From: an uncultured Poribacteria bacterium
Lineage (GTDB): Bacteria > Poribacteria > WGA-4E > WGA-3G
Assembly: GCA_951812525.1 (NCBI GenBank)
Contig: OX638316.1
Coordinates: 3,404,506-3,468,505, forward strand
DNA length: 64,000 nt
Direction of reading: 5' to 3'
Shown here: positions 1 to 64,000 of the stretch, piece after piece
Numbering within the stretch: the stretch's first letter is position 1
How the letters are laid out: the number at the start of each line of letters is the position of its first letter
Made by a program: the position numbers and the translations under genes
Notes under the pieces: generated by a model
What the model was told of the DNA's origin: nothing
Seen by the model: the letters and a program-made list of their open reading frames with translations, nothing else
Databases searched by the model: none

Positions 1-441
1 CCTATCGGTTGGAACGCACTCGAGTCACTTCGTATTGAAGCTGGCATGCCAAGATACGGAACAGAATTAACCGATGCTATTATCCCACTTGAGGCTGAGT
101 TGGAGCATGCTATTGATTTTGAGAAGGGGTGCTATATCGGGCAAGAAATTGTCGCACGGATGAAATATCGCGGGCATCCTAATCGCCTATTGCGTGGTAT
201 TAAAGTCGAAGGTATCTCAACATCGCCACAATGTCCCGAAATTCAACAAGATGCGCGAGTTTTCAGTGCAGACAAAGAGGTCGGTTGGATTACAAGTTCC
301 ACCTTTGCACCAACACTTGGAAAGCCGATTGCCTTGGCTTACGTTCGGATGGCAGTCACTGAGGCGGGAAGTCGTATTCAAATTGAGACATCGGAAGGAC
401 AGGTTGACGGTACGGTTGTGATGCTGCCCTTTTCGACGTAG
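1..441 (+). CDS. GcvT/YgfZ-like folate-binding protein, C-terminal part
   Basis: This is the 3' end of a gene that begins before the window; the frame is open from base 1 (Pro-Ile-Gly-Trp...). The visible 146 residues contain LRIEAGMPRYG and the KGCYIGQE signature, which marks the YgfZ/GcvT-like aminomethyltransferase fold. In YgfZ the Cys of KGCYxGQE is the conserved functional residue for tetrahydrofolate-dependent Fe-S cluster maintenance. A C-terminal barrel follows (GWITSSTFAPTLGKPIALAYV). The KGCYIGQE block favours YgfZ over a true glycine-cleavage T-protein, but the missing N-terminus prevents a firm choice. It ends 317 bp before the TRAP genes, so operon membership is doubtful. Confidence 0.85.
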   Translation, partial: PIGWNALESLRIEAGMPRYGTELTDAIIPLEAELEHAIDFEKGCYIGQEIVARMKYRGHPNRLLRGIKVEGISTSPQCPEIQQDARVFSADKEVGWITSSTFAPTLGKPIALAYVRMAVTEAGSRIQIETSEGQVDGTVVMLPFST

Positions 442-758
442 CTGCAGATGCTAAAACTTGCTATCGTAAATAGTCAAGATTGCTACCTAACGAATTCTGG
501 ACGTTGAACAAGGTTTTTTAAGTCGTTAAATCCTACATTGCTGAAAGCGACATTGACATGTTGGTGATGAGAGCCTACGGCAGAAAAAGTGTCCGAGAAT
601 TTTTCGTTGGCAGCGTTACACAACACTTGATTCAAGAGACAACGATCCCTCTCTTCCTTTACCATTGATAAGAATAGAGTGGTATCATATTTTCATCACG
701 ACTAATACCGTACCTACGGTAGAGGTCCATAACATGTATAGGAGGTAAATTTAAATCC
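442..758. other. Intergenic region, no gene supported
   Basis: This 317-bp stretch holds no convincing gene. A 60-codon open frame on the minus strand (483-665) has no ribosome-binding site and no family I recognise. The last 20 bases carry a strong Shine-Dalgarno (AGGAGGT, about 741-747) for the TRAP lipoprotein gene. A TATCAT hexamer near 681 could be a -10 box, but I see no good -35 for it. Confidence 0.5.
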
Positions 759-1667
759 ATGATACACAGAAAGTTTTGTTTTCGTATATTCATTTTATTA
801 CTCCTCCCGATACTCTTGGGCGGATGTGGTCTTGCCAAGTTGGCAAGCATTCAGGGAGAGAGCGATCTAACTGTGGTCGAGTCTACTCTCGAAGGAAACC
901 TCGGCACACTTGAGCGCTTGGCTAAACTTGGGAATGCAGGCATCATTGTTAAAGCAGCTCGTGCTTGTTCATCTTACGCTGGATTCTTTGAGGATAGAAT
1001 GGAGGAAGCTGAGATAGCAGGCGATATGGAGACCGCAGAAGAGATGCACGCGCAGGCACTTGACTACTATCAGCGTGCTGAAGGCTACGCCTTCAAAGTA
1101 CTCGCCGACTCGCATATAGCGTTCAGAGAACCAAGAACGGTCGAGATCCCTGTTTTTGAAAAGGCTCTTAAGAGGGTGAAGAAAAAACAGGTGGAACCCT
1201 TGTTTTGGGCAGCTTACGCTGTAGGACGCGGCATTAGCCTCCAGAAGGATGACCCGATGCAAGTAATTGACCTCGTTCGCGTGGAAAAGATGATGCGACG
1301 GGTCCTTGACTTGGATGAAACTTTCTACTATGGCAGCGCACATCTGTTCTATGCTGTCTATTACGGTGATCGATCCCCAACGATTGGCGGGAATCCAGAG
1401 AAGGCAAAAGAACACATTGCGCGCGTAGATGAGATTAATGACGGCAAATTCCTAATGAGCAAATACTATCTCGCCCGTTACTATGCCGTCCCTAAACAAG
1501 ATGCACAACTCTACAAGCAGGCTTTACAGGAAGTGCTTGATGCACCGTCGGACATCTATCCTGGCGAGGAAGCTGCGACTTCATTGGCAAAATCGCGTTC
1601 CAAACGCTGGCTCGATCAGGTTGATATGTTGTTTGATTTAGAAATGGAAGAAGGAGATGCAGAATAA
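759..1667 (+). CDS. TRAP transporter TatT-type lipoprotein (TPR-like)
   Basis: A 302-residue lipoprotein. A hydrophobic signal (residues 7-22) ends in the lipobox LGGC, so Cys23 should be lipidated and the protein membrane-tethered in the periplasm. The rest is helical and resembles the TatT component family. TatT was described in Treponema as a TPR-like trimer that docks with the TRAP solute-binding protein and may help shuttle hydrophobic ligands. The start is supported by AGGAGGT about 11 bases upstream. Its TAA stop overlaps the ATG of the next gene by one base, so the two are translationally coupled. No transported substrate can be read from the sequence. Confidence 0.85.
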   Translation: MIHRKFCFRIFILLLLPILLGGCGLAKLASIQGESDLTVVESTLEGNLGTLERLAKLGNAGIIVKAARACSSYAGFFEDRMEEAEIAGDMETAEEMHAQALDYYQRAEGYAFKVLADSHIAFREPRTVEIPVFEKALKRVKKKQVEPLFWAAYAVGRGISLQKDDPMQVIDLVRVEKMMRRVLDLDETFYYGSAHLFYAVYYGDRSPTIGGNPEKAKEHIARVDEINDGKFLMSKYYLARYYAVPKQDAQLYKQALQEVLDAPSDIYPGEEAATSLAKSRSKRWLDQVDMLFDLEMEEGDAE

Positions 1668-2710
1668 TGAAAACATACAAAGCAGACTATAAAGCACACG
1701 CCGCTACATTTCTAAGTGTGTTTCTACTGATTTTGGGGATGCTGTGCTTACCCGTAGCACAGATTGATGCCAAGAACGTTAAGTTCGCCACCCTCGCACC
1801 CAAGGGTTCCACATGGATGAACAATTTTGATGCGATGGGAAAAGAAATGCGCGCCAAAACGGACGGTAAACTCCGGCTCCGTATCTTTCCAAACGGGGTC
1901 CAAGGCGACGAACTTGATGTCGTTCGCAAGATGCGGGCAGGACTGCTCCACGCTGGTGCTATGACAGCCACCGGTCTCGGGGAAATACAGAAAGAAGTCC
2001 TGATTTTTCAACTTCCTCGGATGTTCAAAACCTACGATGAACTTGACTATGTCCGTGATTATCTCCAGGCGGATCTGGAAAAATCCTTTAAGGATGCCGG
2101 ATACATCTTACTCGGTATGGGAGACATCGGCTACTATTATATCTTCAGCAATCAACCAATTCGCACTATTGCCGATCTCCAATCATCAAGCGTCAAGATG
2201 TGGGCGCGTACATCCGACAGGATTGCCCTTGAGTTTTACAAGAATGCCAATATCGCAACTGTGCCAAGAGAGGTCACACAGGTGCTCCCTTCGCTCTACT
2301 CAGGACAGCTCAACACTGTAGCTGCATCGCCGTATGTCGCTGTGGCACTGCAGTGGTACGATCAATTCAAATACATGAGCGATCTGCCTGTTAATGTCGG
2401 GATCGGTGCTACAATCATAACAAAAGAAAGGTATGATGAGCTTCCACCGCTTGAGCAGAAAGTTTTGCGTGAAACGGCACAGGCATACCAGCACGATCTA
2501 ATTCAGAATATTCGCAAAGATAATGACAGGGCACTTGAGGCACTTCAAAAGAAAGCCGGTATTGAGGTGGTCGAATTTGCAGAAAGTGATCGAGAAGCTT
2601 GGGATGCCCTTGCCGTAGAAACCCATAACGCTTTAGTCGGTGAGATTTACTCCCAAGAGTTTCTTGACAAAATCAATAAGCTCTTACAGGAGTACCGAGA
2701 GAAAAATTAG
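1667..2710 (+). CDS. TRAP transporter substrate-binding protein (DctP/TatP family)
   Basis: A 347-residue periplasmic solute-binding protein. The N-terminus has a signal peptide (hydrophobic residues about 14-30, cleavage near AQIDA-KN). The mature start VKFATLAPKGSTWM and the MRAGLLHAGAMTATGLGEI region are typical of DctP proteins, as is the later VKMWARTSD segment that in the family contains the carboxylate-binding arginine. It is coupled by a 1-bp overlap to the TatT-like lipoprotein. The membrane subunits (DctQ, DctM) are not encoded downstream; a repeat-filled intergenic region follows. They may lie before the window or elsewhere. The ligand is unknown, though an organic acid or other carboxylated compound is likely for the family. 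Confidence 0.9.
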   Translation: MKTYKADYKAHAATFLSVFLLILGMLCLPVAQIDAKNVKFATLAPKGSTWMNNFDAMGKEMRAKTDGKLRLRIFPNGVQGDELDVVRKMRAGLLHAGAMTATGLGEIQKEVLIFQLPRMFKTYDELDYVRDYLQADLEKSFKDAGYILLGMGDIGYYYIFSNQPIRTIADLQSSSVKMWARTSDRIALEFYKNANIATVPREVTQVLPSLYSGQLNTVAASPYVAVALQWYDQFKYMSDLPVNVGIGATIITKERYDELPPLEQKVLRETAQAYQHDLIQNIRKDNDRALEALQKKAGIEVVEFAESDREAWDALAVETHNALVGEIYSQEFLDKINKLLQEYREKN

Positions 2711-2748
2711 GTAGAACTGACGCTAGCGTTAGTGAACCTGTCCTCAGC

Positions 2749-2771
2749 AGGCGCGCTTTCAAAGCGCGCCT
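2749..2771. repeat. Perfect 11-bp hairpin, palindromic repeat family
   Basis: AGGCGCGCTTT and its exact reverse complement flank a single C. It follows the TatP gene but has no T-run, so it is a weak terminator candidate. The design (short GC-rich arms, tiny loop, followed by CTCTCA) matches the other dispersed palindromes of this window. Confidence 0.7.
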
Positions 2772-2825
2772 CTCAAATTATGCTATAAAAATCCAAGGTG
2801 CTACTTTACATTTCCTGATCTCTTC

Positions 2826-2851
2826 TGTAGGCGGGATTTCCAAATCCCGAC
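2826..2851 (+). repeat. Dispersed palindromic repeat (CGGGATTT variant)
   Basis: TGTAGG and CGAC flanks surround the arms CGGGATTT and AAATCCCG. The flanks match the GTAGGAGCGATC family seen elsewhere, while the arms differ in a paired, complementary way. Confidence 0.8.
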
Positions 2852-2891
2852 TCTTAACTTATAACTTTTGTAAGAGGGTACTCCGATTCCT

Positions 2892-2936
2892 GACTTTCTA
2901 ACCAAACGGGTTAAAAATCCGAAAACCGAATAGCCC
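2892..2936 (+). repeat. Dispersed 45-bp repeat ending GAATAGCCC
   Basis: Begins GACTTTCTAACCAAACGG and ends CCGAATAGCCC. A near-identical 44-bp copy lies at 37683-37726, and shorter relatives of its 3' end occur around 10411-10428. It sits directly before the corrinoid protein gene. No coding potential is evident. Confidence 0.7.
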
Positions 2937-3014
2937 TAACGTTATCCGAAAATTCGGTTGCCATTTTTTCCTGCCTGTGCTATCTTATGTCTTCTGAGGA
3001 GGAATGCGAAACCC

Positions 3015-3773
3015 GTGGCATCCATTAATGACATCGCAAACGAATTTATCCGAGAAGAAATTGAAGAATACTTGGAACAGCCTGACGAAATAGAGTTGAC
3101 CATTGAGATGTTCACCCAGGCGACCGCAACAATGCAAGACATCGCTGCAGCGCTTATTGATGGTGACCATCATACCGTTGATGAATTGACGCTAGCCGCT
3201 TTGGAAGACGGGACAGAGGCACTGGAAATTATGGACGATGGACTCATCGCTGGGATGGGTATCGTCGGTATCAAGTTCCGGGAGAACTTCATTTTTGTTC
3301 CTGAAGTTTTAGCTTGTGCACGCGCAATGAAAGCAGGGATGGCATATATTGAGCCAATCCTCTCTGCTTCAGGCATTGATCCTATTGGGACAGTGATTAT
3401 GGGAACCGTCAAAGGCGACCTGCACGATATTGGCAAGAATCTGTGCATTATGATGCTCCGCGGTGCCGGTTTCGTCGTACACGATTTAGGCGTTGATACT
3501 TCTGAAGATGAGTTTATTGAAGCAGTTGAGGAGTATGGAGCACCGATTCTCGGTATGTCCGCACTCCTGACGACGACAATGCCGAATATGGGGAAAACAA
3601 TTGATGCCTTCATTGACGAAGATCTACGCGAAGAGGTAAAGATTATGGTGGGCGGTGCTCCTGTCACACAAATCTTTGCTGATGACATGGGTGCGGATGG
3701 ATACGGCAAGGACGCACTCGCATGTGTCGCTTTAGCTAAGAAGTTCCTTTTAGAACCAGATGAGGAGTGGTAA
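3015..3773 (+). CDS. Methyltransferase cognate corrinoid protein (MtbC/MtaC-like)
   Basis: A 252-residue cobalamin-binding protein. Residues 1-90 form the helical cap domain; residues 125-250 are a B12-binding Rossmann domain with DLHDIG (Asp135, His137, Gly140), the DxHxxG motif whose His ligates cobalt, and a GG motif at MVGGAPV. Such proteins carry a methyl group between a substrate-specific methyltransferase and an acceptor enzyme. I chose the GTG start because GAGGAGGA lies 11 bases before it and homologues start near here; an upstream in-frame TTG (2958) would add 19 residues without a ribosome site. The reductive activator and a homocysteine methyltransferase follow, giving a compact corrinoid C1 module. 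Confidence 0.9.
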   Translation: MASINDIANEFIREEIEEYLEQPDEIELTIEMFTQATATMQDIAAALIDGDHHTVDELTLAALEDGTEALEIMDDGLIAGMGIVGIKFRENFIFVPEVLACARAMKAGMAYIEPILSASGIDPIGTVIMGTVKGDLHDIGKNLCIMMLRGAGFVVHDLGVDTSEDEFIEAVEEYGAPILGMSALLTTTMPNMGKTIDAFIDEDLREEVKIMVGGAPVTQIFADDMGADGYGKDALACVALAKKFLLEPDEEW

Positions 3774-3795
3774 ACTCAGATAAGCTCCTCACTCT

Positions 3796-3821
3796 GGTAG
3801 GCGAGGTTTCCTAACCTCGAC
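3796..3821 (+). repeat. Dispersed palindromic repeat (CGAGGTT variant)
   Basis: GGTAGG and CGAC flank the arms CGAGGTT and AACCTCG. It lies between the corrinoid protein and its activator. Interrupted or variant copies occur near 50460, 53443, 36794 and 11613. Confidence 0.8.
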
Positions 3822-3862
3822 AATGCACGATGTATCGGTAATTGTAAAACCTACTATAAAAC

Positions 3863-5752
3863 ATGAAAAAAATAGACAAAGCCGAATACGAAAAACGCCT
3901 AAATAAAATTACGAAGATTTTTGAGGGATTGGTTGTTCACGCTGATGTCCAAGCGACCTACCGGTGTCCCTACAAAAATCGGTTCGACCACTGCACAGCG
4001 AAATTCGGCTGTCGAAACCAACGAAAAATTGATGAGGGGACAGGACTCCTATGTGTCGGCGACGATAAATTAGATTATCGGAGCGCATGGGAGACTGAAG
4101 AAGCCGACCAACTCTCCGAATTCCACGGCACAGTCACATCCGACGGAAAAGTCCATCAACTCACACCAGGAAAAACCATTTTTGACTACGCAGACGACTT
4201 AGAAGTGCAGGTACCGACTTCCTGTTTCCGAACCGGACAGTGCCATGAATGTATCGTTGAAATCAAACGTGGAATGGACGCACTCCAGCCACCAAACGAA
4301 GCAGAGGCTTTCCTACGGGATAACTACCGTCTCGCCTGCCAAGCTGTCGTCCTTGATGTCGATAAAGACATCGAGTTTACCACACTCCGACGCACCCCCA
4401 GAATTCTAACGCATGCAATTACAGATGACAACGAAACGCCGGAGCTGAATCCGCGGGTTAGCCATCGCGACGGAGCCGTCTATTATGGCGACGAAGCTAT
4501 TGACCGTTACCGAGGACATCTTTATGGGTTAGCCATAGACATCGGAACAACGACGGTAGTAGCAAATCTCGTCGATTTTGAGACTGGGAAAACCGTCTCT
4601 GTCAGTTCTTTTGAAAACCCCCAGCGTTTTGGTGGAAGCGATATCATGAACCGCATCTCTTACGACGGTGAATTTCAAGGAGAACTACGCCGTTCGCTTA
4701 TCGCTGCGCTAAACAGCGAGATCATGGAGATGTGCACGCGCCACGATTTCGTACGTCAGGAAATTTATGAGATCGTTGTTGCTGGTAATACAACTATGCG
4801 TGATATTTTCTTCAAACAGGATGTCCAAAGCATCGGACAAAAGCCATATAAGTCCCTGATTGAACACGAATATCGTGACGGACTCCGTTCAACCACTTCC
4901 CTTACTGAAAAGACACGCCGCTTGGGTCTCCGTGCGAATCCGAAAGCGATGGTGTACAGTCTGCCGCTGATTGCAAGCCATGTCGGCGCGGATGTCGCCG
5001 CAGATTTGGTCTCAATTGACATTCCATCATCGGATGAGATTATCATGTTGGTTGATGTCGGGACGAATACAGAAGTCATCGTTGGAAATGCGAAAAGGAT
5101 GGTCGCTGCGTCATGCCCCGCCGGTCCCGCATTTGAGGGTGGCGGCATTGAATACGGGATGCCCGCTTATCCCGGTGCTATTGAATCTGTCAAGTGGGAT
5201 GGCAATCAGTTCGGTTATGATACGATTGATGGAGAAACCCCCGAAGGGTTATGCGGTTCTGGATTAATTTCTCTACTCGCTGAACTCCGACGAAACGATC
5301 AGATGAGTCCCAAAGGCGTTTTTGCAGACAGAAAGCAGCGTATTATGTCAATCTTGCCAGAACACGGTATTACGCTCTCACGCGACGATGCCAGCAATCT
5401 CGCACAAGCAAAGGCAGCAAACTATTGTGGGCAATACATCGTTTTACGGCACTTCGGATGCGTTCCAGAAGACATTACAACACTCTTTTTAGCAGGGGGC
5501 TTTGCCAATTATGTCAATCTACAGGATGCTGTTGAAATCGGATTCCTTGCCCCTGTCCCGGAAGCAAATGTTGTCAAGCTCGGCAACGCTGCAGTAGCCG
5601 GTGCAACTGCTGTCCTCCTTTCCGAGAAAAAACGCGCAAATATTGAAGCACTCGTCAACAATATCGAACACATTGAATTAGAGACCACACCCGATTTCTT
5701 TGAGATATTCGTAGAAGGCTGCCAATTCAAACCGATGCCAGACGCTCTATAG
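3863..5752 (+). CDS. Corrinoid activation protein, ferredoxin-ASKHA fusion (RACE/RamA-like)
   Basis: A 629-residue cytoplasmic protein. Residues about 30-65 hold a cysteine-rich segment (Cys35, 44, 50, 64). Residues 90-175 are a plant-type [2Fe-2S] domain with Cys121, Cys127, Cys130 and Cys159. From about 225 there is an ASKHA ATPase (DUF4445 type) with the phosphate motif DIGTTTV and a second, DVGTNTE. Known relatives (RACo, reductive activators of corrinoid enzymes) couple ATP hydrolysis to electron transfer and return inactive Co(II) to Co(I). Its place between the corrinoid protein and a methyltransferase fits this job. No Shine-Dalgarno precedes the ATG. The N-terminal cysteine cluster is an addition to the basic RACo layout. 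Confidence 0.9.
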   Translation: MKKIDKAEYEKRLNKITKIFEGLVVHADVQATYRCPYKNRFDHCTAKFGCRNQRKIDEGTGLLCVGDDKLDYRSAWETEEADQLSEFHGTVTSDGKVHQLTPGKTIFDYADDLEVQVPTSCFRTGQCHECIVEIKRGMDALQPPNEAEAFLRDNYRLACQAVVLDVDKDIEFTTLRRTPRILTHAITDDNETPELNPRVSHRDGAVYYGDEAIDRYRGHLYGLAIDIGTTTVVANLVDFETGKTVSVSSFENPQRFGGSDIMNRISYDGEFQGELRRSLIAALNSEIMEMCTRHDFVRQEIYEIVVAGNTTMRDIFFKQDVQSIGQKPYKSLIEHEYRDGLRSTTSLTEKTRRLGLRANPKAMVYSLPLIASHVGADVAADLVSIDIPSSDEIIMLVDVGTNTEVIVGNAKRMVAASCPAGPAFEGGGIEYGMPAYPGAIESVKWDGNQFGYDTIDGETPEGLCGSGLISLLAELRRNDQMSPKGVFADRKQRIMSILPEHGITLSRDDASNLAQAKAANYCGQYIVLRHFGCVPEDITTLFLAGGFANYVNLQDAVEIGFLAPVPEANVVKLGNAAVAGATAVLLSEKKRANIEALVNNIEHIELETTPDFFEIFVEGCQFKPMPDAL

Positions 5753-5764
5753 CGGTGGAATTCC

Positions 5765-5838
5765 AGCCCCAGCGGGGCGGCAGGTGTATAGCATAGCCCA
5801 TCCAAGAAATAAAACACGAGCCCCAGCGGGGCGACAGG
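5765..5838. repeat. Two copies of AGCCCCAGCGGGGCG palindrome
   Basis: Copies at 5765-5784 and 5819-5838 share AGCCCCAGCGGGGCG followed by RCAGG. Each folds as GCCCC/GGGGC with an AGC loop. The 34-bp spacer shows no gene. Repeats of this kind are common between genes in many environmental bacteria. Confidence 0.75.
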
Positions 5839-5910
5839 GGAGTAGAAGCGATTGCTTTCTAATATCCGGTTCGGAAGATCAAAAAACCATCATTTTGACA
5901 AAGGAAAACA

Positions 5911-6939
5911 ATGAGCGAAAACCCAATAGTTAAAAAACTCCCCTTTCAAGAACGCTTAAAATCTAATACACCCATTTTGTATGATGGCGGGTTCGGCTCC
6001 CAATTGTTCTCACGAGGTATTGAACTTGTGAATAGCGCACTCGCCAATGAATTACATCCGACGGCAGTTGTTGACATCCACTCAGATTATATCAACGCTG
6101 GTGCTGACGCAATTGGAACGAATACCTTTGTAGCATCACCGCTTCACCTGGAAATGGCAGGGCAAGATACATTGGATGCTCAACGTCTTATCCGGTCAGC
6201 TGTTCAGCATGCGAAGGATGCCATTGAACAGAGCGGTAGAGATGTCTACATCGCCGGTTCTGTCGGACCCTCTCCCGGCGCGATTGAAGCGGATAGTGGT
6301 GATACCACTTTCGGCATTCCAAACACAGACGCCAGAGAGGCGCACAAATTAGTTATCCATACCCTCGCAGAAGCAGGTGTGGATTTCCTCTGTCTTGAAA
6401 CAATGTTTTCCGCGAAAGAGGCAGCTATGGCTGTGGAGGTCGCGCGTAAGACGGGTCTTCCTATCGCAGTAAACTTGACATACAAATGGACGAAAGAGCG
6501 GCGAAGCGGCAACATAGTTTATCGCACAGATTGGGGGAATTCTCCAGCAGATCTGCTGGATATTCTCACACAGGGCGAATTTTCAGATGGAGACTCGTTA
6601 TTAGATGCTGTGAGCATCATTGGTGTAAATTGCGGTGCCGAATCCAGACGTGATGAGCATACCGGAATGCCTTATGCAATCACTGGTACCGAGCAGCTCC
6701 AAGCCGCACTGAATGACAGAGAAGTTCAAGGTAAGCGGATGATGGCTTATCCAAACGCCGGCATGCCGAAGCTTGATGAAAACCATCAGACCGTCTATAC
6801 TCAGACCCCCGAACAGATGGCGAGTCATATCCCTACACTCCTTGAAACAGGTGCCTATTTAGTAGGTGGATGTTGCGGCACAACACCAATGCATATCAAA
6901 GCGTTCCGTGAAGCAATGTCGTCCTACCATTCCGTATAA
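5911..6939 (+). CDS. Zinc-dependent homocysteine S-methyltransferase family protein
   Basis: A 342-residue barrel enzyme of the homocysteine methyltransferase family (MetH N-terminal domain, betaine-homocysteine methyltransferase). YDGGFGSQL near the start, AIGTNTF in the first third, IGVNCG near residue 240 and GGCCGTTP near residue 322 are the expected motifs; the Cys of NCG and the CC pair bind the catalytic zinc. AAAGGA sits 6 bases before the ATG. With the preceding corrinoid protein and activator it could form the homocysteine-methylating half of a methyl-transfer chain. It lacks the cobalamin and folate domains of full MetH, consistent with use of a separate corrinoid protein. Direct use of a small methyl donor is the alternative. 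Confidence 0.88.
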   Translation: MSENPIVKKLPFQERLKSNTPILYDGGFGSQLFSRGIELVNSALANELHPTAVVDIHSDYINAGADAIGTNTFVASPLHLEMAGQDTLDAQRLIRSAVQHAKDAIEQSGRDVYIAGSVGPSPGAIEADSGDTTFGIPNTDAREAHKLVIHTLAEAGVDFLCLETMFSAKEAAMAVEVARKTGLPIAVNLTYKWTKERRSGNIVYRTDWGNSPADLLDILTQGEFSDGDSLLDAVSIIGVNCGAESRRDEHTGMPYAITGTEQLQAALNDREVQGKRMMAYPNAGMPKLDENHQTVYTQTPEQMASHIPTLLETGAYLVGGCCGTTPMHIKAFREAMSSYHSV

Positions 6940-7003
6940 AACAGTTGCTAATACACTGATATATTTGCGTCGAGACGATGGATTCGCTAAAGGAAAAAAT
7001 CTT

Positions 7004-7558
7004 TTGGAAACGGTAACACTTACCTATAAAAGACCTCCCAACCGAGTTAATCATTTTGAACAGCACCTGCTTTACGTAGACGATGATGTTATTATTACGT
7101 CTCAACGCCTTAGACCCTCCTCACCCATAGTCCAAAATGGCGAAACGGTTTTAGGAGATAACTTCGCCGCCGTGTGGTTTGTATTTACCGGACTATGGTA
7201 CGATGTAGGTAAAGTTTATAATCTGAATAACGAATGGACCGGTTATTATTGCGACGTTCTGAAACCGGTTAAGCGAAGCATAAATGTAGAGGGTAAACTT
7301 AACCTTTTTGAGATAACCGACCTCTTTTTAGATCTGTGGATAAATCCAGACGGCACCTATGAGATCCAGGATGAGGACGAGTTTGAAGATGCCGTTCGAG
7401 AAGGTGCGATTGACGCTGAATTAGAAAGAAAGGCGTGGGATGTCTTGAAAGCGTTAATCGCTGACGTAGAAGCAGGTCATTTAGAATCTCGTATGCAAGC
7501 TGTGTGTAGTAAAGCCCAACTCCCCGATTTATCGGACTATGTGGCAAAGTTACCTTAA
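7004..7558 (+). CDS. DUF402 domain protein, first of two tandem copies
   Basis: A 184-residue protein matching the DUF402 fold (GDNFAAVWFVFTGLWYDVGKVY, EWTGYYCDVL, then FLDLWINPDGTYEIQDEDEFEDA). Characterised DUF402 proteins are nucleoside di-/triphosphate phosphatases or the fosfomycin-pathway enzyme FomD, with an acidic metal site like the Asp/Glu cluster here. I chose the TTG start because it aligns with the ATG of the next gene (METVTL against METITL) and AAAGGA lies about 8 bases upstream. The neighbouring copy is clearly paralogous and shares one 76-bp identical block. The actual substrate is unknown. Confidence 0.8.
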   Translation: METVTLTYKRPPNRVNHFEQHLLYVDDDVIITSQRLRPSSPIVQNGETVLGDNFAAVWFVFTGLWYDVGKVYNLNNEWTGYYCDVLKPVKRSINVEGKLNLFEITDLFLDLWINPDGTYEIQDEDEFEDAVREGAIDAELERKAWDVLKALIADVEAGHLESRMQAVCSKAQLPDLSDYVAKLP

Positions 7559-7577
7559 AAAATGTTTTGGGGTTGGA

Positions 7578-8132
7578 ATGGAAACAATAACCCTTATCTA
7601 TAAGTGGCTCCCTGATCGGGTACATCACTCTCAACAACTATTACTTTATGCGGACGAAGATGTTATTGTTACAGTGCAGCAGGTTAATCCTTCTTCACCT
7701 ATAATTCAAAAAAGTGAGACGGTTTTAGGCGACAACTTCTCTGTGGTCTGGTTTGTGTTTACAGGTCTGTGGTATGGTGTTGCTAAAGTTTATAATCTGA
7801 ATAGTGAGTGGACCGGGTATTACTGTGATATTATGGAGCCGGTCAGGCGAGACACAGATGTAGCACGAAAACCTAATTATTTTCAGATAACCGATCTGTT
7901 CTTGGATCTGTGGATAAATCCAGACGGCACCTATGAGATCCAGGATGAGGACGAGTTTGAAGATGCCGTTCGAGAAGGTGTAATTAACACTGAATTGGAG
8001 AGAAAAGCCCAAGGCGCACTGAAAGCATTAATCGCTGAGGTTAAATCCGGATGTTTGGAGCATCGTTTACAAGAGGTAGTGCATAGAGCGGAGTTTACCG
8101 ATTTGCGGGAGAGTATAAAAAAGTTACTTTAG
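7578..8132 (+). CDS. DUF402 domain protein, second tandem copy
   Basis: Also 184 residues and collinear with the preceding gene through its whole length; only 19 bp separate them. The divergence is highest at the N-terminus and C-terminal helix, while the acidic block DLWINPDGTYEIQDEDEFEDAVREG (shown in part) is identical in both proteins. An upstream ATG (7539) would overlap the previous gene by 20 bp and add 13 residues without a homologous counterpart, so ATG 7578 is preferred. The likely activity is a metal-dependent nucleotide phosphatase, by family only. Confidence 0.8.
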   Translation: METITLIYKWLPDRVHHSQQLLLYADEDVIVTVQQVNPSSPIIQKSETVLGDNFSVVWFVFTGLWYGVAKVYNLNSEWTGYYCDIMEPVRRDTDVARKPNYFQITDLFLDLWINPDGTYEIQDEDEFEDAVREGVINTELERKAQGALKALIAEVKSGCLEHRLQEVVHRAEFTDLRESIKKLL

Positions 8133-8153
8133 GAATCGAAGGGGGACAAAGAT

Positions 8154-9368
8154 ATGGCGACATTAGCAATAAATGGCGGTGAACCTGTCCGTACTGATTC
8201 GTATCCGACATGGCCCACGCAAGATCCAGCCGATCTTGAAGCATTTGAAAATATCTATAAGAGTGGACAATGGGGCGTTGGCGGACCAAAGGTTCCCGAA
8301 TTCGCACAACAATTCGCTGAATTCCAAGGCGCAAAATATGGTGTTTGCGTCAATAGCGGTACATCCGCACTTTATATCGCCCTAAAAGCAGCAGGCGTTT
8401 GTCCGGGTGATGAAGTCATTACCACACCCTATACCTTCCAAGCGACGGTCGTCGCGATTCTCATGACACATGCTGTCCCTGTTTTTGTCGATACCGCACC
8501 CGACAGTTTCCTGTTGGATGCTTCAAAGGTTGAAGCCGCTATAACCGACAAAACCAAAGCGATTTTGCCAGTTCATATCGCCGGATACCCTGCCGATCTG
8601 GATGCCCTTGTCGAAGTCGCAAACCGGCATAACCTTAAGATTGTTGAAGATTGCGCACAAGCGCACGGCGCAGAATGGCGTGGTCGAGGCGTTGGCAGCT
8701 GGGGACATTTCGGGTGTTTCAGTTTCCAGTCATCGAAAAACCTATGTGCCGGTGAAGGTGGTATCGTCCTTATCAACGATCGCGAACTCTATGAACGGGC
8801 ATGGGCACTGCATAATTGTGGCCGCACGTTACCTGATGCTGAATTTGGGGAAGCAGAACCTTTCGGTGGCAATTTTCGCATGACCGAATGGCAAGCAGGT
8901 CTCCTCCTCTCCCGTCTCACTCGGCTTGAGGCTGAAACCAACTATCGACATAAAAACATGCGATGGTTAGATGGTTGGCTTGGAGAGGTACCCGGCATCA
9001 TAGTCACACCGCTAGATCCCCGCGCAACCCGTGGTGGTTGCCACGGCTACAAAGCAATCTTTGATTCCGAGGAATTTGAAGGAATTTCACGTGAGACATT
9101 TCTCAAAGCGATGCGCGCTGAAGGAATACCGATGGGACACTGGTATACCACACCTATGTACCGAGACTCGTTTCTTGAGTCTAATCTTTTCGGTCAAAAT
9201 CTCGACTATACAGACGTGCACTGCCCTGAGACTGAGAAGATATGTCAGACAGGTCTCTCCTTGAGTCAAAACATTCTAATGGCGAGCGAAGAGAATATAG
9301 AGGACATTATCAAGGCAGTTATCAAAGTTCGTCGGAATGTCGGTGAATTAAAATCGGAGACTTCTTGA
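8154..9368 (+). CDS. DegT/DnrJ/EryC1/StrS-family aminotransferase
   Basis: A 404-residue PLP enzyme of the sugar aminotransferase family. VNSGTSALYIALKAAG, PVHIAGYPADLD and EDCAQAHGAEW are family blocks; the PLP-binding lysine should be that in FSFQSSKNL. Members aminate keto-sugars on nucleotides for cell-surface glycans or natural products, while some are sugar dehydratases. An AGGGGGA site precedes the ATG by about 9 bases. No nucleotide-sugar genes are adjacent, so the substrate is open. The gene is 21 bp after the second DUF402 gene and may be cotranscribed with both. Confidence 0.88.
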   Translation: MATLAINGGEPVRTDSYPTWPTQDPADLEAFENIYKSGQWGVGGPKVPEFAQQFAEFQGAKYGVCVNSGTSALYIALKAAGVCPGDEVITTPYTFQATVVAILMTHAVPVFVDTAPDSFLLDASKVEAAITDKTKAILPVHIAGYPADLDALVEVANRHNLKIVEDCAQAHGAEWRGRGVGSWGHFGCFSFQSSKNLCAGEGGIVLINDRELYERAWALHNCGRTLPDAEFGEAEPFGGNFRMTEWQAGLLLSRLTRLEAETNYRHKNMRWLDGWLGEVPGIIVTPLDPRATRGGCHGYKAIFDSEEFEGISRETFLKAMRAEGIPMGHWYTTPMYRDSFLESNLFGQNLDYTDVHCPETEKICQTGLSLSQNILMASEENIEDIIKAVIKVRRNVGELKSETS

Positions 9369-9401
9369 GGTATAAATACCTAAATTCGCATGTCTTTACA
9401 T

Positions 9402-9562
9402 TTTCTACTATCCTTTTTATCCCCAGGTGACTCTATATAGGCAACCCCGATAGGCAGATTTGAACTCCCTTCGCTTGCGGTTTTCAACTGCTCCGAAGGG
9501 AGTGATAGCACGGCTTATATTTTTCACTATCTTTTTTAGCCTTGACGGACTCTATATAGGCA
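9402..9562 (+). repeat. Direct repeat pair flanking a 10-bp hairpin
   Basis: Two imperfect copies (9402-9444, 9518-9562) share ACTATC-TTTTTA and GACTCTATATAGGCAA. Between them ACTCCCTTCG (9464-9473) pairs perfectly with CGAAGGGAGT (9494-9503) across a 20-nt loop. The block fills the gap before the next gene, and its second copy ends just before that gene's ribosome site. Confidence 0.65.
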
Positions 9563-9586
9563 AATGCACATAAAAAGGAGACAACC

Positions 9587-10159
9587 ATGTCCAACGAACT
9601 TGAATCCCAAAAGGAAATTCGCCGAATTCTACGGCTATTGGAAACAACAGCACGCATCGTAGAAACTTCAACAATTACCGATCAGTTTTCAGGCGGCGAG
9701 GAGCGATGCGCTCGGCAATTCAACAACGCACTTAATCGCCTGATTGAGCTCGGTGCTGTCCCTACAGATCTATTTGAACCCTTAGAAACAGATGCCGCTT
9801 TTGGTGATGTCTGTTTCGCATGCCACCAAGTCGCTGCATACCTCAGAGAGGGGAGCGTTGATGATTTCGACTTCTCGCACATGAAGAAAACTATCGGCGA
9901 CGAACTAAAAGATGTCAGCGAAGTTGTCCGGCAATCAATGCCCGACTTCCTCAAAGATTTCTGGGGTGAGCGCACACAGGAATATTCCAATACCAATGAA
10001 GCTGAGACAGTTGAAGTTACCTCAGACGAAGATGACGACGTAGACTCGACCATATCTGTCGAGCACCGGATTGCCAGACTTGAAGGTCAAATGGAAACGG
10101 TTGTGGAGATCCTCCAAGAGATCAGAACACAACAGCTTGACCAGAACAAAGAAGTCTAA
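9587..10159 (+). CDS. Hypothetical protein with acidic linker and C-terminal coiled coil
   Basis: A 190-residue soluble protein I do not recognise. Residues 1-130 are predicted mainly helical, including a Cys-rich patch FGDVCFACHQVAAYL; the CxxC there lacks a partner motif. Residues 140-155 are strongly acidic (TSDEDDDVDS), then a short amphipathic helix (IARLEGQMETVVEILQEI) looks like a coiled coil that could drive oligomerisation. AAAAAGGAGAC just before the ATG makes the start secure. The gene stands alone between repeat blocks, so context gives no clue to role. Confidence 0.75.
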   Translation: MSNELESQKEIRRILRLLETTARIVETSTITDQFSGGEERCARQFNNALNRLIELGAVPTDLFEPLETDAAFGDVCFACHQVAAYLREGSVDDFDFSHMKKTIGDELKDVSEVVRQSMPDFLKDFWGERTQEYSNTNEAETVEVTSDEDDDVDSTISVEHRIARLEGQMETVVEILQEIRTQQLDQNKEV

Positions 10160-10168
10160 ACGGCGCAT

Positions 10169-10200
10169 TGTTGGGAAAAGCCGTTCAGCTCTTCCCAACA
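10169..10200 (+). terminator. Hairpin after the 9587 gene, possible terminator
   Basis: TGTTGGGAA (10169-10177) pairs perfectly with TTCCCAACA (10192-10200), giving a 9-bp stem and 14-nt loop, nine bases after the stop codon. There is only a weak T-run afterwards, so factor-independent termination is uncertain. Confidence 0.45.
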
Positions 10201-10222
10201 TTCGCTTGAGCATTCCTCTTCC

Positions 10223-10393
10223 TGTAGGAGGGATCTCCCGATCGCGACCTGCAGTTCTGTCATCTCTACGTGTAGGAGGGATCTCCCGATCGCGACCTGC
10301 AGTTCTGTCATCTCTATGTGTAGGAGGGATCTCCCGATCGCGACCTGCAGTTCTGTCATCTCTACGTGTAGGAGTGATCTCCTGATCGCGACT
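10223..10393 (+). repeat. Four tandem 48-bp units of the palindromic repeat
   Basis: Units begin with TGTAGGAG at 10223, 10271, 10319 and 10367, an exact 48-bp period. The first three carry GGGATCTCCCGATCGCGACC and a nearly constant spacer (TGCAGTTCTGTCATCTCTA); the fourth is diverged. Because the spacers are themselves repeated this is tandem amplification, not a CRISPR. The rest of this 346-bp intergenic region (10394-10505) holds only a GAATAGCCC motif and the next gene's ribosome site. Confidence 0.9.
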
Positions 10394-10505
10394 TCAGCAA
10401 AAGAAAAAATCGGAAACTGAATAGCCCTGAATTGGGGATAACAACATTTGAAGGGACCTGCCTTTGCGCAGAAGTTCTACAGAAAGCAGCACTTGGAGGG
10501 ATCCT

Positions 10506-11585
10506 GTGAAAAAGTTTCTTGCATTCAATGTATTTCTCTCAGTATTGATTCTATTTTCTAATACTGGCTGTCACATATCTGTAGCGGATGGGGAGTATGA
10601 TATGGATAAGATTGAAAAAACATACAGTGTTAATACTAGTGGTAATCTAACGGTTGTATCAGAGTTAGGTGCTATTGATGTTCAAACTGCCGAACAGAAT
10701 CAGGTTGGGATCGTCGTCACAAAGGCAATAAAGCAGAGACTGTTCAGTCAATCTGTGGAAGAAGCACTTGCCGATTTTGAGGTGACGTTCGCTCACGAGG
10801 ATACCGGTGTCCGTATTGAAGGAGCGTTCAAACACGGACGAGAACACTGGGAAAGAAAGATAAATCGCTTGGACATTCGTTTTCAGGTGACAGTGCCGAA
10901 AGACTACAACGTTGACTTGGAGACCCAAGGCGGTAGTATCAAAGTAGCCGATCTTGATGGCGCAGTTCGGGCACATACCGCCGGAGGCAGTTTGCGTTTT
11001 GGGAACATTACAGACACAGTATGGGGACGTACATCCGGCGGGAGCATCAAGCTTGTGTCGGCTGGCGGTCCCGCTGATATCAAAACATCTGGTGGTAGTA
11101 TTGAAGTCGGTGATGTCGTCGATGATGTGCGAGCACAGACTTCAGGCGGTAGCCTCCGTTTTGGTAGAGTGCAAGGCTCCATTTGGGGCAAGACTTCAGG
11201 CGGGAGCATCAAAGTTGAAAGTTGTGATGGAGAGGTAGATGTCCAAACCTCAGGAGGCAGCATCAAATTGGAGAGCGTCGGTGGGAATGTAAACGCGAAA
11301 ACCTCAGGCGGCTCCATCCGAGCGGTTATGACAGCCCAACCCGAGAGAGAATATAGTTTGCGGACCTCTGCCGGCAGTATAACTGTCACCCTTGTACCAG
11401 ATGTCACTATTGACGTAGATGCCGAAACCAGTGCCGGAAGTGTTTCAACCGACTTTCCAGTAACATCGGTCATTCAAGGCAAGATTCCCAAGAATAGATT
11501 GAAAGGTAGTATAAACGGGGGTGGACCGATGCTGAAATTGCGGACCTCTGCTGGCAGCATCCGTCTGCAAAAGGCTGGAGACTAA
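10506..11585 (+). CDS. DUF4097-type beta-repeat lipoprotein
   Basis: A 359-residue exported protein. The GTG start is preferred to an upstream TTG because TGGAGGGA lies 5 bases before it and it puts the Lys-Lys and hydrophobic signal at the N-terminus; SNTGC suggests a lipoprotein signal, although the lipobox is not ideal. After a globular part (to about residue 135), about ten short repeats centred on TSGGSI, TAGGSL or TSAGSI recur every 16-20 residues, the pattern of DUF4097 putative adhesin beta-solenoids. Such proteins are thought to sit on the cell surface, but no ligand is known. The repeated glycine-serine turns would stack as a ladder. Confidence 0.82.
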   Translation: MKKFLAFNVFLSVLILFSNTGCHISVADGEYDMDKIEKTYSVNTSGNLTVVSELGAIDVQTAEQNQVGIVVTKAIKQRLFSQSVEEALADFEVTFAHEDTGVRIEGAFKHGREHWERKINRLDIRFQVTVPKDYNVDLETQGGSIKVADLDGAVRAHTAGGSLRFGNITDTVWGRTSGGSIKLVSAGGPADIKTSGGSIEVGDVVDDVRAQTSGGSLRFGRVQGSIWGKTSGGSIKVESCDGEVDVQTSGGSIKLESVGGNVNAKTSGGSIRAVMTAQPEREYSLRTSAGSITVTLVPDVTIDVDAETSAGSVSTDFPVTSVIQGKIPKNRLKGSINGGGPMLKLRTSAGSIRLQKAGD

Positions 11586-11612
11586 GCGCATACTAGCGTT
11601 AGAATGTACTTT

Positions 11613-11640
11613 GCTGGCGAGGTTATACTAACCTCGCCGG
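11613..11640. repeat. Hairpin between convergent genes (GGCGAGGTT arms)
   Basis: GGCGAGGTTA and TAACCTCGCC form a 10-bp stem with an ATAC-like loop. It lies between the DUF4097 gene and the convergent DUF6785 gene, where it could end transcription from either side, but it has the sequence of the dispersed CGAGGTT repeat family and no clear T-run. Confidence 0.65.
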
Positions 11641-11704
11641 TCTGCCCTAACTACCCATTACTACTGCCACGAATTACCAACCGCTAATCGCCAACCGCCA
11701 ACTC

Positions 11705-13612
11705 CTACCAATGTTTAAACGAATACATCCGCTGCCCGAGAAATAACCCTAAAATTGCCCAGATACTCCCCATTACAAATTCGCCGAGCATTGTCCCTAA
11801 AAAGAGCGGCAGTGTTCGGCGATATGCACCAATCCCACCGTGGCGAATCAGTATAGATTTTAGCAGCCACGCCAGAAATACAGGAAACCAAAGCCTACCG
11901 AAGTTCCAATTCCCCGCAAGCGGATAGGCAAGTGGATGCAGCTGCCACCAAATAAACCGCAGGCGCATAAACAAGGTTGTGAGCGTCAGAGTGATACCGA
12001 AGCCAAAGAATCCCATGCGTCCCCAATCTGTGTCGTTCGGGAGAGTCAACCAGCGTTGTAGGTCACTGAAAGCCTCCTGCCCGCGCCATGTTCCCAGATT
12101 TCCGTGTAGGTAACCGGCGTGAAGGAACGCAACGAACCCAATAATCAGTCCGATAACCGTCGCTCCCCACATCACCCAAAGAATTTGACGCGGGTTAATT
12201 CCGCCTCTGTCGGCAAGCTTGAATCCTTCCAATTGATTCGGCATCGGTTGCGAACGGTAATTACGGGTGAATCCGTAAAGGAAAGCGAAGCCTGTCAACG
12301 TCGGCGCGCCAATCTTCCTCGAACCAACAAGCGAAGTAAGGAAGAGTCCAGGACCGGCACGATAGAAATCCATCGTCGGAGTTCCAAGTTCGGCACGCAT
12401 CCGGGTAAACGCTAAAACAAGTATGAACTGGATGCTGAAAAACCCAAGTACGCCCCACCACGACATCCCTGCCTTCAGACAAAAGCCAAACACAACTGCA
12501 ATACCAAGCAAGAACCCAACAAACGCGCTCCGGTATCCCATCGGTTCATTTGTTGTATCAAGGTTCGTTTTCAAACCTAAAATATTGCGTACAACCTGCC
12601 AGAGGTGTTTGTGCGTTATCCAAAGCGCAAAGAAACAGAGCCCAAAATACGCACCAGTCGACTGCATGTCAATATGCGGATAACCCGGTGTCTGATTCAT
12701 CCCTGTCATAGCACCAAAAACGAGTTGTACCTTCCAGAAAAGATAGAACAGCCAGCAAGAGAGCGACAAATCCAACGGCATTAAGAAACCGATGCCGATA
12801 GCGTATGGATTTAGATGGATAGGCGTTGAACCGATAGCACTCAGCGGTTTTTCTGTGAACAAGATCCCAATGTCGTGACGGATCGGGATACTCGGCACGA
12901 AAGGATAGAGAAAACTAATTCCATTCAGCAAATCAATCCCGCACCCGATAGCGAAACCTATCCAGAGTAATCGGTTTCGGTAGAAATCTACGTCTTTCGT
13001 CATCTCATAGGGAAGTAAGATAATCGGGTAACTCAACTTCTCATGTTCAATCCACTGTTTACGAAGGATGACACTGAGCATCATCATTGAGAACGCCAGC
13101 GCAGAAAAGAACACAAGCCACGCCAATACCGGTGTGAGCCATGCTTGGATATGTTCCATCTCAAATAGATTTGAGGTGCCTTCATAGTAGCCAGTTAAGG
13201 CACCCCGATTCATAACAGCAATCCAGTCCGGAATATAGCGGAAGAAGAGCGTTTGCCATTCATTCTCCGGTGTCGCGAACCACGCCGCGTGCCCCAAGAC
13301 ACACATTGTCGCCTGCAAAAGGTCATGACCACAAACGACACATGCCAAGGTCACCATGAGATACACCGTCAGCATCTCTGCTTGCGTAAGCTTCCATTGC
13401 GGGAGATGGCGTGTTAAGAATAGATTGAGAATTGCGACGAGGAAAAGCGTAAAGACGGCGTTGAAGAAAATCGCCATCGTGGTGGGGTATTGCGTCGTCC
13501 AGACTGTCTCCGTCTGAACAACGAGGTAAATATTGAGTGGAAGCGATAGGAGTCCCAGCAAAATCGCTCGCCATGTGATATTTTCAGTTGATATGCGTGG
13601 AGAAGCTTCCAT
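11705..13612 (-). CDS. Multi-pass membrane protein, DUF6785/DUF6784 family
   Basis: A 635-residue integral membrane protein with roughly 12-14 hydrophobic segments. The N-terminal ITWRAILLGLLSLPLNIYLV region, followed by GHDLLQ and a long paired-helix core, is what I recognise as the DUF6785/6784 family, distantly like oligopeptide transporters; this is recognition by eye. No substrate is known. It starts immediately after the stop codon of the BamA-like gene, with no intervening base, so it is probably translated by coupling as the last gene of a three-gene operon. A transport or export role for some envelope component is a guess from that context only. Confidence 0.75.
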   Translation of the reverse strand: MEASPRISTENITWRAILLGLLSLPLNIYLVVQTETVWTTQYPTTMAIFFNAVFTLFLVAILNLFLTRHLPQWKLTQAEMLTVYLMVTLACVVCGHDLLQATMCVLGHAAWFATPENEWQTLFFRYIPDWIAVMNRGALTGYYEGTSNLFEMEHIQAWLTPVLAWLVFFSALAFSMMMLSVILRKQWIEHEKLSYPIILLPYEMTKDVDFYRNRLLWIGFAIGCGIDLLNGISFLYPFVPSIPIRHDIGILFTEKPLSAIGSTPIHLNPYAIGIGFLMPLDLSLSCWLFYLFWKVQLVFGAMTGMNQTPGYPHIDMQSTGAYFGLCFFALWITHKHLWQVVRNILGLKTNLDTTNEPMGYRSAFVGFLLGIAVVFGFCLKAGMSWWGVLGFFSIQFILVLAFTRMRAELGTPTMDFYRAGPGLFLTSLVGSRKIGAPTLTGFAFLYGFTRNYRSQPMPNQLEGFKLADRGGINPRQILWVMWGATVIGLIIGFVAFLHAGYLHGNLGTWRGQEAFSDLQRWLTLPNDTDWGRMGFFGFGITLTLTTLFMRLRFIWWQLHPLAYPLAGNWNFGRLWFPVFLAWLLKSILIRHGGIGAYRRTLPLFLGTMLGEFVMGSIWAILGLFLGQRMYSFKHW

Positions 13613-15607
13613 TTAAAATGCGCGTTCCTGACCATAGAAAATTCGTGGTTTAAGGGATGGCGTGAAAGGCGGGTCCAGCGGGAAGGCGAATTCTATCCGA
13701 AGAATCCCCGTGCCACTGAATTGAGACAGGCTGCTACGCAAGCCGAACCCCACGCTCCGTTTAGGTGCCGTCAAATCGAAACTGTTTTTTCCGTTCCAGA
13801 TATATCCAATATCCGCAAACACAACGCCACTCAATATGAATCCAAGATGTACCCGCTGGTCAAGGAAAGGACGTGCTACGAACGTCGCAACCGAGGCAAG
13901 GGCTTCGTCTATTTTGTGGAGAAGGGTTCCACCAAATAAAGTTCGACTTTCGAGATTCAGCAATATCATCTTTTCGCCGTTGAATTGCCTATAATCATAA
14001 CCGCGCAAGCCGTTGAACGCTCCCAATAGCACTTGACTCTGTCCACTCCAGCCGAACTGCATTTCTGATATAAGCTGCGCAACAAACGTCTGATGAAAGT
14101 CAAACAGACCGTTCTTTCTATAACCAGTTTGAAGCGTATAGATGTCGCCTGTATTGAAGACATCGGTATAAAACCAGGTTGTCTGTGCTTGGAGAACAGA
14201 GCGTTCGATGCGACGCCTCCAGTTTGTGCTAAATGCTATTGTCGTGAGACTAAAGAACCTGTTGCCTCGCATCCATCCAGATCCAAATGCCAACTCTGCG
14301 TAAGTTTCCGCTCGGTCAGAACCGTATAAAGGCGAGGCATATCCCAAGGAGAGTGCGTATTGAGAGCCGACAAGAAAGTTTTCTTCTTGTCCCATTCTTT
14401 TGATGAACCGAGCGTTATGATAGGCAGTCCGTTTCCTACCCAGCGTGAAACCGACCCTTTTAATGTCGCGATCTTCCAACGTCGCTCCCGATTCGCTGGA
14501 TTTGTTGAGTAACACATATTTTGAACGTCGTGAGATTGCCCATAAACCTATGTAATTCTGTTGCGCTCTCTCTCCAAAATACCGTCGGACATTCGCACGG
14601 GCACCCTGTAGATTTTGCTCAAATCTATCGGTTTCAACCGCATTTTCGTACCAAGCTACAGGATTAACCGATTCAGAAAAACTTACACTCGCACTCCATC
14701 GACTTTTCAATGTATACTGAGGACGCTCTAACAACACAAGCAGGGAATCCCCATCTCGTCTCTGGATGTATTCACCATCAAAATTCCAGTGCGATGTGAA
14801 GAGTCGGGGGTTATTATACCTACCTCTCACAAGGCTCCGCGTTCTTTCACCGATCTCGCTGATCCTTTCATAGCGCCATAGTGTGCTTTGACCAGACCCG
14901 AACATATTAGGATCTCGGAATTGTAGCATCCAATACCTTTTCTGGTTGTTTAGGTTTAAATCTGCACCAAGTGGGAACGATAGGAGTTCTTTGATAGTGA
15001 CGTGAACAATAACCGATTTCGATAGCTCATCCCATTGCGCGTCGATCTTTGCAGCACCAATATATGTCTTACGCCGAAGAATCTGCTCACTTTCCTCTCT
15101 ATCCGCATCCGTATAAATATCGCCTTCCGTAAACAGGAGTTCGCGGAGAATCACATCTTCTTTCGTCTGTATGTTCCCTGTTACGGTAATCTTCCCAATG
15201 GTACCTTCATCAATCTCGATGCCGAGATAAATACCGTCTCTGAATTGTTTCACAGAGAGTTGCTCGTCAGCTATACGGGCAAAACGGTAACCGTTCTCCC
15301 GATAGAAACGTCTGATCGCTTCAAAATCCACTTTCAGAACGGTTTCATCGTAAACACTCCACACATCCGTCTGCATCAGTGCGCGAATTTGCTGGTCGGA
15401 GAACGAATCGTTTCCATTGATTACAAGACTGCGAACAATGTTTGCTTCATCTCCTAAAGCTGGACCGTTATCCTGTAAGGGAGTCTTTGTTTCTAATGTC
15501 TGTGTGTCAGCAGATGTCGGTGAAATTTCAGCATTTATGCCCATGTTGAAGAGGACAAGCAAGCATAGAATCCCAAATAAGCGGGCAATATACCAAAAAT
15601 CTGTCAT
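13613..15607 (-). CDS. BamA/TamA-like outer-membrane protein with POTRA domains
   Basis: A 664-residue protein of the Omp85 superfamily. A signal peptide (residues 1-26) is followed by two or three POTRA-like domains (LVINGNDSFSDQQI; ITVTGNIQTKEDVILREL) and a C-terminal beta-barrel ending in an aromatic residue (Phe664), as outer-membrane proteins do. BamA inserts barrels in the outer membrane; TamA and other members move other substrates. The gene overlaps the stop of the BatA-like gene by 4 bp and abuts the DUF6785 gene. The shortened POTRA region and the partners argue against this being the main housekeeping BamA. Confidence 0.85.
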   Translation of the reverse strand: MTDFWYIARLFGILCLLVLFNMGINAEISPTSADTQTLETKTPLQDNGPALGDEANIVRSLVINGNDSFSDQQIRALMQTDVWSVYDETVLKVDFEAIRRFYRENGYRFARIADEQLSVKQFRDGIYLGIEIDEGTIGKITVTGNIQTKEDVILRELLFTEGDIYTDADREESEQILRRKTYIGAAKIDAQWDELSKSVIVHVTIKELLSFPLGADLNLNNQKRYWMLQFRDPNMFGSGQSTLWRYERISEIGERTRSLVRGRYNNPRLFTSHWNFDGEYIQRRDGDSLLVLLERPQYTLKSRWSASVSFSESVNPVAWYENAVETDRFEQNLQGARANVRRYFGERAQQNYIGLWAISRRSKYVLLNKSSESGATLEDRDIKRVGFTLGRKRTAYHNARFIKRMGQEENFLVGSQYALSLGYASPLYGSDRAETYAELAFGSGWMRGNRFFSLTTIAFSTNWRRRIERSVLQAQTTWFYTDVFNTGDIYTLQTGYRKNGLFDFHQTFVAQLISEMQFGWSGQSQVLLGAFNGLRGYDYRQFNGEKMILLNLESRTLFGGTLLHKIDEALASVATFVARPFLDQRVHLGFILSGVVFADIGYIWNGKNSFDLTAPKRSVGFGLRSSLSQFSGTGILRIEFAFPLDPPFTPSLKPRIFYGQERAF

Positions 15608-17874
15608 TGGCCTCTACCTGTAGTCAGAGCACTCTCGCGATTTGAGAGAAAACTTTCAAGCATCATAAGGCAAACCGCTAAAATGATCAGTTCACCCCAA
15701 ATTTCTCTACCGTGTCTTCTGAGTTCATAAGGATCAGTCGCCGCAGCTAACGCTTCAGTTTTCTCAGTTACTGTTGTTTGTGCACCGACTCGCGCCGCTG
15801 CCTGTTCGAGCGGAATCTGTGCTAAATCAGCTTCGTTGGCATCAACATTAACCGCAAAAAAGTCGCGTTGAATCCCACTTCGCGTTTGCACCTCAATTTG
15901 ATAAATACCCGGACGTTCTGTTCCTTGGAATCGTAGCGCACCGTCTTCACCGATCGGCACTACCGTGTTCTGGCTATTGATTGCTGACTGTCGGTTATCA
16001 GTGGATTGTCTGGCAGGTGCAGACACTTTGTCCCCGACAAACCGCTCTGGCTGACTGTCGACCGCTGACTGCTGACTGCTGACTGCCATTATACCAATAG
16101 ATGCTTTCCCACCGGCACTACGAGGATAATACGCCGTATAGGTGTCCCCCACATGTCCTCCCCATGTTAAAGAGTTGCTACTTGCCATCGCAGCGTACAT
16201 TACACTCTGTTGGAGCATCGGCAGGAAATACGGATTAACGAGCAGGTCATTCGCGGTAGCAGCGGCTCCCTGTCGCGCCAGGAGTCCGCAATTATAGAGT
16301 AACACAGCACTTGTACCCTGAATTCGTTCGACAAGGAAAGGGGTATCATCGGCGAAACGTGCAATGACTTCCGATTCGGGCGTAGGTTGCAGCACCACAC
16401 CGTTGTAAAATTGCGGGGCGTATTGCGCAGATAAACCTTCGTTCGGGAAAATATCAAAAATAGGGTGTGATTTCTGGTACGTCCCAATCTGCTCTGGTGG
16501 TGTCCAAGTCCGAGTGCTACCGACTTCGGCAGGCAGCCAAACGCTACTAAGTTCGTTGTAGCTTGTTGGGTCACTGTGGCTACTTACAAAAACAATTATA
16601 CTTTTACCGTGCCGGATAAATTCCTGAAGTTGTGCCCTGATCTGATCGGAGATATTTGGAACATCCGCGAGAATGATAACATCGTAATCGTCCAGTGGGA
16701 AGGTTTCAAACTCTGTAGGCGTGCATTGTGTCGGCAGGATCATTACGCCGTCTGTCATTCTTTCATTTTCAGGTGTGTTTTGGGGAACAGCGTTCGTAGT
16801 AACGGGTGAGAGGTGTACAAAATTATTTGGATTCAACGCCAACTTTAAATATTCGGTCTGTTCTCCGACACAGAGCACGCGCACCTCACCGATCACATCC
16901 AGGGCGAAATAACGTCGATTGTCAATATTGAGTCGATCTTCAGCTAACATGAGGTAACCCGTATGCGTACCGGGTGTAGAAAAGTTGTATGTTAAAATGG
17001 TATTTAATGATTCGTCTGCTGCAGCAGAAAAGTTCACGGTTTTTTGTTTCTCTCCTTCAATAAACATAGTTAGGATATGCTGCGCCAAAGGTGCCACCGA
17101 ATGATTGGCGATCGTTACATTCATTTGGAGCAGTAAATTCACGCCTATTAGTTGATTGGAGGGACGAATTTCTTCAATACTTATATTATGCGCTTCGTTT
17201 TCGGTAACAGGAATCAGAGAAATACGAGCACCCGATCTGTTCGGAAGCCGACTCCAGTTTTCCCATCCGTTCTGAGCGAAGTCTGAAATGAGATAGAGTT
17301 CCTTATTCAGTTGCACAGACTCAGCGAGAATTTCATGGGCGAGTTCAAAACTCGGTTGAACATTTGTAGTCCGGTAGGAGACTTCAGTATCGTTAATTGC
17401 CGCAATGACACTCTCAATGTCAGGGGTGAGTTGCCGAAAAACAGGCTTCGGGCTATCCGACATTAATATAAATGCGGCACTATCGCCGTGCCGCAGCGTG
17501 TCAAGAATGTCAGTTGCAATTGTTTTCGCTTTCTCAAACCTTACACCGTCAACGTCCTGGTATGCCATACTGTAGGAGTTATCTAAGACGATAACCAGAT
17601 CCGTCTTCGCACGAACAGACGCGATGGGCAAGCCAAGCGTCAAGAATGGACGCGCCAAAGCAAGCGCAATTAGCGCAACGATTGCCATCCTTAGTAGTAA
17701 AATGAGGAGTTGTCGTAATTGAAATCGGCGGGCATTTTCGCGATGTGCAGCCGTCAAGAACATGAGACTGCTAAAGTCGATTGTCACAACACGGCGACGG
17801 TTCCAAAGATGGATAAGCAATGGGATGCCAGCGGCGAGGAGACCAAAAAGAAATAGTGGATTGAGAAATGCCAA
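15604..17874 (-). CDS. BatA/vWA-domain membrane protein
   Basis: A 756-residue protein. Residues 1-75 are the BatA N-terminal double-transmembrane domain (FLNPLFLFGLLAAGIPLLIHLWNRR...), then a von Willebrand A domain with the metal-site motif DNSYS near residue 97, a long extracytoplasmic part with a GATase-like fold possible around 360-560, and one C-terminal transmembrane helix (IILAVCLMMLE). Family members are membrane-anchored scaffolds in aerotolerance or MoxR-type systems. It is first in the operon with the BamA-like and DUF6785 genes, overlapping the former by ATGA. A low-complexity Ser/Gln-rich stretch (about residues 595-636) is encoded by an inserted intergenic-type repeat. Confidence 0.85.
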   Translation of the reverse strand: MAFLNPLFLFGLLAAGIPLLIHLWNRRRVVTIDFSSLMFLTAAHRENARRFQLRQLLILLLRMAIVALIALALARPFLTLGLPIASVRAKTDLVIVLDNSYSMAYQDVDGVRFEKAKTIATDILDTLRHGDSAAFILMSDSPKPVFRQLTPDIESVIAAINDTEVSYRTTNVQPSFELAHEILAESVQLNKELYLISDFAQNGWENWSRLPNRSGARISLIPVTENEAHNISIEEIRPSNQLIGVNLLLQMNVTIANHSVAPLAQHILTMFIEGEKQKTVNFSAAADESLNTILTYNFSTPGTHTGYLMLAEDRLNIDNRRYFALDVIGEVRVLCVGEQTEYLKLALNPNNFVHLSPVTTNAVPQNTPENERMTDGVMILPTQCTPTEFETFPLDDYDVIILADVPNISDQIRAQLQEFIRHGKSIIVFVSSHSDPTSYNELSSVWLPAEVGSTRTWTPPEQIGTYQKSHPIFDIFPNEGLSAQYAPQFYNGVVLQPTPESEVIARFADDTPFLVERIQGTSAVLLYNCGLLARQGAAATANDLLVNPYFLPMLQQSVMYAAMASSNSLTWGGHVGDTYTAYYPRSAGGKASIGIMAVSSQQSAVDSQPERFVGDKVSAPARQSTDNRQSAINSQNTVVPIGEDGALRFQGTERPGIYQIEVQTRSGIQRDFFAVNVDANEADLAQIPLEQAAARVGAQTTVTEKTEALAAATDPYELRRHGREIWGELIILAVCLMMLESFLSNRESALTTGRGQ
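15966..16090 (-). repeat. Intergenic-type repeat inserted in the BatA-like reading frame
   Basis: This segment contains repeated CTGACTGCTGACTG units and a second set (TTGCTGACTGTCGG) bracketing a short unique core. It encodes SSQQSAVDSQ and STDNRQSAINSQ in the host protein. Similar GACTGCTGATAGCC text lies in noncoding DNA at about 24137-24170. It is in frame and has no stop. Confidence 0.7.
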
Positions 17875-17983
17875 TCTTGTTTTGTCCTTGTGCCAAGTTA
17901 TGGAGGGCGAGTGTTTTTGCTAAAATTTGTGGCTGAAAGTAGCCAACGGAATCCCTCCTGTCGGTAGGATAATTAAATTCTTC

Positions 17984-18010
17984 TGTAGGAGCGATCTCCC
18001 GATCGCGACT
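17984..18010 (+). repeat. Dispersed palindromic repeat (GCGATC variant)
   Basis: TGTAGGAGCGATCTCCCGAT and the following CGCGACT show the consensus form: arms GCGATC and GATCGC around a 4-nt loop. It lies in the 145-bp gap between the transglutaminase and BatA-like genes. Confidence 0.9.
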
Positions 18011-18019
18011 TCCTCGATG

Positions 18020-19819
18020 TTACTCAGGAATCACAATTTCGAGTTGGTTGAGTGTTCGGAAGACACCTACCGCGTATTCCCTTAAGTTGTCCGATTCCAT
18101 GGCACTTCCGCCAAGTTGGATATGATTCGCATCCGCCAAGATCTGACCGAACGTTGGATCCATTTGCACCCACCTGCCAACATAAACTTCAGGCCAGAAA
18201 TGATAATAGAAGGCATCCTTTGAAAATACGAGACCCGAACAGATGCGTGCTGGAATACCCGCAGCACGTGCCAAGGCAATAAACAGCACCGTATGTTCCG
18301 TACAATCCCCAGAGAGCGTCTCTAACACCGTTAATGACGAACCAAAACCAGCACGCATTGTTTTGTCGGTGATGGATTCGTAAACCCATTGGCATAACTT
18401 TGTTGACGCACGCCATGAATTCGTCTCGCCTTCTAAAATTTCTTGGGCTTTCACTCCGATATCGGGATGGGCGGCTTGGATATAAGCACTCGCAACGAGA
18501 AATTCACTTTCTGCATTCTGAATCGGTAGTTCGGGACAGTCATCCGCAACAACCGTTGGCGTCTGAATTGAGAGTTGACCTGATTGTGTTGTCTGAATTT
18601 CAAGTTCCTGTCGGGAGGTGGACATAACGGCTTCGGTTATGTCTCCCGCTAAAAGTTTCACTTCTGCTTCAAAATGCTCCGCCTTTGGCGTAGGAGGTTT
18701 ACCAGACGGAAGAACGCGAGTTTTTAACACAATGTCAACTTCTTCAGTGGCACCAAGAGCCGTCTCTCTATCCGTTTTCATAGTTACCATAGAAAATCCC
18801 ATCAATGGTACCTCTGTTCGATAGGTCACGCCGTCGGAATCAATCCACGCTTTTGTTGTAATGCCTCCCATTATATCCATAGTTTGGTGCCAAACAGAGA
18901 CTTGCTTTTCTTCTGACTGATGGGTTAAGATCTCTTGCCCTATAACTTCGAGTTCTACCTTTACGGGTTTCAACAGGTCGAAAATAAATATATGAAAATC
19001 TTTTTTATCGCCTATTTTAAGTGCCTTCTGGGTAGCCAGAGATGCTACACCTGTGTGTTCAGAGATTGTATCCGGCGGCACAAGGATTTCAGATTCAGTA
19101 GTTTCACCATCGAGTGTCGTCTTAATGTAGGCAACACCATCTACGATTTGTCCTTCTATCTGTTTTAAGCCATCCTCATTAGACGTCGAAAGAAAATAGC
19201 GAGGCATCAGATCAGTACTTGTATACTCAACGCGGGTGATTTCAAGGGTTATATCCGTTCCGAGTGCCTTAAAATTCATGACCGTATCAACTTTGTTCCG
19301 GGTTACTGGTTCACCTTGGTATTCGGTTTTTTCAGCAGTCGTATGCATATAGCCGATCTTGGTGTTCATCAGAATGAGATTGTACCAATGTCCGTGCGAG
19401 TCTTGTGTCATGTTTTCAAGTGCGTTTTGTTTACTATCTTTTTGTTTTTCGAGTAAGGGGAGGACGCTCTTTTTAGGGGTCATCTTGAGTGGAACGTTGT
19501 GAGCACCGCTATTGGTAACGATAAGGCGTATACCAATCTGATCCTCGTATCCTTCCTTATAGATACTAATCAGGTAACGACCGGGTGGGATACCAGTGCG
19601 TACAAATTCGCCATTCGCGTCTGTTGCTACTGTGTATTCCACGCTATCTGCAGCAAGAATCTTTACTTGAACGCCTTCAATCGGGTTTTGTGTGGTTGTA
19701 TCAGCAATCTTACCTCGAACAGTTCCGCCACTCTTTGTAACTTCAACATCCTGCGCAAGAATAATACTCGCCGAGATACCAAAAAAAGCGATTATTAACA
19801 CTAAACTAAAACGAGTCAT
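18020..19819 (-). CDS. Secreted transglutaminase-like protein with regulatory N-terminal domain
   Basis: A 599-residue exported protein. After a signal peptide (residues 1-22) comes a carboxypeptidase-regulatory-like beta domain (GTVRGKIADTTTQNPIEGV...GRYLISIYKEGYED). The C-terminal third is a transglutaminase-like domain: catalytic Cys in SGDCTEHTVL, His in YYHFWPEVYV and Asp in QMDPTFGQ, so the triad is intact. Most bacterial members are cysteine proteases or amidases rather than cross-linkers. AGGA lies 6 bases before the ATG. It is upstream of the BatA-like operon with 145 bp between, and vWA/BatA and transglutaminase genes are often neighbours, which hints at a shared process. Confidence 0.88.
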   Translation of the reverse strand: MTRFSLVLIIAFFGISASIILAQDVEVTKSGGTVRGKIADTTTQNPIEGVQVKILAADSVEYTVATDANGEFVRTGIPPGRYLISIYKEGYEDQIGIRLIVTNSGAHNVPLKMTPKKSVLPLLEKQKDSKQNALENMTQDSHGHWYNLILMNTKIGYMHTTAEKTEYQGEPVTRNKVDTVMNFKALGTDITLEITRVEYTSTDLMPRYFLSTSNEDGLKQIEGQIVDGVAYIKTTLDGETTESEILVPPDTISEHTGVASLATQKALKIGDKKDFHIFIFDLLKPVKVELEVIGQEILTHQSEEKQVSVWHQTMDIMGGITTKAWIDSDGVTYRTEVPLMGFSMVTMKTDRETALGATEEVDIVLKTRVLPSGKPPTPKAEHFEAEVKLLAGDITEAVMSTSRQELEIQTTQSGQLSIQTPTVVADDCPELPIQNAESEFLVASAYIQAAHPDIGVKAQEILEGETNSWRASTKLCQWVYESITDKTMRAGFGSSLTVLETLSGDCTEHTVLFIALARAAGIPARICSGLVFSKDAFYYHFWPEVYVGRWVQMDPTFGQILADANHIQLGGSAMESDNLREYAVGVFRTLNQLEIVIPE

Positions 19820-19953
19820 CTGTCCTATTTTTCCTTATAAAGTCCTTTTGACTTCTGAAAAAAGTTTCTGATTATTCGTTAGTAACTATAATGTTAATTA
19901 TACTGAATCGGTAGAGCTATGTCAAATCTTTTGGCGGCGAAATATGAGGTTAT

Positions 19954-20538
19954 CTAAGCACCTGAAGTGCGGGTTGCCATCGCTACCGTATGGGTGTGAC
20001 GCTGTTTAACCTTCTGATAATTTCCGAAGATGTTCGAGAAGTTACGTTTGATAAATTCCCGCAACCCAGAAATTGTAACAACGTAGAGGCGGCCATTCGG
20101 TTTAAGATGCCGCTTTGCATCCCTAAGAAAAATCTGTAGGAGTTCTTTACCGACATTGGCGGGAAGATTGGAGGTGATTAGATCGAATTGAAGGTCAGGA
20201 AGATGGCTAAATCCGTTACTTAGAAGGACATGACAGTTCGAGAGTTGATTCCGCTCCACATTTTTACGGGCGTAGTCAACAGCCACAAAATCTTTATCCA
20301 CCATATAAACGGTGGTTGTTTGTATGGATTTAGCGATAGTGATACCGATGGCACCGTATCCACAGCCAAGGTCAAGACAGGTATCACCTTCTTGGATGTC
20401 CAATTGTTCGATTAACAGATGCGTACCGGCGTCTATCGTTTTTGGTGAGAACAGTCCCCACGTCGCAGAGAAAACAAGGGGAATTCCTCGCAACATTGCT
20501 CGAAACTCGACTTCTCGTGAGGGGGAACCTACTGCCAT
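19954..20538 (-). CDS. Class I SAM methyltransferase, RsmC/small-domain type
   Basis: A 194-residue Rossmann methyltransferase. CLDLGCGYGAIGI is SAM motif I; VYMVDKDFVAVDYARKN is the acidic-ribose region; SNLPAN stands where N6-methylases have NPPY-like residues. The layout resembles the catalytic C-terminal half of RsmC/RlmG, which methylate guanine in rRNA, but the N-terminal pseudo-domain of those enzymes is absent. The start overlaps the upstream MDR gene by 10 bp, so the two are probably cotranscribed. The substrate is uncertain. Confidence 0.82.
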   Translation of the reverse strand: MAVGSPSREVEFRAMLRGIPLVFSATWGLFSPKTIDAGTHLLIEQLDIQEGDTCLDLGCGYGAIGITIAKSIQTTTVYMVDKDFVAVDYARKNVERNQLSNCHVLLSNGFSHLPDLQFDLITSNLPANVGKELLQIFLRDAKRHLKPNGRLYVVTISGLREFIKRNFSNIFGNYQKVKQRHTHTVAMATRTSGA

Positions 20539-21491
20539 TTTATCAGGACTCCAAGGGCATCACCGGGAGCATTCCAGAGGAGATCGAAAGCTGCTTTCGC
20601 TTCGGTATAATCAAAGCGATGTGTAATCATTTCAGACGCTTGAATCTCGCCGTCCTTTATCTTTTCTAAAGCACGTGCAGCAATCTCCGAACGCGGTTCG
20701 TCCGTCAAGATGCCAGCGACGAGGCGTTTGCTCATTATCTTTGAGGAATGCAAAGGAAGGGGTGCCTGCTGGTAGAGGGCAATAAGTTGAAGAATCCCAA
20801 ATCGGCGGGTCATATCCTGTGCCTGTTCAAACGAGTTAATACCAGCATAACCACCAACGCAATCAACTACGAGATCTGCGCCTTTTCCGTCGGTGAGTCG
20901 CATTACCTCTTCAACCGGATTCAGCTCGCTAGCATTTATCGCCACATTAGCACCGAGTCGTGTTGACAACTCACACCGCAGCGGCAACGCGTCTACAGTG
21001 ATAATCTGCGCCGGGTCATACCCACGAAATACTTGCATCATCAGACTGCCAACCAAGCCTTGTCCCAAAACAACAACCGTGTCTCCTGATTTCACGCCAG
21101 AGGAGTCTGCCCAAGCAACCGCACTCGTGGCTAACGGGAGGAAAGTTCCCTCTTCAAAGCTAACCTCGTCAAGGAGTGGAACAATACGTCCATCGGTTGC
21201 GTCAGGTTCGGCAATCACGTATTCGGCGTGTGGTGCTACAACCATAACACGTTCGCCAACGCTATAATCCGCCACTTCTGCGCCGACCGCGTCCACTGTG
21301 CCTGTCAGGGAATAGCCCATGATTGTGTGTGAGACGGCTTCTTCCCGAATATAGCGTCGAAAAAGTTCAGAACCTCGGCTTATCAGTGTTGTATCTGCCT
21401 TTACCAGGACCTGGCTTTCATTGATTTCCGGTATTGGTACATCTTCCAATTGGATGTTACCGAAACCTTCTGGTTTAGTTACCCTAACCAT
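20529..21491 (-). CDS. MDR-superfamily (zinc-type alcohol dehydrogenase-like) oxidoreductase
   Basis: A 320-residue medium-chain dehydrogenase/reductase. The N-terminal catalytic domain shows ISRGSEL and MGYSLTGTV where zinc members have GHE-type ligands; the usual cysteine and His-Glu zinc ligands are missing, so it is likely zinc-independent. The nucleotide fold has VVLGQGLVGSLMMQ and VDALPLR, typical for NAD(P)H binding. GGAG lies about 11 bases before the ATG. It precedes the RsmC-like gene with a 10-bp overlap. The substrate cannot be deduced. Confidence 0.85.
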   Translation of the reverse strand: MVRVTKPEGFGNIQLEDVPIPEINESQVLVKADTTLISRGSELFRRYIREEAVSHTIMGYSLTGTVDAVGAEVADYSVGERVMVVAPHAEYVIAEPDATDGRIVPLLDEVSFEEGTFLPLATSAVAWADSSGVKSGDTVVVLGQGLVGSLMMQVFRGYDPAQIITVDALPLRCELSTRLGANVAINASELNPVEEVMRLTDGKGADLVVDCVGGYAGINSFEQAQDMTRRFGILQLIALYQQAPLPLHSSKIMSKRLVAGILTDEPRSEIAARALEKIKDGEIQASEMITHRFDYTEAKAAFDLLWNAPGDALGVLIKWQ

Positions 21492-21547
21492 ATTTTCTTA
21501 TCTCCACAGGCAGTCCTCTATTGAGGATGCCGAATAAAACAACGTGC

Positions 21548-22906
21548 TTATTCCCATAAACGCTTTACTAATGCCTCACGCGTAATAGGTTTGTCCAGAG
21601 ACATCAAATAAATATGAAAAGTATTACTTCTATCGGAAACATACGCAAGATGTCGTCCGTCAGGCGAAAAGGCAGGATGAATAGATACGCCAATTTCACC
21701 CGTTATCCGACGTTCATTCTTTCCATCCGCATCAATAAGATAGATTTCCATATCGCCATCTCTTGCCGAGACGTAGGCAATCGTCTTTCCATCGGGGGAC
21801 ACGGTTGGATTGTAACAATCATATCGGTTCGGGTTGAAGTGTTTCTCGTTCTGTCCATCAATATCCATCGTATAGAGTTGATTCACATCGTTTCGAGAGG
21901 AGACAAACACAATGCGTTTGCCGTCGGGAAAGAACGCCGGACTTCCATCATCTGTTTCGTTGTAAGTGATACGTTTCGGTTCAACGTCAGCAGCTGTGAT
22001 TTCTGCGAGGTTAAGCCCATCTAAATTCAATAGGTATAATTCCAGATTTCCATCAGCATTGGATTCATAAATTATCTGATTTTCCACCGGTGATGCGCGT
22101 GGCACACGGGCACCGAAGCTTACGGGTAGAACAGCTCGCGTCACTTTGCTGTGGATGTGCGTTATGTTGAAGCCTGCGTAAATCGGGGTTGAACCACTAC
22201 TTTGGATGACAACCTTGACTTCTCGTGATGATTTCGGTTCACTGCTATAAAATAGATAATTCGGGGTCGTTAGAAATGTGGGTGAGCTATCGTTGAAATC
22301 TGTAGTGAACGTCACGCGGCGGCGAATACGTCCGTCTAAATCCATCAAATAGATTTCACCGTTATCAAGTCGGAACGATGCGAAGGCGATCTCTGTGCCA
22401 TCAGGTGAGAAAGTAGGCGAATAGTTGTCCGAATCCCCGTGTGTGAGTTGTTTACTTGTGTAGCTGTCCCCAATAAGTTCGGTGATTTTGCGCAGAATCG
22501 CGAGATCTGAAGTGCCGTGTTGAATAAGACGTAGCACACGAAACGCAGAGTCTCTATCTCCAAATTTGAGGTAGGTGCGTGCCAGTTCAAGGCGAATTGC
22601 AACGAGTTCTTCGGGATGTGCAGCATAAAGTTGCGATGCCTTTCGGAGCTCTACAACCGCGTCATTGTAACGTCCCAATTCACTGTAGGCTTTCGCGAGC
22701 AGCGTACGTGCCTCAGCGTTTTCAGGTGCTGTCTCAACAAAAGCCTCTAAACCATTTGCTGCATCTTGTGCCATGCCAGAATTTAGGAGTTCTTCGTTCT
22801 TTTTCAGAACTGATGGGTTTCCTTGGCATCCAATTAGGAAAATTACAAGGAGAATACTGCATAGGACTATTAAAGTGTAGTGGCATTTTGTGCTATATTT
22901 TACCAT
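21548..22906 (-). CDS. Lipoprotein with TPR and PD40 (TolB-like) beta-propeller
   Basis: A 452-residue exported lipoprotein: hydrophobic signal with lipobox FLIGC (Cys27), then about three TPR-like helical pairs (residues 35-140), then a WD40-like PD40 propeller to the end with repeated blades of the form YSPTFSPDGTEIAF, PAFFPDGKRIVF and PAFSPDGRHLAY. TolB-like propellers act in periplasmic protein complexes; the TPR part suggests a docking role. It ends 56 bp before the MDR gene on the same strand. No clear Shine-Dalgarno is seen in front of the ATG; AGGAGG occurs 22 bases upstream, inside a repeat. Confidence 0.85.
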   Translation of the reverse strand: MVKYSTKCHYTLIVLCSILLVIFLIGCQGNPSVLKKNEELLNSGMAQDAANGLEAFVETAPENAEARTLLAKAYSELGRYNDAVVELRKASQLYAAHPEELVAIRLELARTYLKFGDRDSAFRVLRLIQHGTSDLAILRKITELIGDSYTSKQLTHGDSDNYSPTFSPDGTEIAFASFRLDNGEIYLMDLDGRIRRRVTFTTDFNDSSPTFLTTPNYLFYSSEPKSSREVKVVIQSSGSTPIYAGFNITHIHSKVTRAVLPVSFGARVPRASPVENQIIYESNADGNLELYLLNLDGLNLAEITAADVEPKRITYNETDDGSPAFFPDGKRIVFVSSRNDVNQLYTMDIDGQNEKHFNPNRYDCYNPTVSPDGKTIAYVSARDGDMEIYLIDADGKNERRITGEIGVSIHPAFSPDGRHLAYVSDRSNTFHIYLMSLDKPITREALVKRLWE

Positions 22907-22934
22907 AAACGTATCTTTTGCTCACGCCTCCTCC

Positions 22935-23154
22935 TGTAGGAGCGAACTGTGCTCGCGACTTCTTGGCAACCTACTCTTCCTGTAGGAGGGATCTCCTGAT
23001 CACGACATCTTAACTTCCATTCCTTCTTGTAGGAGGGATCTCCTGATCACGACATCTTAACTTCCATTCCTTCCTGTAGGAGGGATCTCCTGATCACGAC
23101 ATCTTAACTTCCATTCTCCTGTAGGATGGATCTCCTGATCACGACATCTTAACT
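22935..23154 (+). repeat. One variant and four tandem 47-bp palindromic repeat units
   Basis: A variant copy (22935-22960, arms GCGA/TCGC) is followed by four units starting TGTAGGA at 22981, 23028, 23075 and 23120, each with GGATCTCCTGATC and the same spacer (ACATCTTAACTTCCATTC). The right arm has changed to CACGAC in all four, so they arose by local amplification after that change. They fill the gap between the PD40 and DUF5683-like genes. Confidence 0.9.
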
Positions 23155-23171
23155 CTAGGTCCCCCGGAAAA

Positions 23172-23609
23172 TTAATATGTTCTGGTTCTGCGCCTACCGC
23201 GCCATCCATCCCCAACTGCGTAGAACCAACAGAGTAGGGCTTGGATAGATGAACTGATTTTAAGCTTCCAAGAAGGGCGGAACATTAACTGTTCGCCGTC
23301 ATCAAACGTCCAAAGATGGATTTCATAGGAGGTCTGTGTTTCGTCTGTCCCCGCGCTATCTGATGTGGCGTCTTCGTTCGTAACGGGTTTAAAGCGCATC
23401 AAATCACGCCACTCCTTCACTGGCAGCGAATTGAGATAGAAAAGCGCAAGTGCCGAACCAAATATCAGAAAAATAACAACGCCTTTCACAAATTGCGATA
23501 GGTATAATTGGCCGAGTCCTGGGAGAATTGCGGACAATACCATTGCAACAAAGGAACGTGCGTACACAGGATTGTTGGACGCAGCGCGAGCGTTCCCTGA
23601 TTCTACCAT
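23172..23609 (-). CDS. Small membrane protein, DUF5683-like
   Basis: A 145-residue protein with a conserved hydrophobic hairpin AILPGLGQLYLSQFVKGVVIF, the pattern of the DUF5683/TM2-like families, and a final hydrophobic segment before a basic tail (GWRGRRRTRTY). A polar loop (residues 65-115) separates them. GGGGAG lies 9 bases before the ATG. It starts 3 bp after the EamA-like gene and is surely in its operon. Function unknown. Confidence 0.72.
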   Translation of the reverse strand: MVESGNARAASNNPVYARSFVAMVLSAILPGLGQLYLSQFVKGVVIFLIFGSALALFYLNSLPVKEWRDLMRFKPVTNEDATSDSAGTDETQTSYEIHLWTFDDGEQLMFRPSWKLKISSSIQALLCWFYAVGDGWRGRRRTRTY

Positions 23610-23612
23610 CGA

Positions 23613-23981
23613 TTAAGACTCCCCTTGTGCGACAAGATAAACACCGATGCAAATAATCAGAGCACCAATCATCCGAACCTTAGGAATAGATTCCTTGAAC
23701 AGCATCCATGAAAAAAGAATTGACAACACATATCCAGAACTTAACATTGGATACGCGATGCTCAGTTTAACGCGCGACAGAATTACGAGCCAGACGAGAG
23801 TTGTAAAGCCGTATATCGCAATCCCGCTGAGGATGTAAGGATTCAAAAATGCTTGTGTCAGTTTTCCGACCGCATCCCGCATACTGCTGATACGACCTAT
23901 CATATTCATTCCGTGCTTGAATAGAATTTGCCCTATCACCGTTAGCAAAACGTTGAAAAATAGCAATAAAAAATCTTTCAT
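23613..23981 (-). CDS. EamA/SMR-type four-helix membrane transporter
   Basis: A 122-residue protein with four transmembrane helices (FLLLFFNVLLTVIGQILF; ILSGIAIYGFTTLVWLVIL; YPMLSSGYVLSILFSWMLF; MIGALIICIGVYLVA), as in small drug/metabolite transporters, which act as dimers in the inner membrane. I prefer the ATG at 23981 to a GTG six codons earlier: a TATAAT box ends 6 bp before this ATG with a TTGTAA box 17 bp further up and there is no Shine-Dalgarno, so the mRNA is likely leaderless. The substrate is unknown; undecaprenyl-linked sugar flipping is one role in this group. Confidence 0.8.
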   Translation of the reverse strand: MKDFLLLFFNVLLTVIGQILFKHGMNMIGRISSMRDAVGKLTQAFLNPYILSGIAIYGFTTLVWLVILSRVKLSIAYPMLSSGYVLSILFSWMLFKESIPKVRMIGALIICIGVYLVAQGES

Positions 23982-23987
23982 ATTTTT

Positions 23988-24016
23988 ATTATACCACACC
24001 TCAATTCTTTTTACAA
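23988..24016 (-). promoter_or_regulatory. Sigma70-like promoter for the EamA gene, leaderless geometry
   Basis: On the minus strand TTGTAA (24016-24011), 17 bp, then TATAAT (23993-23988), then 6 bp to ATG. A transcript starting 6-8 bases after the -10 would begin at or next to the start codon. Confidence 0.65.
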
Positions 24017-24052
24017 TTATTACCCGATGGCTATACGCTCATTCAGTTCTTC

Positions 24053-24195
24053 TGTAGGAGCGATCTCCTGATCGCGACTTCCTCGACCACCGACAACTGA
24101 TAACTTCTGTGAAATCAATCTCCCGATCTCGACTCTTACTGACTGCTGATAGCCGATAGCTGACAGCTATTCCTCTGGCAACTGATAACTGACAA
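24053..24195 (+). repeat. Palindromic repeat plus CTGATA/CTGACA-rich repeat tract
   Basis: A consensus GCGATC-type palindrome (24053-24080) is followed by degenerate GACTGCTGATAGCCGATAGC and AACTGATAACTGACAACTAC text, a filler also seen near 26760, 38230 and 58080. No gene is present in this gap. Confidence 0.7.
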
Positions 24196-26427
24196 CTACA
24201 AATTATACAGATACGTCACTTTAACCACAATAACCCGGTTCTCCAACTGTAACTCGCGTCCCCCAGTTGTTCCAACGGGCGCATCACCCCACGCTTCATT
24301 ATAAGCAACAAAGAGGTGGCTCTTCGGACTATATTCCCATCCAAAAAGAAAGCTTAGCAGATAGGTCTGATGGATTTCAGCGGACAGTTCACGTTCTCTA
24401 CTCGCTTGCGCAAACATACGAAGAAACGATTCTCGTGTGAATAGGTAGGTCGCCCGCATGGAGCTAACGAAAAATCGACCATCAATCTCGCCTGCTAAAT
24501 CGAGGCTTTGGGCATAACTGCTGTCTAATTCTATCGAAAAATTACTCTGTGGACGTACAGTTGATTCGAGTGTGAGACTCCGCTGTTTACCCGCTTGCTG
24601 TCGTCCGAAGTTAAAATAGTCCGAAAAATCCATACCGATACCGATAGCAATCGGGTAGGTAGCATTAGTATCAATCGTAAATCCGTATCCATCTGCTATG
24701 AATACCTCAGTCAATTCCACCTCTCGACTCCGGTAATAGTAAGCCATAATATCATCTATAAGAGTCTCTCTGAAGTCCATTCCAACATCGGCATTCACAT
24801 GCCATCTAAGTAAATCTTCGTCGAAGTCAGGAGAAAGTGACAACCCTGGATTGCGTTCTCTCCACCCGGCGAAATATTCTGGCGTATAAAGGCTTTGCGA
24901 TACACGCGTACTGATACCTGAGAAAAACTGACGCGTTCCCCACAACGGAGAATAGGAGGCTCGCATCTGGACACGCTGCCACCCGCGATTTCGTTCTTTG
25001 CGTAAATATCCTGTGTGGTTAATCTCAAAGTGCGGCGCAACCCGTTCATATCCGATACTGCTGCTCCAGAGATAGTTGCGTTGTGCGAAGTCAACCGTGT
25101 ACGCCATATTGTCACTATCATCGCCTGGATGAAAACTACCAGCGTACTGTCCTGAAAGATGATAGGTTTTCCCAAGAGCAAGATTCATATCAACACCACC
25201 CACGCGGCTATGGAATCTATCACTACCTCCCTGCTCCTTATTGACGAACAGAATTCCGACGTTTGAGCGTTTGAGAATATCGCGCTTAATACGAACTGCG
25301 GAGAACCATGCCGCTTCTTTTTCGGAAGAGGCGGTATCAGAGGAACCGAATTCGCCAGTTTGGTTGCCCAAAACACCGATGGAATAATCGCCTACTTTCC
25401 CCGTGACTTTACTTCCCCACAGTATATTCCCGCGGCTCCCGATACGCCGACTGAACATCAGGTCGTATGGCGTTTCAAAAAAACTGTTTCCCTCAACAAA
25501 AAACGGGCGCTTTTCCGGGAAACGGGTCGGAAACCGAGTCAGATTAATCTCCAACTGATCTGCCTCTACTTGTGCGAAATCTGGATTGAACGTAACATTC
25601 GCCTTCAATGCACTGGTAGGACTGTATTGCACATCCAATCCGGTACCGAGTTGACGACTCAGCTCCGTATTGGCAGCACTCGCGCCTCCACCCAAGAGAT
25701 ATGGAGAGATCTCAAAATTTTTCCCCGTCTCAATATCTTGCATGCCTACAATATGCCCTAAATCGGACATCCGTGTGACCACACCCGCCTGTGTCAACTG
25801 CTTCCACACCGTGACCTCGCTCTTTCGGCGGTTTACTCGCTCTACATCGAAACCCCAAATTTGGGTCGGTTTGTCGGTGAACCGGAAGTTAGAGAACGGG
25901 ATTTTGAACTCGGCATTCCACCCTGATGCATCAATGCTGCTTTCAACCCACCAAATCCCCTTCCAGTTGGAATCACGCTGTGTATCTTCATATCGGTAGT
26001 TATCGCTCTGGACACCGCTGGGGTTCGTAGCAAATTTATAGCCAGTGCGGTGATCGTGATGTGGGTCGATAAAGAAGGAGATGACATCTGAGGCATAGAG
26101 ATCACCGCGTCGCGTCATCCGATTGACAATCTTATCGGGTTCGGCATCGTAACACCGAAAAGCGACATAGATATTATGTACATCGTAAGCAATGCGGAAT
26201 TCTGTATCATCGGTGGCGGGAGCACCGCGTGTAGGCTCAAGTTGAATGAAACCGCTACGGGGTTGTGCCTGATGCCAAACTACATCGTCTAACAACCCAT
26301 CAATCTGTGGTGGTTCACCTTCAATTCGGTAGGCTTCAACGATATGTTCACCCGCACCCTCTGGATGCGCAAAGAGCAGGATGGGATATGAAATGAATAG
26401 CAGGAGAACAAGTGCGAATCGTGGCAT
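24196..26427 (-). CDS. DUF5916 outer-membrane protein with CBM9-like N-terminal domain
   Basis: A 743-residue exported protein. After a signal peptide (MPRFALVLLLFISYPILLFA) residues about 25-210 match the CBM9-like sugar-binding domain (PPQIDGLLDDVVWHQA, IYVAFRCYD, ISFFIDPHHD, GWNAEFKIPFSNF). The remainder is a DUF5916 region (INLTRFPTRFPEKRPFFVEG) predicted to form an outer-membrane beta-barrel, ending in a hydrophobic strand (VTYLYNL). The start is set by the signal peptide and by a promoter just before it; a longer frame reaching 26523 would translate a palindromic repeat. Relatives sit near glycan or peptide degradation genes, but the ligand is unknown. Confidence 0.85.
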   Translation of the reverse strand: MPRFALVLLLFISYPILLFAHPEGAGEHIVEAYRIEGEPPQIDGLLDDVVWHQAQPRSGFIQLEPTRGAPATDDTEFRIAYDVHNIYVAFRCYDAEPDKIVNRMTRRGDLYASDVISFFIDPHHDHRTGYKFATNPSGVQSDNYRYEDTQRDSNWKGIWWVESSIDASGWNAEFKIPFSNFRFTDKPTQIWGFDVERVNRRKSEVTVWKQLTQAGVVTRMSDLGHIVGMQDIETGKNFEISPYLLGGGASAANTELSRQLGTGLDVQYSPTSALKANVTFNPDFAQVEADQLEINLTRFPTRFPEKRPFFVEGNSFFETPYDLMFSRRIGSRGNILWGSKVTGKVGDYSIGVLGNQTGEFGSSDTASSEKEAAWFSAVRIKRDILKRSNVGILFVNKEQGGSDRFHSRVGGVDMNLALGKTYHLSGQYAGSFHPGDDSDNMAYTVDFAQRNYLWSSSIGYERVAPHFEINHTGYLRKERNRGWQRVQMRASYSPLWGTRQFFSGISTRVSQSLYTPEYFAGWRERNPGLSLSPDFDEDLLRWHVNADVGMDFRETLIDDIMAYYYRSREVELTEVFIADGYGFTIDTNATYPIAIGIGMDFSDYFNFGRQQAGKQRSLTLESTVRPQSNFSIELDSSYAQSLDLAGEIDGRFFVSSMRATYLFTRESFLRMFAQASRERELSAEIHQTYLLSFLFGWEYSPKSHLFVAYNEAWGDAPVGTTGGRELQLENRVIVVKVTYLYNL

Positions 26428-26434
26428 ACCTCTA

Positions 26435-26463
26435 ATTATAGTTGAAACTTGTCCTGTTGTCAA
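26435..26463 (-). promoter_or_regulatory. Consensus sigma70 promoter, leaderless start of the DUF5916 gene
   Basis: On the minus strand TTGACA (26463-26458), exactly 17 bp, TATAAT (26440-26435), then 7 bp to the ATG at 26427. Both hexamers are perfect. The expected start point falls on the A of the start codon. Confidence 0.8.
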
Positions 26464-26486
26464 ATTTGGACGTACATCCATTCTTC

Positions 26487-26633
26487 TGTAGGAGCGATCT
26501 CCTGATCGCGACAGCTCCTCCAAACCAGACTATTTTTTCCTGTTTGGGGATATTCGTTCTTCTGTAGGAGCGATCTCCTGATCGCGACAGTTCCTGCAAC
26601 ATTCTTCTGTAGGAGCGATCTCCTGATCACGAC
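26487..26633 (+). repeat. Three consensus palindromic repeats
   Basis: Copies at 26487-26512, 26563-26588 and 26608-26633; the third has CACGAC in place of CGCGAC. They lie upstream of the DUF5916 promoter and are read through by an open frame on the minus strand that I do not count as coding. Confidence 0.9.
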
Positions 26634-26941
26634 CCTTTCTCCAAACACGCCATCTTTTTCCTGAACTTTAAAAAATATCTCGATTATCCCCTAAAGGGTT
26701 CTGTAAAATAAAAAGGTTCAATGATCCAGAAAATCCTAAAATCCTGTGAATCCTGGTTCAGACAACCTACAGTTGACAACCTACAACCAATAACTTTCTC
26801 TTGCAAAAATCACTTAATTCCATTAAAATTTTAAAAATCGGGTTAGATCAGTCAACCCCAGTGTTTTTGAACGTCCTGTTAATCATCGGAATCGTCCGCA
26901 GCACATTCTGATGCAACTTCAACGGAGAAGGATACACAATA
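26634..26941. repeat. Intergenic tract with ATCCTGTGAATCCTG dispersed repeat
   Basis: Around 26727-26790 lies AATCCTAAAATCCTGTGAATC followed by CTGGTTCAGACAACC and CTACAGTTGACAACC filler. Related copies occur near 38204-38250 and 58032-58100. The last 30 bases carry the ribosome site (GGAG...AAGGA) of the PhyH gene. I see no gene. Confidence 0.65.
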
Positions 26942-27733
26942 ATGGTTGAGCTTACACGGGAAGACATCGAGTTTTTCAAAACTGAAGGGTACTTGATAAA
27001 ACGGAACGTCCTCAACCCGGAATTAATGGAACGGGCGCGGACAAGGTTGTGGGACGGTGCACCTGAAGGTCGCAAACGTGAGGATCCTGAAACTTGGATG
27101 GGTCCCTTCACACCCGAAGAAGAAAATCCTGACGGAAATAATCATCGACGCGGATTCCGATGGAATTTCCGTGAACCCGGTGGTGAAGATTGGATGGTTA
27201 AACTCCTCGCCACCGATCCGAATGTCTGGCGTATGGCAGAACAGTTTTTAGGTGAAGGAAACCTAGTGCAACCCGACCGTGTGCGCGGTATCTATTGCAC
27301 GCTTCCGTATGGAAACATCCCGAAAAAAGGCATTGGGTGCCATGTGGACGCACATCCGTTTCATCTCGGCGCAGTCGGCTATATTGATGATGTGCCGCCA
27401 GAGGGTGGCGGATTTACCGTCTGGCCACGAAGCCATCGGACCTTCTATTACGATTACAACTCCCAATACAAGAATGAGCCGACCCCACAATATGAGATTG
27501 ACCGGGAGCGTATCAGCAAAACACCTGGCGTTGAATGTTATGGCAATGCAGGGGATATTGTCTTCTGGCATCATCGCATCGGGCATGCCGCAGGACACAA
27601 CTATTCAAGGCAGATCCGACAGGCAGTACTCTACGACTTCCGAAAGACGGAATTGACAGAAACGCAGGAAGAGCCACCCAATGAAGATATGTGGCGGGAT
27701 TGGCCAGGCATCAAGGCGTTAGCGTCTGAATAA
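26942..27733 (+). CDS. Phytanoyl-CoA dioxygenase (PhyH) family protein
   Basis: A 263-residue Fe(II)/2-oxoglutarate dioxygenase. The iron triad can be read as His and Asp of CHVDAHPFH and the distal His in IGHAAGHNYS; SRQIRQAVLYDF supplies the arginine that binds 2-oxoglutarate. TREDIEFFKTEGYLIKRNVL is the standard family N-terminus. AAGGA lies 9 bases before the ATG. Substrates in this family range from fatty acyl-CoA to small alkaloids and phosphonates, so none is assigned. It converges on a sugar-phosphate isomerase gene with only 10 bp between. Confidence 0.9.
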   Translation: MVELTREDIEFFKTEGYLIKRNVLNPELMERARTRLWDGAPEGRKREDPETWMGPFTPEEENPDGNNHRRGFRWNFREPGGEDWMVKLLATDPNVWRMAEQFLGEGNLVQPDRVRGIYCTLPYGNIPKKGIGCHVDAHPFHLGAVGYIDDVPPEGGGFTVWPRSHRTFYYDYNSQYKNEPTPQYEIDRERISKTPGVECYGNAGDIVFWHHRIGHAAGHNYSRQIRQAVLYDFRKTELTETQEEPPNEDMWRDWPGIKALASE

Positions 27734-27743
27734 TATATTTGGT

Positions 27744-28565
27744 TTATCGCAAACCCAACGCTTTCAGCGTACTCGCCATCATGTCATGAGCGATCTGTGC
27801 TTTCTCCATCCGCATGTGAGGAAAGGTTTCTACGGAGATATATTTATCATAGCCCGTTTTTCCCAAACTTTCAGCAAAGGTTCGGAAATCCAGATCATCT
27901 CCTTCTTCACCCGGAATTAGAAAAGTGCTATACGGATACATCCCCGTCACACCCTTGACATGGCAGTGAACGGTAAGCGGTCCCAGTTTCTCAGTTACCT
28001 CGGCGATATCCTCACCGATATGGTAGAAATTGGTGATGTCATTGAGGGACTTCAGGGCATCGGACCCGACGTGTTCTATCAGAAGCGTAACTTTAGAAGA
28101 CGCATCAATCGTCGTCGCCTCGTGATTATGGATATTCATCGTCACACCGAGTTCTTCAGCGCGGCGACAGATAGGCTTCAGCACATCAACGAGGAGCCGC
28201 CATGCGAATGCGTCGCCTTTATCGCCTCCATAACCCGTAAGGAAATTGACACCGTGCGCGCCGAGTGCGACTGCCACATCCTGAAGGAGAGCGTAGTGAT
28301 CGACTGCTTCCTGTTGGTTTTCTTCCGCCAATTGATACAAACCTTTGCCAGTGAACGGATTGATAACAGAGACCTCCAATCCGTAGTCGGTCGTCATCGC
28401 TTTGACTTCTTTGAGCAAACTATCCGTGACTTCACCTGAGGGGATGTGTGCCTCTGGACCGCACATCATTTCAATCGCATCGTAGCCAGCATCAGCAAGA
28501 ATAGTAATAACTTCGCGTAGGGGCACGTCTTTCATGCCACCAGCGTGGTAAGAGATACCTATCAT
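27744..28565 (-). CDS. Sugar phosphate isomerase/epimerase (xylose isomerase-like barrel)
   Basis: A 273-residue AP-endonuclease-2-like barrel. Metal-site candidates are Glu of YDAIEMMCGPEAH, His of NIHNHEATT, His in TVHCHVKG and Glu in ISVETFPH, the usual set for this group. DVAVALGAHGVNFLTGYGG is a family block. Enzymes of this kind epimerise or isomerise keto-sugars, inosose or hydroxypyruvate. It is divergent from the MazG gene and convergent with PhyH. The specific substrate is unknown. Confidence 0.87.
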   Translation of the reverse strand: MIGISYHAGGMKDVPLREVITILADAGYDAIEMMCGPEAHIPSGEVTDSLLKEVKAMTTDYGLEVSVINPFTGKGLYQLAEENQQEAVDHYALLQDVAVALGAHGVNFLTGYGGDKGDAFAWRLLVDVLKPICRRAEELGVTMNIHNHEATTIDASSKVTLLIEHVGSDALKSLNDITNFYHIGEDIAEVTEKLGPLTVHCHVKGVTGMYPYSTFLIPGEEGDDLDFRTFAESLGKTGYDKYISVETFPHMRMEKAQIAHDMMASTLKALGLR

Positions 28566-28645
28566 CGGTGTAATTCCTTTCCGTAAACCTAAGCTTGTTC
28601 TAACTCAGTTCCGCTTCCGCGCTATTATATCCAAGAAGGAGTCGA

Positions 28646-28930
28646 ATGACAATCGAAAACTTTCAAAAACAGATTGAAGCCATCTATTACACACGAGACG
28701 CTGCGCGTGGCGTACCACTAACCTTCACATGGTTCGTTGAGGAGGTTGGCGAACTCGCAAAAGAGATTCGTAAACAACCACGCGATATAGAGCGGCTGCG
28801 TGAAGAATTCGCAGATGTCTTCGCATGGCTTGTCACACTGGCAAGTCTGCTCGGTATAGACTTGGAGGATGCCGCACAAATCTATGCGGTTGGGTGTCCT
28901 AAGTGCAACGCGACCCCTTGTTCCTGTTAG
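28646..28930 (+). CDS. MazG-like nucleotide pyrophosphohydrolase
   Basis: A 94-residue protein with the single MazG helical core: EEVGELAKEI and EEFADVFAWL provide the ExxE...ExxD Mg-binding acids. Such enzymes hydrolyse NTPs to NMP and pyrophosphate and act as dimers or tetramers. The last residues CPKCNATPCSC form a short cysteine-rich tail that could bind zinc. AAGGAG 6 bases before the ATG fixes the start. It converges on the TIR gene with 20 bp between. Confidence 0.87.
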   Translation: MTIENFQKQIEAIYYTRDAARGVPLTFTWFVEEVGELAKEIRKQPRDIERLREEFADVFAWLVTLASLLGIDLEDAAQIYAVGCPKCNATPCSC

Positions 28931-28950
28931 AGTGAAAGGGCCTTTTGGCA

Positions 28951-30336
28951 TCATTCGGGTAGCGGACAGGTGCCCTCAAATTCAAGAAGCGAGGAAGTTT
29001 TATTTATATCAAGCTGCGGTTGCTGTCCCTTAAATTTAACTTTTAACTCTCCTGGACTTAAAAGTTCTACATCCAATTGAAGTATATCTTCAACGGTGTT
29101 TGATAACTTCAAATAGAGTACTGAAATTAAACGGGCAAACTTCTTAAATCTCTTCGGTGTTTTTCTAAATTGCCGATAGAGTTCTGGGATTGGTGAGGAG
29201 AGTGCTTGGAGCCTGTTTCCATATTGCGATGAGAGTTTTCCACGAATTCTATCCTCCAACAACATCTGATCAAAGACAGTGGCTTGCGTTAGAGAAGAAA
29301 CGGCATCACCTAACTTTTCATCAAGGAGAATCCGCTTGGCGCGCATATCGGCAATCTGATTAGGTGTAAGGTTTTTAAAATCCACTATCTCGGTCCGATG
29401 CTTAAATGTTTTTCCTGTGGTATCCTCGTTGAGGACAACTTCCCATACAGTTCCACCTTCTGTTGAAATTTGTGCAACCTCTCGTGCTTTTACCCATGTT
29501 GCGTCTTCCTCATGCGCGAAAGCGAGGACATCGTTTTGGTCCTTGCGCAATGAACACAGGAAAGCAACTTGTTCAGATGTAGTGGGTGTAAGGGTTAAAG
29601 AAATCTCCGTTGAATCCCAACGGACCTTTTGGAATGGGATAAAATAGTACTGTCCCTCTACTGAGCGAAACAGAGTACAGTTATCATCTTGATCAGGCAC
29701 AGTGCCAGCACTGTTCGCATCCTGACTTGAGGCATGTGGGCCTTGCGCACAGGAGATAGCATCAACAAGATTCTGAAGACCTGTGTTCCAATCTTCATGT
29801 AGGTTAACGTATTGAAGGTCTTGTAGAGTCTTTCCGTCTCCTATGTCAATATTCGGAATTTCACATTCGTTTAATTTGACAGGAATAAACCATACCCAAT
29901 CAGTAGGTCTCCGATGCAGCTCCTCAATCGCAACATTTAACTCTTCACTCATGTAAGTTTGATTACGCGCATTGGCTTCCTTTGAAAAACATGCGATAAA
30001 GAAATCTCCATGATGAATTGCTTGTTGGATTGCTTGTTTCCACGGTGTCCCAGGACCAATATTGTCCCTGTCCAACCAGATGTGAATATTGTGGGACGTG
30101 AGGTCTTGACAAAGGCGATCAACGGTAGCCTTGTTCTCATGGCAGTAAGAGATAAAGACGTGTCTCATCTCTCTAGCGTGTTTAATCTCCATGTTGGTAT
30201 GGTTAATTAATCGCGTTCTGAAGGCTTCACGGCGTTTTTTATGCGCTTCTGATCCCCGTCGAATTTCACCTGGATCAGGTGCATTTTCCTGCGTATAGGC
30301 TTCATAGTCAAATTCAACTTCTTTTGTAGTATTCAT
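28951..30336 (-). CDS. TIR-domain protein with unrecognised C-terminal region
   Basis: A 461-residue soluble protein. Residues about 55-195 are a TIR domain: VFISYCHEN is the first strand and loop, WLDRDNIGPGTPW the BB-loop region, and YMSEELNVA carries the glutamate at the position of the NADase catalytic residue. The C-terminal 250 residues contain a beta-rich segment (FIPFQKVRWDSTEISLTL) and a helical tail that I do not recognise. ATG 30336 is preferred to an earlier start because AGAGGT precedes it by 6 bases. It overlaps the BrnT-like gene by 23 bp. An NAD-depleting defence effector or a TIR signalling protein is a reasonable inference. Confidence 0.82.
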   Translation of the reverse strand: MNTTKEVEFDYEAYTQENAPDPGEIRRGSEAHKKRREAFRTRLINHTNMEIKHAREMRHVFISYCHENKATVDRLCQDLTSHNIHIWLDRDNIGPGTPWKQAIQQAIHHGDFFIACFSKEANARNQTYMSEELNVAIEELHRRPTDWVWFIPVKLNECEIPNIDIGDGKTLQDLQYVNLHEDWNTGLQNLVDAISCAQGPHASSQDANSAGTVPDQDDNCTLFRSVEGQYYFIPFQKVRWDSTEISLTLTPTTSEQVAFLCSLRKDQNDVLAFAHEEDATWVKAREVAQISTEGGTVWEVVLNEDTTGKTFKHRTEIVDFKNLTPNQIADMRAKRILLDEKLGDAVSSLTQATVFDQMLLEDRIRGKLSSQYGNRLQALSSPIPELYRQFRKTPKRFKKFARLISVLYLKLSNTVEDILQLDVELLSPGELKVKFKGQQPQLDINKTSSLLEFEGTCPLPE

Positions 30337-30592
30337 CGCTATACCTCTGCCCGGCATCGAATGCGGTAATTAAACGTTGGAGTGGTGCGTCTTCCTCAGA
30401 GTAAATAACTGATAAAATCCGTCCATTGGGAGTTTTTCCTATCAGCATCCACCGATCATTATGTCCTTGGGGATCGGGGATTTCGTATCGGTTTGGATCG
30501 TAGCACGCAGCGACTACCTCATAAAACTGGACATCGTGTTCTGTTTGCACCTGCAAATATTTATCTTCATCCCATACGAACCCGATATCCAT
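30314..30592 (-). CDS. BrnT-like (DUF4258) small protein
   Basis: A 92-residue protein. FVWDEDKYLQVQTEHDVQFYEVV, RWMLIGKTPNGRILSVIYSEE and the closing AGQRYSDEYYKR segment follow the order of BrnT toxins, RelE-fold ribonucleases normally paired with a BrnA antitoxin. No BrnA-like gene follows. Instead its end overlaps the TIR gene by 23 bp. AGGAAA lies 9 bases before the ATG. The match is by eye and remote; it could be a non-toxic DUF4258 relative. Confidence 0.65.
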   Translation of the reverse strand: MDIGFVWDEDKYLQVQTEHDVQFYEVVAACYDPNRYEIPDPQGHNDRWMLIGKTPNGRILSVIYSEEDAPLQRLITAFDAGQRYSDEYYKRS

Positions 30593-30605
30593 GCAGTAGA
30601 TTTCC

Positions 30606-30635
30606 TATATATAATACAGTAATTAGACCTGTAAA
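30606..30635 (-). promoter_or_regulatory. Possible promoter of the BrnT-like/TIR operon
   Basis: On the minus strand TTTACA (30635-30630) precedes an AT-rich TATATA tract, with a 16 or 18-bp spacer depending on the hexamer chosen. It lies 14 bp before the start codon of the BrnT-like gene. Confidence 0.35.
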
Positions 30636-30668
30636 GCACACTTTTATACATTCCAAAATGAGAACTCT

Positions 30669-31949
30669 TTAGTTTCCATTCAGAAACCGATCAAAGTTGC
30701 CACCGAACAGGTTATTAACATCCCGCTCAATTTCTGATGTAGTGATCGTCCACCCGACATCAAGAAGGGTCCGGTATTTTTCCACCAAAACGTCTGCTAT
30801 AATTTGACGCGAGTGTTTCCACTTATACACGAGTTGATCCAGAATTCGAGCATCCGAATGCTGTGGGATAACGCTCAAACCGAGCAACTCAATCCGTTCT
30901 CGCGTGATCTCTTCAATAATGCTCGGATTGTTCATGAACCACCAACAGCCAAATATCATCAGATTCTTGAACTTTCGTCCGATAACACACAACTCATGCT
31001 GGTTTTCACGCGATAGGAGCGTAACGAGGAACTTATTGTCGGGGTTCTCACGGAGTAGTGCTTCTAAACTCGCCAAATCTGCCTTACCTGTTCCATCACC
31101 AGCCATCTGGAGTTGTGGATTAACCGCACGCTTCACACCGATCATTAGGGCAAAGGGAACGTTAAATTCGCGAGAGATTGGCAATATACAGTTGTCAAAC
31201 AGCCTTCCCAAAATACCGTCGTCAGGATACTGGAAGTCCGGTGGGAGAGAAACCGCCATATATTTCGGGTTCATACGCTGAATCCACGACTCTAAAAATC
31301 GGCGAACCTCTTTGTAGCTTTTCTCAGACGAAAGCGTTGGATCGACATCATAACCGAGACCACGGAGGTGCTCATAGGCTGTCTCTTGGTAGGTATTGAT
31401 AAGGACATCCATCCGTAATGCTGCCTCAAAGCGCCCGTCCCCAGTGTCACCTGATTGCCAGACCGGTGCCTCTGCCGCATCAAATGGGTCGTTCGTCATC
31501 ACCACTTTAGAGACTTTCGAGCTTTCAAAGACTGTATCAATAAATGCCTCTACAGTCGTATCAGCGAAGTAGGCGCGATAGTCCTGAAGATTCCGAGAAC
31601 CGACATCCAAACCTAATTCGTTCAGGGTCGTAACAACCCCGCGACACGCCTCACTGATAGGTGAATTCTCAATAAAAAGCGTCCGCCAGATCAGTTCTGC
31701 CTGTTCCGCTTTTGTCATCGCCCAAAACTGCTGATACGAGACGTTGGATTTACGAAATACCTCGGCAATGAGGTAGTGATAAGTCAGCAATTCATCAATA
31801 CCCCACAGCAACAACTCACCAAATGGCGGACTAAAAAGATGTGTGTGGATGTCTGTGACACTTTGGGAATTAACTGCGTCAAGCACAGCGGTTTTTAGTG
31901 CTTCTGTAGTGCCAATTGTCTGCGTCTGATTTGGTTCGGAAACATTCAT
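30669..31949 (-). CDS. Glucuronate (uronate) isomerase-like protein
   Basis: A 426-residue amidohydrolase-type barrel. TDIHTHLFSPPF near residue 35 supplies the two metal-binding histidines; LTYHYLIAE and the long helical insert, MIGVKRAVNPQL and FGCWWFMNNP match the uronate isomerase family. The classical enzyme converts glucuronate to fructuronate. A strong GGAGG site precedes the ATG by 6 bases. Nearby HpcH/HpaI aldolase and Gfo/Idh genes on the same strand would suit sugar-acid catabolism. The actual sugar is not certain. Confidence 0.85.
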   Translation of the reverse strand: MNVSEPNQTQTIGTTEALKTAVLDAVNSQSVTDIHTHLFSPPFGELLLWGIDELLTYHYLIAEVFRKSNVSYQQFWAMTKAEQAELIWRTLFIENSPISEACRGVVTTLNELGLDVGSRNLQDYRAYFADTTVEAFIDTVFESSKVSKVVMTNDPFDAAEAPVWQSGDTGDGRFEAALRMDVLINTYQETAYEHLRGLGYDVDPTLSSEKSYKEVRRFLESWIQRMNPKYMAVSLPPDFQYPDDGILGRLFDNCILPISREFNVPFALMIGVKRAVNPQLQMAGDGTGKADLASLEALLRENPDNKFLVTLLSRENQHELCVIGRKFKNLMIFGCWWFMNNPSIIEEITRERIELLGLSVIPQHSDARILDQLVYKWKHSRQIIADVLVEKYRTLLDVGWTITTSEIERDVNNLFGGNFDRFLNGN

Positions 31950-32052
31950 ATTAATCCTCCGATTTCACGTGATATTTTTCACAACTGCTTCTTCATGCAG
32001 TTCTTATGGCAAAATTAACCGAGAGAGGTACATTATTCACAAAGTCCTCGTA

Positions 32053-32073
32053 CCGCAAACTGTTAGTTTGCGG
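32053..32073. repeat. CCGCAAAC-type palindromic repeat
   Basis: CCGCAAACT and AGTTTGCGG form a 9-bp stem with a GTT loop. The same element with a paired change (CCACAAACT/AGTTTGTGG) is at 37793-37813. It occupies part of the 216-bp gap before the uronate isomerase gene, where I see no coding sequence. Confidence 0.75.
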
Positions 32074-32165
32074 GCTGCCTAACATAGTATACTAAATAGA
32101 GTTAGAAAAATAACCCTATCGTGTGTCTCTGTGGATTAAGGCAATGATTTATGAGCAACATTTAA

Positions 32166-32810
32166 TTAACTAAAAAAACGAACATTAACACCTTCCAACT
32201 CTTGTTCAATAAACACACGACAATCGTCAATCGACTTGAGAGTAGGATGATTCTGTCCTTCAATGTCGAACATCAAATCCGCCGGTCCAAAATCAATATA
32301 AGTGATACCCGGTTTAACCAAGCTGCGTATGTTCAAAACCGACTTAATAGACTCAACCTTGAATCCAAGAATACCATTCTCGTTCCACCATTTGGCGTAT
32401 TCCAGACGATCTTTTCTCGCCTCAATGCCGTAACCTACCCAGCCTCCCCAACTCCGTCTACCGATTGGCGGAAAATAGAACGCATTAATCGCTTCGTCAA
32501 CAATTTCTTCAGTCTCCACTTCTGGAACCTTGATGCCCAAAACGCCGAGATCGCAGTAATTTCCAACGCGGTAAGCGTGTCGGGTGTGCTTAATCCGTAA
32601 AAGAACAGGCACGTCTCTTTCCTCAGCTGCTTTAGAGATGCGAGAAATATCCCATTCGGTATACGGACCGTGTTGACAGTCAATATAGATTATATCACAA
32701 TTGGTGCCCGCAATGGTCTGATGTACTTCTTCTCTCGTTGATGCCATCGAAATTCTTGGTTGAATAATCTTTTCACCCGCTAAAAATTTTTCTTTCAATG
32801 TTTTGGACAT
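32166..32810 (-). CDS. HpcH/HpaI aldolase/citrate lyase family protein
   Basis: A 214-residue barrel enzyme of the class II pyruvate aldolase type. IIYIDCQHGPY is the substrate/metal motif, PVLLRIKH and KVPEVETEEIVDEAI follow, and DFGPADLMFDI gives the second metal ligand region. The family cleaves 2-keto-3-deoxy sugar acids or 4-hydroxy-2-oxo acids. AGGAG lies 8 bases before the ATG; a longer frame to 32909 has no ribosome site. The C-terminus is short for the family and ends in a T-rich run (VRFFS), but no alternative frame extends it. The start lies inside the end of the Gfo/Idh gene. Confidence 0.85.
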   Translation of the reverse strand: MSKTLKEKFLAGEKIIQPRISMASTREEVHQTIAGTNCDIIYIDCQHGPYTEWDISRISKAAEERDVPVLLRIKHTRHAYRVGNYCDLGVLGIKVPEVETEEIVDEAINAFYFPPIGRRSWGGWVGYGIEARKDRLEYAKWWNENGILGFKVESIKSVLNIRSLVKPGITYIDFGPADLMFDIEGQNHPTLKSIDDCRVFIEQELEGVNVRFFS

Positions 32811-33871
32811 ATTACCGCTCCTATAGTATTCAAACTTGTTGCTTGATTCGTATCTTTGTCTTGCGACGTAGCAAAAACAGAACCAAACACTGGATATTCC
32901 AATCCCCATTGATCCCGGATAGTATCCATAGTCTGGACAATCGACAGAGATTCATCCAACGGCATTACATCACTTTCAAGTTTTCCTTCTTGAAGGCACT
33001 TGACAACCTCGATCGTCTGGTATTCAAAACCATTTTCTTTGAACGGAATCTCGATGTGTACCGGCTCTTTTCCGTTCACCGCAAGGGTCGCAGAAGTAGC
33101 TTCCCAGAATCGAGGAATATGTATGGATCCTTTGGTTCCGATGATACGTGCTTCTTTTGGAGTCTCGGTTCTAATGGCGCAGAATAAATTGGCTATCTGA
33201 CCGGTATCATAACCTAATAGGATACAGGCTTGCTCATCTACATTCGTTTGTCCGAGGTGCGCGAGGCTGGTAATTTTAGATGGGGTGCCGAATACCATAT
33301 ATGCCAGTGCGATCATATAAACACCAACATCGAGAAGTCCACCGCCCCCGAGTTCTGGATTGAAATGCCTGCCTTCAAGGGTTTCGATACTAAGCACTTT
33401 GCGACTTCCGTGATCTGCTGTCAACAAGCGTGGTTCACCTATAGCATCATCAGCCAACCATTCCCGAACCTGAACAATTACAGGAAGGAAACGGGTCCAC
33501 ATCGCTTCCATCAAAAATTGATTGTGTTCTCGTGCACACGCGATCAGCTCTTCAGCCTGCCTTGCGTCCATGGTGATCGGTTTTTCACATAAAACCGCTT
33601 TTCCTGCTTCCAGACACAGCATTGCACACGCTTTATGAAAAGGGTGTGGTGTCGCTACATAGATGGCATCCACATCCGGGTTATCTGCTAAGTCTCTGTA
33701 ATTATCGTGTCTCTGCGGAATATTAAACCTATCCGCGAAGCTGTTAGCTCTTTCGACGGAACGCGAGCCTACAGCGGTAAGTTCTGCATCAGGAACCGCT
33801 TTCAACCCAGTGGCGAACTTCTGGGCAATGGTGCCGGGACCGAGTATTCCCCACCTAATCTTTCCTGCCAT
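32795..33871 (-). CDS. Gfo/Idh/MocA-family oxidoreductase
   Basis: A 358-residue NAD(P)-dependent dehydrogenase. IRWGILGPGTIAQKFATGL is the nucleotide-binding start; VLCEKPITMD contains the EKP catalytic lysine motif; GGGGLLDVGVYMIALA supplies the Asp-x-x-His-like region with Tyr in place of His. ATG 33871 is favoured over a TTG six codons earlier because AAGGA precedes it at 7-8 bases. It overlaps the HpcH/HpaI gene by 16 bp and both likely act on one sugar-acid pathway. Confidence 0.87.
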   Translation of the reverse strand: MAGKIRWGILGPGTIAQKFATGLKAVPDAELTAVGSRSVERANSFADRFNIPQRHDNYRDLADNPDVDAIYVATPHPFHKACAMLCLEAGKAVLCEKPITMDARQAEELIACAREHNQFLMEAMWTRFLPVIVQVREWLADDAIGEPRLLTADHGSRKVLSIETLEGRHFNPELGGGGLLDVGVYMIALAYMVFGTPSKITSLAHLGQTNVDEQACILLGYDTGQIANLFCAIRTETPKEARIIGTKGSIHIPRFWEATSATLAVNGKEPVHIEIPFKENGFEYQTIEVVKCLQEGKLESDVMPLDESLSIVQTMDTIRDQWGLEYPVFGSVFATSQDKDTNQATSLNTIGAVICPKH

Positions 33872-33892
33872 CCAGGTATCCTTTTTCAAATT

Positions 33893-34321
33893 TTATGGAG
33901 ATGATTCTGATTTAATCTTGCTGGTAATAAAATCGATGACTTCTTCAGGGGTGTGTTTTCCGAAGCGGACGTAAACGCCACGGAAGTTTTCAAGGCGTGT
34001 TGGGCGGGCGAACGGACTGAGTAGCACCCCGTTCGCGTCAACGTAAAAGCTACGAAATGTTTCCCAAGACCGCTCCAGTTTGTAGCAGCAACTTGTGATG
34101 ATTAACCTATCCGCTTCACACTGATGGTGAAAGGGTAAGAAGTACTTATAAAGCGATCCGATCAAAAAAATGCCAGAGAGCAAGGCAATAGCAACGGATT
34201 GGAAACCCCAGTAGATGCCGAGCAAAAGAAGTGCCAAAAATAGACTTAATAAAACCGACTTCCACCGATTTTCAACGAACGGATGCACTGTCCATGAGAG
34301 CGTAGTAGGCACGTCTGCCAT
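33893..34321 (-). CDS. Small membrane protein with two helices and a PH-like domain
   Basis: A 142-residue protein I do not recognise by name. Residues 22-58 give two hydrophobic helices; the cytoplasmic rest (EADRLIITSCCYKLERSWETFRSFYVDANGVLL, shown in part) resembles the small PH-like domains of YcxB/YdbS-type proteins. It is last in a same-strand series after secG, with 39 bp between. No clear ribosome site is seen; a short ACTCTT/AAGAGT hairpin precedes it. Function unknown. Confidence 0.65.
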   Translation of the reverse strand: MADVPTTLSWTVHPFVENRWKSVLLSLFLALLLLGIYWGFQSVAIALLSGIFLIGSLYKYFLPFHHQCEADRLIITSCCYKLERSWETFRSFYVDANGVLLSPFARPTRLENFRGVYVRFGKHTPEEVIDFITSKIKSESSP

Positions 34322-34360
34322 ATCGAAACTCTTTTTTACTAAGAGTGGTTTCCGACGTGT

Positions 34361-34780
34361 CTATTCCGAAGACTCTGTTGAGGTGCTATCGATTTCTGTC
34401 TTTGAAGAGTCATCGGCAGCACCGTCGCTTGCCGAATCTGCAGGGGTCTCAATACTCTCTCCACCGGTGGTATCAGCGGGTTCTTGTGTGGCTTCTTGTG
34501 TCGTCTCCTGTTCGATCGGCGTAAGTCCACCGCCGCTGTCTTCACCATAGAAACGCATCAGGAAAAGCGAGATAACCATGAACCCTATAGCAAGCCATGT
34601 CGTCATCTTACCAAGGAAAGTCGCTGCACCGCGTCCTCCGAGAACAGACTGCATCTCCGCACCACCAAACGCACTCGATGAAAGCCCTTCGCCTTTACTA
34701 TCCTGTAACAGAATAATCAAGGTCAAAACGACACAAAGTGGGACGAAGATGAAAAGTACAAAACCAATGATAATTTCCAT
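34361..34780 (-). CDS. secG: Preprotein translocase subunit SecG
   Basis: A 139-residue inner-membrane protein. Helix one (IGFVLFIFVPLCVVLTLIILLQ) leads into the diagnostic SecG loop QDSKGEGLSSSAFGG...LGGRGAATFLGK, then helix two (WLAIGFMVISLFLM). SecG assists SecYEG protein translocation. The C-terminal 55 residues are an added acidic, Thr/Glu/Ser-rich tail not needed in short SecG proteins. AGGAGG lies 10 bases before the ATG. It follows tpiA by 54 bp, the common bacterial arrangement gap-(pgk)-tpiA-secG. Confidence 0.93.
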   Translation of the reverse strand: MEIIIGFVLFIFVPLCVVLTLIILLQDSKGEGLSSSAFGGAEMQSVLGGRGAATFLGKMTTWLAIGFMVISLFLMRFYGEDSGGGLTPIEQETTQEATQEPADTTGGESIETPADSASDGAADDSSKTEIDSTSTESSE

Positions 34781-34834
34781 CTAATAATTTCCTCCTATTA
34801 AGCAAATTTCGGCATCACTTACACCGGAAACCTG

Positions 34835-35587
34835 CTATTCAAATTTCACGATTTGCGCAAACGATTCCGCCTCGAGGCTCGCACCACCAACAAGCGCGCC
34901 ATCTACATCAGGCTGTGCCATCAGTTCAGATGCGTTCTCCGGTTTAACACTGCCGCCGTATTGGATGCGTATCTGCGATGCAACTTCAGCTGAATACGCC
35001 GATGCCAATAACCCTCGAATGAAGTTGTGTACCTCTTGTGCTTGGTCAGGTGTAGCGGTTTTACCAGTTCCAATTGCCCAGACCGGCTCATAAGCGATCA
35101 CACAAGACAACAAATCCGTTGCGGATAAACCAGCAATACCGCCTGTGACGTGATCTTCAATAATTGCCTCTGTCCGTCCGGATTCCCGTTCTTCAAGCTG
35201 TTCCCCGACGCACATGATCGGTTTTAAGCCGTGCGCTAACGCCGCTTTTACCTTCTGATTGACGCTTTCGTTCGTCTCACCAAAGAACTGTCGCCGTTCA
35301 GAATGCCCAATAATAACGTAATCGCACCCGACATCTTTCAGCATCGGCACAGAGACTTCGCCGGTAAACGCACCGCTGTCTTCCCAATAGACATCTTGGG
35401 CAGCGAGACGGATATTGCTATCTGCTATAATGCTGCTCACCGAAGCAAGTGCCGTAAATACGGGGGCAACAATAATTTCAACGCCGGTACACCCGGCGAC
35501 CAACGGCTTCAGTGCTGTCGTGAGTGTGACTGCCTCTGAAACCGTGTTGTTCAGTTTCCAATTTCCTGCAATGATAGGTGTTCGCAT
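34835..35587 (-). CDS. tpiA: Triosephosphate isomerase
   Basis: A 250-residue TIM barrel. IIAGNWKLN has the Asn and Lys of the active site, IIGHSERRQ the electrophilic His, and AYEPVWAIGTGKTAT the catalytic Glu and flexible loop; GGSVKPENA binds phosphate. It interconverts glyceraldehyde 3-phosphate and dihydroxyacetone phosphate in glycolysis and gluconeogenesis. It starts 27 bp after gap and precedes secG. Its length is normal and no residue is missing. Confidence 0.97.
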   Translation of the reverse strand: MRTPIIAGNWKLNNTVSEAVTLTTALKPLVAGCTGVEIIVAPVFTALASVSSIIADSNIRLAAQDVYWEDSGAFTGEVSVPMLKDVGCDYVIIGHSERRQFFGETNESVNQKVKAALAHGLKPIMCVGEQLEERESGRTEAIIEDHVTGGIAGLSATDLLSCVIAYEPVWAIGTGKTATPDQAQEVHNFIRGLLASAYSAEVASQIRIQYGGSVKPENASELMAQPDVDGALVGGASLEAESFAQIVKFE

Positions 35588-35614
35588 AGCCCTTTCTTTC
35601 CGTAGACGCGCTTA

Positions 35615-36697
<1,083 letters not shown>

Positions 36698-36744
36698 TTA
36701 TCTATAGTTATCCGAGTTTCACTGTATTAAATCGTACCCTCTTA

Positions 36745-36773
36745 ATTATACCCTAAAATGCACTTAATTGCAA
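36745..36773 (-). promoter_or_regulatory. Sigma70-like promoter of gap-tpiA-secG
   Basis: On the minus strand TTGCAA (36773-36768), 17 bp, TATAAT (36750-36745). The transcript would start near 36738, leaving a leader of about 119 bases before the gap ATG. Confidence 0.6.
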
Positions 36774-36793
36774 ACACAGGGTAACTTCCTATC

Positions 36794-36906
36794 GGTAGGC
36801 GAGATTTTTAACCTCGCCGTTTTTCCTTTCAAAATCTCTCTACTGTAGGAGCGATCTCCCGATCGCGACTCTTATTACTCTGTAGGAGCGATCTCCTGAT
36901 CGCGAC
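36794..36906 (+). repeat. Cluster of three palindromic repeats
   Basis: One CGAGATT-type copy (36794-36819) and two consensus GCGATC copies (36844-36870, 36881-36906), 11 bp apart. Confidence 0.85.
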
Positions 36907-36950
36907 CATCTACATAAAATTGAATATCCCTCAAATACACACAAAAGAAT

Positions 36951-36979
36951 TTGACAGCCTCACAAAATCCTGGTATAAT
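36951..36979 (+). promoter_or_regulatory. Perfect consensus sigma70 promoter with no downstream ORF
   Basis: TTGACA (36951-36956), exactly 17 bp, TATAAT (36974-36979). Transcription would start near 36986 and run into 500 bp of AT-rich DNA without a recognisable gene. Confidence 0.75.
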
Positions 36980-37077
36980 TATAGTATACAAAAAACAAGT
37001 TAGACACTCACTTGAGTTATTCGCAGCAATCGGAATGTTACATTTTCCAGAAAATTATTTTTTCACAATTGAAAAAT

Positions 37078-37443
37078 AAAAAAGAACGCCTATAAACCCT
37101 TACAACTACTGGGTTTTCTACCAATATCTTCTCTACACTAAATGTTACACTAGTGTAACATTTTTCAAGGAAAACTTTACATAATAAAATATATTTATAA
37201 CGAAAAGGTAAAATAAAAATCAAGCGGATAATCCTCAACGAAAAATAGAAAAATAACGCCACATTCCCCGTTCCACTTGACATCTGCACGTCACAATTAC
37301 ACCAACATAGCTATAGTTCCAATTTGGATAAAAAAAATTATTCAAAAAATTCAAGAAAAAACGCCGATGACCCCTTACAGTAACTGGGTTCACAGCCCAA
37401 AAAGAAAAGTTACCAAGAAGTTACCATTTGGTAACTTTTTACC
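37078..37443 (+). ncRNA. Candidate structured RNA region: duplicated 38-bp element plus palindromes
   Basis: Two ungapped copies of a 38-bp element (37078-37115 and 37353-37390) match at 30 positions. Each contains a CCC...GGG hairpin and is followed within 25-30 bp by a TTAC-rich inverted repeat and a run of five Ts: a perfect 24-bp palindrome at 37140-37163 after copy one, and AAGTTACC/GGTAACTT after copy two. The order promoter, hairpin element, palindrome with T-run, then the same again, would suit a short RNA with terminators or a pair of regulatory leaders. It could equally be protein-binding DNA or a decayed mobile element. I recognise no known RNA class. Confidence 0.35.
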
Positions 37444-37659
37444 TAATGTTTCATGATATTAACATTGGGGTTTTGAAGTCATGAGCGAAACGCTGGTTTA
37501 TGTGTGTCCTGTCCCTCTTGTAGATGGGTTTTCAACTCCGTAATCCACGATAGGCGTTCACCGGTAGGGTCATTCAATTTTTCTGTAGGAGTGATATCCA
37601 AATTTTCCTCATACGCGGAAACCAAATATATTTTAGTCTTACATTTCTGGACTTTTCCC

Positions 37660-37726
37660 TGTAAGAGCGATTTCTTACTTGCGACTTTCTAACCAAACGG
37701 TTTATAAATCCGAAACTGAATAGCCC
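37660..37726 (+). repeat. Composite repeat: palindrome plus GAATAGCCC element
   Basis: A diverged palindrome (37660-37685, TGTAAGAGCGATTTCTTACT then TGCGAC) runs into GACTTTCTAACCAAACGG...GAATAGCCC (37683-37726), the second copy of the element at 2892-2936. Confidence 0.7.
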
Positions 37727-37792
37727 AATATACTCTTCAGGGGCATTTATGGTGAATTATGGAAATAAGTTTATATTCAGGAATGTTTTGTA

Positions 37793-37813
37793 CCACAAAC
37801 TGTTAGTTTGTGG
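37793..37813. repeat. CCACAAAC-type palindromic repeat
   Basis: CCACAAACT/AGTTTGTGG with a GTT loop; differs from the copy at 32053-32073 by one base in each arm, so pairing is kept. Confidence 0.75.
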
Positions 37814-37952
37814 TGCTGGGGACGTTTCCAAATTGTCCGCCGCAGAATGCCGCAAGTGCTACACGCCGACAAATCAACGCCAAGTGCGCGTCTGGCACTT
37901 GGCGAACGTTGATTTACACGGAGAACCAAATTTGTCTTAGCTTTACATTTAA

Positions 37953-38048
37953 ACCAGTACTTTCACCAGTATCTTTACCAGTACTTTCACCAGTATCTTT
38001 ACCAGTACTTTCACCAGTATCTTTACCAGTATCTTTACCAGTACTTTC
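37953..38048 (+). repeat. 12-bp minisatellite, eight units
   Basis: Eight perfect 12-bp units of two kinds, A = ACCAGTACTTTC and B = ACCAGTATCTTT, in the order ABABABBA. It is followed by an 8-bp palindrome (CTATGAAA/TTTCATAG). All frames through it can stay open (24-bp period), but no start signal or family supports a protein. Confidence 0.9.
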
Positions 38049-38317
38049 ACCTATGAAATTTTCATAGTAACTATGTAACCAACCTTCCGGAAAAACCGCC
38101 AAAAACCCAGTCACCACGCGTGCGCATAGCCTCTTTTGAAATCAACCACTTTTTACTGTTTACTATGAAAACTGTGAAATTAAAGATTCACTACATGCGC
38201 GCTGATCCTGCCAATCCTGATTCAGACGATCTACCAACCATCAACCGTCAACTGCCGAAAACTAAATGACCCTTATATACTCTTCAGGGGCATTCAATTT
38301 TAGAATAATTTATATCC

Positions 38318-38343
38318 GGATGCCCGAACTTGTTCGGGCATCC
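38318..38343. repeat. 12-bp perfect stem with TT loop
   Basis: GGATGCCCGAAC pairs with GTTCGGGCATCC across two bases. A related CCCGAAC/GTTCGGG hairpin is at 60052-60079. It lies 140 bp before the TIR-TPR gene. Confidence 0.7.
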
Positions 38344-38482
38344 ATCTACAGAATCCTTCACATAAGTAAACTTATTTCTTAAACTAAATGACCCTATATA
38401 CTCTTAAGATCTTATTGATATATGTTTACTGAATGTGGTATTATTAACCTCAAGCAGCTTGGATTGTGAAGGAGAGAAAGTC

Positions 38483-41400
38483 GTGAACAAACCGCTAAAG
38501 GGGTTCATTACCTATTCACATGAGGATACAGCAGCAAAGGACGAGTTACGAAAACGCCTTGCCGTAATGGAGCAGCAAAACGAGTTAGTAACTTGGGACG
38601 ATGGTCAACTCACGCCCGGAGATAAAGCACTTCAGAAAGACATTCTCAAAAAGGTTCCTGATTCAAACTTGCTCCTTTACCTTGTTTCCGCTGCAAGTCT
38701 TGCTTCCAAAAACTGCAACAAGGAATTAGCTGAAGCATTAAAACAAGAGATTAGGATTATCCCGATTATCCTTGAGCATTGTGATTGGTTATATCACCAA
38801 ATCAGTGGCTTTGAAGTTCTTCCTCACAAAGGTAAGCCTATTTCCAAATGGGAAGATCCGAGTGAAGGCTGGCAAAATGTAGTGGATGGGATCCGAGAAG
38901 CCGTCGACCAAATAAAATCTCAGTCCGAACCGTCGTCTGGTAAGTCTGAAGAAAAATTGCTTGCTGAAGGAGCATTCAACCGTGGAAATTTTATGTTGAT
39001 GCTTGGACAGCTGGGTTTGGCAATAGAGTCCTATTCACAGGCTATTGATCTTATGCCTAGTGTTGCTAGTTCCTATAACAATCGTGGGATGGTTTATAGT
39101 GTCATAGGTAATAATGACTTGGCAATAAAAGATTATACGCAGGCGATACGACTCAAGTCTGATTATGCTGAGGCCTATAACAATCGCGCGGTTGTTTACG
39201 GTAATAAGAGGGAATATAATAGGGCGATTGAAGACTATACCAAGGCAATAGGACTTAAACCTGATTATGCTGAAGCCTATAATAATCGTGGTACTGTCTA
39301 CGGTGTCAAAAATCAACAGGATAAGGCGATTGAAGACTATACCAAGGCAATAAAATTTAAACCTGATTATGCTGAAGCCTATACTAATCGAGGTATTGAT
39401 TGCAGTAATAAGGGTGAGTATGACAGAGCGATTGAAGACTATACCAAAGCGATTGCACTCAGATTTGATTACGCTGAAGCCTATTTCAATCGCGGCAACG
39501 CTCATACAGAAAAAGGCGATACTAACAGTGCTCTTGAGGATTATAGTATAGCATTGGTCCTGAAACCTGATTATGTTGATGCCTATTACAATCGAGGAAG
39601 CACTTACCTCAAAACAGGAAAGTTTGATAAAGCTATAATAGATTATAGTAAGATGATAGGACTCAAACCAGAACTTGCTGAAGCCTATACTAATCGAGGT
39701 ATTGCTTACAACAGGAAAGGAGAAGTTGATAAAGCTATTAAAGATTTTCACAAAGCAATACAGCTAAAACCAGAGGATCATATGGCATATAGTAATCGTG
39801 GAATCGCTTACGTAGACAAAGGTGATTTTAATCTTGCTATAAAAGACCATAACAAAGCGATTGAACTGAACCCGGAGTATGCAAATTCCTATTACAACCG
39901 CGGTAATGCTTACGTCAGGAAGGGCGAATTTGACAAAGCGATAAAAGACTATACTCGGACAGTAGAATTAAATCCTCGGGATGCCAGTGCCTATGGTAAT
40001 CGTGGAGTCGCTTACAGCAACATCGGCAACTATGATAAAGCTATTGAGGACCATACTCGGGTAATAGCACTCAATTCAGAAAATGCTCTTGCCTACTACA
40101 ATCGCGGTGATGCCTACCATAAGAAAGGGAAGTTGAATCTTGCCCTTGAGGACTACAATATTGCCATAAGACTGGATCCGCATGATGCTCGGATTTATAC
40201 TAGTCGAGGTAATGTTTACTCGGACAAAGGTGAGCATGACCAAGCTATAGAAGATTATACAACAGCAATAAAATTTCAATCACAGTTTGCCCCCGCTGTT
40301 TTCTCTTATTACAATCGCGGTAATGCTTACCGTAGAAAGGGTGAGTACGACCAAGCCATAAAAAACTATACTACAGCGATAAAGCTTCAACCCAAACTTC
40401 TCCAAGCCTATTACAATCGTGCGGAAGTCTCGTTACGTATAGGAGAGTGGGAAAGAGCCCGAGCGGACCTTCATGTTGTTAAAAACAGTGGTGTTGATAT
40501 CATCGCTTCATTTCGCAACGATTACAAAAATGTTGAGGCATTTGAGCAGCAACATCGTGTTAAATTACCAAAAGACATCGCATTCCTGCTCACACAACGT
40601 CGGCGAAACCGTTACCCCAAGACACGAAATGTGTTAGATGTCCAAGGCAAACCTCTTGAATCTCCAGATGTAGTTAATTTACGCACACAACTTCGCAATG
40701 CTGGTACGCCGTTAGGCGAATACCTAGAAATAAAACCTGCTTTTGGCATCAACATTGTGCCTACTGAGGCGTTCATCGTGGACAGAACGACGCGGGATGA
40801 ACTCATTGGGGCACACCCCTCATCCGCAGATGTTTTGAAGCCGTTTTTACACGGACGAGATCTCAGACGATGGCATGTTGATGCACCAAACCAGTGGCTT
40901 ATTTTTGCCCACCGTGACATAGCAATAAACGATTATCCGGCAATCCTGAAACACTTGGAAAAATATCGAGAGTCTCTGAACAAGAGAAAAAGCAAACAGG
41001 AATGGTATGAGCTCCAAGCGTCCGCTACTAATGCAGCACGTTTTGCCCAACCGAAATTGGTTTGTCCAAACCTCTATAACCACCAAACCTTTGCGGTCGA
41101 TACCGCCGGTTATTATTATGGAAATACGTCCTATCTTATTCCAACCGACGAAATATGGCTTTGTGGTCTTCTGAATTCCCGTACTGTAGAGTGGTTCTAT
41201 TCCCAGGTATCGAACCAGTTAACAGGAGATGAACTTCGAGCACGTAGCGGCTATATGCAACAAATTCCGGTTCCGAATATCACATCAGAGCAAAAGATCT
41301 TGATTGCTAAGATCGTTGACTACCTAATCTATCTTCAGCAGCAACCGACGACAAATAGCAAGGATCTGAAGCACGCCCGTGACGCTATTATGCTCGGATA

Positions 41401-41650
41401 TTTTGAGCGAATCATTGACGGTCTTGTTTATGAAACTTATCTGTCTGAGGAACTTCATCAAGGAAGCAAGCAGTTTTTCCAGTCGCTGTTGGATGAAAAG
41501 TTACCACCGATCGAAGGTATTCAAGATGATAAAATGCCTGTATTCCGAGACATCTTTGAACTTCTGTATGAAAGAACACATCCGATCCGACGCAATCTCT
41601 TCTTTTTAGACAGTGTGAAATCGGTTCGCGTCATTGAGGGTAAACAGTGA
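38483..41650 (+). CDS. TIR-TPR protein fused to a TaqI-type target-recognition domain
   Basis: A 1055-residue multidomain protein. Residues about 1-145 are a TIR domain (GFITYSHED start; SKNCNKELAEAL holds the Glu expected for NADase activity). Residues 155-665 are fifteen 34-residue TPR units of the AYNNRG...AIEDYTKAI type. After a spacer, residues about 715-935 match the TaqI-like C-terminal specificity domain of type IIG restriction-modification enzymes (PLGEYLEIKPAFGINIV, VLKPFLHGRDLRRW, PKLVCPNL). A helical tail follows. There is no methyltransferase motif (NPPY) and no nuclease. The GTG start has AAGGAGAG 7 bases upstream; a GTG 16 codons earlier has none. It overlaps the ATPase gene by GTGA. 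A DNA-sensing TIR effector is the likely role. Confidence 0.88.
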   Translation: MNKPLKGFITYSHEDTAAKDELRKRLAVMEQQNELVTWDDGQLTPGDKALQKDILKKVPDSNLLLYLVSAASLASKNCNKELAEALKQEIRIIPIILEHCDWLYHQISGFEVLPHKGKPISKWEDPSEGWQNVVDGIREAVDQIKSQSEPSSGKSEEKLLAEGAFNRGNFMLMLGQLGLAIESYSQAIDLMPSVASSYNNRGMVYSVIGNNDLAIKDYTQAIRLKSDYAEAYNNRAVVYGNKREYNRAIEDYTKAIGLKPDYAEAYNNRGTVYGVKNQQDKAIEDYTKAIKFKPDYAEAYTNRGIDCSNKGEYDRAIEDYTKAIALRFDYAEAYFNRGNAHTEKGDTNSALEDYSIALVLKPDYVDAYYNRGSTYLKTGKFDKAIIDYSKMIGLKPELAEAYTNRGIAYNRKGEVDKAIKDFHKAIQLKPEDHMAYSNRGIAYVDKGDFNLAIKDHNKAIELNPEYANSYYNRGNAYVRKGEFDKAIKDYTRTVELNPRDASAYGNRGVAYSNIGNYDKAIEDHTRVIALNSENALAYYNRGDAYHKKGKLNLALEDYNIAIRLDPHDARIYTSRGNVYSDKGEHDQAIEDYTTAIKFQSQFAPAVFSYYNRGNAYRRKGEYDQAIKNYTTAIKLQPKLLQAYYNRAEVSLRIGEWERARADLHVVKNSGVDIIASFRNDYKNVEAFEQQHRVKLPKDIAFLLTQRRRNRYPKTRNVLDVQGKPLESPDVVNLRTQLRNAGTPLGEYLEIKPAFGINIVPTEAFIVDRTTRDELIGAHPSSADVLKPFLHGRDLRRWHVDAPNQWLIFAHRDIAINDYPAILKHLEKYRESLNKRKSKQEWYELQASATNAARFAQPKLVCPNLYNHQTFAVDTAGYYYGNTSYLIPTDEIWLCGLLNSRTVEWFYSQVSNQLTGDELRARSGYMQQIPVPNITSEQKILIAKIVDYLIYLQQQPTTNSKDLKHARDAIMLGYFERIIDGLVYETYLSEELHQGSKQFFQSLLDEKLPPIEGIQDDKMPVFRDIFELLYERTHPIRRNLFFLDSVKSVRVIEGKQ

Positions 41651-43074
41651 GAATTACTGACATTGAGATCAAAAACTTTAGAGCCTTCCACGGGACCTAT
41701 CAAATCAATCTGGACAAAACAGGAAAAAATCTACTGGTTTATGGTGAAAACGGGAGTGGAAAATCATCGCTATATCTCGCGTTAAAATCGTTCCTTGAAT
41801 CTGGTATATCTGCGGACAACCAAAATATTGAGTTTGAAAACCATCAAAATATCTTTATTGAAGATCCTGGTCATATTAAACTTTCCCTTCGCGCGGACCG
41901 ATGGTCAAAAAAGGATACTTATAAGTGGTCGCAAAGCGTTACGGAAGAGGCAACTGATGAGTTGATTACTGAGGCATCAAAGTCAAAGGGATTTCTTGAC
42001 TATAAATCACTGCTGGAAACGCACTATCTCCATCGCGAAAACGATTCCGTGAATTTATTCGATTTATTGGTTGAGGTACTTCTGGCAAGCACTATTAGCC
42101 CCTTGACGGATCGTAGTCTCGCTGATGATTGGACTGACATTCAGGAACCATTTCCCCGCAGAGGTGCAAAAAACCAAATTGTAAACCTTGAAAGACAGAT
42201 AGTGAATTTCAATAGAGAATTGGTCAACAGATTGGCAGAATTGCGTCCAAAGGTGTCTGAAATTCTCAATAAATTTGGATATACTGTTGCACTTGACTTC
42301 GATTTTCAGGGGATTACATACAATCAAAATCAGAAAACGCTTGATAATCAAGATATTTTCTTAAAAGTCGGATTCTTTGATACAGAAATACATGCACATC
42401 ATCTTCTCCTGAATGAAGCGAAGTTATCAGCAATAGCAATAGCAATCTATCTTTCGTCAATTCTGCTCCAGCCAGAAAGCGAATTGAAGATCCTTGCCCT
42501 TGATGATATCATAATCGGTTTGGACATGTCAAACCGCCTTCCAGTCCTTGATATTCTGGAAGAGCATTTCTCAGATTACCAAATCTTTTTGACAACTTAC
42601 GATATAGCATGGTATGAAATCGTCAAACAGCGTACAGAGCAGAAGAATTGGAAATACGTTGAATTCTATTTTGGAGAAACCGATGAATATGAAATTCCTA
42701 TCTATGTAGAGGATAAGGCATACCTTGAAAAAGCAACGGAACATCTCAATGCTAATGATTACAAAGCTTGTGCAATCTATGTTCGTACCGCTTTTGAAGC
42801 AGCAATCAAGCGATATTGTGAGAGAAAAAATCTCGCTGTTAAGTATCGAGAAAATCCGAAAGACTTGAAAAGCGAAGACTTCTGGGTGCCTATAAAAATG
42901 GAGATGGACGAATCAGATCTCATGCTTTTAGATTTGAGGATTGTTGACGAGGTTGAACAAGCTCGAAAATTTATCCTTAATGAATTAAGTCACGCTACCT
43001 TTGCGAACATCTACAGAAAAGAACTTGAGGATGCCATCGCATCCGTGGAACGCCTTGAAGCGGCGTTAACATAG
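41647..43074 (+). CDS. SMC/RecF-like AAA ATPase with possible HEPN-like C-terminus
   Basis: A 475-residue protein. ITDIEIKNFRAFHGTYQINL is the standard start of RecF/OLD/SMC-type ATPases; GENGSGKSS (residues 33-41) is Walker A; NEAKLSAIAIAIYLSSILL sits at the signature position; ILALDDIIIGLD is Walker B, followed by TTYD. The region between is short, without a long coiled coil. The last 120 residues (ACAIYVRTAFEAAIKRYCE ... ILNELSHAT) are helical with an Asn-x-x-x-His-like ending resembling HEPN/DUF4145 domains; this is inference. GTG start in a 4-bp overlap with the TIR-TPR-TRD gene shows coupled synthesis. Likely DNA-dependent sensing or motor partner. Confidence 0.87.
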   Translation: MRITDIEIKNFRAFHGTYQINLDKTGKNLLVYGENGSGKSSLYLALKSFLESGISADNQNIEFENHQNIFIEDPGHIKLSLRADRWSKKDTYKWSQSVTEEATDELITEASKSKGFLDYKSLLETHYLHRENDSVNLFDLLVEVLLASTISPLTDRSLADDWTDIQEPFPRRGAKNQIVNLERQIVNFNRELVNRLAELRPKVSEILNKFGYTVALDFDFQGITYNQNQKTLDNQDIFLKVGFFDTEIHAHHLLLNEAKLSAIAIAIYLSSILLQPESELKILALDDIIIGLDMSNRLPVLDILEEHFSDYQIFLTTYDIAWYEIVKQRTEQKNWKYVEFYFGETDEYEIPIYVEDKAYLEKATEHLNANDYKACAIYVRTAFEAAIKRYCERKNLAVKYRENPKDLKSEDFWVPIKMEMDESDLMLLDLRIVDEVEQARKFILNELSHATFANIYRKELEDAIASVERLEAALT

Positions 43075-43100
43075 GTCTAAAACGTGCTGGATAATTCACG

Positions 43101-43322
43101 ATGATTCAGAACAATCAAGAACTTGAAGCAACGCTAACGCGCATCAGGCACTTTCAGAAACAGATAGAAAAACTCAGACAAATTGAAACCAATCCAAAAA
43201 ATTATCGACTCTCTGTGAGCGGTTTCCTTGCTGAAATTGATCGGATGAACCTGGAGATAAGAGAGTATCTATCCATTCATCCGAGCGAATTGACAGGACA
43301 GGTCGCTGAAGCTAGCACATAA
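43101..43322 (+). CDS. Small helical protein downstream of the ATPase
   Basis: A 73-residue basic-acidic helical protein (ELEATLTRIRHFQKQIEKLRQ, then GFLAEIDRMNLEIREYLSIHPSEL). The pattern, a heptad-like helix, a turn at NPKNY, and a second helix, resembles small antitoxin or immunity-like proteins found beside toxins, but I cannot name a family. It begins 26 bp after the ATPase stop and is probably cotranscribed, although no clear Shine-Dalgarno is seen. It may be a regulator or inhibitor of the two large proteins. Confidence 0.65.
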   Translation: MIQNNQELEATLTRIRHFQKQIEKLRQIETNPKNYRLSVSGFLAEIDRMNLEIREYLSIHPSELTGQVAEAST

Positions 43323-43464
43323 AAGCAAAGATCACTTGGAAATTATTCCGGCATTCGATAGGCAAGGCTCCCTAACTCCTACAACGATAGATCCTGTTGG
43401 GCGAGGACCTGTGCTACACCCTTTCTCGCGCTTACTCATGAGTGCTGTTCATAGACAATTCCCC

Positions 43465-43493
43465 TTGACAATTCATGCCATTTGCGCTACCCT
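43465..43493 (+). promoter_or_regulatory. Possible leaderless promoter of trmJ
   Basis: TTGACA (43465-43470), 17 bp, TACCCT (43488-43493), then 6 bp to the ATG at 43500. The -35 is perfect and the -10 weak. No ribosome site precedes the ATG. Confidence 0.45.
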
Positions 43494-43499
43494 ATTCAC

Positions 43500-44321
43500 A
43501 TGTCAACAAACACCCATAAAAAACCGATTCAACCCACCGGAAACTTCCGAGCGATTCCTGTTGATGTCCCGGAGAATCTAACGAACATTCGAGTCATTCT
43601 CTTTGAACCGCGTGAACCCGGAAATATCGGTTCCGTCGCCAGAGTTGTAAAGGGAATGGGGCTATCCCAACTCTATCTGGTGAACCCTGTTCCATTTCGG
43701 GATGTCGATGCCGCATGGTATATGGCACACGGCGCGCAGGATATTGTCGAAAATTGTCACGTCGTTCCAGAACTCAAAGATGCCCTTAACGGTATCCAAT
43801 ACCTTGTCGGCACAACACACCGTCGTCGCGACGTCCGTCTACCACAACCCGTACCCGCTCGCGAGGCCGCACAGACGGTCGCCACAATCTCACAAGATAA
43901 ATCCGTCGCGTTACTCTTTGGACGTGAAGACTTCGGCTTATCCACCGATCAACTCAGTCTCTGCCAGTTGACAGCAAGCGTCCCGATGGCAACCAAAAAC
44001 CCGTCCCTGAATCTCGCACAAGCCGTTCAGGTTTTCGCGTATGAAGTCTTCGTCGCCAGTTTAGAGGAATACCCCCCATCCGAGATAGACTACGCCGAAG
44101 TCAACGCCTTAGAAGAATTCTACGGTCGCGTCACCCGTTTACTGGATAAGGTAGGTATGTCGCCGTACAATCGCGAGTGGGAAACCTATCTGAAATCGCT
44201 ACGACGCGTCTTCTCCCGCGCACCATTGGAACCGAGGGACATCGCTACACTGGACATGATTTTCTCCACAACATATCGATATATCAAGCGCCTTGAGAAA
44301 AAATTAGATGAGGATTGCTAA
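43500..44321 (+). CDS. trmJ: tRNA 2'-O-methyltransferase TrmJ-like (SPOUT family)
   Basis: A 273-residue SPOUT methyltransferase. IRVILFEPREPGNIGSVARVVKGMG is motif 1, ALLFGREDFGLS motif 2 and NPSLNLAQAVQVFAYE motif 3, the knotted SAM site; the C-terminal helical extension (LDKVGMSPYNREWETYLKSLRRVF) is the TrmJ rather than TrmL type. TrmJ methylates nucleotide 32 in the tRNA anticodon loop. The ATG chosen lacks a ribosome site but fits a leaderless promoter; a TTG six codons earlier is the alternative. It separates the putative defence genes from the PIN gene. Confidence 0.88.
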   Translation: MSTNTHKKPIQPTGNFRAIPVDVPENLTNIRVILFEPREPGNIGSVARVVKGMGLSQLYLVNPVPFRDVDAAWYMAHGAQDIVENCHVVPELKDALNGIQYLVGTTHRRRDVRLPQPVPAREAAQTVATISQDKSVALLFGREDFGLSTDQLSLCQLTASVPMATKNPSLNLAQAVQVFAYEVFVASLEEYPPSEIDYAEVNALEEFYGRVTRLLDKVGMSPYNREWETYLKSLRRVFSRAPLEPRDIATLDMIFSTTYRYIKRLEKKLDEDC

Positions 44322-44422
44322 CTTTAGTACAGAGATTGTCTAAATGATAGGTTCACAAAATGCATCCTAATTTATATTTCTGAGATAACTTGTGAATACC
44401 TCTAAAAAATTGAAAGGATGTG

Positions 44423-45118
44423 ATGGAACGACCTAAGTTGTATCTTGATCTCAACCTATATTGTCGTGCTTTCAACGATCAAACACAACTTCGGTTGTAT
44501 TGTGAGGCAAGAGCAGTAGACGTTATCCTAAATCGGGCGAGTAGACATGTGTATGAAATCTATTGGTCTTACGTTCTTGATATGGAAAACAGTCTGAATC
44601 ATAACCTAATTGAGCGTCGAATTGTAATTGGGCAATCTACGTTCTGTCGCCATTCAATTCTTCCTGCGAGTGATATCCAACTTTCAGTTAGTCGGATTAG
44701 TACCCTTTCGTCAATCAAAAGGTACGATGCAGAACATATTGCATGTGCAGAATTTGCTGGATGTGATTACTTTCTCACAGGGGACGATCGGCTTCTAAGA
44801 CAGTTCAATCGCTTAAAAGCGCAAAGGATTTTCCTCTTGCGTATTGTGCTTCAAAATCCTGTTGATTTTTTGAACTTGAGGAGGAAAAGAGTCATGAAAG
44901 ATAAAGCCGTTGAAGAAATTGAAGAACTCGCAAGGGCAGAGGGTGAGAACCCTCTTGAAGAAGTGATGCGTCGTGGTATAGATGCACTTGAAAAGGAGCT
45001 CGATCCAATTGAGCTCAGTCGATTCATTTCCGAATTACGACGGATGAAATCGGGTGTGCCCGAAATCCGAGATCAGTTACCACTTGATAAATCAATGAAG
45101 CGGATCCGCAGTAATTGA
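44423..45118 (+). CDS. PIN-domain protein fused to a small antitoxin-like tail
   Basis: A 231-residue protein. Residues 1-150 are a PIN ribonuclease domain: LYLDLNLYCRAFND holds the first acid, RYDAEHIACAEFAGCDYFLTGDD the later acids. The domain ends with NPVDFL, where free-standing PIN toxins end. The last 75 residues (from Met158) have the shape of the small antitoxins that follow PIN genes (MRRGIDALEKELDPIELSRFISEL). A strong internal GAGGAGG (44878-44884), 9 bases before ATG 44894, could start that tail as its own protein. GAAAGGA lies 5 bases before the first ATG. A toxin-antitoxin pair in one frame is my reading. Confidence 0.75.
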   Translation: MERPKLYLDLNLYCRAFNDQTQLRLYCEARAVDVILNRASRHVYEIYWSYVLDMENSLNHNLIERRIVIGQSTFCRHSILPASDIQLSVSRISTLSSIKRYDAEHIACAEFAGCDYFLTGDDRLLRQFNRLKAQRIFLLRIVLQNPVDFLNLRRKRVMKDKAVEEIEELARAEGENPLEEVMRRGIDALEKELDPIELSRFISELRRMKSGVPEIRDQLPLDKSMKRIRSN

Positions 45119-45148
45119 GCACATAGAGCAGGAATAAGAGGATTCTAC

Positions 45149-45177
45149 TTGAAATTCTCGGCGTACTGGCGTATCAT
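45149..45177 (+). promoter_or_regulatory. Sigma70-like promoter of the MFS-spermidine synthase gene
   Basis: TTGAAA (45149-45154), 17 bp, TATCAT (45172-45177); each hexamer has one mismatch. Transcription would start near 45184, 52 bases before the ATG. Confidence 0.6.
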
Positions 45178-45235
45178 ATATGTAGAATGCTTAAATAGCC
45201 TATAAAGGTAAAATGTCCATAGAATCAACTCCAAA

Positions 45236-48200
45236 ATGCGACACATCAAACCCATCGTTTGGATCATCTTTATCTTCTCCGGTGCCAGCGGACTCATCTA
45301 TGAAGTCATCTGGATGCGGCAGCTCACGCTCATCTTCGGGAGCACCGTCTTCGCCACGAGCACCGTCCTAACAGCGTTCATGGCAGGACTCGCACTCGGC
45401 AGCTTCTACTTCGGTAGGAAGATCGACGAAAGCGACCAATCCCCGCTGCGGATGTACGCCCTATTGGAAGCCGGTATCGGTGCATTCTGTCTGGTATGGC
45501 CCCTCATTTTATCCGTACTCGGCGCACTCTATGTGCTAATCCATCGCAACGTCACATCCGAATTCTATACCCTCTCACTTATACGGTTCGTTTTGACCTT
45601 CGCCGTGCTCCTGATTCCCTCAATATTAATGGGCGGCACACTACCGGTGCTAACCCGATTTTTTGTGAAGAGATTAGAGCAACTCGGCACAAATATCGGC
45701 GTTCTGTACGCGCTCAACACCTTCGGCGCAGTCATCGGCACTGTAGCAGCCGGATTTTTCCTGCTCGAAGCGTTCGGCATCCGATGGTCACTCGGTATCG
45801 GTATCGCTATTAACTTCGCCGTAGCAGCCATTGCGTTAGCGTTAGCGCAGCGGGTATCTGGGACAGAAATGGATGAACTCTATGATGAAGAAGCACCGCA
45901 ACCGGAAGATGAGACGATCCCGCAACGACCTGAGAGACGCTTGGTCCTGTGGGCGATAGGTATCTCAGGATTCTGTGCATTGGCTTACGAAGTGTTGTGG
46001 ACCCGCATCATGGTCTTCTTCCTCGGCAGTACGACGTATGCATTTGCAACGATGTTGGCAGCGTTCTTATTCGGCATCGCGCTTGGGAGCATCGTACTCG
46101 CACGCTGGGTAGATCGGATAAAGCACCCCGTCGCTGTTTTCGGCATCGCCCAACTCGGCATCGCCCTCTTCGCGCTTATCCTGATGCCGGCGTTTGAGGA
46201 ATTATACGCCATGACCAGTGCATTCCAATCTACATTCGGCGGAAGCAGGTTCTGGGCGTTCTTTTCCTGTTTTCTTGTGATGGTCCTGCCGACCTTCTTG
46301 ATGGGGGCGAGTTTTCCGCTGGTGACAAAAATCTACACAGGCAACGAACGGCAACTCGGTAGGAGTATCGGCAACGTATACGCAGTCAACACAGTTGGAA
46401 GCATTTTAGGAGCGTTTTGTGCTGGATTTATCCTCATTCCGATTTTAGGCATCCGACCGAGTATCGTACTAATGGTGGCACTAAACACGGGCATTGGGTG
46501 TTTACTTGTTCTAAGAGACGGACAACGGACCGAAACCGGAGGTGCGCTGCTACAGGGGATAAGCATCGGCATGCCGATTCTCAACGCTGGGTTGGCAGTC
46601 ATCCTACTGCTCACGCTGAATCAACCCCTGTTTCTCAAGAGCGCGATCTTCAAAACGCAGCGTCCCGGCGATACACTCGTCGATTACAATGAAGAGGTAG
46701 ATGCCACCGTAACAACGCTGAAAGACGATGAAGCCGTCTACCGTCTCTATGTCGATACAAATCAGGCAGCGGACGCCTCACGCTGGGATTCGCCATCACA
46801 TCGCGTCATCGCACACCTGCCGTTGCTATTGCATCCGCGTCCGAAACGTGCACTCGTCGTCGGGTTCGGCATGGGACTCACCTCTTACTCCATAACGCAA
46901 CACGGTGTACGGGTTGATGCCATAGAGGTCTCCGAAGGCGTAATTTCGGCGGCACAAAAGCATTTCACGCATGTCAACGGAAATGTGTTTGATAGTCCAC
47001 TGTTTAATTACAAAATCAACGATGGACGCAACCATATCCTGATGACAAAGACGAAATACGATATGATTTCAACAGGGATTATCCATCCGCTTGTTAGTGC
47101 AGGGAGTTCCAATATCTACACTGCCGACTTCTACCGTTTGTGCCGACGGATTCTGAGCGAAGACGGTATCATGTGCCAGTGGGTGCCGTTGCACCGCCTA
47201 CCCGAGGCACACTATAAGATGATTGTGCGTACCTTCATTGAAGTGTTCCCGCATACAACGCTCTGGTACAAATACACACCCGACTTTGTGATTCTCATCG
47301 GCACACCCGAACCGCTGCGGATTGATTACAAAAACTTTCTCGCACGCGCACAGATAGCGAGTATCAGCGAAGGACTTGCTGCCGATGACTTGGACGGTCT
47401 ATCGCTACTTGATTCATTTATGATGGGACCGGAGGCTGTCCGCGAATACGTAGGTCATGGACCTATCCACACAGACAACCGACCGCGATTGGAATTTTTC
47501 CGAGGAGCCGACCTCGCCAACACAACCACACAGAACGTCAAAGGCATGGCTGAGTATCGAGAACGCCTCCTCCCATACCTCGTAAACTACGGTTCAACGC
47601 TCGCCGAGATGAAAGCTGTTCGACAGACGCTCGACACCTACTTTAGAGCCACCCAGAAATTAATCCGCGGACAAATCGCCTATGCGAGTGCACAGTATCA
47701 AAATGCCGCAACACTCATGAACGAAGCGGTCGAACTTAACCCCGTTGACGAAACAATTCGTTATAACTTTGGTGTCGTCGCAGGCTTAATTCGTGAAGGC
47801 GAACAAGAGGAACTCCAACAGATTGAACGGCAGGTACAGCAGGCAATGGCGCAAAATCCTGACGATCTCCAGGGACACCTCCATCTGGCGACACTATACG
47901 AAATGCAAGGGGAACTCGGAAAGGCAACAAGGGAACTTGAGGAGTTTCTCAGACGCGATCCCAGTAGATCCGATATTTATCTGCTCTTGGGTCCCTTATA
48001 CGAACGCCAAGAGCGTTATAGAGAAGCACTTCGTACTTACGAACGGCTTGAACGGCAAGAGGGAATGTTGCAATTGCCTGCTCCGATTTTCGCCGCAATG
48101 GCACAGCTCCACCTGCTATTGGAGAATGTGGAAGAAGCCGAAAAGTATGGAAAGAAAGGTATCGCTGCAGATGCCAATTCGTGGCGTTCCTATTACATCC

Positions 48201-48367
48201 TCGGAAATGTTTACGCAGCGATGAACCAACCCCAAAAACAGATTGAACACTACGACAATGCTTTGAAGGCACTCGACCAACTCATTCAAGTTTCAGCAAA
48301 TCCGGCAGATTTGCAGAGTGCAAAACAACAGATTCAAAATGAACGCGATCAATTGAAAAATAGGTAG
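45236..48367 (+). CDS. Fused MFS-like/spermidine synthase protein with TPR tail
   Basis: A 1043-residue membrane protein. Residues 1-205 and 235-470 are two similar membrane halves, each beginning ISGFCALAYEVLWTR-like (FSGASGLIYEVIWMR), the mark of fused MFS/spermidine synthases. Residues about 520-760 are a Rossmann domain (ALVVGFGMGLTSYSI...DAIEVSEGV) like polyamine aminopropyltransferase, though the acidic catalytic residues are not obvious. From about 810 to the end are TPR units (PDDLQGHLHLATLYEMQGEL). Such proteins are common in environmental bacteria and no activity is established. No Shine-Dalgarno precedes the ATG; an out-of-frame ATG occurs 22 bases upstream. Confidence 0.88.
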   Translation: MRHIKPIVWIIFIFSGASGLIYEVIWMRQLTLIFGSTVFATSTVLTAFMAGLALGSFYFGRKIDESDQSPLRMYALLEAGIGAFCLVWPLILSVLGALYVLIHRNVTSEFYTLSLIRFVLTFAVLLIPSILMGGTLPVLTRFFVKRLEQLGTNIGVLYALNTFGAVIGTVAAGFFLLEAFGIRWSLGIGIAINFAVAAIALALAQRVSGTEMDELYDEEAPQPEDETIPQRPERRLVLWAIGISGFCALAYEVLWTRIMVFFLGSTTYAFATMLAAFLFGIALGSIVLARWVDRIKHPVAVFGIAQLGIALFALILMPAFEELYAMTSAFQSTFGGSRFWAFFSCFLVMVLPTFLMGASFPLVTKIYTGNERQLGRSIGNVYAVNTVGSILGAFCAGFILIPILGIRPSIVLMVALNTGIGCLLVLRDGQRTETGGALLQGISIGMPILNAGLAVILLLTLNQPLFLKSAIFKTQRPGDTLVDYNEEVDATVTTLKDDEAVYRLYVDTNQAADASRWDSPSHRVIAHLPLLLHPRPKRALVVGFGMGLTSYSITQHGVRVDAIEVSEGVISAAQKHFTHVNGNVFDSPLFNYKINDGRNHILMTKTKYDMISTGIIHPLVSAGSSNIYTADFYRLCRRILSEDGIMCQWVPLHRLPEAHYKMIVRTFIEVFPHTTLWYKYTPDFVILIGTPEPLRIDYKNFLARAQIASISEGLAADDLDGLSLLDSFMMGPEAVREYVGHGPIHTDNRPRLEFFRGADLANTTTQNVKGMAEYRERLLPYLVNYGSTLAEMKAVRQTLDTYFRATQKLIRGQIAYASAQYQNAATLMNEAVELNPVDETIRYNFGVVAGLIREGEQEELQQIERQVQQAMAQNPDDLQGHLHLATLYEMQGELGKATRELEEFLRRDPSRSDIYLLLGPLYERQERYREALRTYERLERQEGMLQLPAPIFAAMAQLHLLLENVEEAEKYGKKGIAADANSWRSYYILGNVYAAMNQPQKQIEHYDNALKALDQLIQVSANPADLQSAKQQIQNERDQLKNR

Positions 48368-48441
48368 TAGGGTCTTGAGAAATCCGACACGCGGCTTTCT
48401 CCCTACGTTATACTGTCCATAGAGGAGACTATAGACACATC

Positions 48442-50451
48442 ATGTCCCAAGAACCTTCTTTAAAACGCACCCACTATTGCGGTGACCTGCGTTTAGCAGA
48501 TGCAGGCACTCAGGCTGTTCTCAACGGCTGGGTCAAACGCCGTCGAGATCACGGTGGGGTTATCTTCGTCGATTTACGCGACAGAACGGGTATCACGCAG
48601 GTTGTCTTTGATCCGCAGATTGATGAAAAAGCGCACGCTCTCGCCGATGAGGTGAGAAGCGAATACGTGTTACATGTCAGCGGCACCGTCCGTGAACGCG
48701 ATCCGGGTGAACTCCTGTTCCAAGCAGACGCTGCGTACCAAACAGAACTCGCCGATGGTACCTTATCTTCAGAATTCCGAGCCCTGTTTTCGGATGCTGA
48801 CCGCAAATACACTCTCTCCGAAGAAATCGCAGTCGCAACGCGAGAACCCGGTACACGGTGGCTACTCACTGACATCGAAAATAATAGAACATACCATATC
48901 GAAAATGGGGAAAACGGTCTCAGCATCTACCAAGGCACTGTCAATCCCGATCTCGACACGGGTGAAATCGAAGTCGCTGTTGATGCTCTGAACATCTTGA
49001 ATACTGCAAAAACACCCCCGTTCCCGGTTGAAGACGAGATCGACGTGGCTGAAGACATTCGGATGCGTTATCGCTTCGTTGACTTGCGCCGTCCTGAGAT
49101 GCAGAAAACCTTAGCGATGCGGCATAAAGCAGCACTCGCTGCGCGCAACTATATGAACGAACACGGCTTTCTTGAGATTGAAACCCCTATCTTGATGAAC
49201 AGCACTCCCGAAGGCGCACGCGATGTCCTCGTACCAAGCCGACATTATCCGGGTCGGTTTTATGCGCTCCCTCAGTCGCCACAGCAGTTCAAGCAGATCC
49301 TCATGATGAGCGGCGTTGACCGATATTTTCAGATCGCCCGATGCTTCCGCGATGAGGACACACGCGCCGATAGGCAGCTCGAGTTCACACAACTTGACAT
49401 TGAGATGTCATTCGCCGGTGTGGACGATGTGCTTGAAGTAACTGAAGGATTGATGAAACGTATCTTTGAGGAAGCAGGCAATATTCCTGTTCAAACCCCC
49501 TTCTTGCGGCTTCCTTACCACGAATCAATTGCACGGTTCGGAAACGACAAACCCGATACGCGGTTCGGCATGGAACTTACCGATGTCTCCGATGTCATGG
49601 CAGACTGTGATTTTCAGGTATTCACGCGGACTTTGGGAACAGGCGGACAGGTCAAAGCCATTGCTGCACCGGGCGGTGCTGACTTCTCGCGCAAAGATAT
49701 CGACGATCTAACGAAGTTCGTCGCTATCTACCGAGCGAAAGGATTGGCGTGGGTTAAAGTCACAACAGACGGATTCTCCTCTGGTATCGTTAAGTTTTTC
49801 ACAACAGAACAACTTGAAACCGCCCAAGAGCGAACGGGTGCAAAACTTGGGGACATCATGTTCTTCGTTGCTGACAAGCCGAATATCGTCGCCGATGCAC
49901 TCGGTAATCTCCGCCTACACCTCGGGAAGCAGCTTAACCTTATTGATGAAACCCAGTATAATTTCTTGTGGATTGTCGATTATCCGCTCTTTGAATGGAA
50001 CGAGGAGGAGAATCGCTACGAACCCTTCCACCATCTGTTCACGGGATGCACAGAAGAGACGTTGCCGTTGTTAGATACAGATCCACGGAATGTCCAAAGC
50101 CAACACTACGATCTCGTCTGCAACGGATATGAAATCTGTAGCGGAAGTGTCAGAATTCACCAATGGGATGTTCAACAAAAGGTTTTTGATGTTCTGGGGA
50201 TCACACCAGAAGAGGTCGAAAGCCGATTCGGATATTTCATAGATGCCTTGGCGTATGGGACACCACCGCATGCAGGAATCGCTCCAGGCTTAGACAGGAT
50301 GGTAATGCTGATGCGAAATGAGGAAAACATTCGGGAAGTCATCGCGTTTCCCAAATCACAACAAGGACTCTGTCCGCTTACACATGCACCCTCTGTTGTA
50401 ACAGACGCACAGTTAGAGGAATTGTCTATCCGTGTCGATGCAGAACTCTAA
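48442..50451 (+). CDS. aspS: Aspartate--tRNA ligase with an inserted domain
   Basis: A 669-residue class II aminoacyl-tRNA synthetase. The OB-fold anticodon domain (GWVKRRRDHGGVIFVDLRDRTG) is followed by motif 1, motif 2 (FQIARCFRDEDTRADRQLEFTQLD), the bacterial GAD insertion domain (about residues 330-450) and motif 3 (GIAPGLDRMVML). Residues 88-164 are an extra 77-residue block inside the OB fold, between RERDPGE and GTVNPDLDTGEIEV, where bacterial enzymes have only a few residues. All catalytic motifs are present. The conventional start is kept; the nearest AGAGGAGA is about 14 bases before the ATG, rather far. It may charge tRNA-Asp only or also tRNA-Asn. Confidence 0.94.
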   Translation: MSQEPSLKRTHYCGDLRLADAGTQAVLNGWVKRRRDHGGVIFVDLRDRTGITQVVFDPQIDEKAHALADEVRSEYVLHVSGTVRERDPGELLFQADAAYQTELADGTLSSEFRALFSDADRKYTLSEEIAVATREPGTRWLLTDIENNRTYHIENGENGLSIYQGTVNPDLDTGEIEVAVDALNILNTAKTPPFPVEDEIDVAEDIRMRYRFVDLRRPEMQKTLAMRHKAALAARNYMNEHGFLEIETPILMNSTPEGARDVLVPSRHYPGRFYALPQSPQQFKQILMMSGVDRYFQIARCFRDEDTRADRQLEFTQLDIEMSFAGVDDVLEVTEGLMKRIFEEAGNIPVQTPFLRLPYHESIARFGNDKPDTRFGMELTDVSDVMADCDFQVFTRTLGTGGQVKAIAAPGGADFSRKDIDDLTKFVAIYRAKGLAWVKVTTDGFSSGIVKFFTTEQLETAQERTGAKLGDIMFFVADKPNIVADALGNLRLHLGKQLNLIDETQYNFLWIVDYPLFEWNEEENRYEPFHHLFTGCTEETLPLLDTDPRNVQSQHYDLVCNGYEICSGSVRIHQWDVQQKVFDVLGITPEEVESRFGYFIDALAYGTPPHAGIAPGLDRMVMLMRNEENIREVIAFPKSQQGLCPLTHAPSVVTDAQLEELSIRVDAEL

Positions 50452-50459
50452 GCGGAATC

Positions 50460-50680
50460 GGTAGGCGAGGTTTTGTGGCGTACTCGACCCCCGGTGAAGC
50501 CCACACGGGCTTCATACCCGGTTCATGCCCATAAGGCATGAATACCGTTGATTCTGATTTTGATTCACGGCATGAATACCCGGTGAAGCCCACACGGGCT
50601 TCATACCCGGTGAATGCTATAAAGCATTCATACCGTTGATTCTGATTCTGATTCATGCGATCTGCATTCTAACCTCGTCC
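50460..50680 (+). repeat. CGAGGTT palindrome opened by a nested tandem hairpin array
   Basis: GGTAGGCGAGGTT (from 50459) and CTAACCTCGTCC (to 50680) are the two halves of the palindrome intact at 3796-3821. Between them are two 89-bp units (from 50490 and 50579), each with CCCGGTGAAGCCCACACGGG, a TTCATGCC or TGAATGCT hairpin and TACCGTTGATTCTGATT. The hairpin arms differ between units but stay complementary. Confidence 0.8.
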
Positions 50681-50690
50681 GATTTGATCC

Positions 50691-50723
50691 GTAGGTTGGG
50701 TTGAGCGTAGCGAAACCCAACGC
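50691..50723 (+). repeat. GTAGGTTGGGTTGAGCG palindromic repeat
   Basis: GTAGGTTGGGTTGAGCG, then TAGCGAAACCCAACGC: arms GTTGGGTT and AACCCAAC. This form is widely dispersed among bacteria. A copy opened by 74 bp lies at 57880-57980. Confidence 0.85.
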
Positions 50724-51160
50724 TTCCCTGATAACTGTCCACTATCAAAAGTCATCTCAATGGAAAATGTCGAAGCACAAAATGCCATTAACGCAACAAT
50801 TCTAGCATTTTTACCGCAATTTTTGCAGACTAGATGGTGACAGACGGATTGCAATTGGGTGCTACTTCTTCAGCGCAGATATCTTTTTCATAGACGGAAC
50901 ACTTCAATTTCCTTTGACGAACCCAATGTTTTTCTGTATACAGCGGGTGCCTCAATGAAAACACCGGTGGAATTTTAGTAGGGTTTGACGCATTTATCGC
51001 GTTTTATTGACGCGTTGGCATAGAACTTGCTCGCTTTAAATAATGTGCTTTTGTGCGACATGCTCTAAAGTCAAACGCACGTTATTTATCAACGTTCGTA
51101 GTTGCTATAAACAGTCGATTGATCACTGACGACCAACAACCATAAAGGAGATAAAGCGCA
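50724..51160. other. Intergenic region with sigma54-type promoter, no gene seen
   Basis: After the repeats this 437-bp stretch holds no supported gene. Its last part carries a -24/-12 promoter (51016-51031), an untranslated leader of about 120 bp and a strong ribosome site (AAAGGAGATAA) for the LRR gene. Confidence 0.6.
51016..51031 (+). promoter_or_regulatory. Sigma54-type (-24/-12) promoter
   Basis: TGGCATAGAACTTGCT matches TGGCAYRN4TTGCW with correct spacing: GG at 51017-51018 and GC at 51029-51030, ten bases apart. Transcription would start near 51041, upstream of the LRR gene. No enhancer-binding protein gene is in the window. Confidence 0.5.
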
Positions 51161-53425
51161 ATGCAATTCACTGAAAAACAACATATTTTTATTTTTCTAC
51201 TCACTTTCTGTACGCTACTTTTCTTGGTTCCACTGAACATATCGGCACAAACCGTCAACATTCCAGATGTCAATCTTCGCAAGGTAATTAACGAGGCACT
51301 CGACAAAGCACCAAATGCTCGGATTACGCAGGATGAAATGAAGAGGTTAACCTACCTTGATGCAAGTGCTAAAGACATCAAAAATTTGAAGGGGCTTGAA
51401 GCTGCAACAAGACTAGATGGTTTAGATCTTAACCACAATCGGATAACCAACCTATCACCCCTCGCAGGATTGGTCAGATTGCATCACATAGGATTGGAAG
51501 AGAACGCCATATCCGATATATCGCCGCTTGAAGGGCTAATCAACTTAGAGGGACTACATATTTCCCATAATTCGATATCTGATATATCGCCGCTTGAAGG
51601 TTTAATCAACTTGCGGCGACTAAATATTGGACACAACTTGGTGTCCGACTGGTCTCCACTCGCCGGTTTAGTAAAGCTTGATCATATAACGATGAGCGAC
51701 AACCCTCTTGCAGACCTCTCACCCCTTACAGGGCTCATCAGTCTGAGGCGCTTTCACTCTTGGGGCACGTCAATATTAGATCTTGCTCCACTGGCGAAAT
51801 CACCGAAAATGGAAGAGATAAGTATTTGTGGCGGAGATATATCTGATATCTCATCATTGGAGGGAATGACAAGTTTAAAACAACTCTATCTTCCAGGGAA
51901 CCAGGTCACCGACCTATCTCCCTTGGCGAGTTTAACAGGTTTGACACGTCTAAGTCTTGAGCATAATGATGTGTCGGATCTATCACCCCTTGAGAAATTA
52001 AGTGGTCTGACCTGGGTGGACTTACGCGACAATGCAATCTCAGATGTTTCACCTCTTTCAGAGTTATCCAACTTGACATGGCTAGACCTGAGTCAAAATA
52101 GGATAACTGATGTGTCTTCGCTTACCTTATTACCCGGCTTAGCGTGGATGGGACTTACGCAAAATCCAATATCGGACACATCCAGTTTAGATAGGTTTTC
52201 GCAGAATACATCTATCACACATTCGGATTTTGTTAACTCTACTTTCCCAGAAGCCGGTCCAAAGATAGAGGGACCGTGGTTATGGGTGATTGTACCTGGA
52301 GCACGGGTTGGTAACGCCGACTTACTGGCGCGAGCGAGCGGGGGTGCTGCAACAGAGGCGAAGGTCGCTACCTTTGGCGCGAAAGAGGACAAGGCTGTTG
52401 GCAGCAGCGTCTGGAAACCTCATAAACTCTCTCCGGTAGGTGGAGATAACCTCAATGAGATGACAGATGCTCTCGGTTGGGGGTCGGGTTCTGAGATATA
52501 TGACCATGTCGTTTACGGTTCTGTTACTTTAGAATCCCCACGTAAACAGGAAACGACGATGCTCGTCGGGAGTGATGATGAGGTAAAGGTCTGGCTTAAC
52601 GGTGCAGTTGTCCACTACAATCCGGTGATCCGCGGTGCCGGAGATTATCAAGATGCCTTCCCTGTCACATTGAAGAAGGGAACAAATGTGTTGTTGGTAG
52701 CTGTTAGCAATGGCGGACATGGCGGATTTAGCGGTTTCTTCGGTTTCGCAAAGAGCACAGTCTATACCCTAAACGCTCCAGGTGATCCGATTGAGATAGA
52801 ACTCGCTTCTTGGGATGTGAATCAAGATGCGTCGGTGAACATTTTGGATCTGATTCTGGTCGCGCAGGACTTGGGCAAAGGTGCATCTGCTGACGCACGA
52901 ACGGACGTTAACGGTGATGGGAAGCGGAATGTGTTAGATCTCACCATTGTCGCCCGACATCTGGGTGAAGCACCAGCAGCTGCTGCACCATCCACCATCT
53001 CAATAGATAGTCACGTTTCTCCAGAGATGGTCCGGGCATGGATAGCACATGCACAAGCTGCAAGCGACGGTTCACTTGCCTTCCGACAAGGCATCGCCAA
53101 TCTCCGACAACTTTTAGCGTCGTTGATACCTGAAAGAACCGCATTGCTCGCAAACTACCCGAATCCATTCAATCCAGAGACATGGATACCGTATCAACTT
53201 GCGGAACCCGCTGCAGTCACGTTGCGAATCTATGAGGTAAATGGTGCTTTGGTTCGGACATTAGATTTAGGACATCAGCCTGAGGGACGTTACAAGGAAC
53301 GGAGTCGTGCGGCGTATTGGGATGGCAAAAATGAAGTAGGTGAATCTGTGGCGAGTGGTATTTATTTTTATACACTCATTGCAGGAAACTTTACGGGGAC
53401 TGGGAAAATGCTCATAAGGAAGTAG
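51161..53425 (+). CDS. Secreted leucine-rich repeat protein with dockerin and sorting domain
   Basis: A 754-residue exported protein. Signal peptide residues 1-28; residues 40-370 are about fifteen SDS22/internalin-type leucine-rich repeats (LSPLAGLVRLHHIGLEENAIS); residues 375-545 are a beta-sandwich of lectin or jelly-roll type ending KKGTNVLLVAVSNGG; residues 550-610 are a dockerin-like pair (DVNQDASVNILDL, DVNGDGKRNVLDL); the C-terminus is a FlgD-like sorting module (NYPNPFNPETWIPYQL ... SGIYFYTL). The repeats suggest protein binding outside the cell. It shares all but its N-terminus with the next gene. AAAGGAG before the ATG is clear. Confidence 0.9.
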   Translation: MQFTEKQHIFIFLLTFCTLLFLVPLNISAQTVNIPDVNLRKVINEALDKAPNARITQDEMKRLTYLDASAKDIKNLKGLEAATRLDGLDLNHNRITNLSPLAGLVRLHHIGLEENAISDISPLEGLINLEGLHISHNSISDISPLEGLINLRRLNIGHNLVSDWSPLAGLVKLDHITMSDNPLADLSPLTGLISLRRFHSWGTSILDLAPLAKSPKMEEISICGGDISDISSLEGMTSLKQLYLPGNQVTDLSPLASLTGLTRLSLEHNDVSDLSPLEKLSGLTWVDLRDNAISDVSPLSELSNLTWLDLSQNRITDVSSLTLLPGLAWMGLTQNPISDTSSLDRFSQNTSITHSDFVNSTFPEAGPKIEGPWLWVIVPGARVGNADLLARASGGAATEAKVATFGAKEDKAVGSSVWKPHKLSPVGGDNLNEMTDALGWGSGSEIYDHVVYGSVTLESPRKQETTMLVGSDDEVKVWLNGAVVHYNPVIRGAGDYQDAFPVTLKKGTNVLLVAVSNGGHGGFSGFFGFAKSTVYTLNAPGDPIEIELASWDVNQDASVNILDLILVAQDLGKGASADARTDVNGDGKRNVLDLTIVARHLGEAPAAAAPSTISIDSHVSPEMVRAWIAHAQAASDGSLAFRQGIANLRQLLASLIPERTALLANYPNPFNPETWIPYQLAEPAAVTLRIYEVNGALVRTLDLGHQPEGRYKERSRAAYWDGKNEVGESVASGIYFYTLIAGNFTGTGKMLIRK

Positions 53426-53442
53426 GTGTGAACCTACTGACG

Positions 53443-53630
53443 ACTGGTAGGCGAGGTTCCTGTGTCTCGTCTCTCAAAGTCTATAGGTAATTTTAAAATG
53501 TACCATAAGGGCATAATTTGTCTTAGATTTACATTCCTGGCTTTTCCGTGTAGGAGCGATCTCCTGATCGCGACTTTCTAACCTTACATTTCCTGGCTTT
53601 TCCGTGTAGGAGCGATCTCCTGATCGCGAC
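53443..53630 (+). repeat. One GAGG-type and two consensus palindromic repeats
   Basis: A CGAGGTT-like variant (about 53443-53470) and two consensus copies (53549-53574 and 53605-53630). The latter two are embedded in a 56-bp tandem unit containing TTACATTTCCTGGCTTTTCC. Confidence 0.8.
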
Positions 53631-53669
53631 TTTCTCACTCGCCGGTTCGCACTTATTGATTAAAGGAAG

Positions 53670-56600
53670 TTGATGATGAAAACCAATAAATATGTCACTC
53701 TGATAATCTTAACACTCATCGGATTAGGATTTGGAACAGCAGACGCGCAAGTAGACATCGCACAACAGGCGTATGCCATCTTTCAACAAAGCTGCCTCGG
53801 CTGCCACGGACCACACGGCACGTTTACTGAGCAGCTCATTATTGAATCGGCACCCGATTTGATTGCTACCGGAGTTGTTATGCCCGGGAATCCTGATGGC
53901 TCTGAGTTCTATAAACGACTCCTCGGACCGACCGTAAATGGCGCACAGATGCCCTTCAACCAGCCACCCTTATCCCAAGCAGCAATTGCGACGATTCGGC
54001 AATGGATTCAAGCAGGTGCTCCTGATTGGGAGATCCAGCGTGATGTCAATTTCATTACAACCGATGCGATGCTGAGTGTGATGCAGACGCATCTGTCAAC
54101 ACTTGATACGCTTGCCCGTCCTTCTGCTCGTTATTTTACGATGACGCATCTGTATAACGCTGGCGAGAGTCCAGAAGCACTGGGTGCCTATCGGATTGCG
54201 CTCTCGAAACTTGTAAATAGTCTCTCTTGGGGGTTTGAGATTATCAATCCTGTACCTATCGACGCGAAAGGGACAATATTCCACATCGACTTACGCGATT
54301 ATGAATGGGATATCCGAGGCGACGCATGGACACAGATTGAGAATGTGTATCCGTACGCCGTTGAGTTCAATGCGAACTCTCAAGCTGGCCTACTTGAAAG
54401 ATTGACGCACCTACGTGAAGAGATGGACTGTGAAGTGCCTTTTGTCTATGTCGACTGGTTTCTTGCCAACGCATCCTTGCCACCGCTCTATCACGACATC
54501 TTGGATCTCCCGGAAACAGATCGTGAGTTGGAGAGAGGGCTTGGTATAGATGTTGCGAGAAACATCCAAAGTGCTCCGGGGCGTCGTGTCTGGCGTGCCG
54601 GACTTAACAATTCAGGTGTGTCAAATAACAACCGGGTTGTGGAACGCCATACTTCTCGTTATGGTGCGTATTGGAAAAGTTATGATTTTGCAGGAAGTGT
54701 AGGAACACAGAATATCTTTACACACCCGTTGTCTTTCAGGCATGATGGTGGTGAGGTAGTCTTCAACCTCCCGAACGGTTTGCAGGCGTATTATATTTCG
54801 GATGCATCTGGAAACCGTATTGATGCAGCACCAACGACGATTGTTTCCAATCCTGCGGCAAGTGACCCAGCTGTTCGTAACGGTTTGTCGTGTATCGGTT
54901 GCCACACAGAAGGTATGAAAGAGTTTGAAGATGCGGTGCGTACGGTGGTCGAGCAAACAATAAATCCGACGTATGATAAAGCACAAGCATTGCGGCTGTA
55001 TGTAGAAAGTGGTGTGATGGATTCCCTCCGAGAACAGGATACGCAGCGTTATAGAACAGCATTAGAAGCAACAGGAGGTGTCTTTGGCGGAATAGAACCG
55101 GTACATCGCTTCTATGAGTTGTTTCACGGACCGGTTGATGCATCGCACGCTGCGGCTGCTGTCGGATTGGAGACTCGCGCATTTCTGCAAGAGATTGGCG
55201 AAAATTCCCGTTTACAAAACTTAGGTTTGACCGGTCTACTGAATGGTGGTGGTGTGCAACGTGATGCGTGGACAGATCGATTTGACGAAGTGATCGCAGC
55301 GTTGCATCCTTCGGGTACACCGATCGTTCGTACGCCAATCATCACCACGCCAATTACACCTACACCGACTGGTGCTATTAGCATCCCCGATGCGAATCTG
55401 CGTGCTGTGATTGAAGAGAGGCTCGGAAAGGCTGCTGGTACTCCGATTACGTCAGATGAAATGATAAGATTAACGAGTATTGAGGCGGATGAAAGAGGCA
55501 TACGTAATCTGAGAGGTCTTGAGCATGCAATAAGACTGGAACGGATAGAGTTCCGACACAATGCAATATCTGACTTGTCTCCGTTAGCAGGATTGGTGAG
55601 AATGAATAACATCAAGCTCCGAGGCAACAGAATAACTGATGTCTCGCCGCTTGCAGAATTAATCAATGTAGACTGGCTGGGGCTTGAGGAGAATGAGATC
55701 ACCGATTTATCGCCACTGAGGGGTTTGATAAAACTCAACGGGATAGGGATTAGTGACAATCCTGTGTCCGATGTGTCCTCCCTTGCGAGTTTAATTAGCT
55801 TAGAAGGGATCGCTGCGAGAGGCACACCTATCTCAGACTTTTCCGCGTTGGCGCGGTTACCAAGACTGAGATGGATAGAATTGGGAAACGACAGATCGAT
55901 ATCAAAGCTTCCATCTCTGAAAAGTTTGAGCAGTTTAAGGCGACTTGATATCAGACACTCTGGTATCTCAGACCTCTCTCAGTTGGCAGGATTAACACAA
56001 TTAACCTCGTTAGACTTACGTGAGAACAATATATCCGATATCTCGCCCCTAGCAGGATTGACGGCTTTGACGCATCTGGATCTCGGAGGCAATCTTATAT
56101 CAGATGTGTCGTCCTTGTCAGGATTAACAGGTTTGAAAGAGTTATATCTTTACGAAAATCTCATATCTGACGTATCCTCTCTGGCAGGGTTAAGCAGCCT
56201 TGAGACGTTAGAACTTCACAACAATGCAATATCTGACTTTTCACCTTTAGAGGGATTATTCGAGAATACCTCTATCACTCTGAACCACAATCCGGGTTTC
56301 CCTGTAGGAGGTCCGAAGATAGCGGGACCGTGGTTGTGGGTGATGGTTCCGCCAGATGGTTTTTTCGATGACAGAGATTTACTCGCACAAGCAAGTAGGG
56401 GAACAGTGACGGAATTAGATGTTGCTACCAATGGAGCAACGATAGGAAGTGCTGTTGGCGAAAACGTCTGGGCACCCCACAAAATTGATACTGGGTACGG
56501 GAATAACATCACCAAAATGTTGACTGCCATCGGTTTTGAAACAGAAGATAACTGGAGAGACCAGGTCGTGTATGGTGTTGTTACCTTGGATTCACCGAAG

Positions 56601-57866
56601 GAACAGAAAACAACGATGTTTGCTGGGAGCGATAATAATCACAAAGTTTGGCTCAATGGAGAGTTGGTTAACGAAAACGAGCGTTGGCATCAGAATTACC
56701 AGGAATTTTTCCCTGTCACGTTGAAACAAGGGGAAAATGTCTTGTTAGTGGCTGTTCACACATGGGGCGGTTGGTGGGGAGGCTTTTTTGGATTCGCGCC
56801 TGATGCCGAGTATGCTGTGGTTCCCCCAGGTACAAAATTCTCCTTGTCCACAGCAGCAACACAGGTTGCAGTCGGCGGGATATTTACCGTCTATTTCAAG
56901 GTAGAAGATGTAACCAATTTAGCGGGGTGGCAGGCTGATATTGCTTATGATCCGGCAGTAATAAGAGCGAGGAAAGTGATTGAGGGTAACTTTCTGAAGC
57001 GCGGTGATGATAAAACCTTCTTTCAAGCTGGTGCCATTAAAAATGGACTCGGCAAAGTTATTGGGACACAAGCTGTCCGCAGATCTGAAAGCGGTGTGAG
57101 TGGACAAGGCACGCTGCTCTCGGTAAGATTCTTTGCCAAAGCGATGGGAAAGACCCGAGTGACACTGCGTAACTTCCAAGCCGGTTCCAATACAGGTGAT
57201 CCGATTTCTGGGTCTCTACTTGATATTATTATTAATGTTGTTGGACCCGCATGGGATGTCAATGAGGATGGCGTAACCGATGCGAAGGATGTGAGATTAG
57301 TTAGAAAGGCACTCGGACAATCCCCACCTGTAAACCCACGCACCGATGTGAACGGGGACGGGATCGTTAATGCAAAGGATCTCGCAGTTGTTAACGCACA
57401 TCTTGGGGAAGGCGAAGCACCTGCTGCACCTATGAACGCTGCACTGCCCCTCGGTTTCACCCCCAAAATGGTTGAGCAGACCCTTGACATATTGCGTGCA
57501 GCAGATGATGGGTCTCTTATCTTCCGACGCGGTATCGCAAACCTCGAACGGCTATTAGCATCTTTTGTTCCAGAGGAGACCGCTTTACGCCACAACTATC
57601 CGAACCCATTCAATCCAGAGACGTGGATACCGTACCAACTTGCCGAAGCCGCTGATGTAACGTTGCACATCTACGCTGCAAATGGAGCCTTGGTTCGGAC
57701 ATTGGATTTAGGACATCAACCCGCTGGTATCTATCAATATCGGAGTCGTGCGGCGTATTGGGATGGCAGAAATGAGGTAGGTGAATCCGTTGCAAGTGGC
57801 ATCTATTTCTATACACTCACCGCAGACGATTTCACTGCTACCAGAAAAATGTTAATTATGAAATAA
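53670..57866 (+). CDS. Large secreted protein: c-type haem, LRR, cohesin-like, dockerin
   Basis: A 1398-residue exported protein. After a signal peptide (1-26) comes a cytochrome c-type domain with CLGCH near residue 42 and a planctomycete-like high-MW layout, with a second haem motif CIGCH near residue 407. Residues 570-880 are leucine-rich repeats; 885-1050 the same beta-sandwich as the previous gene; 1055-1190 a cohesin-like domain (AVGGIFTVYFKVEDVTNLAGWQADI, shown in part); 1195-1250 a dockerin pair (DVNEDGVTDAKDV, DVNGDGIVNAKDL); then the FlgD-like sorting module. AAGGAAG precedes ATGATG. It combines possible electron transfer with surface adhesion. The haem motifs require the periplasmic maturation machinery. 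Confidence 0.88.
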   Translation: MMMKTNKYVTLIILTLIGLGFGTADAQVDIAQQAYAIFQQSCLGCHGPHGTFTEQLIIESAPDLIATGVVMPGNPDGSEFYKRLLGPTVNGAQMPFNQPPLSQAAIATIRQWIQAGAPDWEIQRDVNFITTDAMLSVMQTHLSTLDTLARPSARYFTMTHLYNAGESPEALGAYRIALSKLVNSLSWGFEIINPVPIDAKGTIFHIDLRDYEWDIRGDAWTQIENVYPYAVEFNANSQAGLLERLTHLREEMDCEVPFVYVDWFLANASLPPLYHDILDLPETDRELERGLGIDVARNIQSAPGRRVWRAGLNNSGVSNNNRVVERHTSRYGAYWKSYDFAGSVGTQNIFTHPLSFRHDGGEVVFNLPNGLQAYYISDASGNRIDAAPTTIVSNPAASDPAVRNGLSCIGCHTEGMKEFEDAVRTVVEQTINPTYDKAQALRLYVESGVMDSLREQDTQRYRTALEATGGVFGGIEPVHRFYELFHGPVDASHAAAAVGLETRAFLQEIGENSRLQNLGLTGLLNGGGVQRDAWTDRFDEVIAALHPSGTPIVRTPIITTPITPTPTGAISIPDANLRAVIEERLGKAAGTPITSDEMIRLTSIEADERGIRNLRGLEHAIRLERIEFRHNAISDLSPLAGLVRMNNIKLRGNRITDVSPLAELINVDWLGLEENEITDLSPLRGLIKLNGIGISDNPVSDVSSLASLISLEGIAARGTPISDFSALARLPRLRWIELGNDRSISKLPSLKSLSSLRRLDIRHSGISDLSQLAGLTQLTSLDLRENNISDISPLAGLTALTHLDLGGNLISDVSSLSGLTGLKELYLYENLISDVSSLAGLSSLETLELHNNAISDFSPLEGLFENTSITLNHNPGFPVGGPKIAGPWLWVMVPPDGFFDDRDLLAQASRGTVTELDVATNGATIGSAVGENVWAPHKIDTGYGNNITKMLTAIGFETEDNWRDQVVYGVVTLDSPKEQKTTMFAGSDNNHKVWLNGELVNENERWHQNYQEFFPVTLKQGENVLLVAVHTWGGWWGGFFGFAPDAEYAVVPPGTKFSLSTAATQVAVGGIFTVYFKVEDVTNLAGWQADIAYDPAVIRARKVIEGNFLKRGDDKTFFQAGAIKNGLGKVIGTQAVRRSESGVSGQGTLLSVRFFAKAMGKTRVTLRNFQAGSNTGDPISGSLLDIIINVVGPAWDVNEDGVTDAKDVRLVRKALGQSPPVNPRTDVNGDGIVNAKDLAVVNAHLGEGEAPAAPMNAALPLGFTPKMVEQTLDILRAADDGSLIFRRGIANLERLLASFVPEETALRHNYPNPFNPETWIPYQLAEAADVTLHIYAANGALVRTLDLGHQPAGIYQYRSRAAYWDGRNEVGESVASGIYFYTLTADDFTATRKMLIMK

Positions 57867-57879
57867 CGTTGATTAGTAT

Positions 57880-57980
57880 GTAGGTTGGGTTGAACTGACA
57901 TGAGAACTAACCGTATCTCATACAAGAAATTTCGCAGTTTCAGGATACTTAAACGTTCAAAAGTGCCAGCGAAACCCAAC
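57880..57980 (+). repeat. GTTGGGTT palindrome opened by a 74-bp insertion
   Basis: TAGGTTGGGTTGA (57881-57893) and AGCGAAACCCAAC (57968-57980) are the halves of the repeat intact at 50691-50723. The 74 bases between contain their own ATGAGA/TCTCAT inverted repeat and no open frame. Confidence 0.75.
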
Positions 57981-58414
57981 TCTTCAACTCGGCTATTTTC
58001 TGAGGTAGAACCCTGAATCAAGATGGTTCAATAATCCTGCCAATCCTATGATCCTGTGAATCCTAATTCCGACAATCCACTAACTGCCAACCGCTAATTG
58101 CCTATCGCCACCCGACAACCCAAAACTGAATACTCCCAAGAAAAGTGTCGTCAATCTCCCGGAAAAATGGTATAATATCCATGGAGACTCATTTTGGTAA
58201 AGATTTTACTTACCGCATCATACCAGACGGTTCTCTTTATACTATGGTAGATTTTAGAATTACCTAGACATCGTAGAACATCGGGGTTAGAAACCCCTCC
58301 TACAGGTGTGGGCATAGGTACTCGGTCATGAGGGAAGGATGTCTATGTATTTTTATGATTCACTATAAACATTCCTAATTGTTACAAACTCACGTTAATA
58401 TGAGGAGCCAAACT
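57981..58414. repeat. Intergenic tract of dispersed repeats
   Basis: Contains an AATCCTGCCAATCCTATGAT repeat tract (about 58032-58075), AACTGCCAACCGCTAATTGC filler, and a reverse-strand palindrome with GGGGTT/AACCCC arms (58281-58305). A TATAAT (58172-58177) lies just before a 28-codon open frame that I do not regard as proven. GAGGAG for the symporter gene closes the region. Confidence 0.6.
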
Positions 58415-60001
58415 ATGAATGAAAACGAAAGTAAGCCAAAAGTCAGTCTCGGTCTGCTTTACGGCATTGTGATCGCTATTGTTGCAGGTGCAATCATCGG
58501 CGGATTCGCGCCAGATTTCGCAATCCACACAACAATACTCGGTGAAATATTCTTAAATCTACTGATGATGATAGTTGTCCCCCTTGTTGTCCTGTCTATG
58601 GTAGTCGGGATAACAAATTTAGGTGATATTCGTAATATCGGTTCTATCGGCGGGCGAACCGTTTTGTACTATATGGCGACAACTGGTATTTCAGTCCTTG
58701 TTGGGATAATCCTCGTCAACATCATCGCACCAGGCAAAGGGTTGTCGCAAGGTGAAGAGCGTCCCGATCTCAACTACACACTTTCTGGTACTGAGAAACA
58801 TACGGTTCAGATGGATGGGCAATTCCTTCGTACATATAACAATAAGTATATCATTACTCTCGTTGACCAGGACGTGCGTGGCGAAGTCGAATCCATTTCT
58901 GGGAGAACAGTCACGGTAAAATCGTGGCAACTCTTATCTGAGGAAGCACGTTACGTCACAACAGACAGCGGTGAACGTCTTTTATTTATTCAAGGCAGCC
59001 CTGCTAAGATCGAACTTCAGGACACGGGTTCTGGTATTGACATTAATCTACCGATCGCCACAAGAGTTTCTGACAAAACAGACCGGACTATGGGCAGCAC
59101 TATTAAAGAGGTATTTCTCGGTAACGAAGAGACCGGCAAAGAGGGAATGATTCCCTCAAACGTCTTTAAAGCGATGGTACGAACCGACATTCTACCCCTG
59201 ATCTTTTTCTCACTCCTCATCGGTGCCGCCTTGTCCACACTGGGTGAACTTGGAAAACCCGTTATCGCCGTAATTTCAGGGTTAAATGACGCTGTGATGA
59301 AACTGGTTCACTGGATAATGTACGTCGCACCGATCGGTATTTTCGGACTAATCGCAGGCAGAATCGGTGAGGCAAAAGGGTTCGCAGGCTTCTGGCCCGA
59401 ACTCGTTGCTGTGAGTAAGTATAGTGCTACAGTTGTACTTGGACTCGGTGTTCACGGTATTGTCGTTTTACCTCTACTCCTACTGTTCCTCGGACGCAGA
59501 AATCCATTCCTCTACTTCAGAGGTATGGCAACCGCCTTACTCAATGCCTTTTCAACAGCGAGTTCAAGCGCGTCCCTACCCTTAACAATGGAAGGGGTCG
59601 AGAACCAGAACGGCGTTTCCAGACGGACCTCCAGTTTCGTCCTGCCGTTGGGGGCGACCGTTAACATGGACGGTACCGCACTCTATGAGGCAGTCGCCGT
59701 CATGTTCATCGCTCAGGTCTATGCAATATCCATGGATCCAGCGCAGCAAATAGTGGTCGTGCTTACCGCAACCTTAGCCGCTATCGGGGCAGCAGGAATC
59801 CCAGAAGCAGGCCTAGTTACAATGGTTATTGTGCTTAGAGCCGTTGACCTCCCAGTTGAAGGAATAACGCTTATTCTTTCTATCGATTGGCTCCTTGATC
59901 GGTTCCGGACTACAGTTAACGTCTGGGGCGACAGCATCGGGGCAGGTGTAATTGAGAGATATGAAACTCGTAATTCAACTGAAGCACCGGCATCGACATA
60001 A
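58415..60001 (+). CDS. Dicarboxylate/amino acid:cation symporter (DAACS) with loop insertion
   Basis: A 528-residue inner-membrane transporter of the GltP/DctA/EAAT family. The C-terminal half has the serine-rich hairpin (FSTASSSASLPLTMEG), FVLPLGATVNMDGTALYEAVAV and a closing DRFRTTVNVWGDS region, all diagnostic for Na+/H+-coupled uptake of dicarboxylates, glutamate or aspartate. The ATG has GAGGAG 7 bases upstream; a start 12 codons earlier lacks one. Residues about 112-222 are an extra hydrophilic beta-rich loop between helices 3 and 4, placed outside the membrane, where relatives have a short connector. Substrate specificity is not set by sequence alone. Confidence 0.9.
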   Translation: MNENESKPKVSLGLLYGIVIAIVAGAIIGGFAPDFAIHTTILGEIFLNLLMMIVVPLVVLSMVVGITNLGDIRNIGSIGGRTVLYYMATTGISVLVGIILVNIIAPGKGLSQGEERPDLNYTLSGTEKHTVQMDGQFLRTYNNKYIITLVDQDVRGEVESISGRTVTVKSWQLLSEEARYVTTDSGERLLFIQGSPAKIELQDTGSGIDINLPIATRVSDKTDRTMGSTIKEVFLGNEETGKEGMIPSNVFKAMVRTDILPLIFFSLLIGAALSTLGELGKPVIAVISGLNDAVMKLVHWIMYVAPIGIFGLIAGRIGEAKGFAGFWPELVAVSKYSATVVLGLGVHGIVVLPLLLLFLGRRNPFLYFRGMATALLNAFSTASSSASLPLTMEGVENQNGVSRRTSSFVLPLGATVNMDGTALYEAVAVMFIAQVYAISMDPAQQIVVVLTATLAAIGAAGIPEAGLVTMVIVLRAVDLPVEGITLILSIDWLLDRFRTTVNVWGDSIGAGVIERYETRNSTEAPAST

Positions 60002-60051
60002 TATCTAATGAATTTTGACGTTCAAGTTCGGTACATTAAACGATTCATCTG

Positions 60052-60079
60052 TTCGTTCGGGTCTCCGTGCCCGAACGAA
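60052..60079. terminator. 10-bp hairpin after the symporter gene
   Basis: TTCGTTCGGG and CCCGAACGAA pair across an 8-base loop, 51 bp after the stop. No T-run follows, so it may be a dispersed repeat (compare 38318-38343) rather than a terminator. Confidence 0.45.
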
Positions 60080-60185
60080 TACACACTCACAATACTACCC
60101 GTTTTGATTGTCAAATTTCATTAGCATTAGAGGGACACCCTAAAGAAACGGTGCTCCTACAAATATATAAATACCCTAGTTGGAT

Positions 60186-62438
60186 ATGAGATCCGAAAAC
60201 TCCGAAAACAATGTAAATCCACAACAACCAGCACTTACTGGGGCAACTATTCTCGCAATTATCAGTGTCGTACTCACTGCCGGGTGGATAGCTTTCGCCT
60301 ACTACAAAGGCAGCACCAGCGATAGCAATCGGATACTCTTATTACACCCTGTAGTACCTATACTGCTGATTGTGCTGCTCACACGAGTCTATCGTTGGAT
60401 CGAAATAAAAAGCATTATCATCTTAGAGATTTTGGCGATAGCTGGATGGCTGTTTGTTCGCCTATTAGGTGCGTTGAGCCCTTTCATTTTGGGGTTCTGT
60501 TTCGCTTATGTTTTTAGATTTCTCTGGAACGCACTTCCCTTCAAAAAAGAATATCAACGTGGTGTCGCTACCGTGTTAATTCTGGTTGTCTGTGGAGGCG
60601 CGCTTTTTTACACCGGTAGGCAGGTGAGCCAACAAGCTAGGCAGATGGGCAGTGGTTTAATGAAGTTTTATTATGAAACCGTTCTACCTTATGTCAATGG
60701 CGAAACCTTTAACGCAATCGCTATCGGTGTTAATCCCCCGGTTGTCAGAGACACAATCGCAACGCCCGATAGCGGAGAAAAACAACAGACAGAAACCTTC
60801 TATATCGCCACCAACCACGGAGTTTACAGAATTCAAGCGGACGCGGAAGGGACACGCTCCCGCGTTGGTATCACAACCGGTGCGCTTCTCGGTAAACGGA
60901 TAAAAACACTTACGACGAGTAGAAACGTTATCTACGCCGGCACTCAAAAGGGATTGTACAGATACTATAAGGTCCTGCCTGCCAGTGGTGTCGAGATAGT
61001 CACTGCCGATGGGAGCATTCGGAGAATTCAGTCGCAAGTCTGGCACAAGGTAGAAGGGACCCCTTTTGATACCACATCCGTTCAAGCCGTTAGCACGCCG
61101 CACTGGAACAGCTCCCAAATCTACGTCGGAACTCAAGCAGGACTTTACACGAGCAAAGATGCTGGTCGAACGTGGAATGAGGTCTCACCTACTATTTACG
61201 GTGAAAGATCTATTGTTAGTATCACTTCCATTGAAGATACCAATGGTAATAGAATAACCTATGTTGCTAGCACAGCCCAGGATGATTCGGAGCCTCTAGA
61301 GCCTTTAACAACGACAGTACATTGGTATCTTGAAGGTTCTTCCCTTGGATGGGACCCACTCCCCCCGGTGACACAAACGGTTTACGCACTTACAGGTGCG
61401 GAAACAACGCCTCGAGATGCGGTGGATAACTCCCAAGTCTCTGATATTGAACTATACGCCGGAACTCCTGATGGGCTTTATGCCTGGAATCGTCTTAACA
61501 ATTGGCAGAAAGAAGAAGTGACAACAGAAATTATGCTATTGGCAACTGCGCCTTCAGGGCTATATGCCGGGGATCGCACCGTTATTCGGTATCGTATCAA
61601 TTCGACATCTGGATGGAGACCGTTTACTATAAATAAGATAGGTATTACCCACACCTATAGGGATGAACCGATCGTTAAACAGATTCAGACATATCTTACC
61701 GAGCGGATACCTGCAATTGCCCAGACCGGTGGGGAAGCGGTCAGGTGGGTTTCAAAATTCGTGGGATCTATTGCTTATGGATTCGGGGGATTCTTGGTAA
61801 CACTATTGCTTTCATTTGTTGTGTTTGTCTATGCAAATCAATCGTTTGACAACTACTTCCGCAGTTTTATCTCACTATTACCCGAGCACCGTCGCGATAC
61901 CGTTAAAAGTTATCTGCGCGAAATTGATAAGAATCTCCAACAGTTCCTGAAAGGACAAGTCACGGTTATCGCTATTATTTCAGCGATCTCCTGTATTGCC
62001 TATAGTATCATCAGTGTCCCGTTCGCATTAGTTGTTGGTTTACTTGCAGGTCTCTGTAATGCTATACCGACCTTTGGTCCCTTCATTGGTGGTGGTTTCG
62101 CTTTTCTCGCGATGCTGATGGGATTGGCAGCTGGAGATTTCGGGGTCGTCGATTTTCTTATTCGCTCCGCAGTTGTGGTGGGAGTTGCACTCGGTGTTCA
62201 AACACTTGACAACTCGCTGGTTTCACCTAAGGTCATGAGCGATGCTGTTGATGTGGATCCCTTGCTTATTATGTTTGGTGTCATTGTCGGGGCAACTGTG
62301 CTCGGTTTTTGGGGTGTATTGCTTGCAATTCCTATTATTGTTGTGATAAAATCCATTATCGCTGTTTCGCGGACGTTAGCAGCCGATCAAAATGTGGAAA
62401 GCACGTCTGCAAAGACGAATCCCTTGGAGGAAAACTAA
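60186..62438 (+). CDS. AI-2E family permease with inserted beta-propeller
   Basis: A 750-residue membrane protein. N-terminal helices (residues 15-155) and the C-terminal block (about 535-735: FLVTLLLSFVVFVYA, FLKGQVTVIAIIS, PTFGPFIGGGF, SPKVMSD, GVLLAIP) are the AI-2E/PerM family. Between them, about 300 residues (about 185-490) form repeated YAGT-type blades (YIATNHGVYRI, YAGTQKGLYRY, YVGTQAGLYTSKDAGRTWNEV, YAGTPDGLYAW) like sortilin/YCF48 beta-propellers. Ordinary members are 340-400 residues. ATG 60186 is chosen over a TTG two codons earlier; neither has a ribosome site. Family roles include Na+/H+ exchange and autoinducer export. It overlaps der by one base. Confidence 0.88.
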   Translation: MRSENSENNVNPQQPALTGATILAIISVVLTAGWIAFAYYKGSTSDSNRILLLHPVVPILLIVLLTRVYRWIEIKSIIILEILAIAGWLFVRLLGALSPFILGFCFAYVFRFLWNALPFKKEYQRGVATVLILVVCGGALFYTGRQVSQQARQMGSGLMKFYYETVLPYVNGETFNAIAIGVNPPVVRDTIATPDSGEKQQTETFYIATNHGVYRIQADAEGTRSRVGITTGALLGKRIKTLTTSRNVIYAGTQKGLYRYYKVLPASGVEIVTADGSIRRIQSQVWHKVEGTPFDTTSVQAVSTPHWNSSQIYVGTQAGLYTSKDAGRTWNEVSPTIYGERSIVSITSIEDTNGNRITYVASTAQDDSEPLEPLTTTVHWYLEGSSLGWDPLPPVTQTVYALTGAETTPRDAVDNSQVSDIELYAGTPDGLYAWNRLNNWQKEEVTTEIMLLATAPSGLYAGDRTVIRYRINSTSGWRPFTINKIGITHTYRDEPIVKQIQTYLTERIPAIAQTGGEAVRWVSKFVGSIAYGFGGFLVTLLLSFVVFVYANQSFDNYFRSFISLLPEHRRDTVKSYLREIDKNLQQFLKGQVTVIAIISAISCIAYSIISVPFALVVGLLAGLCNAIPTFGPFIGGGFAFLAMLMGLAAGDFGVVDFLIRSAVVVGVALGVQTLDNSLVSPKVMSDAVDVDPLLIMFGVIVGATVLGFWGVLLAIPIIVVIKSIIAVSRTLAADQNVESTSAKTNPLEEN

Positions 62439-63862
62439 TGGAAACTGGACGTCCTATTGTCGCGATAGTCGGCAGACCTAATGTCGGAAAGTCATCGCTC
62501 TTCAATCGAATCACCGCATCAGCCCGTGTACGTCCGCAACAGACACACACCAATTTTGAAGATAATGGTAATGAAGCACCACAGCGCGACAGACCACGGC
62601 GCACCAAAAAATCACGTGCTTCACGTAAAGTTGCTGTCGTCCATGATCTTCCCGGCGTGACGCGCGATAGGAACTATGCAGACGTTGAATGGGATAGCTG
62701 CCCCTTCACCATTGTTGATACAGGTGGCTTAGACATTGATCCGGACGACAGGCTTATTGATAACGTCCAATCACAAGTGGATGCTGCTTTGATTGAGTCG
62801 TGCCTCGTCCTATTTGTCGTTGATGCACGAACTGGCGTTATGCCACACGATATGATTGTCGCTGATAAACTCAGAGCTTCTGGCAAACCCATCTTTCTCG
62901 TCGTCAACAAGGTAGATAGCGAACGGTTCCGCAATGAAGCAGCAGAATTTTATTCCCTCGGATTCTCAGAGCCGACGTGGACATCGTGTGTTCAGAACGA
63001 CGGAATTCAAGAACTTCTCGACCGAATGGTAGATGTTCTGCCGGTTACTGACGAAACACCCGATAACGCACCTACTACAATGAAAATCGCGATTGTTGGC
63101 AGACCTAATGTCGGAAAATCGTCGCTTATTAACAATCTGTTGGGTGAAGAACGGATGATCGTTGACGACCGACCCGGAACGACACGCGACGCTGTAAATA
63201 TACGCATCGTTCACGACAACATCCCCTTTGAGGTGGTTGACACTGCCGGGATGCGGCGTAAATCCGCTATTAACGACGAACTCGAATCGGTCACCGTCCA
63301 GCGGGCTATACGCAGCATCCGCCAAAGCGATATTGCTGTCTTGGTCCTTGACATAACCCAGGAAATCGCACAACAAGATAAAGCGATCGCCAACTTCATT
63401 GAACGACAGGGAAAAGCCTCGGTTTTAGTGCTGAATAAATGGGATCTCATTGAAAAGGATAACACAACGCATCCGGCGTTTATGGATAGAATCGATATTC
63501 AACTTCCGCAACTCCATTATGTTCCCCGGGTTTTTGTCTCTGCTGTTACGGGACAACGCGTTACCCATATATTGGAGGTTGCCCTTGAGGTTTATCGCGA
63601 GTATTGCACCCGCATCCCGACTCCGGAACTTAACCAGTTGCTCCTTGAATTGCGCAACGCACATCCACCCCCGCGTGTCAAGGGTGTAAGACCAGCTCTT
63701 AAATATATCACGCAGGTGGAGACCAAACCTCCTACTTTTCTCATCTTCGGACGAAATCTCCATCGGATACGTCCGCCATACGAGGCGTATCTTGTCAACA
63801 ATATCAGAGAAGAATTCGGATTCAACGGCACGCCAATACGCATTTTTTACCGCCAATCGTAA
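62438..63862 (+). CDS. der: Ribosome-assembly GTPase Der (EngA)
   Basis: A 474-residue protein with two tandem GTPase domains and a C-terminal KH-like domain. Domain one has GRPNVGKSS, DTGG and NKVD; domain two GRPNVGKSSLINNL, DTAGMRR and NKWD; the KH part includes PPRVKGVRPALKYITQ. Der acts in 50S subunit assembly. TTGGAGG lies 7 bases before the ATG, which overlaps the permease stop as TAATG. Domain one carries about 35 extra residues (28-63; charged, RPRRTKKSRASRK) between the P-loop helix and DLPGVTRDR, in the switch I region. All nucleotide motifs remain intact. Confidence 0.95.
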   Translation: METGRPIVAIVGRPNVGKSSLFNRITASARVRPQQTHTNFEDNGNEAPQRDRPRRTKKSRASRKVAVVHDLPGVTRDRNYADVEWDSCPFTIVDTGGLDIDPDDRLIDNVQSQVDAALIESCLVLFVVDARTGVMPHDMIVADKLRASGKPIFLVVNKVDSERFRNEAAEFYSLGFSEPTWTSCVQNDGIQELLDRMVDVLPVTDETPDNAPTTMKIAIVGRPNVGKSSLINNLLGEERMIVDDRPGTTRDAVNIRIVHDNIPFEVVDTAGMRRKSAINDELESVTVQRAIRSIRQSDIAVLVLDITQEIAQQDKAIANFIERQGKASVLVLNKWDLIEKDNTTHPAFMDRIDIQLPQLHYVPRVFVSAVTGQRVTHILEVALEVYREYCTRIPTPELNQLLLELRNAHPPPRVKGVRPALKYITQVETKPPTFLIFGRNLHRIRPPYEAYLVNNIREEFGFNGTPIRIFYRQS

Positions 63863-63873
63863 GGAGAGAAGCC

Positions 63874-64000
63874 TTGTCAAAATTCAATGTTTTTATTACA
63901 CGTCCTGTTCGAGAAGAAATCCATGCTAAAATAGCCGAAGAATGTGAAGTCGATATGTGGCATACGAGTGCAATTTTACCACCTATTGCTGAAAAGATTC
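63874..64000 (+). CDS. D-isomer-specific 2-hydroxyacid dehydrogenase, N-terminal fragment
   Basis: The first 42 codons of a gene that runs off the window. The TTG start is supported by AAGGAG 9 bases upstream. The translation (SKFNVFITRPVREEIHAKIA ... EEC) resembles the N-terminus of glyoxylate reductase or D-glycerate dehydrogenase (VFITRP...I). NAD-binding motifs lie beyond the edge. It follows der by 11 bp and may be in the same transcript. Confidence 0.7.
   Translation, partial: MSKFNVFITRPVREEIHAKIAEECEVDMWHTSAILPPIAEKI

Follow-up and report, generated by a model that had tools for sequence, protein, structure and literature searches.

Orphan leaders of a DUF2280-like gene family dispersed in genomes of one Candidatus Poribacteria family

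Background

Why does a promoter of perfect consensus face half a kilobase of DNA in which a short element is repeated and no gene is found? The question is raised by positions 36951 to 37456 of a 64,000-nucleotide stretch of the genome of an uncultured Poribacteria bacterium (contig OX638316.1), hereafter called the window. A preliminary description, made from the letters of the window alone, had likened the spot to a tandemly repeated small RNA or leader with a regulatory role. Our analysis gives good support to a related answer: the spot holds two orphan (that is, gene-less) units of a leader, in which the promoter, the half-sites and the palindromes are kept and the gene is absent.

Two repeat units behind one promoter

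The promoter, TTGACA-17-TATAAT at 36951-36979 on the forward strand (the strand of all features of the spot), agrees with the sigma-70-type consensus at 12 of 12 positions, as had been stated, and a TG precedes its -10 box. A spacer delimited by cross-species alignment (36980-37032) separates it from the first repeat unit and probably contains the transcript start. The earlier statement that no credible gene follows also stands: the longest ORF between 36951 and 37456 has at most 83 aa, and four ORFs tested from this interval have no Pfam match at E ≤ 0.01. The window has no Rfam match at the gathering score.

A 38-bp sequence had been reported to occur twice with 30 of 38 positions identical, and it does so at 37078-37115 and 37353-37390; the full unit, however, is about 134 bp long. 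The first, unit A (37033-37166), is a full-length class-A element, matched end to end by an HMM built from other copies (nhmmer), and by a covariance model with E 7.6e-20 (G000:C1:3441538-3441671), unit A being itself one of the 65 training rows of that model. It begins with the left-end half-site AATGTTACAT (37034-37043; consensus AATGTTACAC), continues through the core CGCCTATAAACCCTTACAACTACTGGGTTTTC (37087-37118), a weak hairpin, and ends in the palindrome AAATGTTACACTAGTGTAACATTT, which is perfect over the 24 bp from 37140 to 37163 and is extended by a T-run to 37165; this end is a putative operator and/or intrinsic terminator. Beyond it, alignment reveals a tail common to the copies of other species (37167-37295), and the leader's gene is missing here, a protein search locating it elsewhere in the same genome.

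Unit B (37314-37440, aligned part 37349-37440) is matched by the HMM from other copies with 44.5 bits (E 5.1e-12). Its left end is decayed (TAGTTCCAATTT), its core is CGCCGATGACCCCTTACAGTAACTGGGTTCAC (37362-37393), and it closes with a cluster of half-sites, GTTACC, GTTACC and GGTAAC, followed by five T's (37405-37440), in which an inverted repeat with perfect 12-bp arms spans 37405-37439. This inverted repeat and the 24-bp palindrome had both been seen previously. The GTTACC half-sites place unit B in class B, a sub-class different from that of unit A, and their arrangement matches the one found before a gene at G000:C1:3904918-3905661, in the window's own genome. Loci of three other species (G021, G029 and G005) can be aligned with the stretch that extends from the promoter and the spacer through unit A to about 110 nt past its end, so that the promoter and the spacer are part of what is conserved.

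A dispersed repeat of another kind, CTGTAGGAGCGATCTCC(C/T)GATCGCGAC, surrounds the spot in four copies of falling likeness (36843-36906, 37583-37609, 37659-37685), with similar copies near other loci, and a short tandem repeat of the type CAGTA(C/T)TTTCACCAGTATCTTTAC is visible by eye at 37955-38050. Farther downstream, 38435-43074 encodes a TIR-TPR protein with a TaqI-like C-terminal specificity domain and then an AAA/SMC-type ATPase, which together look like a defence-type gene pair. At 28951-30357, on the minus strand, the N-terminal part of a 468-aa ORF reads by eye like another TIR domain. The repeats had been placed just upstream of the TIR locus, which lies about 1 kb downstream of them; a special link between the two is unsupported, and the nearness looks incidental because copies of the element precede many unrelated gene families.

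A dispersed element with conserved ends

A DNA search of the window's genome found about a dozen further partial copies, and copies from this genome and its relatives were gathered and aligned. Their consensus starts with AAATGTTACACTTT, followed by a T-tract, the core AACCCTTAC....ACTGGGTT and finally AAATGTTACACnnGTGTAACATTT and T's, the whole being framed by AAATGTTACAC at the left and by the palindrome AAATGTTACACnnGTGTAACATTT with its T-run at the right. The covariance model finds 17 copies in the window's genome, and copies in 35 of 38 genomes of the same genus (0 to 45 per genome); in a scan of 84 genomes of the phylum, 48 have matches, all within two genera of one family, and none lies outside that family. 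Chance resemblance is ruled out by the copies across species. Our literature searches turned up no account of this element.

Conservation is far higher at both ends of the element than in its middle. In copies selected by their palindrome, an invariant class-A palindrome would be a circular finding, and we therefore ran a search with the interior only: among the matches listed, at least 20 of 22 palindrome positions agree in 136 of 161 distinct copies, and at least 13 of 14 left-end positions in 123 of the 161. Over the full length, mean identity is 68% among 65 class-A representatives, and at a peroxiredoxin locus in seven species the palindrome is retained while the middle has diverged. All counts over fetched loci refer to the matches listed, a non-random sample taken from the top of the hit lists, and orthologous copies in it lack independence unless counts are clustered by downstream protein. 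The T-run after the palindrome has a mode of 5, and the A-run before it a mode of 3 (143 copies, among the matches listed). The element ends as an intrinsic terminator does, in a hairpin and then a T-run, and this end may act as a terminator or attenuator.

The CCC...GGG hairpin noted earlier in each unit is present, but it folds weakly (z -2.0 in the first, -0.65 in the second), and the loss of the GGG arm in several copies rules it out as a conserved structure; for the terminal hairpins, z is -2.9 in the first unit and -4.6 in the second. From the class-A copies RNAalifold retains the palindrome as the sole structure and finds no covarying pair: conservation of structure in relatives extends to the palindrome but not to RNA covariation. 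Wobble changes number 23 against 17 A-C changes, without clear skew, and between classes the palindromes change on both arms, as would be compatible with RNA and with DNA alike. RNA pairing between the left end and the palindrome's right arm is not general, since class C breaks it, retaining GTTACAC at the left beside a GATACC palindrome in three of four copies.

Promoters and genes around the copies

Most copies lie ahead of unrelated host genes and point in the same direction as these. Among the matches listed, the nearest ORF of at least 90 aa to the right is co-oriented in 90 of 106 copies, opposite in 13 and absent in 3, and ORFs of at least 150 aa are co-oriented downstream of 125 of 134 copies. 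When copies are clustered by downstream protein and the gene family to which the leader belongs is excluded, 56 gene families are co-oriented versus 7 (p = 1.4e-10), and these downstream genes are diverse, belonging to many unrelated families. Promoters are also frequent: 102 of the 106 copies have 200 nt on both sides (among the matches listed), and within 200 nt upstream on the same strand a promoter matches the consensus at 12 of 12 positions in 21 of them and at 11 of 12 in 10, that is, in 31 of 102. Mononucleotide shuffles give none at 12/12 and 0.5 at 11/12; downstream of the real copies there are 5 at 11/12. Such an arrangement suggests that the element may exert portable control over the genes that follow it.

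The gene-bearing form and its half-sites

Two genes, each behind a leader, stand in succession at G000:C1:3904918-3906839: first a class-A leader with a gene of 286 aa, then a class-B leader with one of 248 aa. In both leaders the palindrome is followed directly by a Shine-Dalgarno sequence and ATG. These are the only two genes of the family found in the window's genome. A single query yields protein matches in 18 of 60 relatives, and an alignment used as query does so in 41 of 57 genomes of the bacterial family. The protein is about 205-310 aa long, with a DUF2280-like helix-turn-helix N-terminus: 13 of 13 aligned members match DUF2280 (PF10045) over the N-terminal 35 residues or so (best E 2.4e-6), although P0001 scores 20.4, below the Pfam cut-off of 24, and a long helical C-terminus extends beyond the match. 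Helices are predicted at 12-23 and 28-38, and the predicted structure is mainly helical (mean pLDDT 77, pTM 0.45); fold searches with it gave no convincing neighbour (best E 0.51 and 0.66), and the protein has no sequence match in the PDB and none among phage sequences.

We gathered 38 distinct gene-bearing leaders; a subsequent collection comprises 53 N-terminal matches that have a leader. Most of the gene-bearing leaders printed share a layout of half-site, T-tract, AACCC core, palindrome and Shine-Dalgarno sequence. A genome of the sister genus (G083) has many copies of the family gene (L308-L312, L321-L323); in several of these the leaders are almost the same and the genes are truncated. 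Eight other genomes, some of them incomplete assemblies, have no detected family protein; among the matches listed, the palindrome is intact in 30 of their 33 copies, against 106 of 128 in the remaining genomes, and the left end in 21 of 33, against 102 of 128. G009 and G033, with no protein match and one element each, belong to the remaining genomes in this comparison if their copies were retrieved. As the eight genomes keep intact palindromes, orphans need no protein in the same genome, a point against an operator role.

The palindrome arms vary by locus (among them GTTACAC, GTTACC, GATACC, CGTACC, TGTACC, TTACC, GATACAG and CGTACA), and the two arms within one locus agree, apart from a few leaders that lack a clear palindrome. 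Of 35 leaders tested, 16, covering six arm types, have an upstream half-site that fits their own palindrome arm (shuffle p ≤ 0.03). Some other leaders carry extra half-sites beside the palindrome, in either orientation, and some have tandem palindromes about two helical turns apart (by eye); the far upstream half-site differs from the palindrome in classes B and C and in L290. The half-site patterns point to protein-DNA recognition at least as much as to RNA structure, and we infer that arrays whose half-sites are movable and co-vary agree with such recognition better than with an RNA switch. Among full-length members, Arg at the start of helix 2 is found in 12 of 13 with half-sites ending in ACC, versus 0 of 18 others, an association that is not significant because the tree contains only two independent changes. 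The test excluded rows shorter than 200 aa and L057, L315_-1532, L318 and L319 (no clear palindrome), and the entry of L290 was corrected by hand; exceptions to the rule are L290 and the truncated genes L329 and L330.

Discussion

What, then, are the two units? We put at roughly 55% the probability that they are orphan promoter-leaders, with half-site operators and an attenuator, stemming from a gene family of one Candidatus Poribacteria family. Their identity as orphan leaders is well supported; the mechanism, an operator for the DUF2280-like protein and a terminator, is suggested by sequence patterns. In the complete form, the leader, with its half-site, T-tract, AACCCTTAC....ACTGGGTT core and half-site or palindrome cluster, leads directly into the Shine-Dalgarno sequence and ATG, and the DUF2280-like protein may regulate its own gene by binding the half-site cluster in the leader. 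The palindrome and T-run would end most transcripts from the upstream promoter, the unit thus behaving as a promoter-attenuator, and the leader, which has spread without its gene, could serve as a portable control module ahead of unrelated host genes. The regulatory leader of the preliminary description survives in that copies lie behind conserved strong promoters and end in a terminator-like palindrome; the tandem RNA fits less well, the element being dispersed in many copies, with a complete form that precedes a DUF2280-like gene, no covarying pair, and half-sites that suggest protein binding at least equally.

A different origin would be a non-autonomous MITE-like transposable element with terminal inverted repeats AAATGTTACAC/GTGTAACATTT, whose effect on neighbouring genes would be incidental. 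Inverted-repeat ends better conserved than the interior, and many copies without coding capacity, agree with this, as does presence or absence at orthologous loci: at the peroxiredoxin locus the element is full in 8 of 30 stretches (the stretch L171 being misplaced by the start pattern, and the G026 copy being L111) and decayed in one more, and at the NuoE locus, where no gene start was found in L206 and L212, it is present in 10 of 28, one more (L202) having joined ends only. Since the element comes and goes in this way, and given the joined ends of L202, a MITE-like history is conceivable. However, random insertion would not be expected to produce so strong a co-orientation with the downstream gene, the Shine-Dalgarno sequence and the gene fall outside the right 'end' in gene-bearing copies, and no target-site duplication is apparent at the peroxiredoxin locus, the sole locus compared and with distant relatives only. 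We consider this origin doubtful.

Two other features were seen at these loci. A short gene (MxKKLLETQFALCIEN...) lies before NuoE, with upstream sequence that differs by genome (L197, L201, L205, L220, L223 and others), and is sometimes fused directly to the element's end, as if mobile. In L166-L195, a small hairpin (such as ACGCG...CGCGT) precedes the Shine-Dalgarno sequence just ahead of the peroxiredoxin start; by eye, its stem changes between species, and it is present with or without the element.

The orphan leaders can be compared with known repeats. In REPIN/RAYT systems, as outlined in PMC8049555, dispersed palindromic repeats far outnumber the low-copy gene of the associated protein, and the palindromic copies of our element likewise far outnumber their low-copy gene; the family protein, however, shows no tyrosine-transposase family, DUF2280 being the only shared Pfam match, and the units are leaders of about 134 bp with promoters, co-oriented with genes. 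Correia elements, other promoter-bearing MITEs and terminator-like SPRITE repeats are portrayed in PMC10969869 as intergenic and near genes, with promoters or terminator-like sequence. The element resembles them in these respects, but its complete form is a gene's own leader, its half-sites diversify with the gene, and the distant comparison at the peroxiredoxin locus gave no target duplication.

If the copies formed a family of small RNAs acting in trans, each with a promoter, an RNA of about 130-250 nt and an intrinsic terminator, this would account for the enrichment of promoters and for the terminal hairpin with its T-run. The variable interior without covariation and the lack of an Rfam match in the window speak against it, as does the co-orientation of the element with the next gene, which suggests a role in cis, and we hold such a family to be improbable.

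It is also very unlikely that the element is a cos/pac-like site recognised by a small-terminase-like protein. The three half-sites around a T-tract in the leader recall lambda cosB, a resemblance that might hint at such a site. A table in PMC7760358 places a DUF2280 protein of an Acinetobacter prophage immediately ahead of the large terminase subunit, an adjacency that would fit as well, but our protein has no phage match, no phage genes were noticed by eye beside gene-bearing copies, and promoters and co-orientation are left unexplained. A type III-like toxin-antitoxin system, made of leader RNA, terminator and toxin, with the orphans as spare antitoxins, would have the same order of promoter, leader, terminator, Shine-Dalgarno sequence and gene, but it is hardly credible, no toxin family (ToxN/AbiQ-type included) appearing among Pfam or PADLOC matches and the leader having no tandem repeat array.

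To return to orphan promoter-leaders, a more speculative extension, which we advance tentatively and consider unlikely to hold in full, is a self-diversifying regulatory network. A DNA-binding protein resembling a terminase small subunit would have been recruited as a dedicated regulator, and its leader, turned into a portable promoter-attenuator, would have multiplied to as many as dozens of copies ahead of host genes; the operator code and the protein helix would diverge together, insulating paralogous circuits. The orphan leaders would suggest what the gene family with the DUF2280-like domain does, would show how the control region of a gene can spread without its gene, and would supply naturally matched pairs of protein and operator from which the recognition code could be read.
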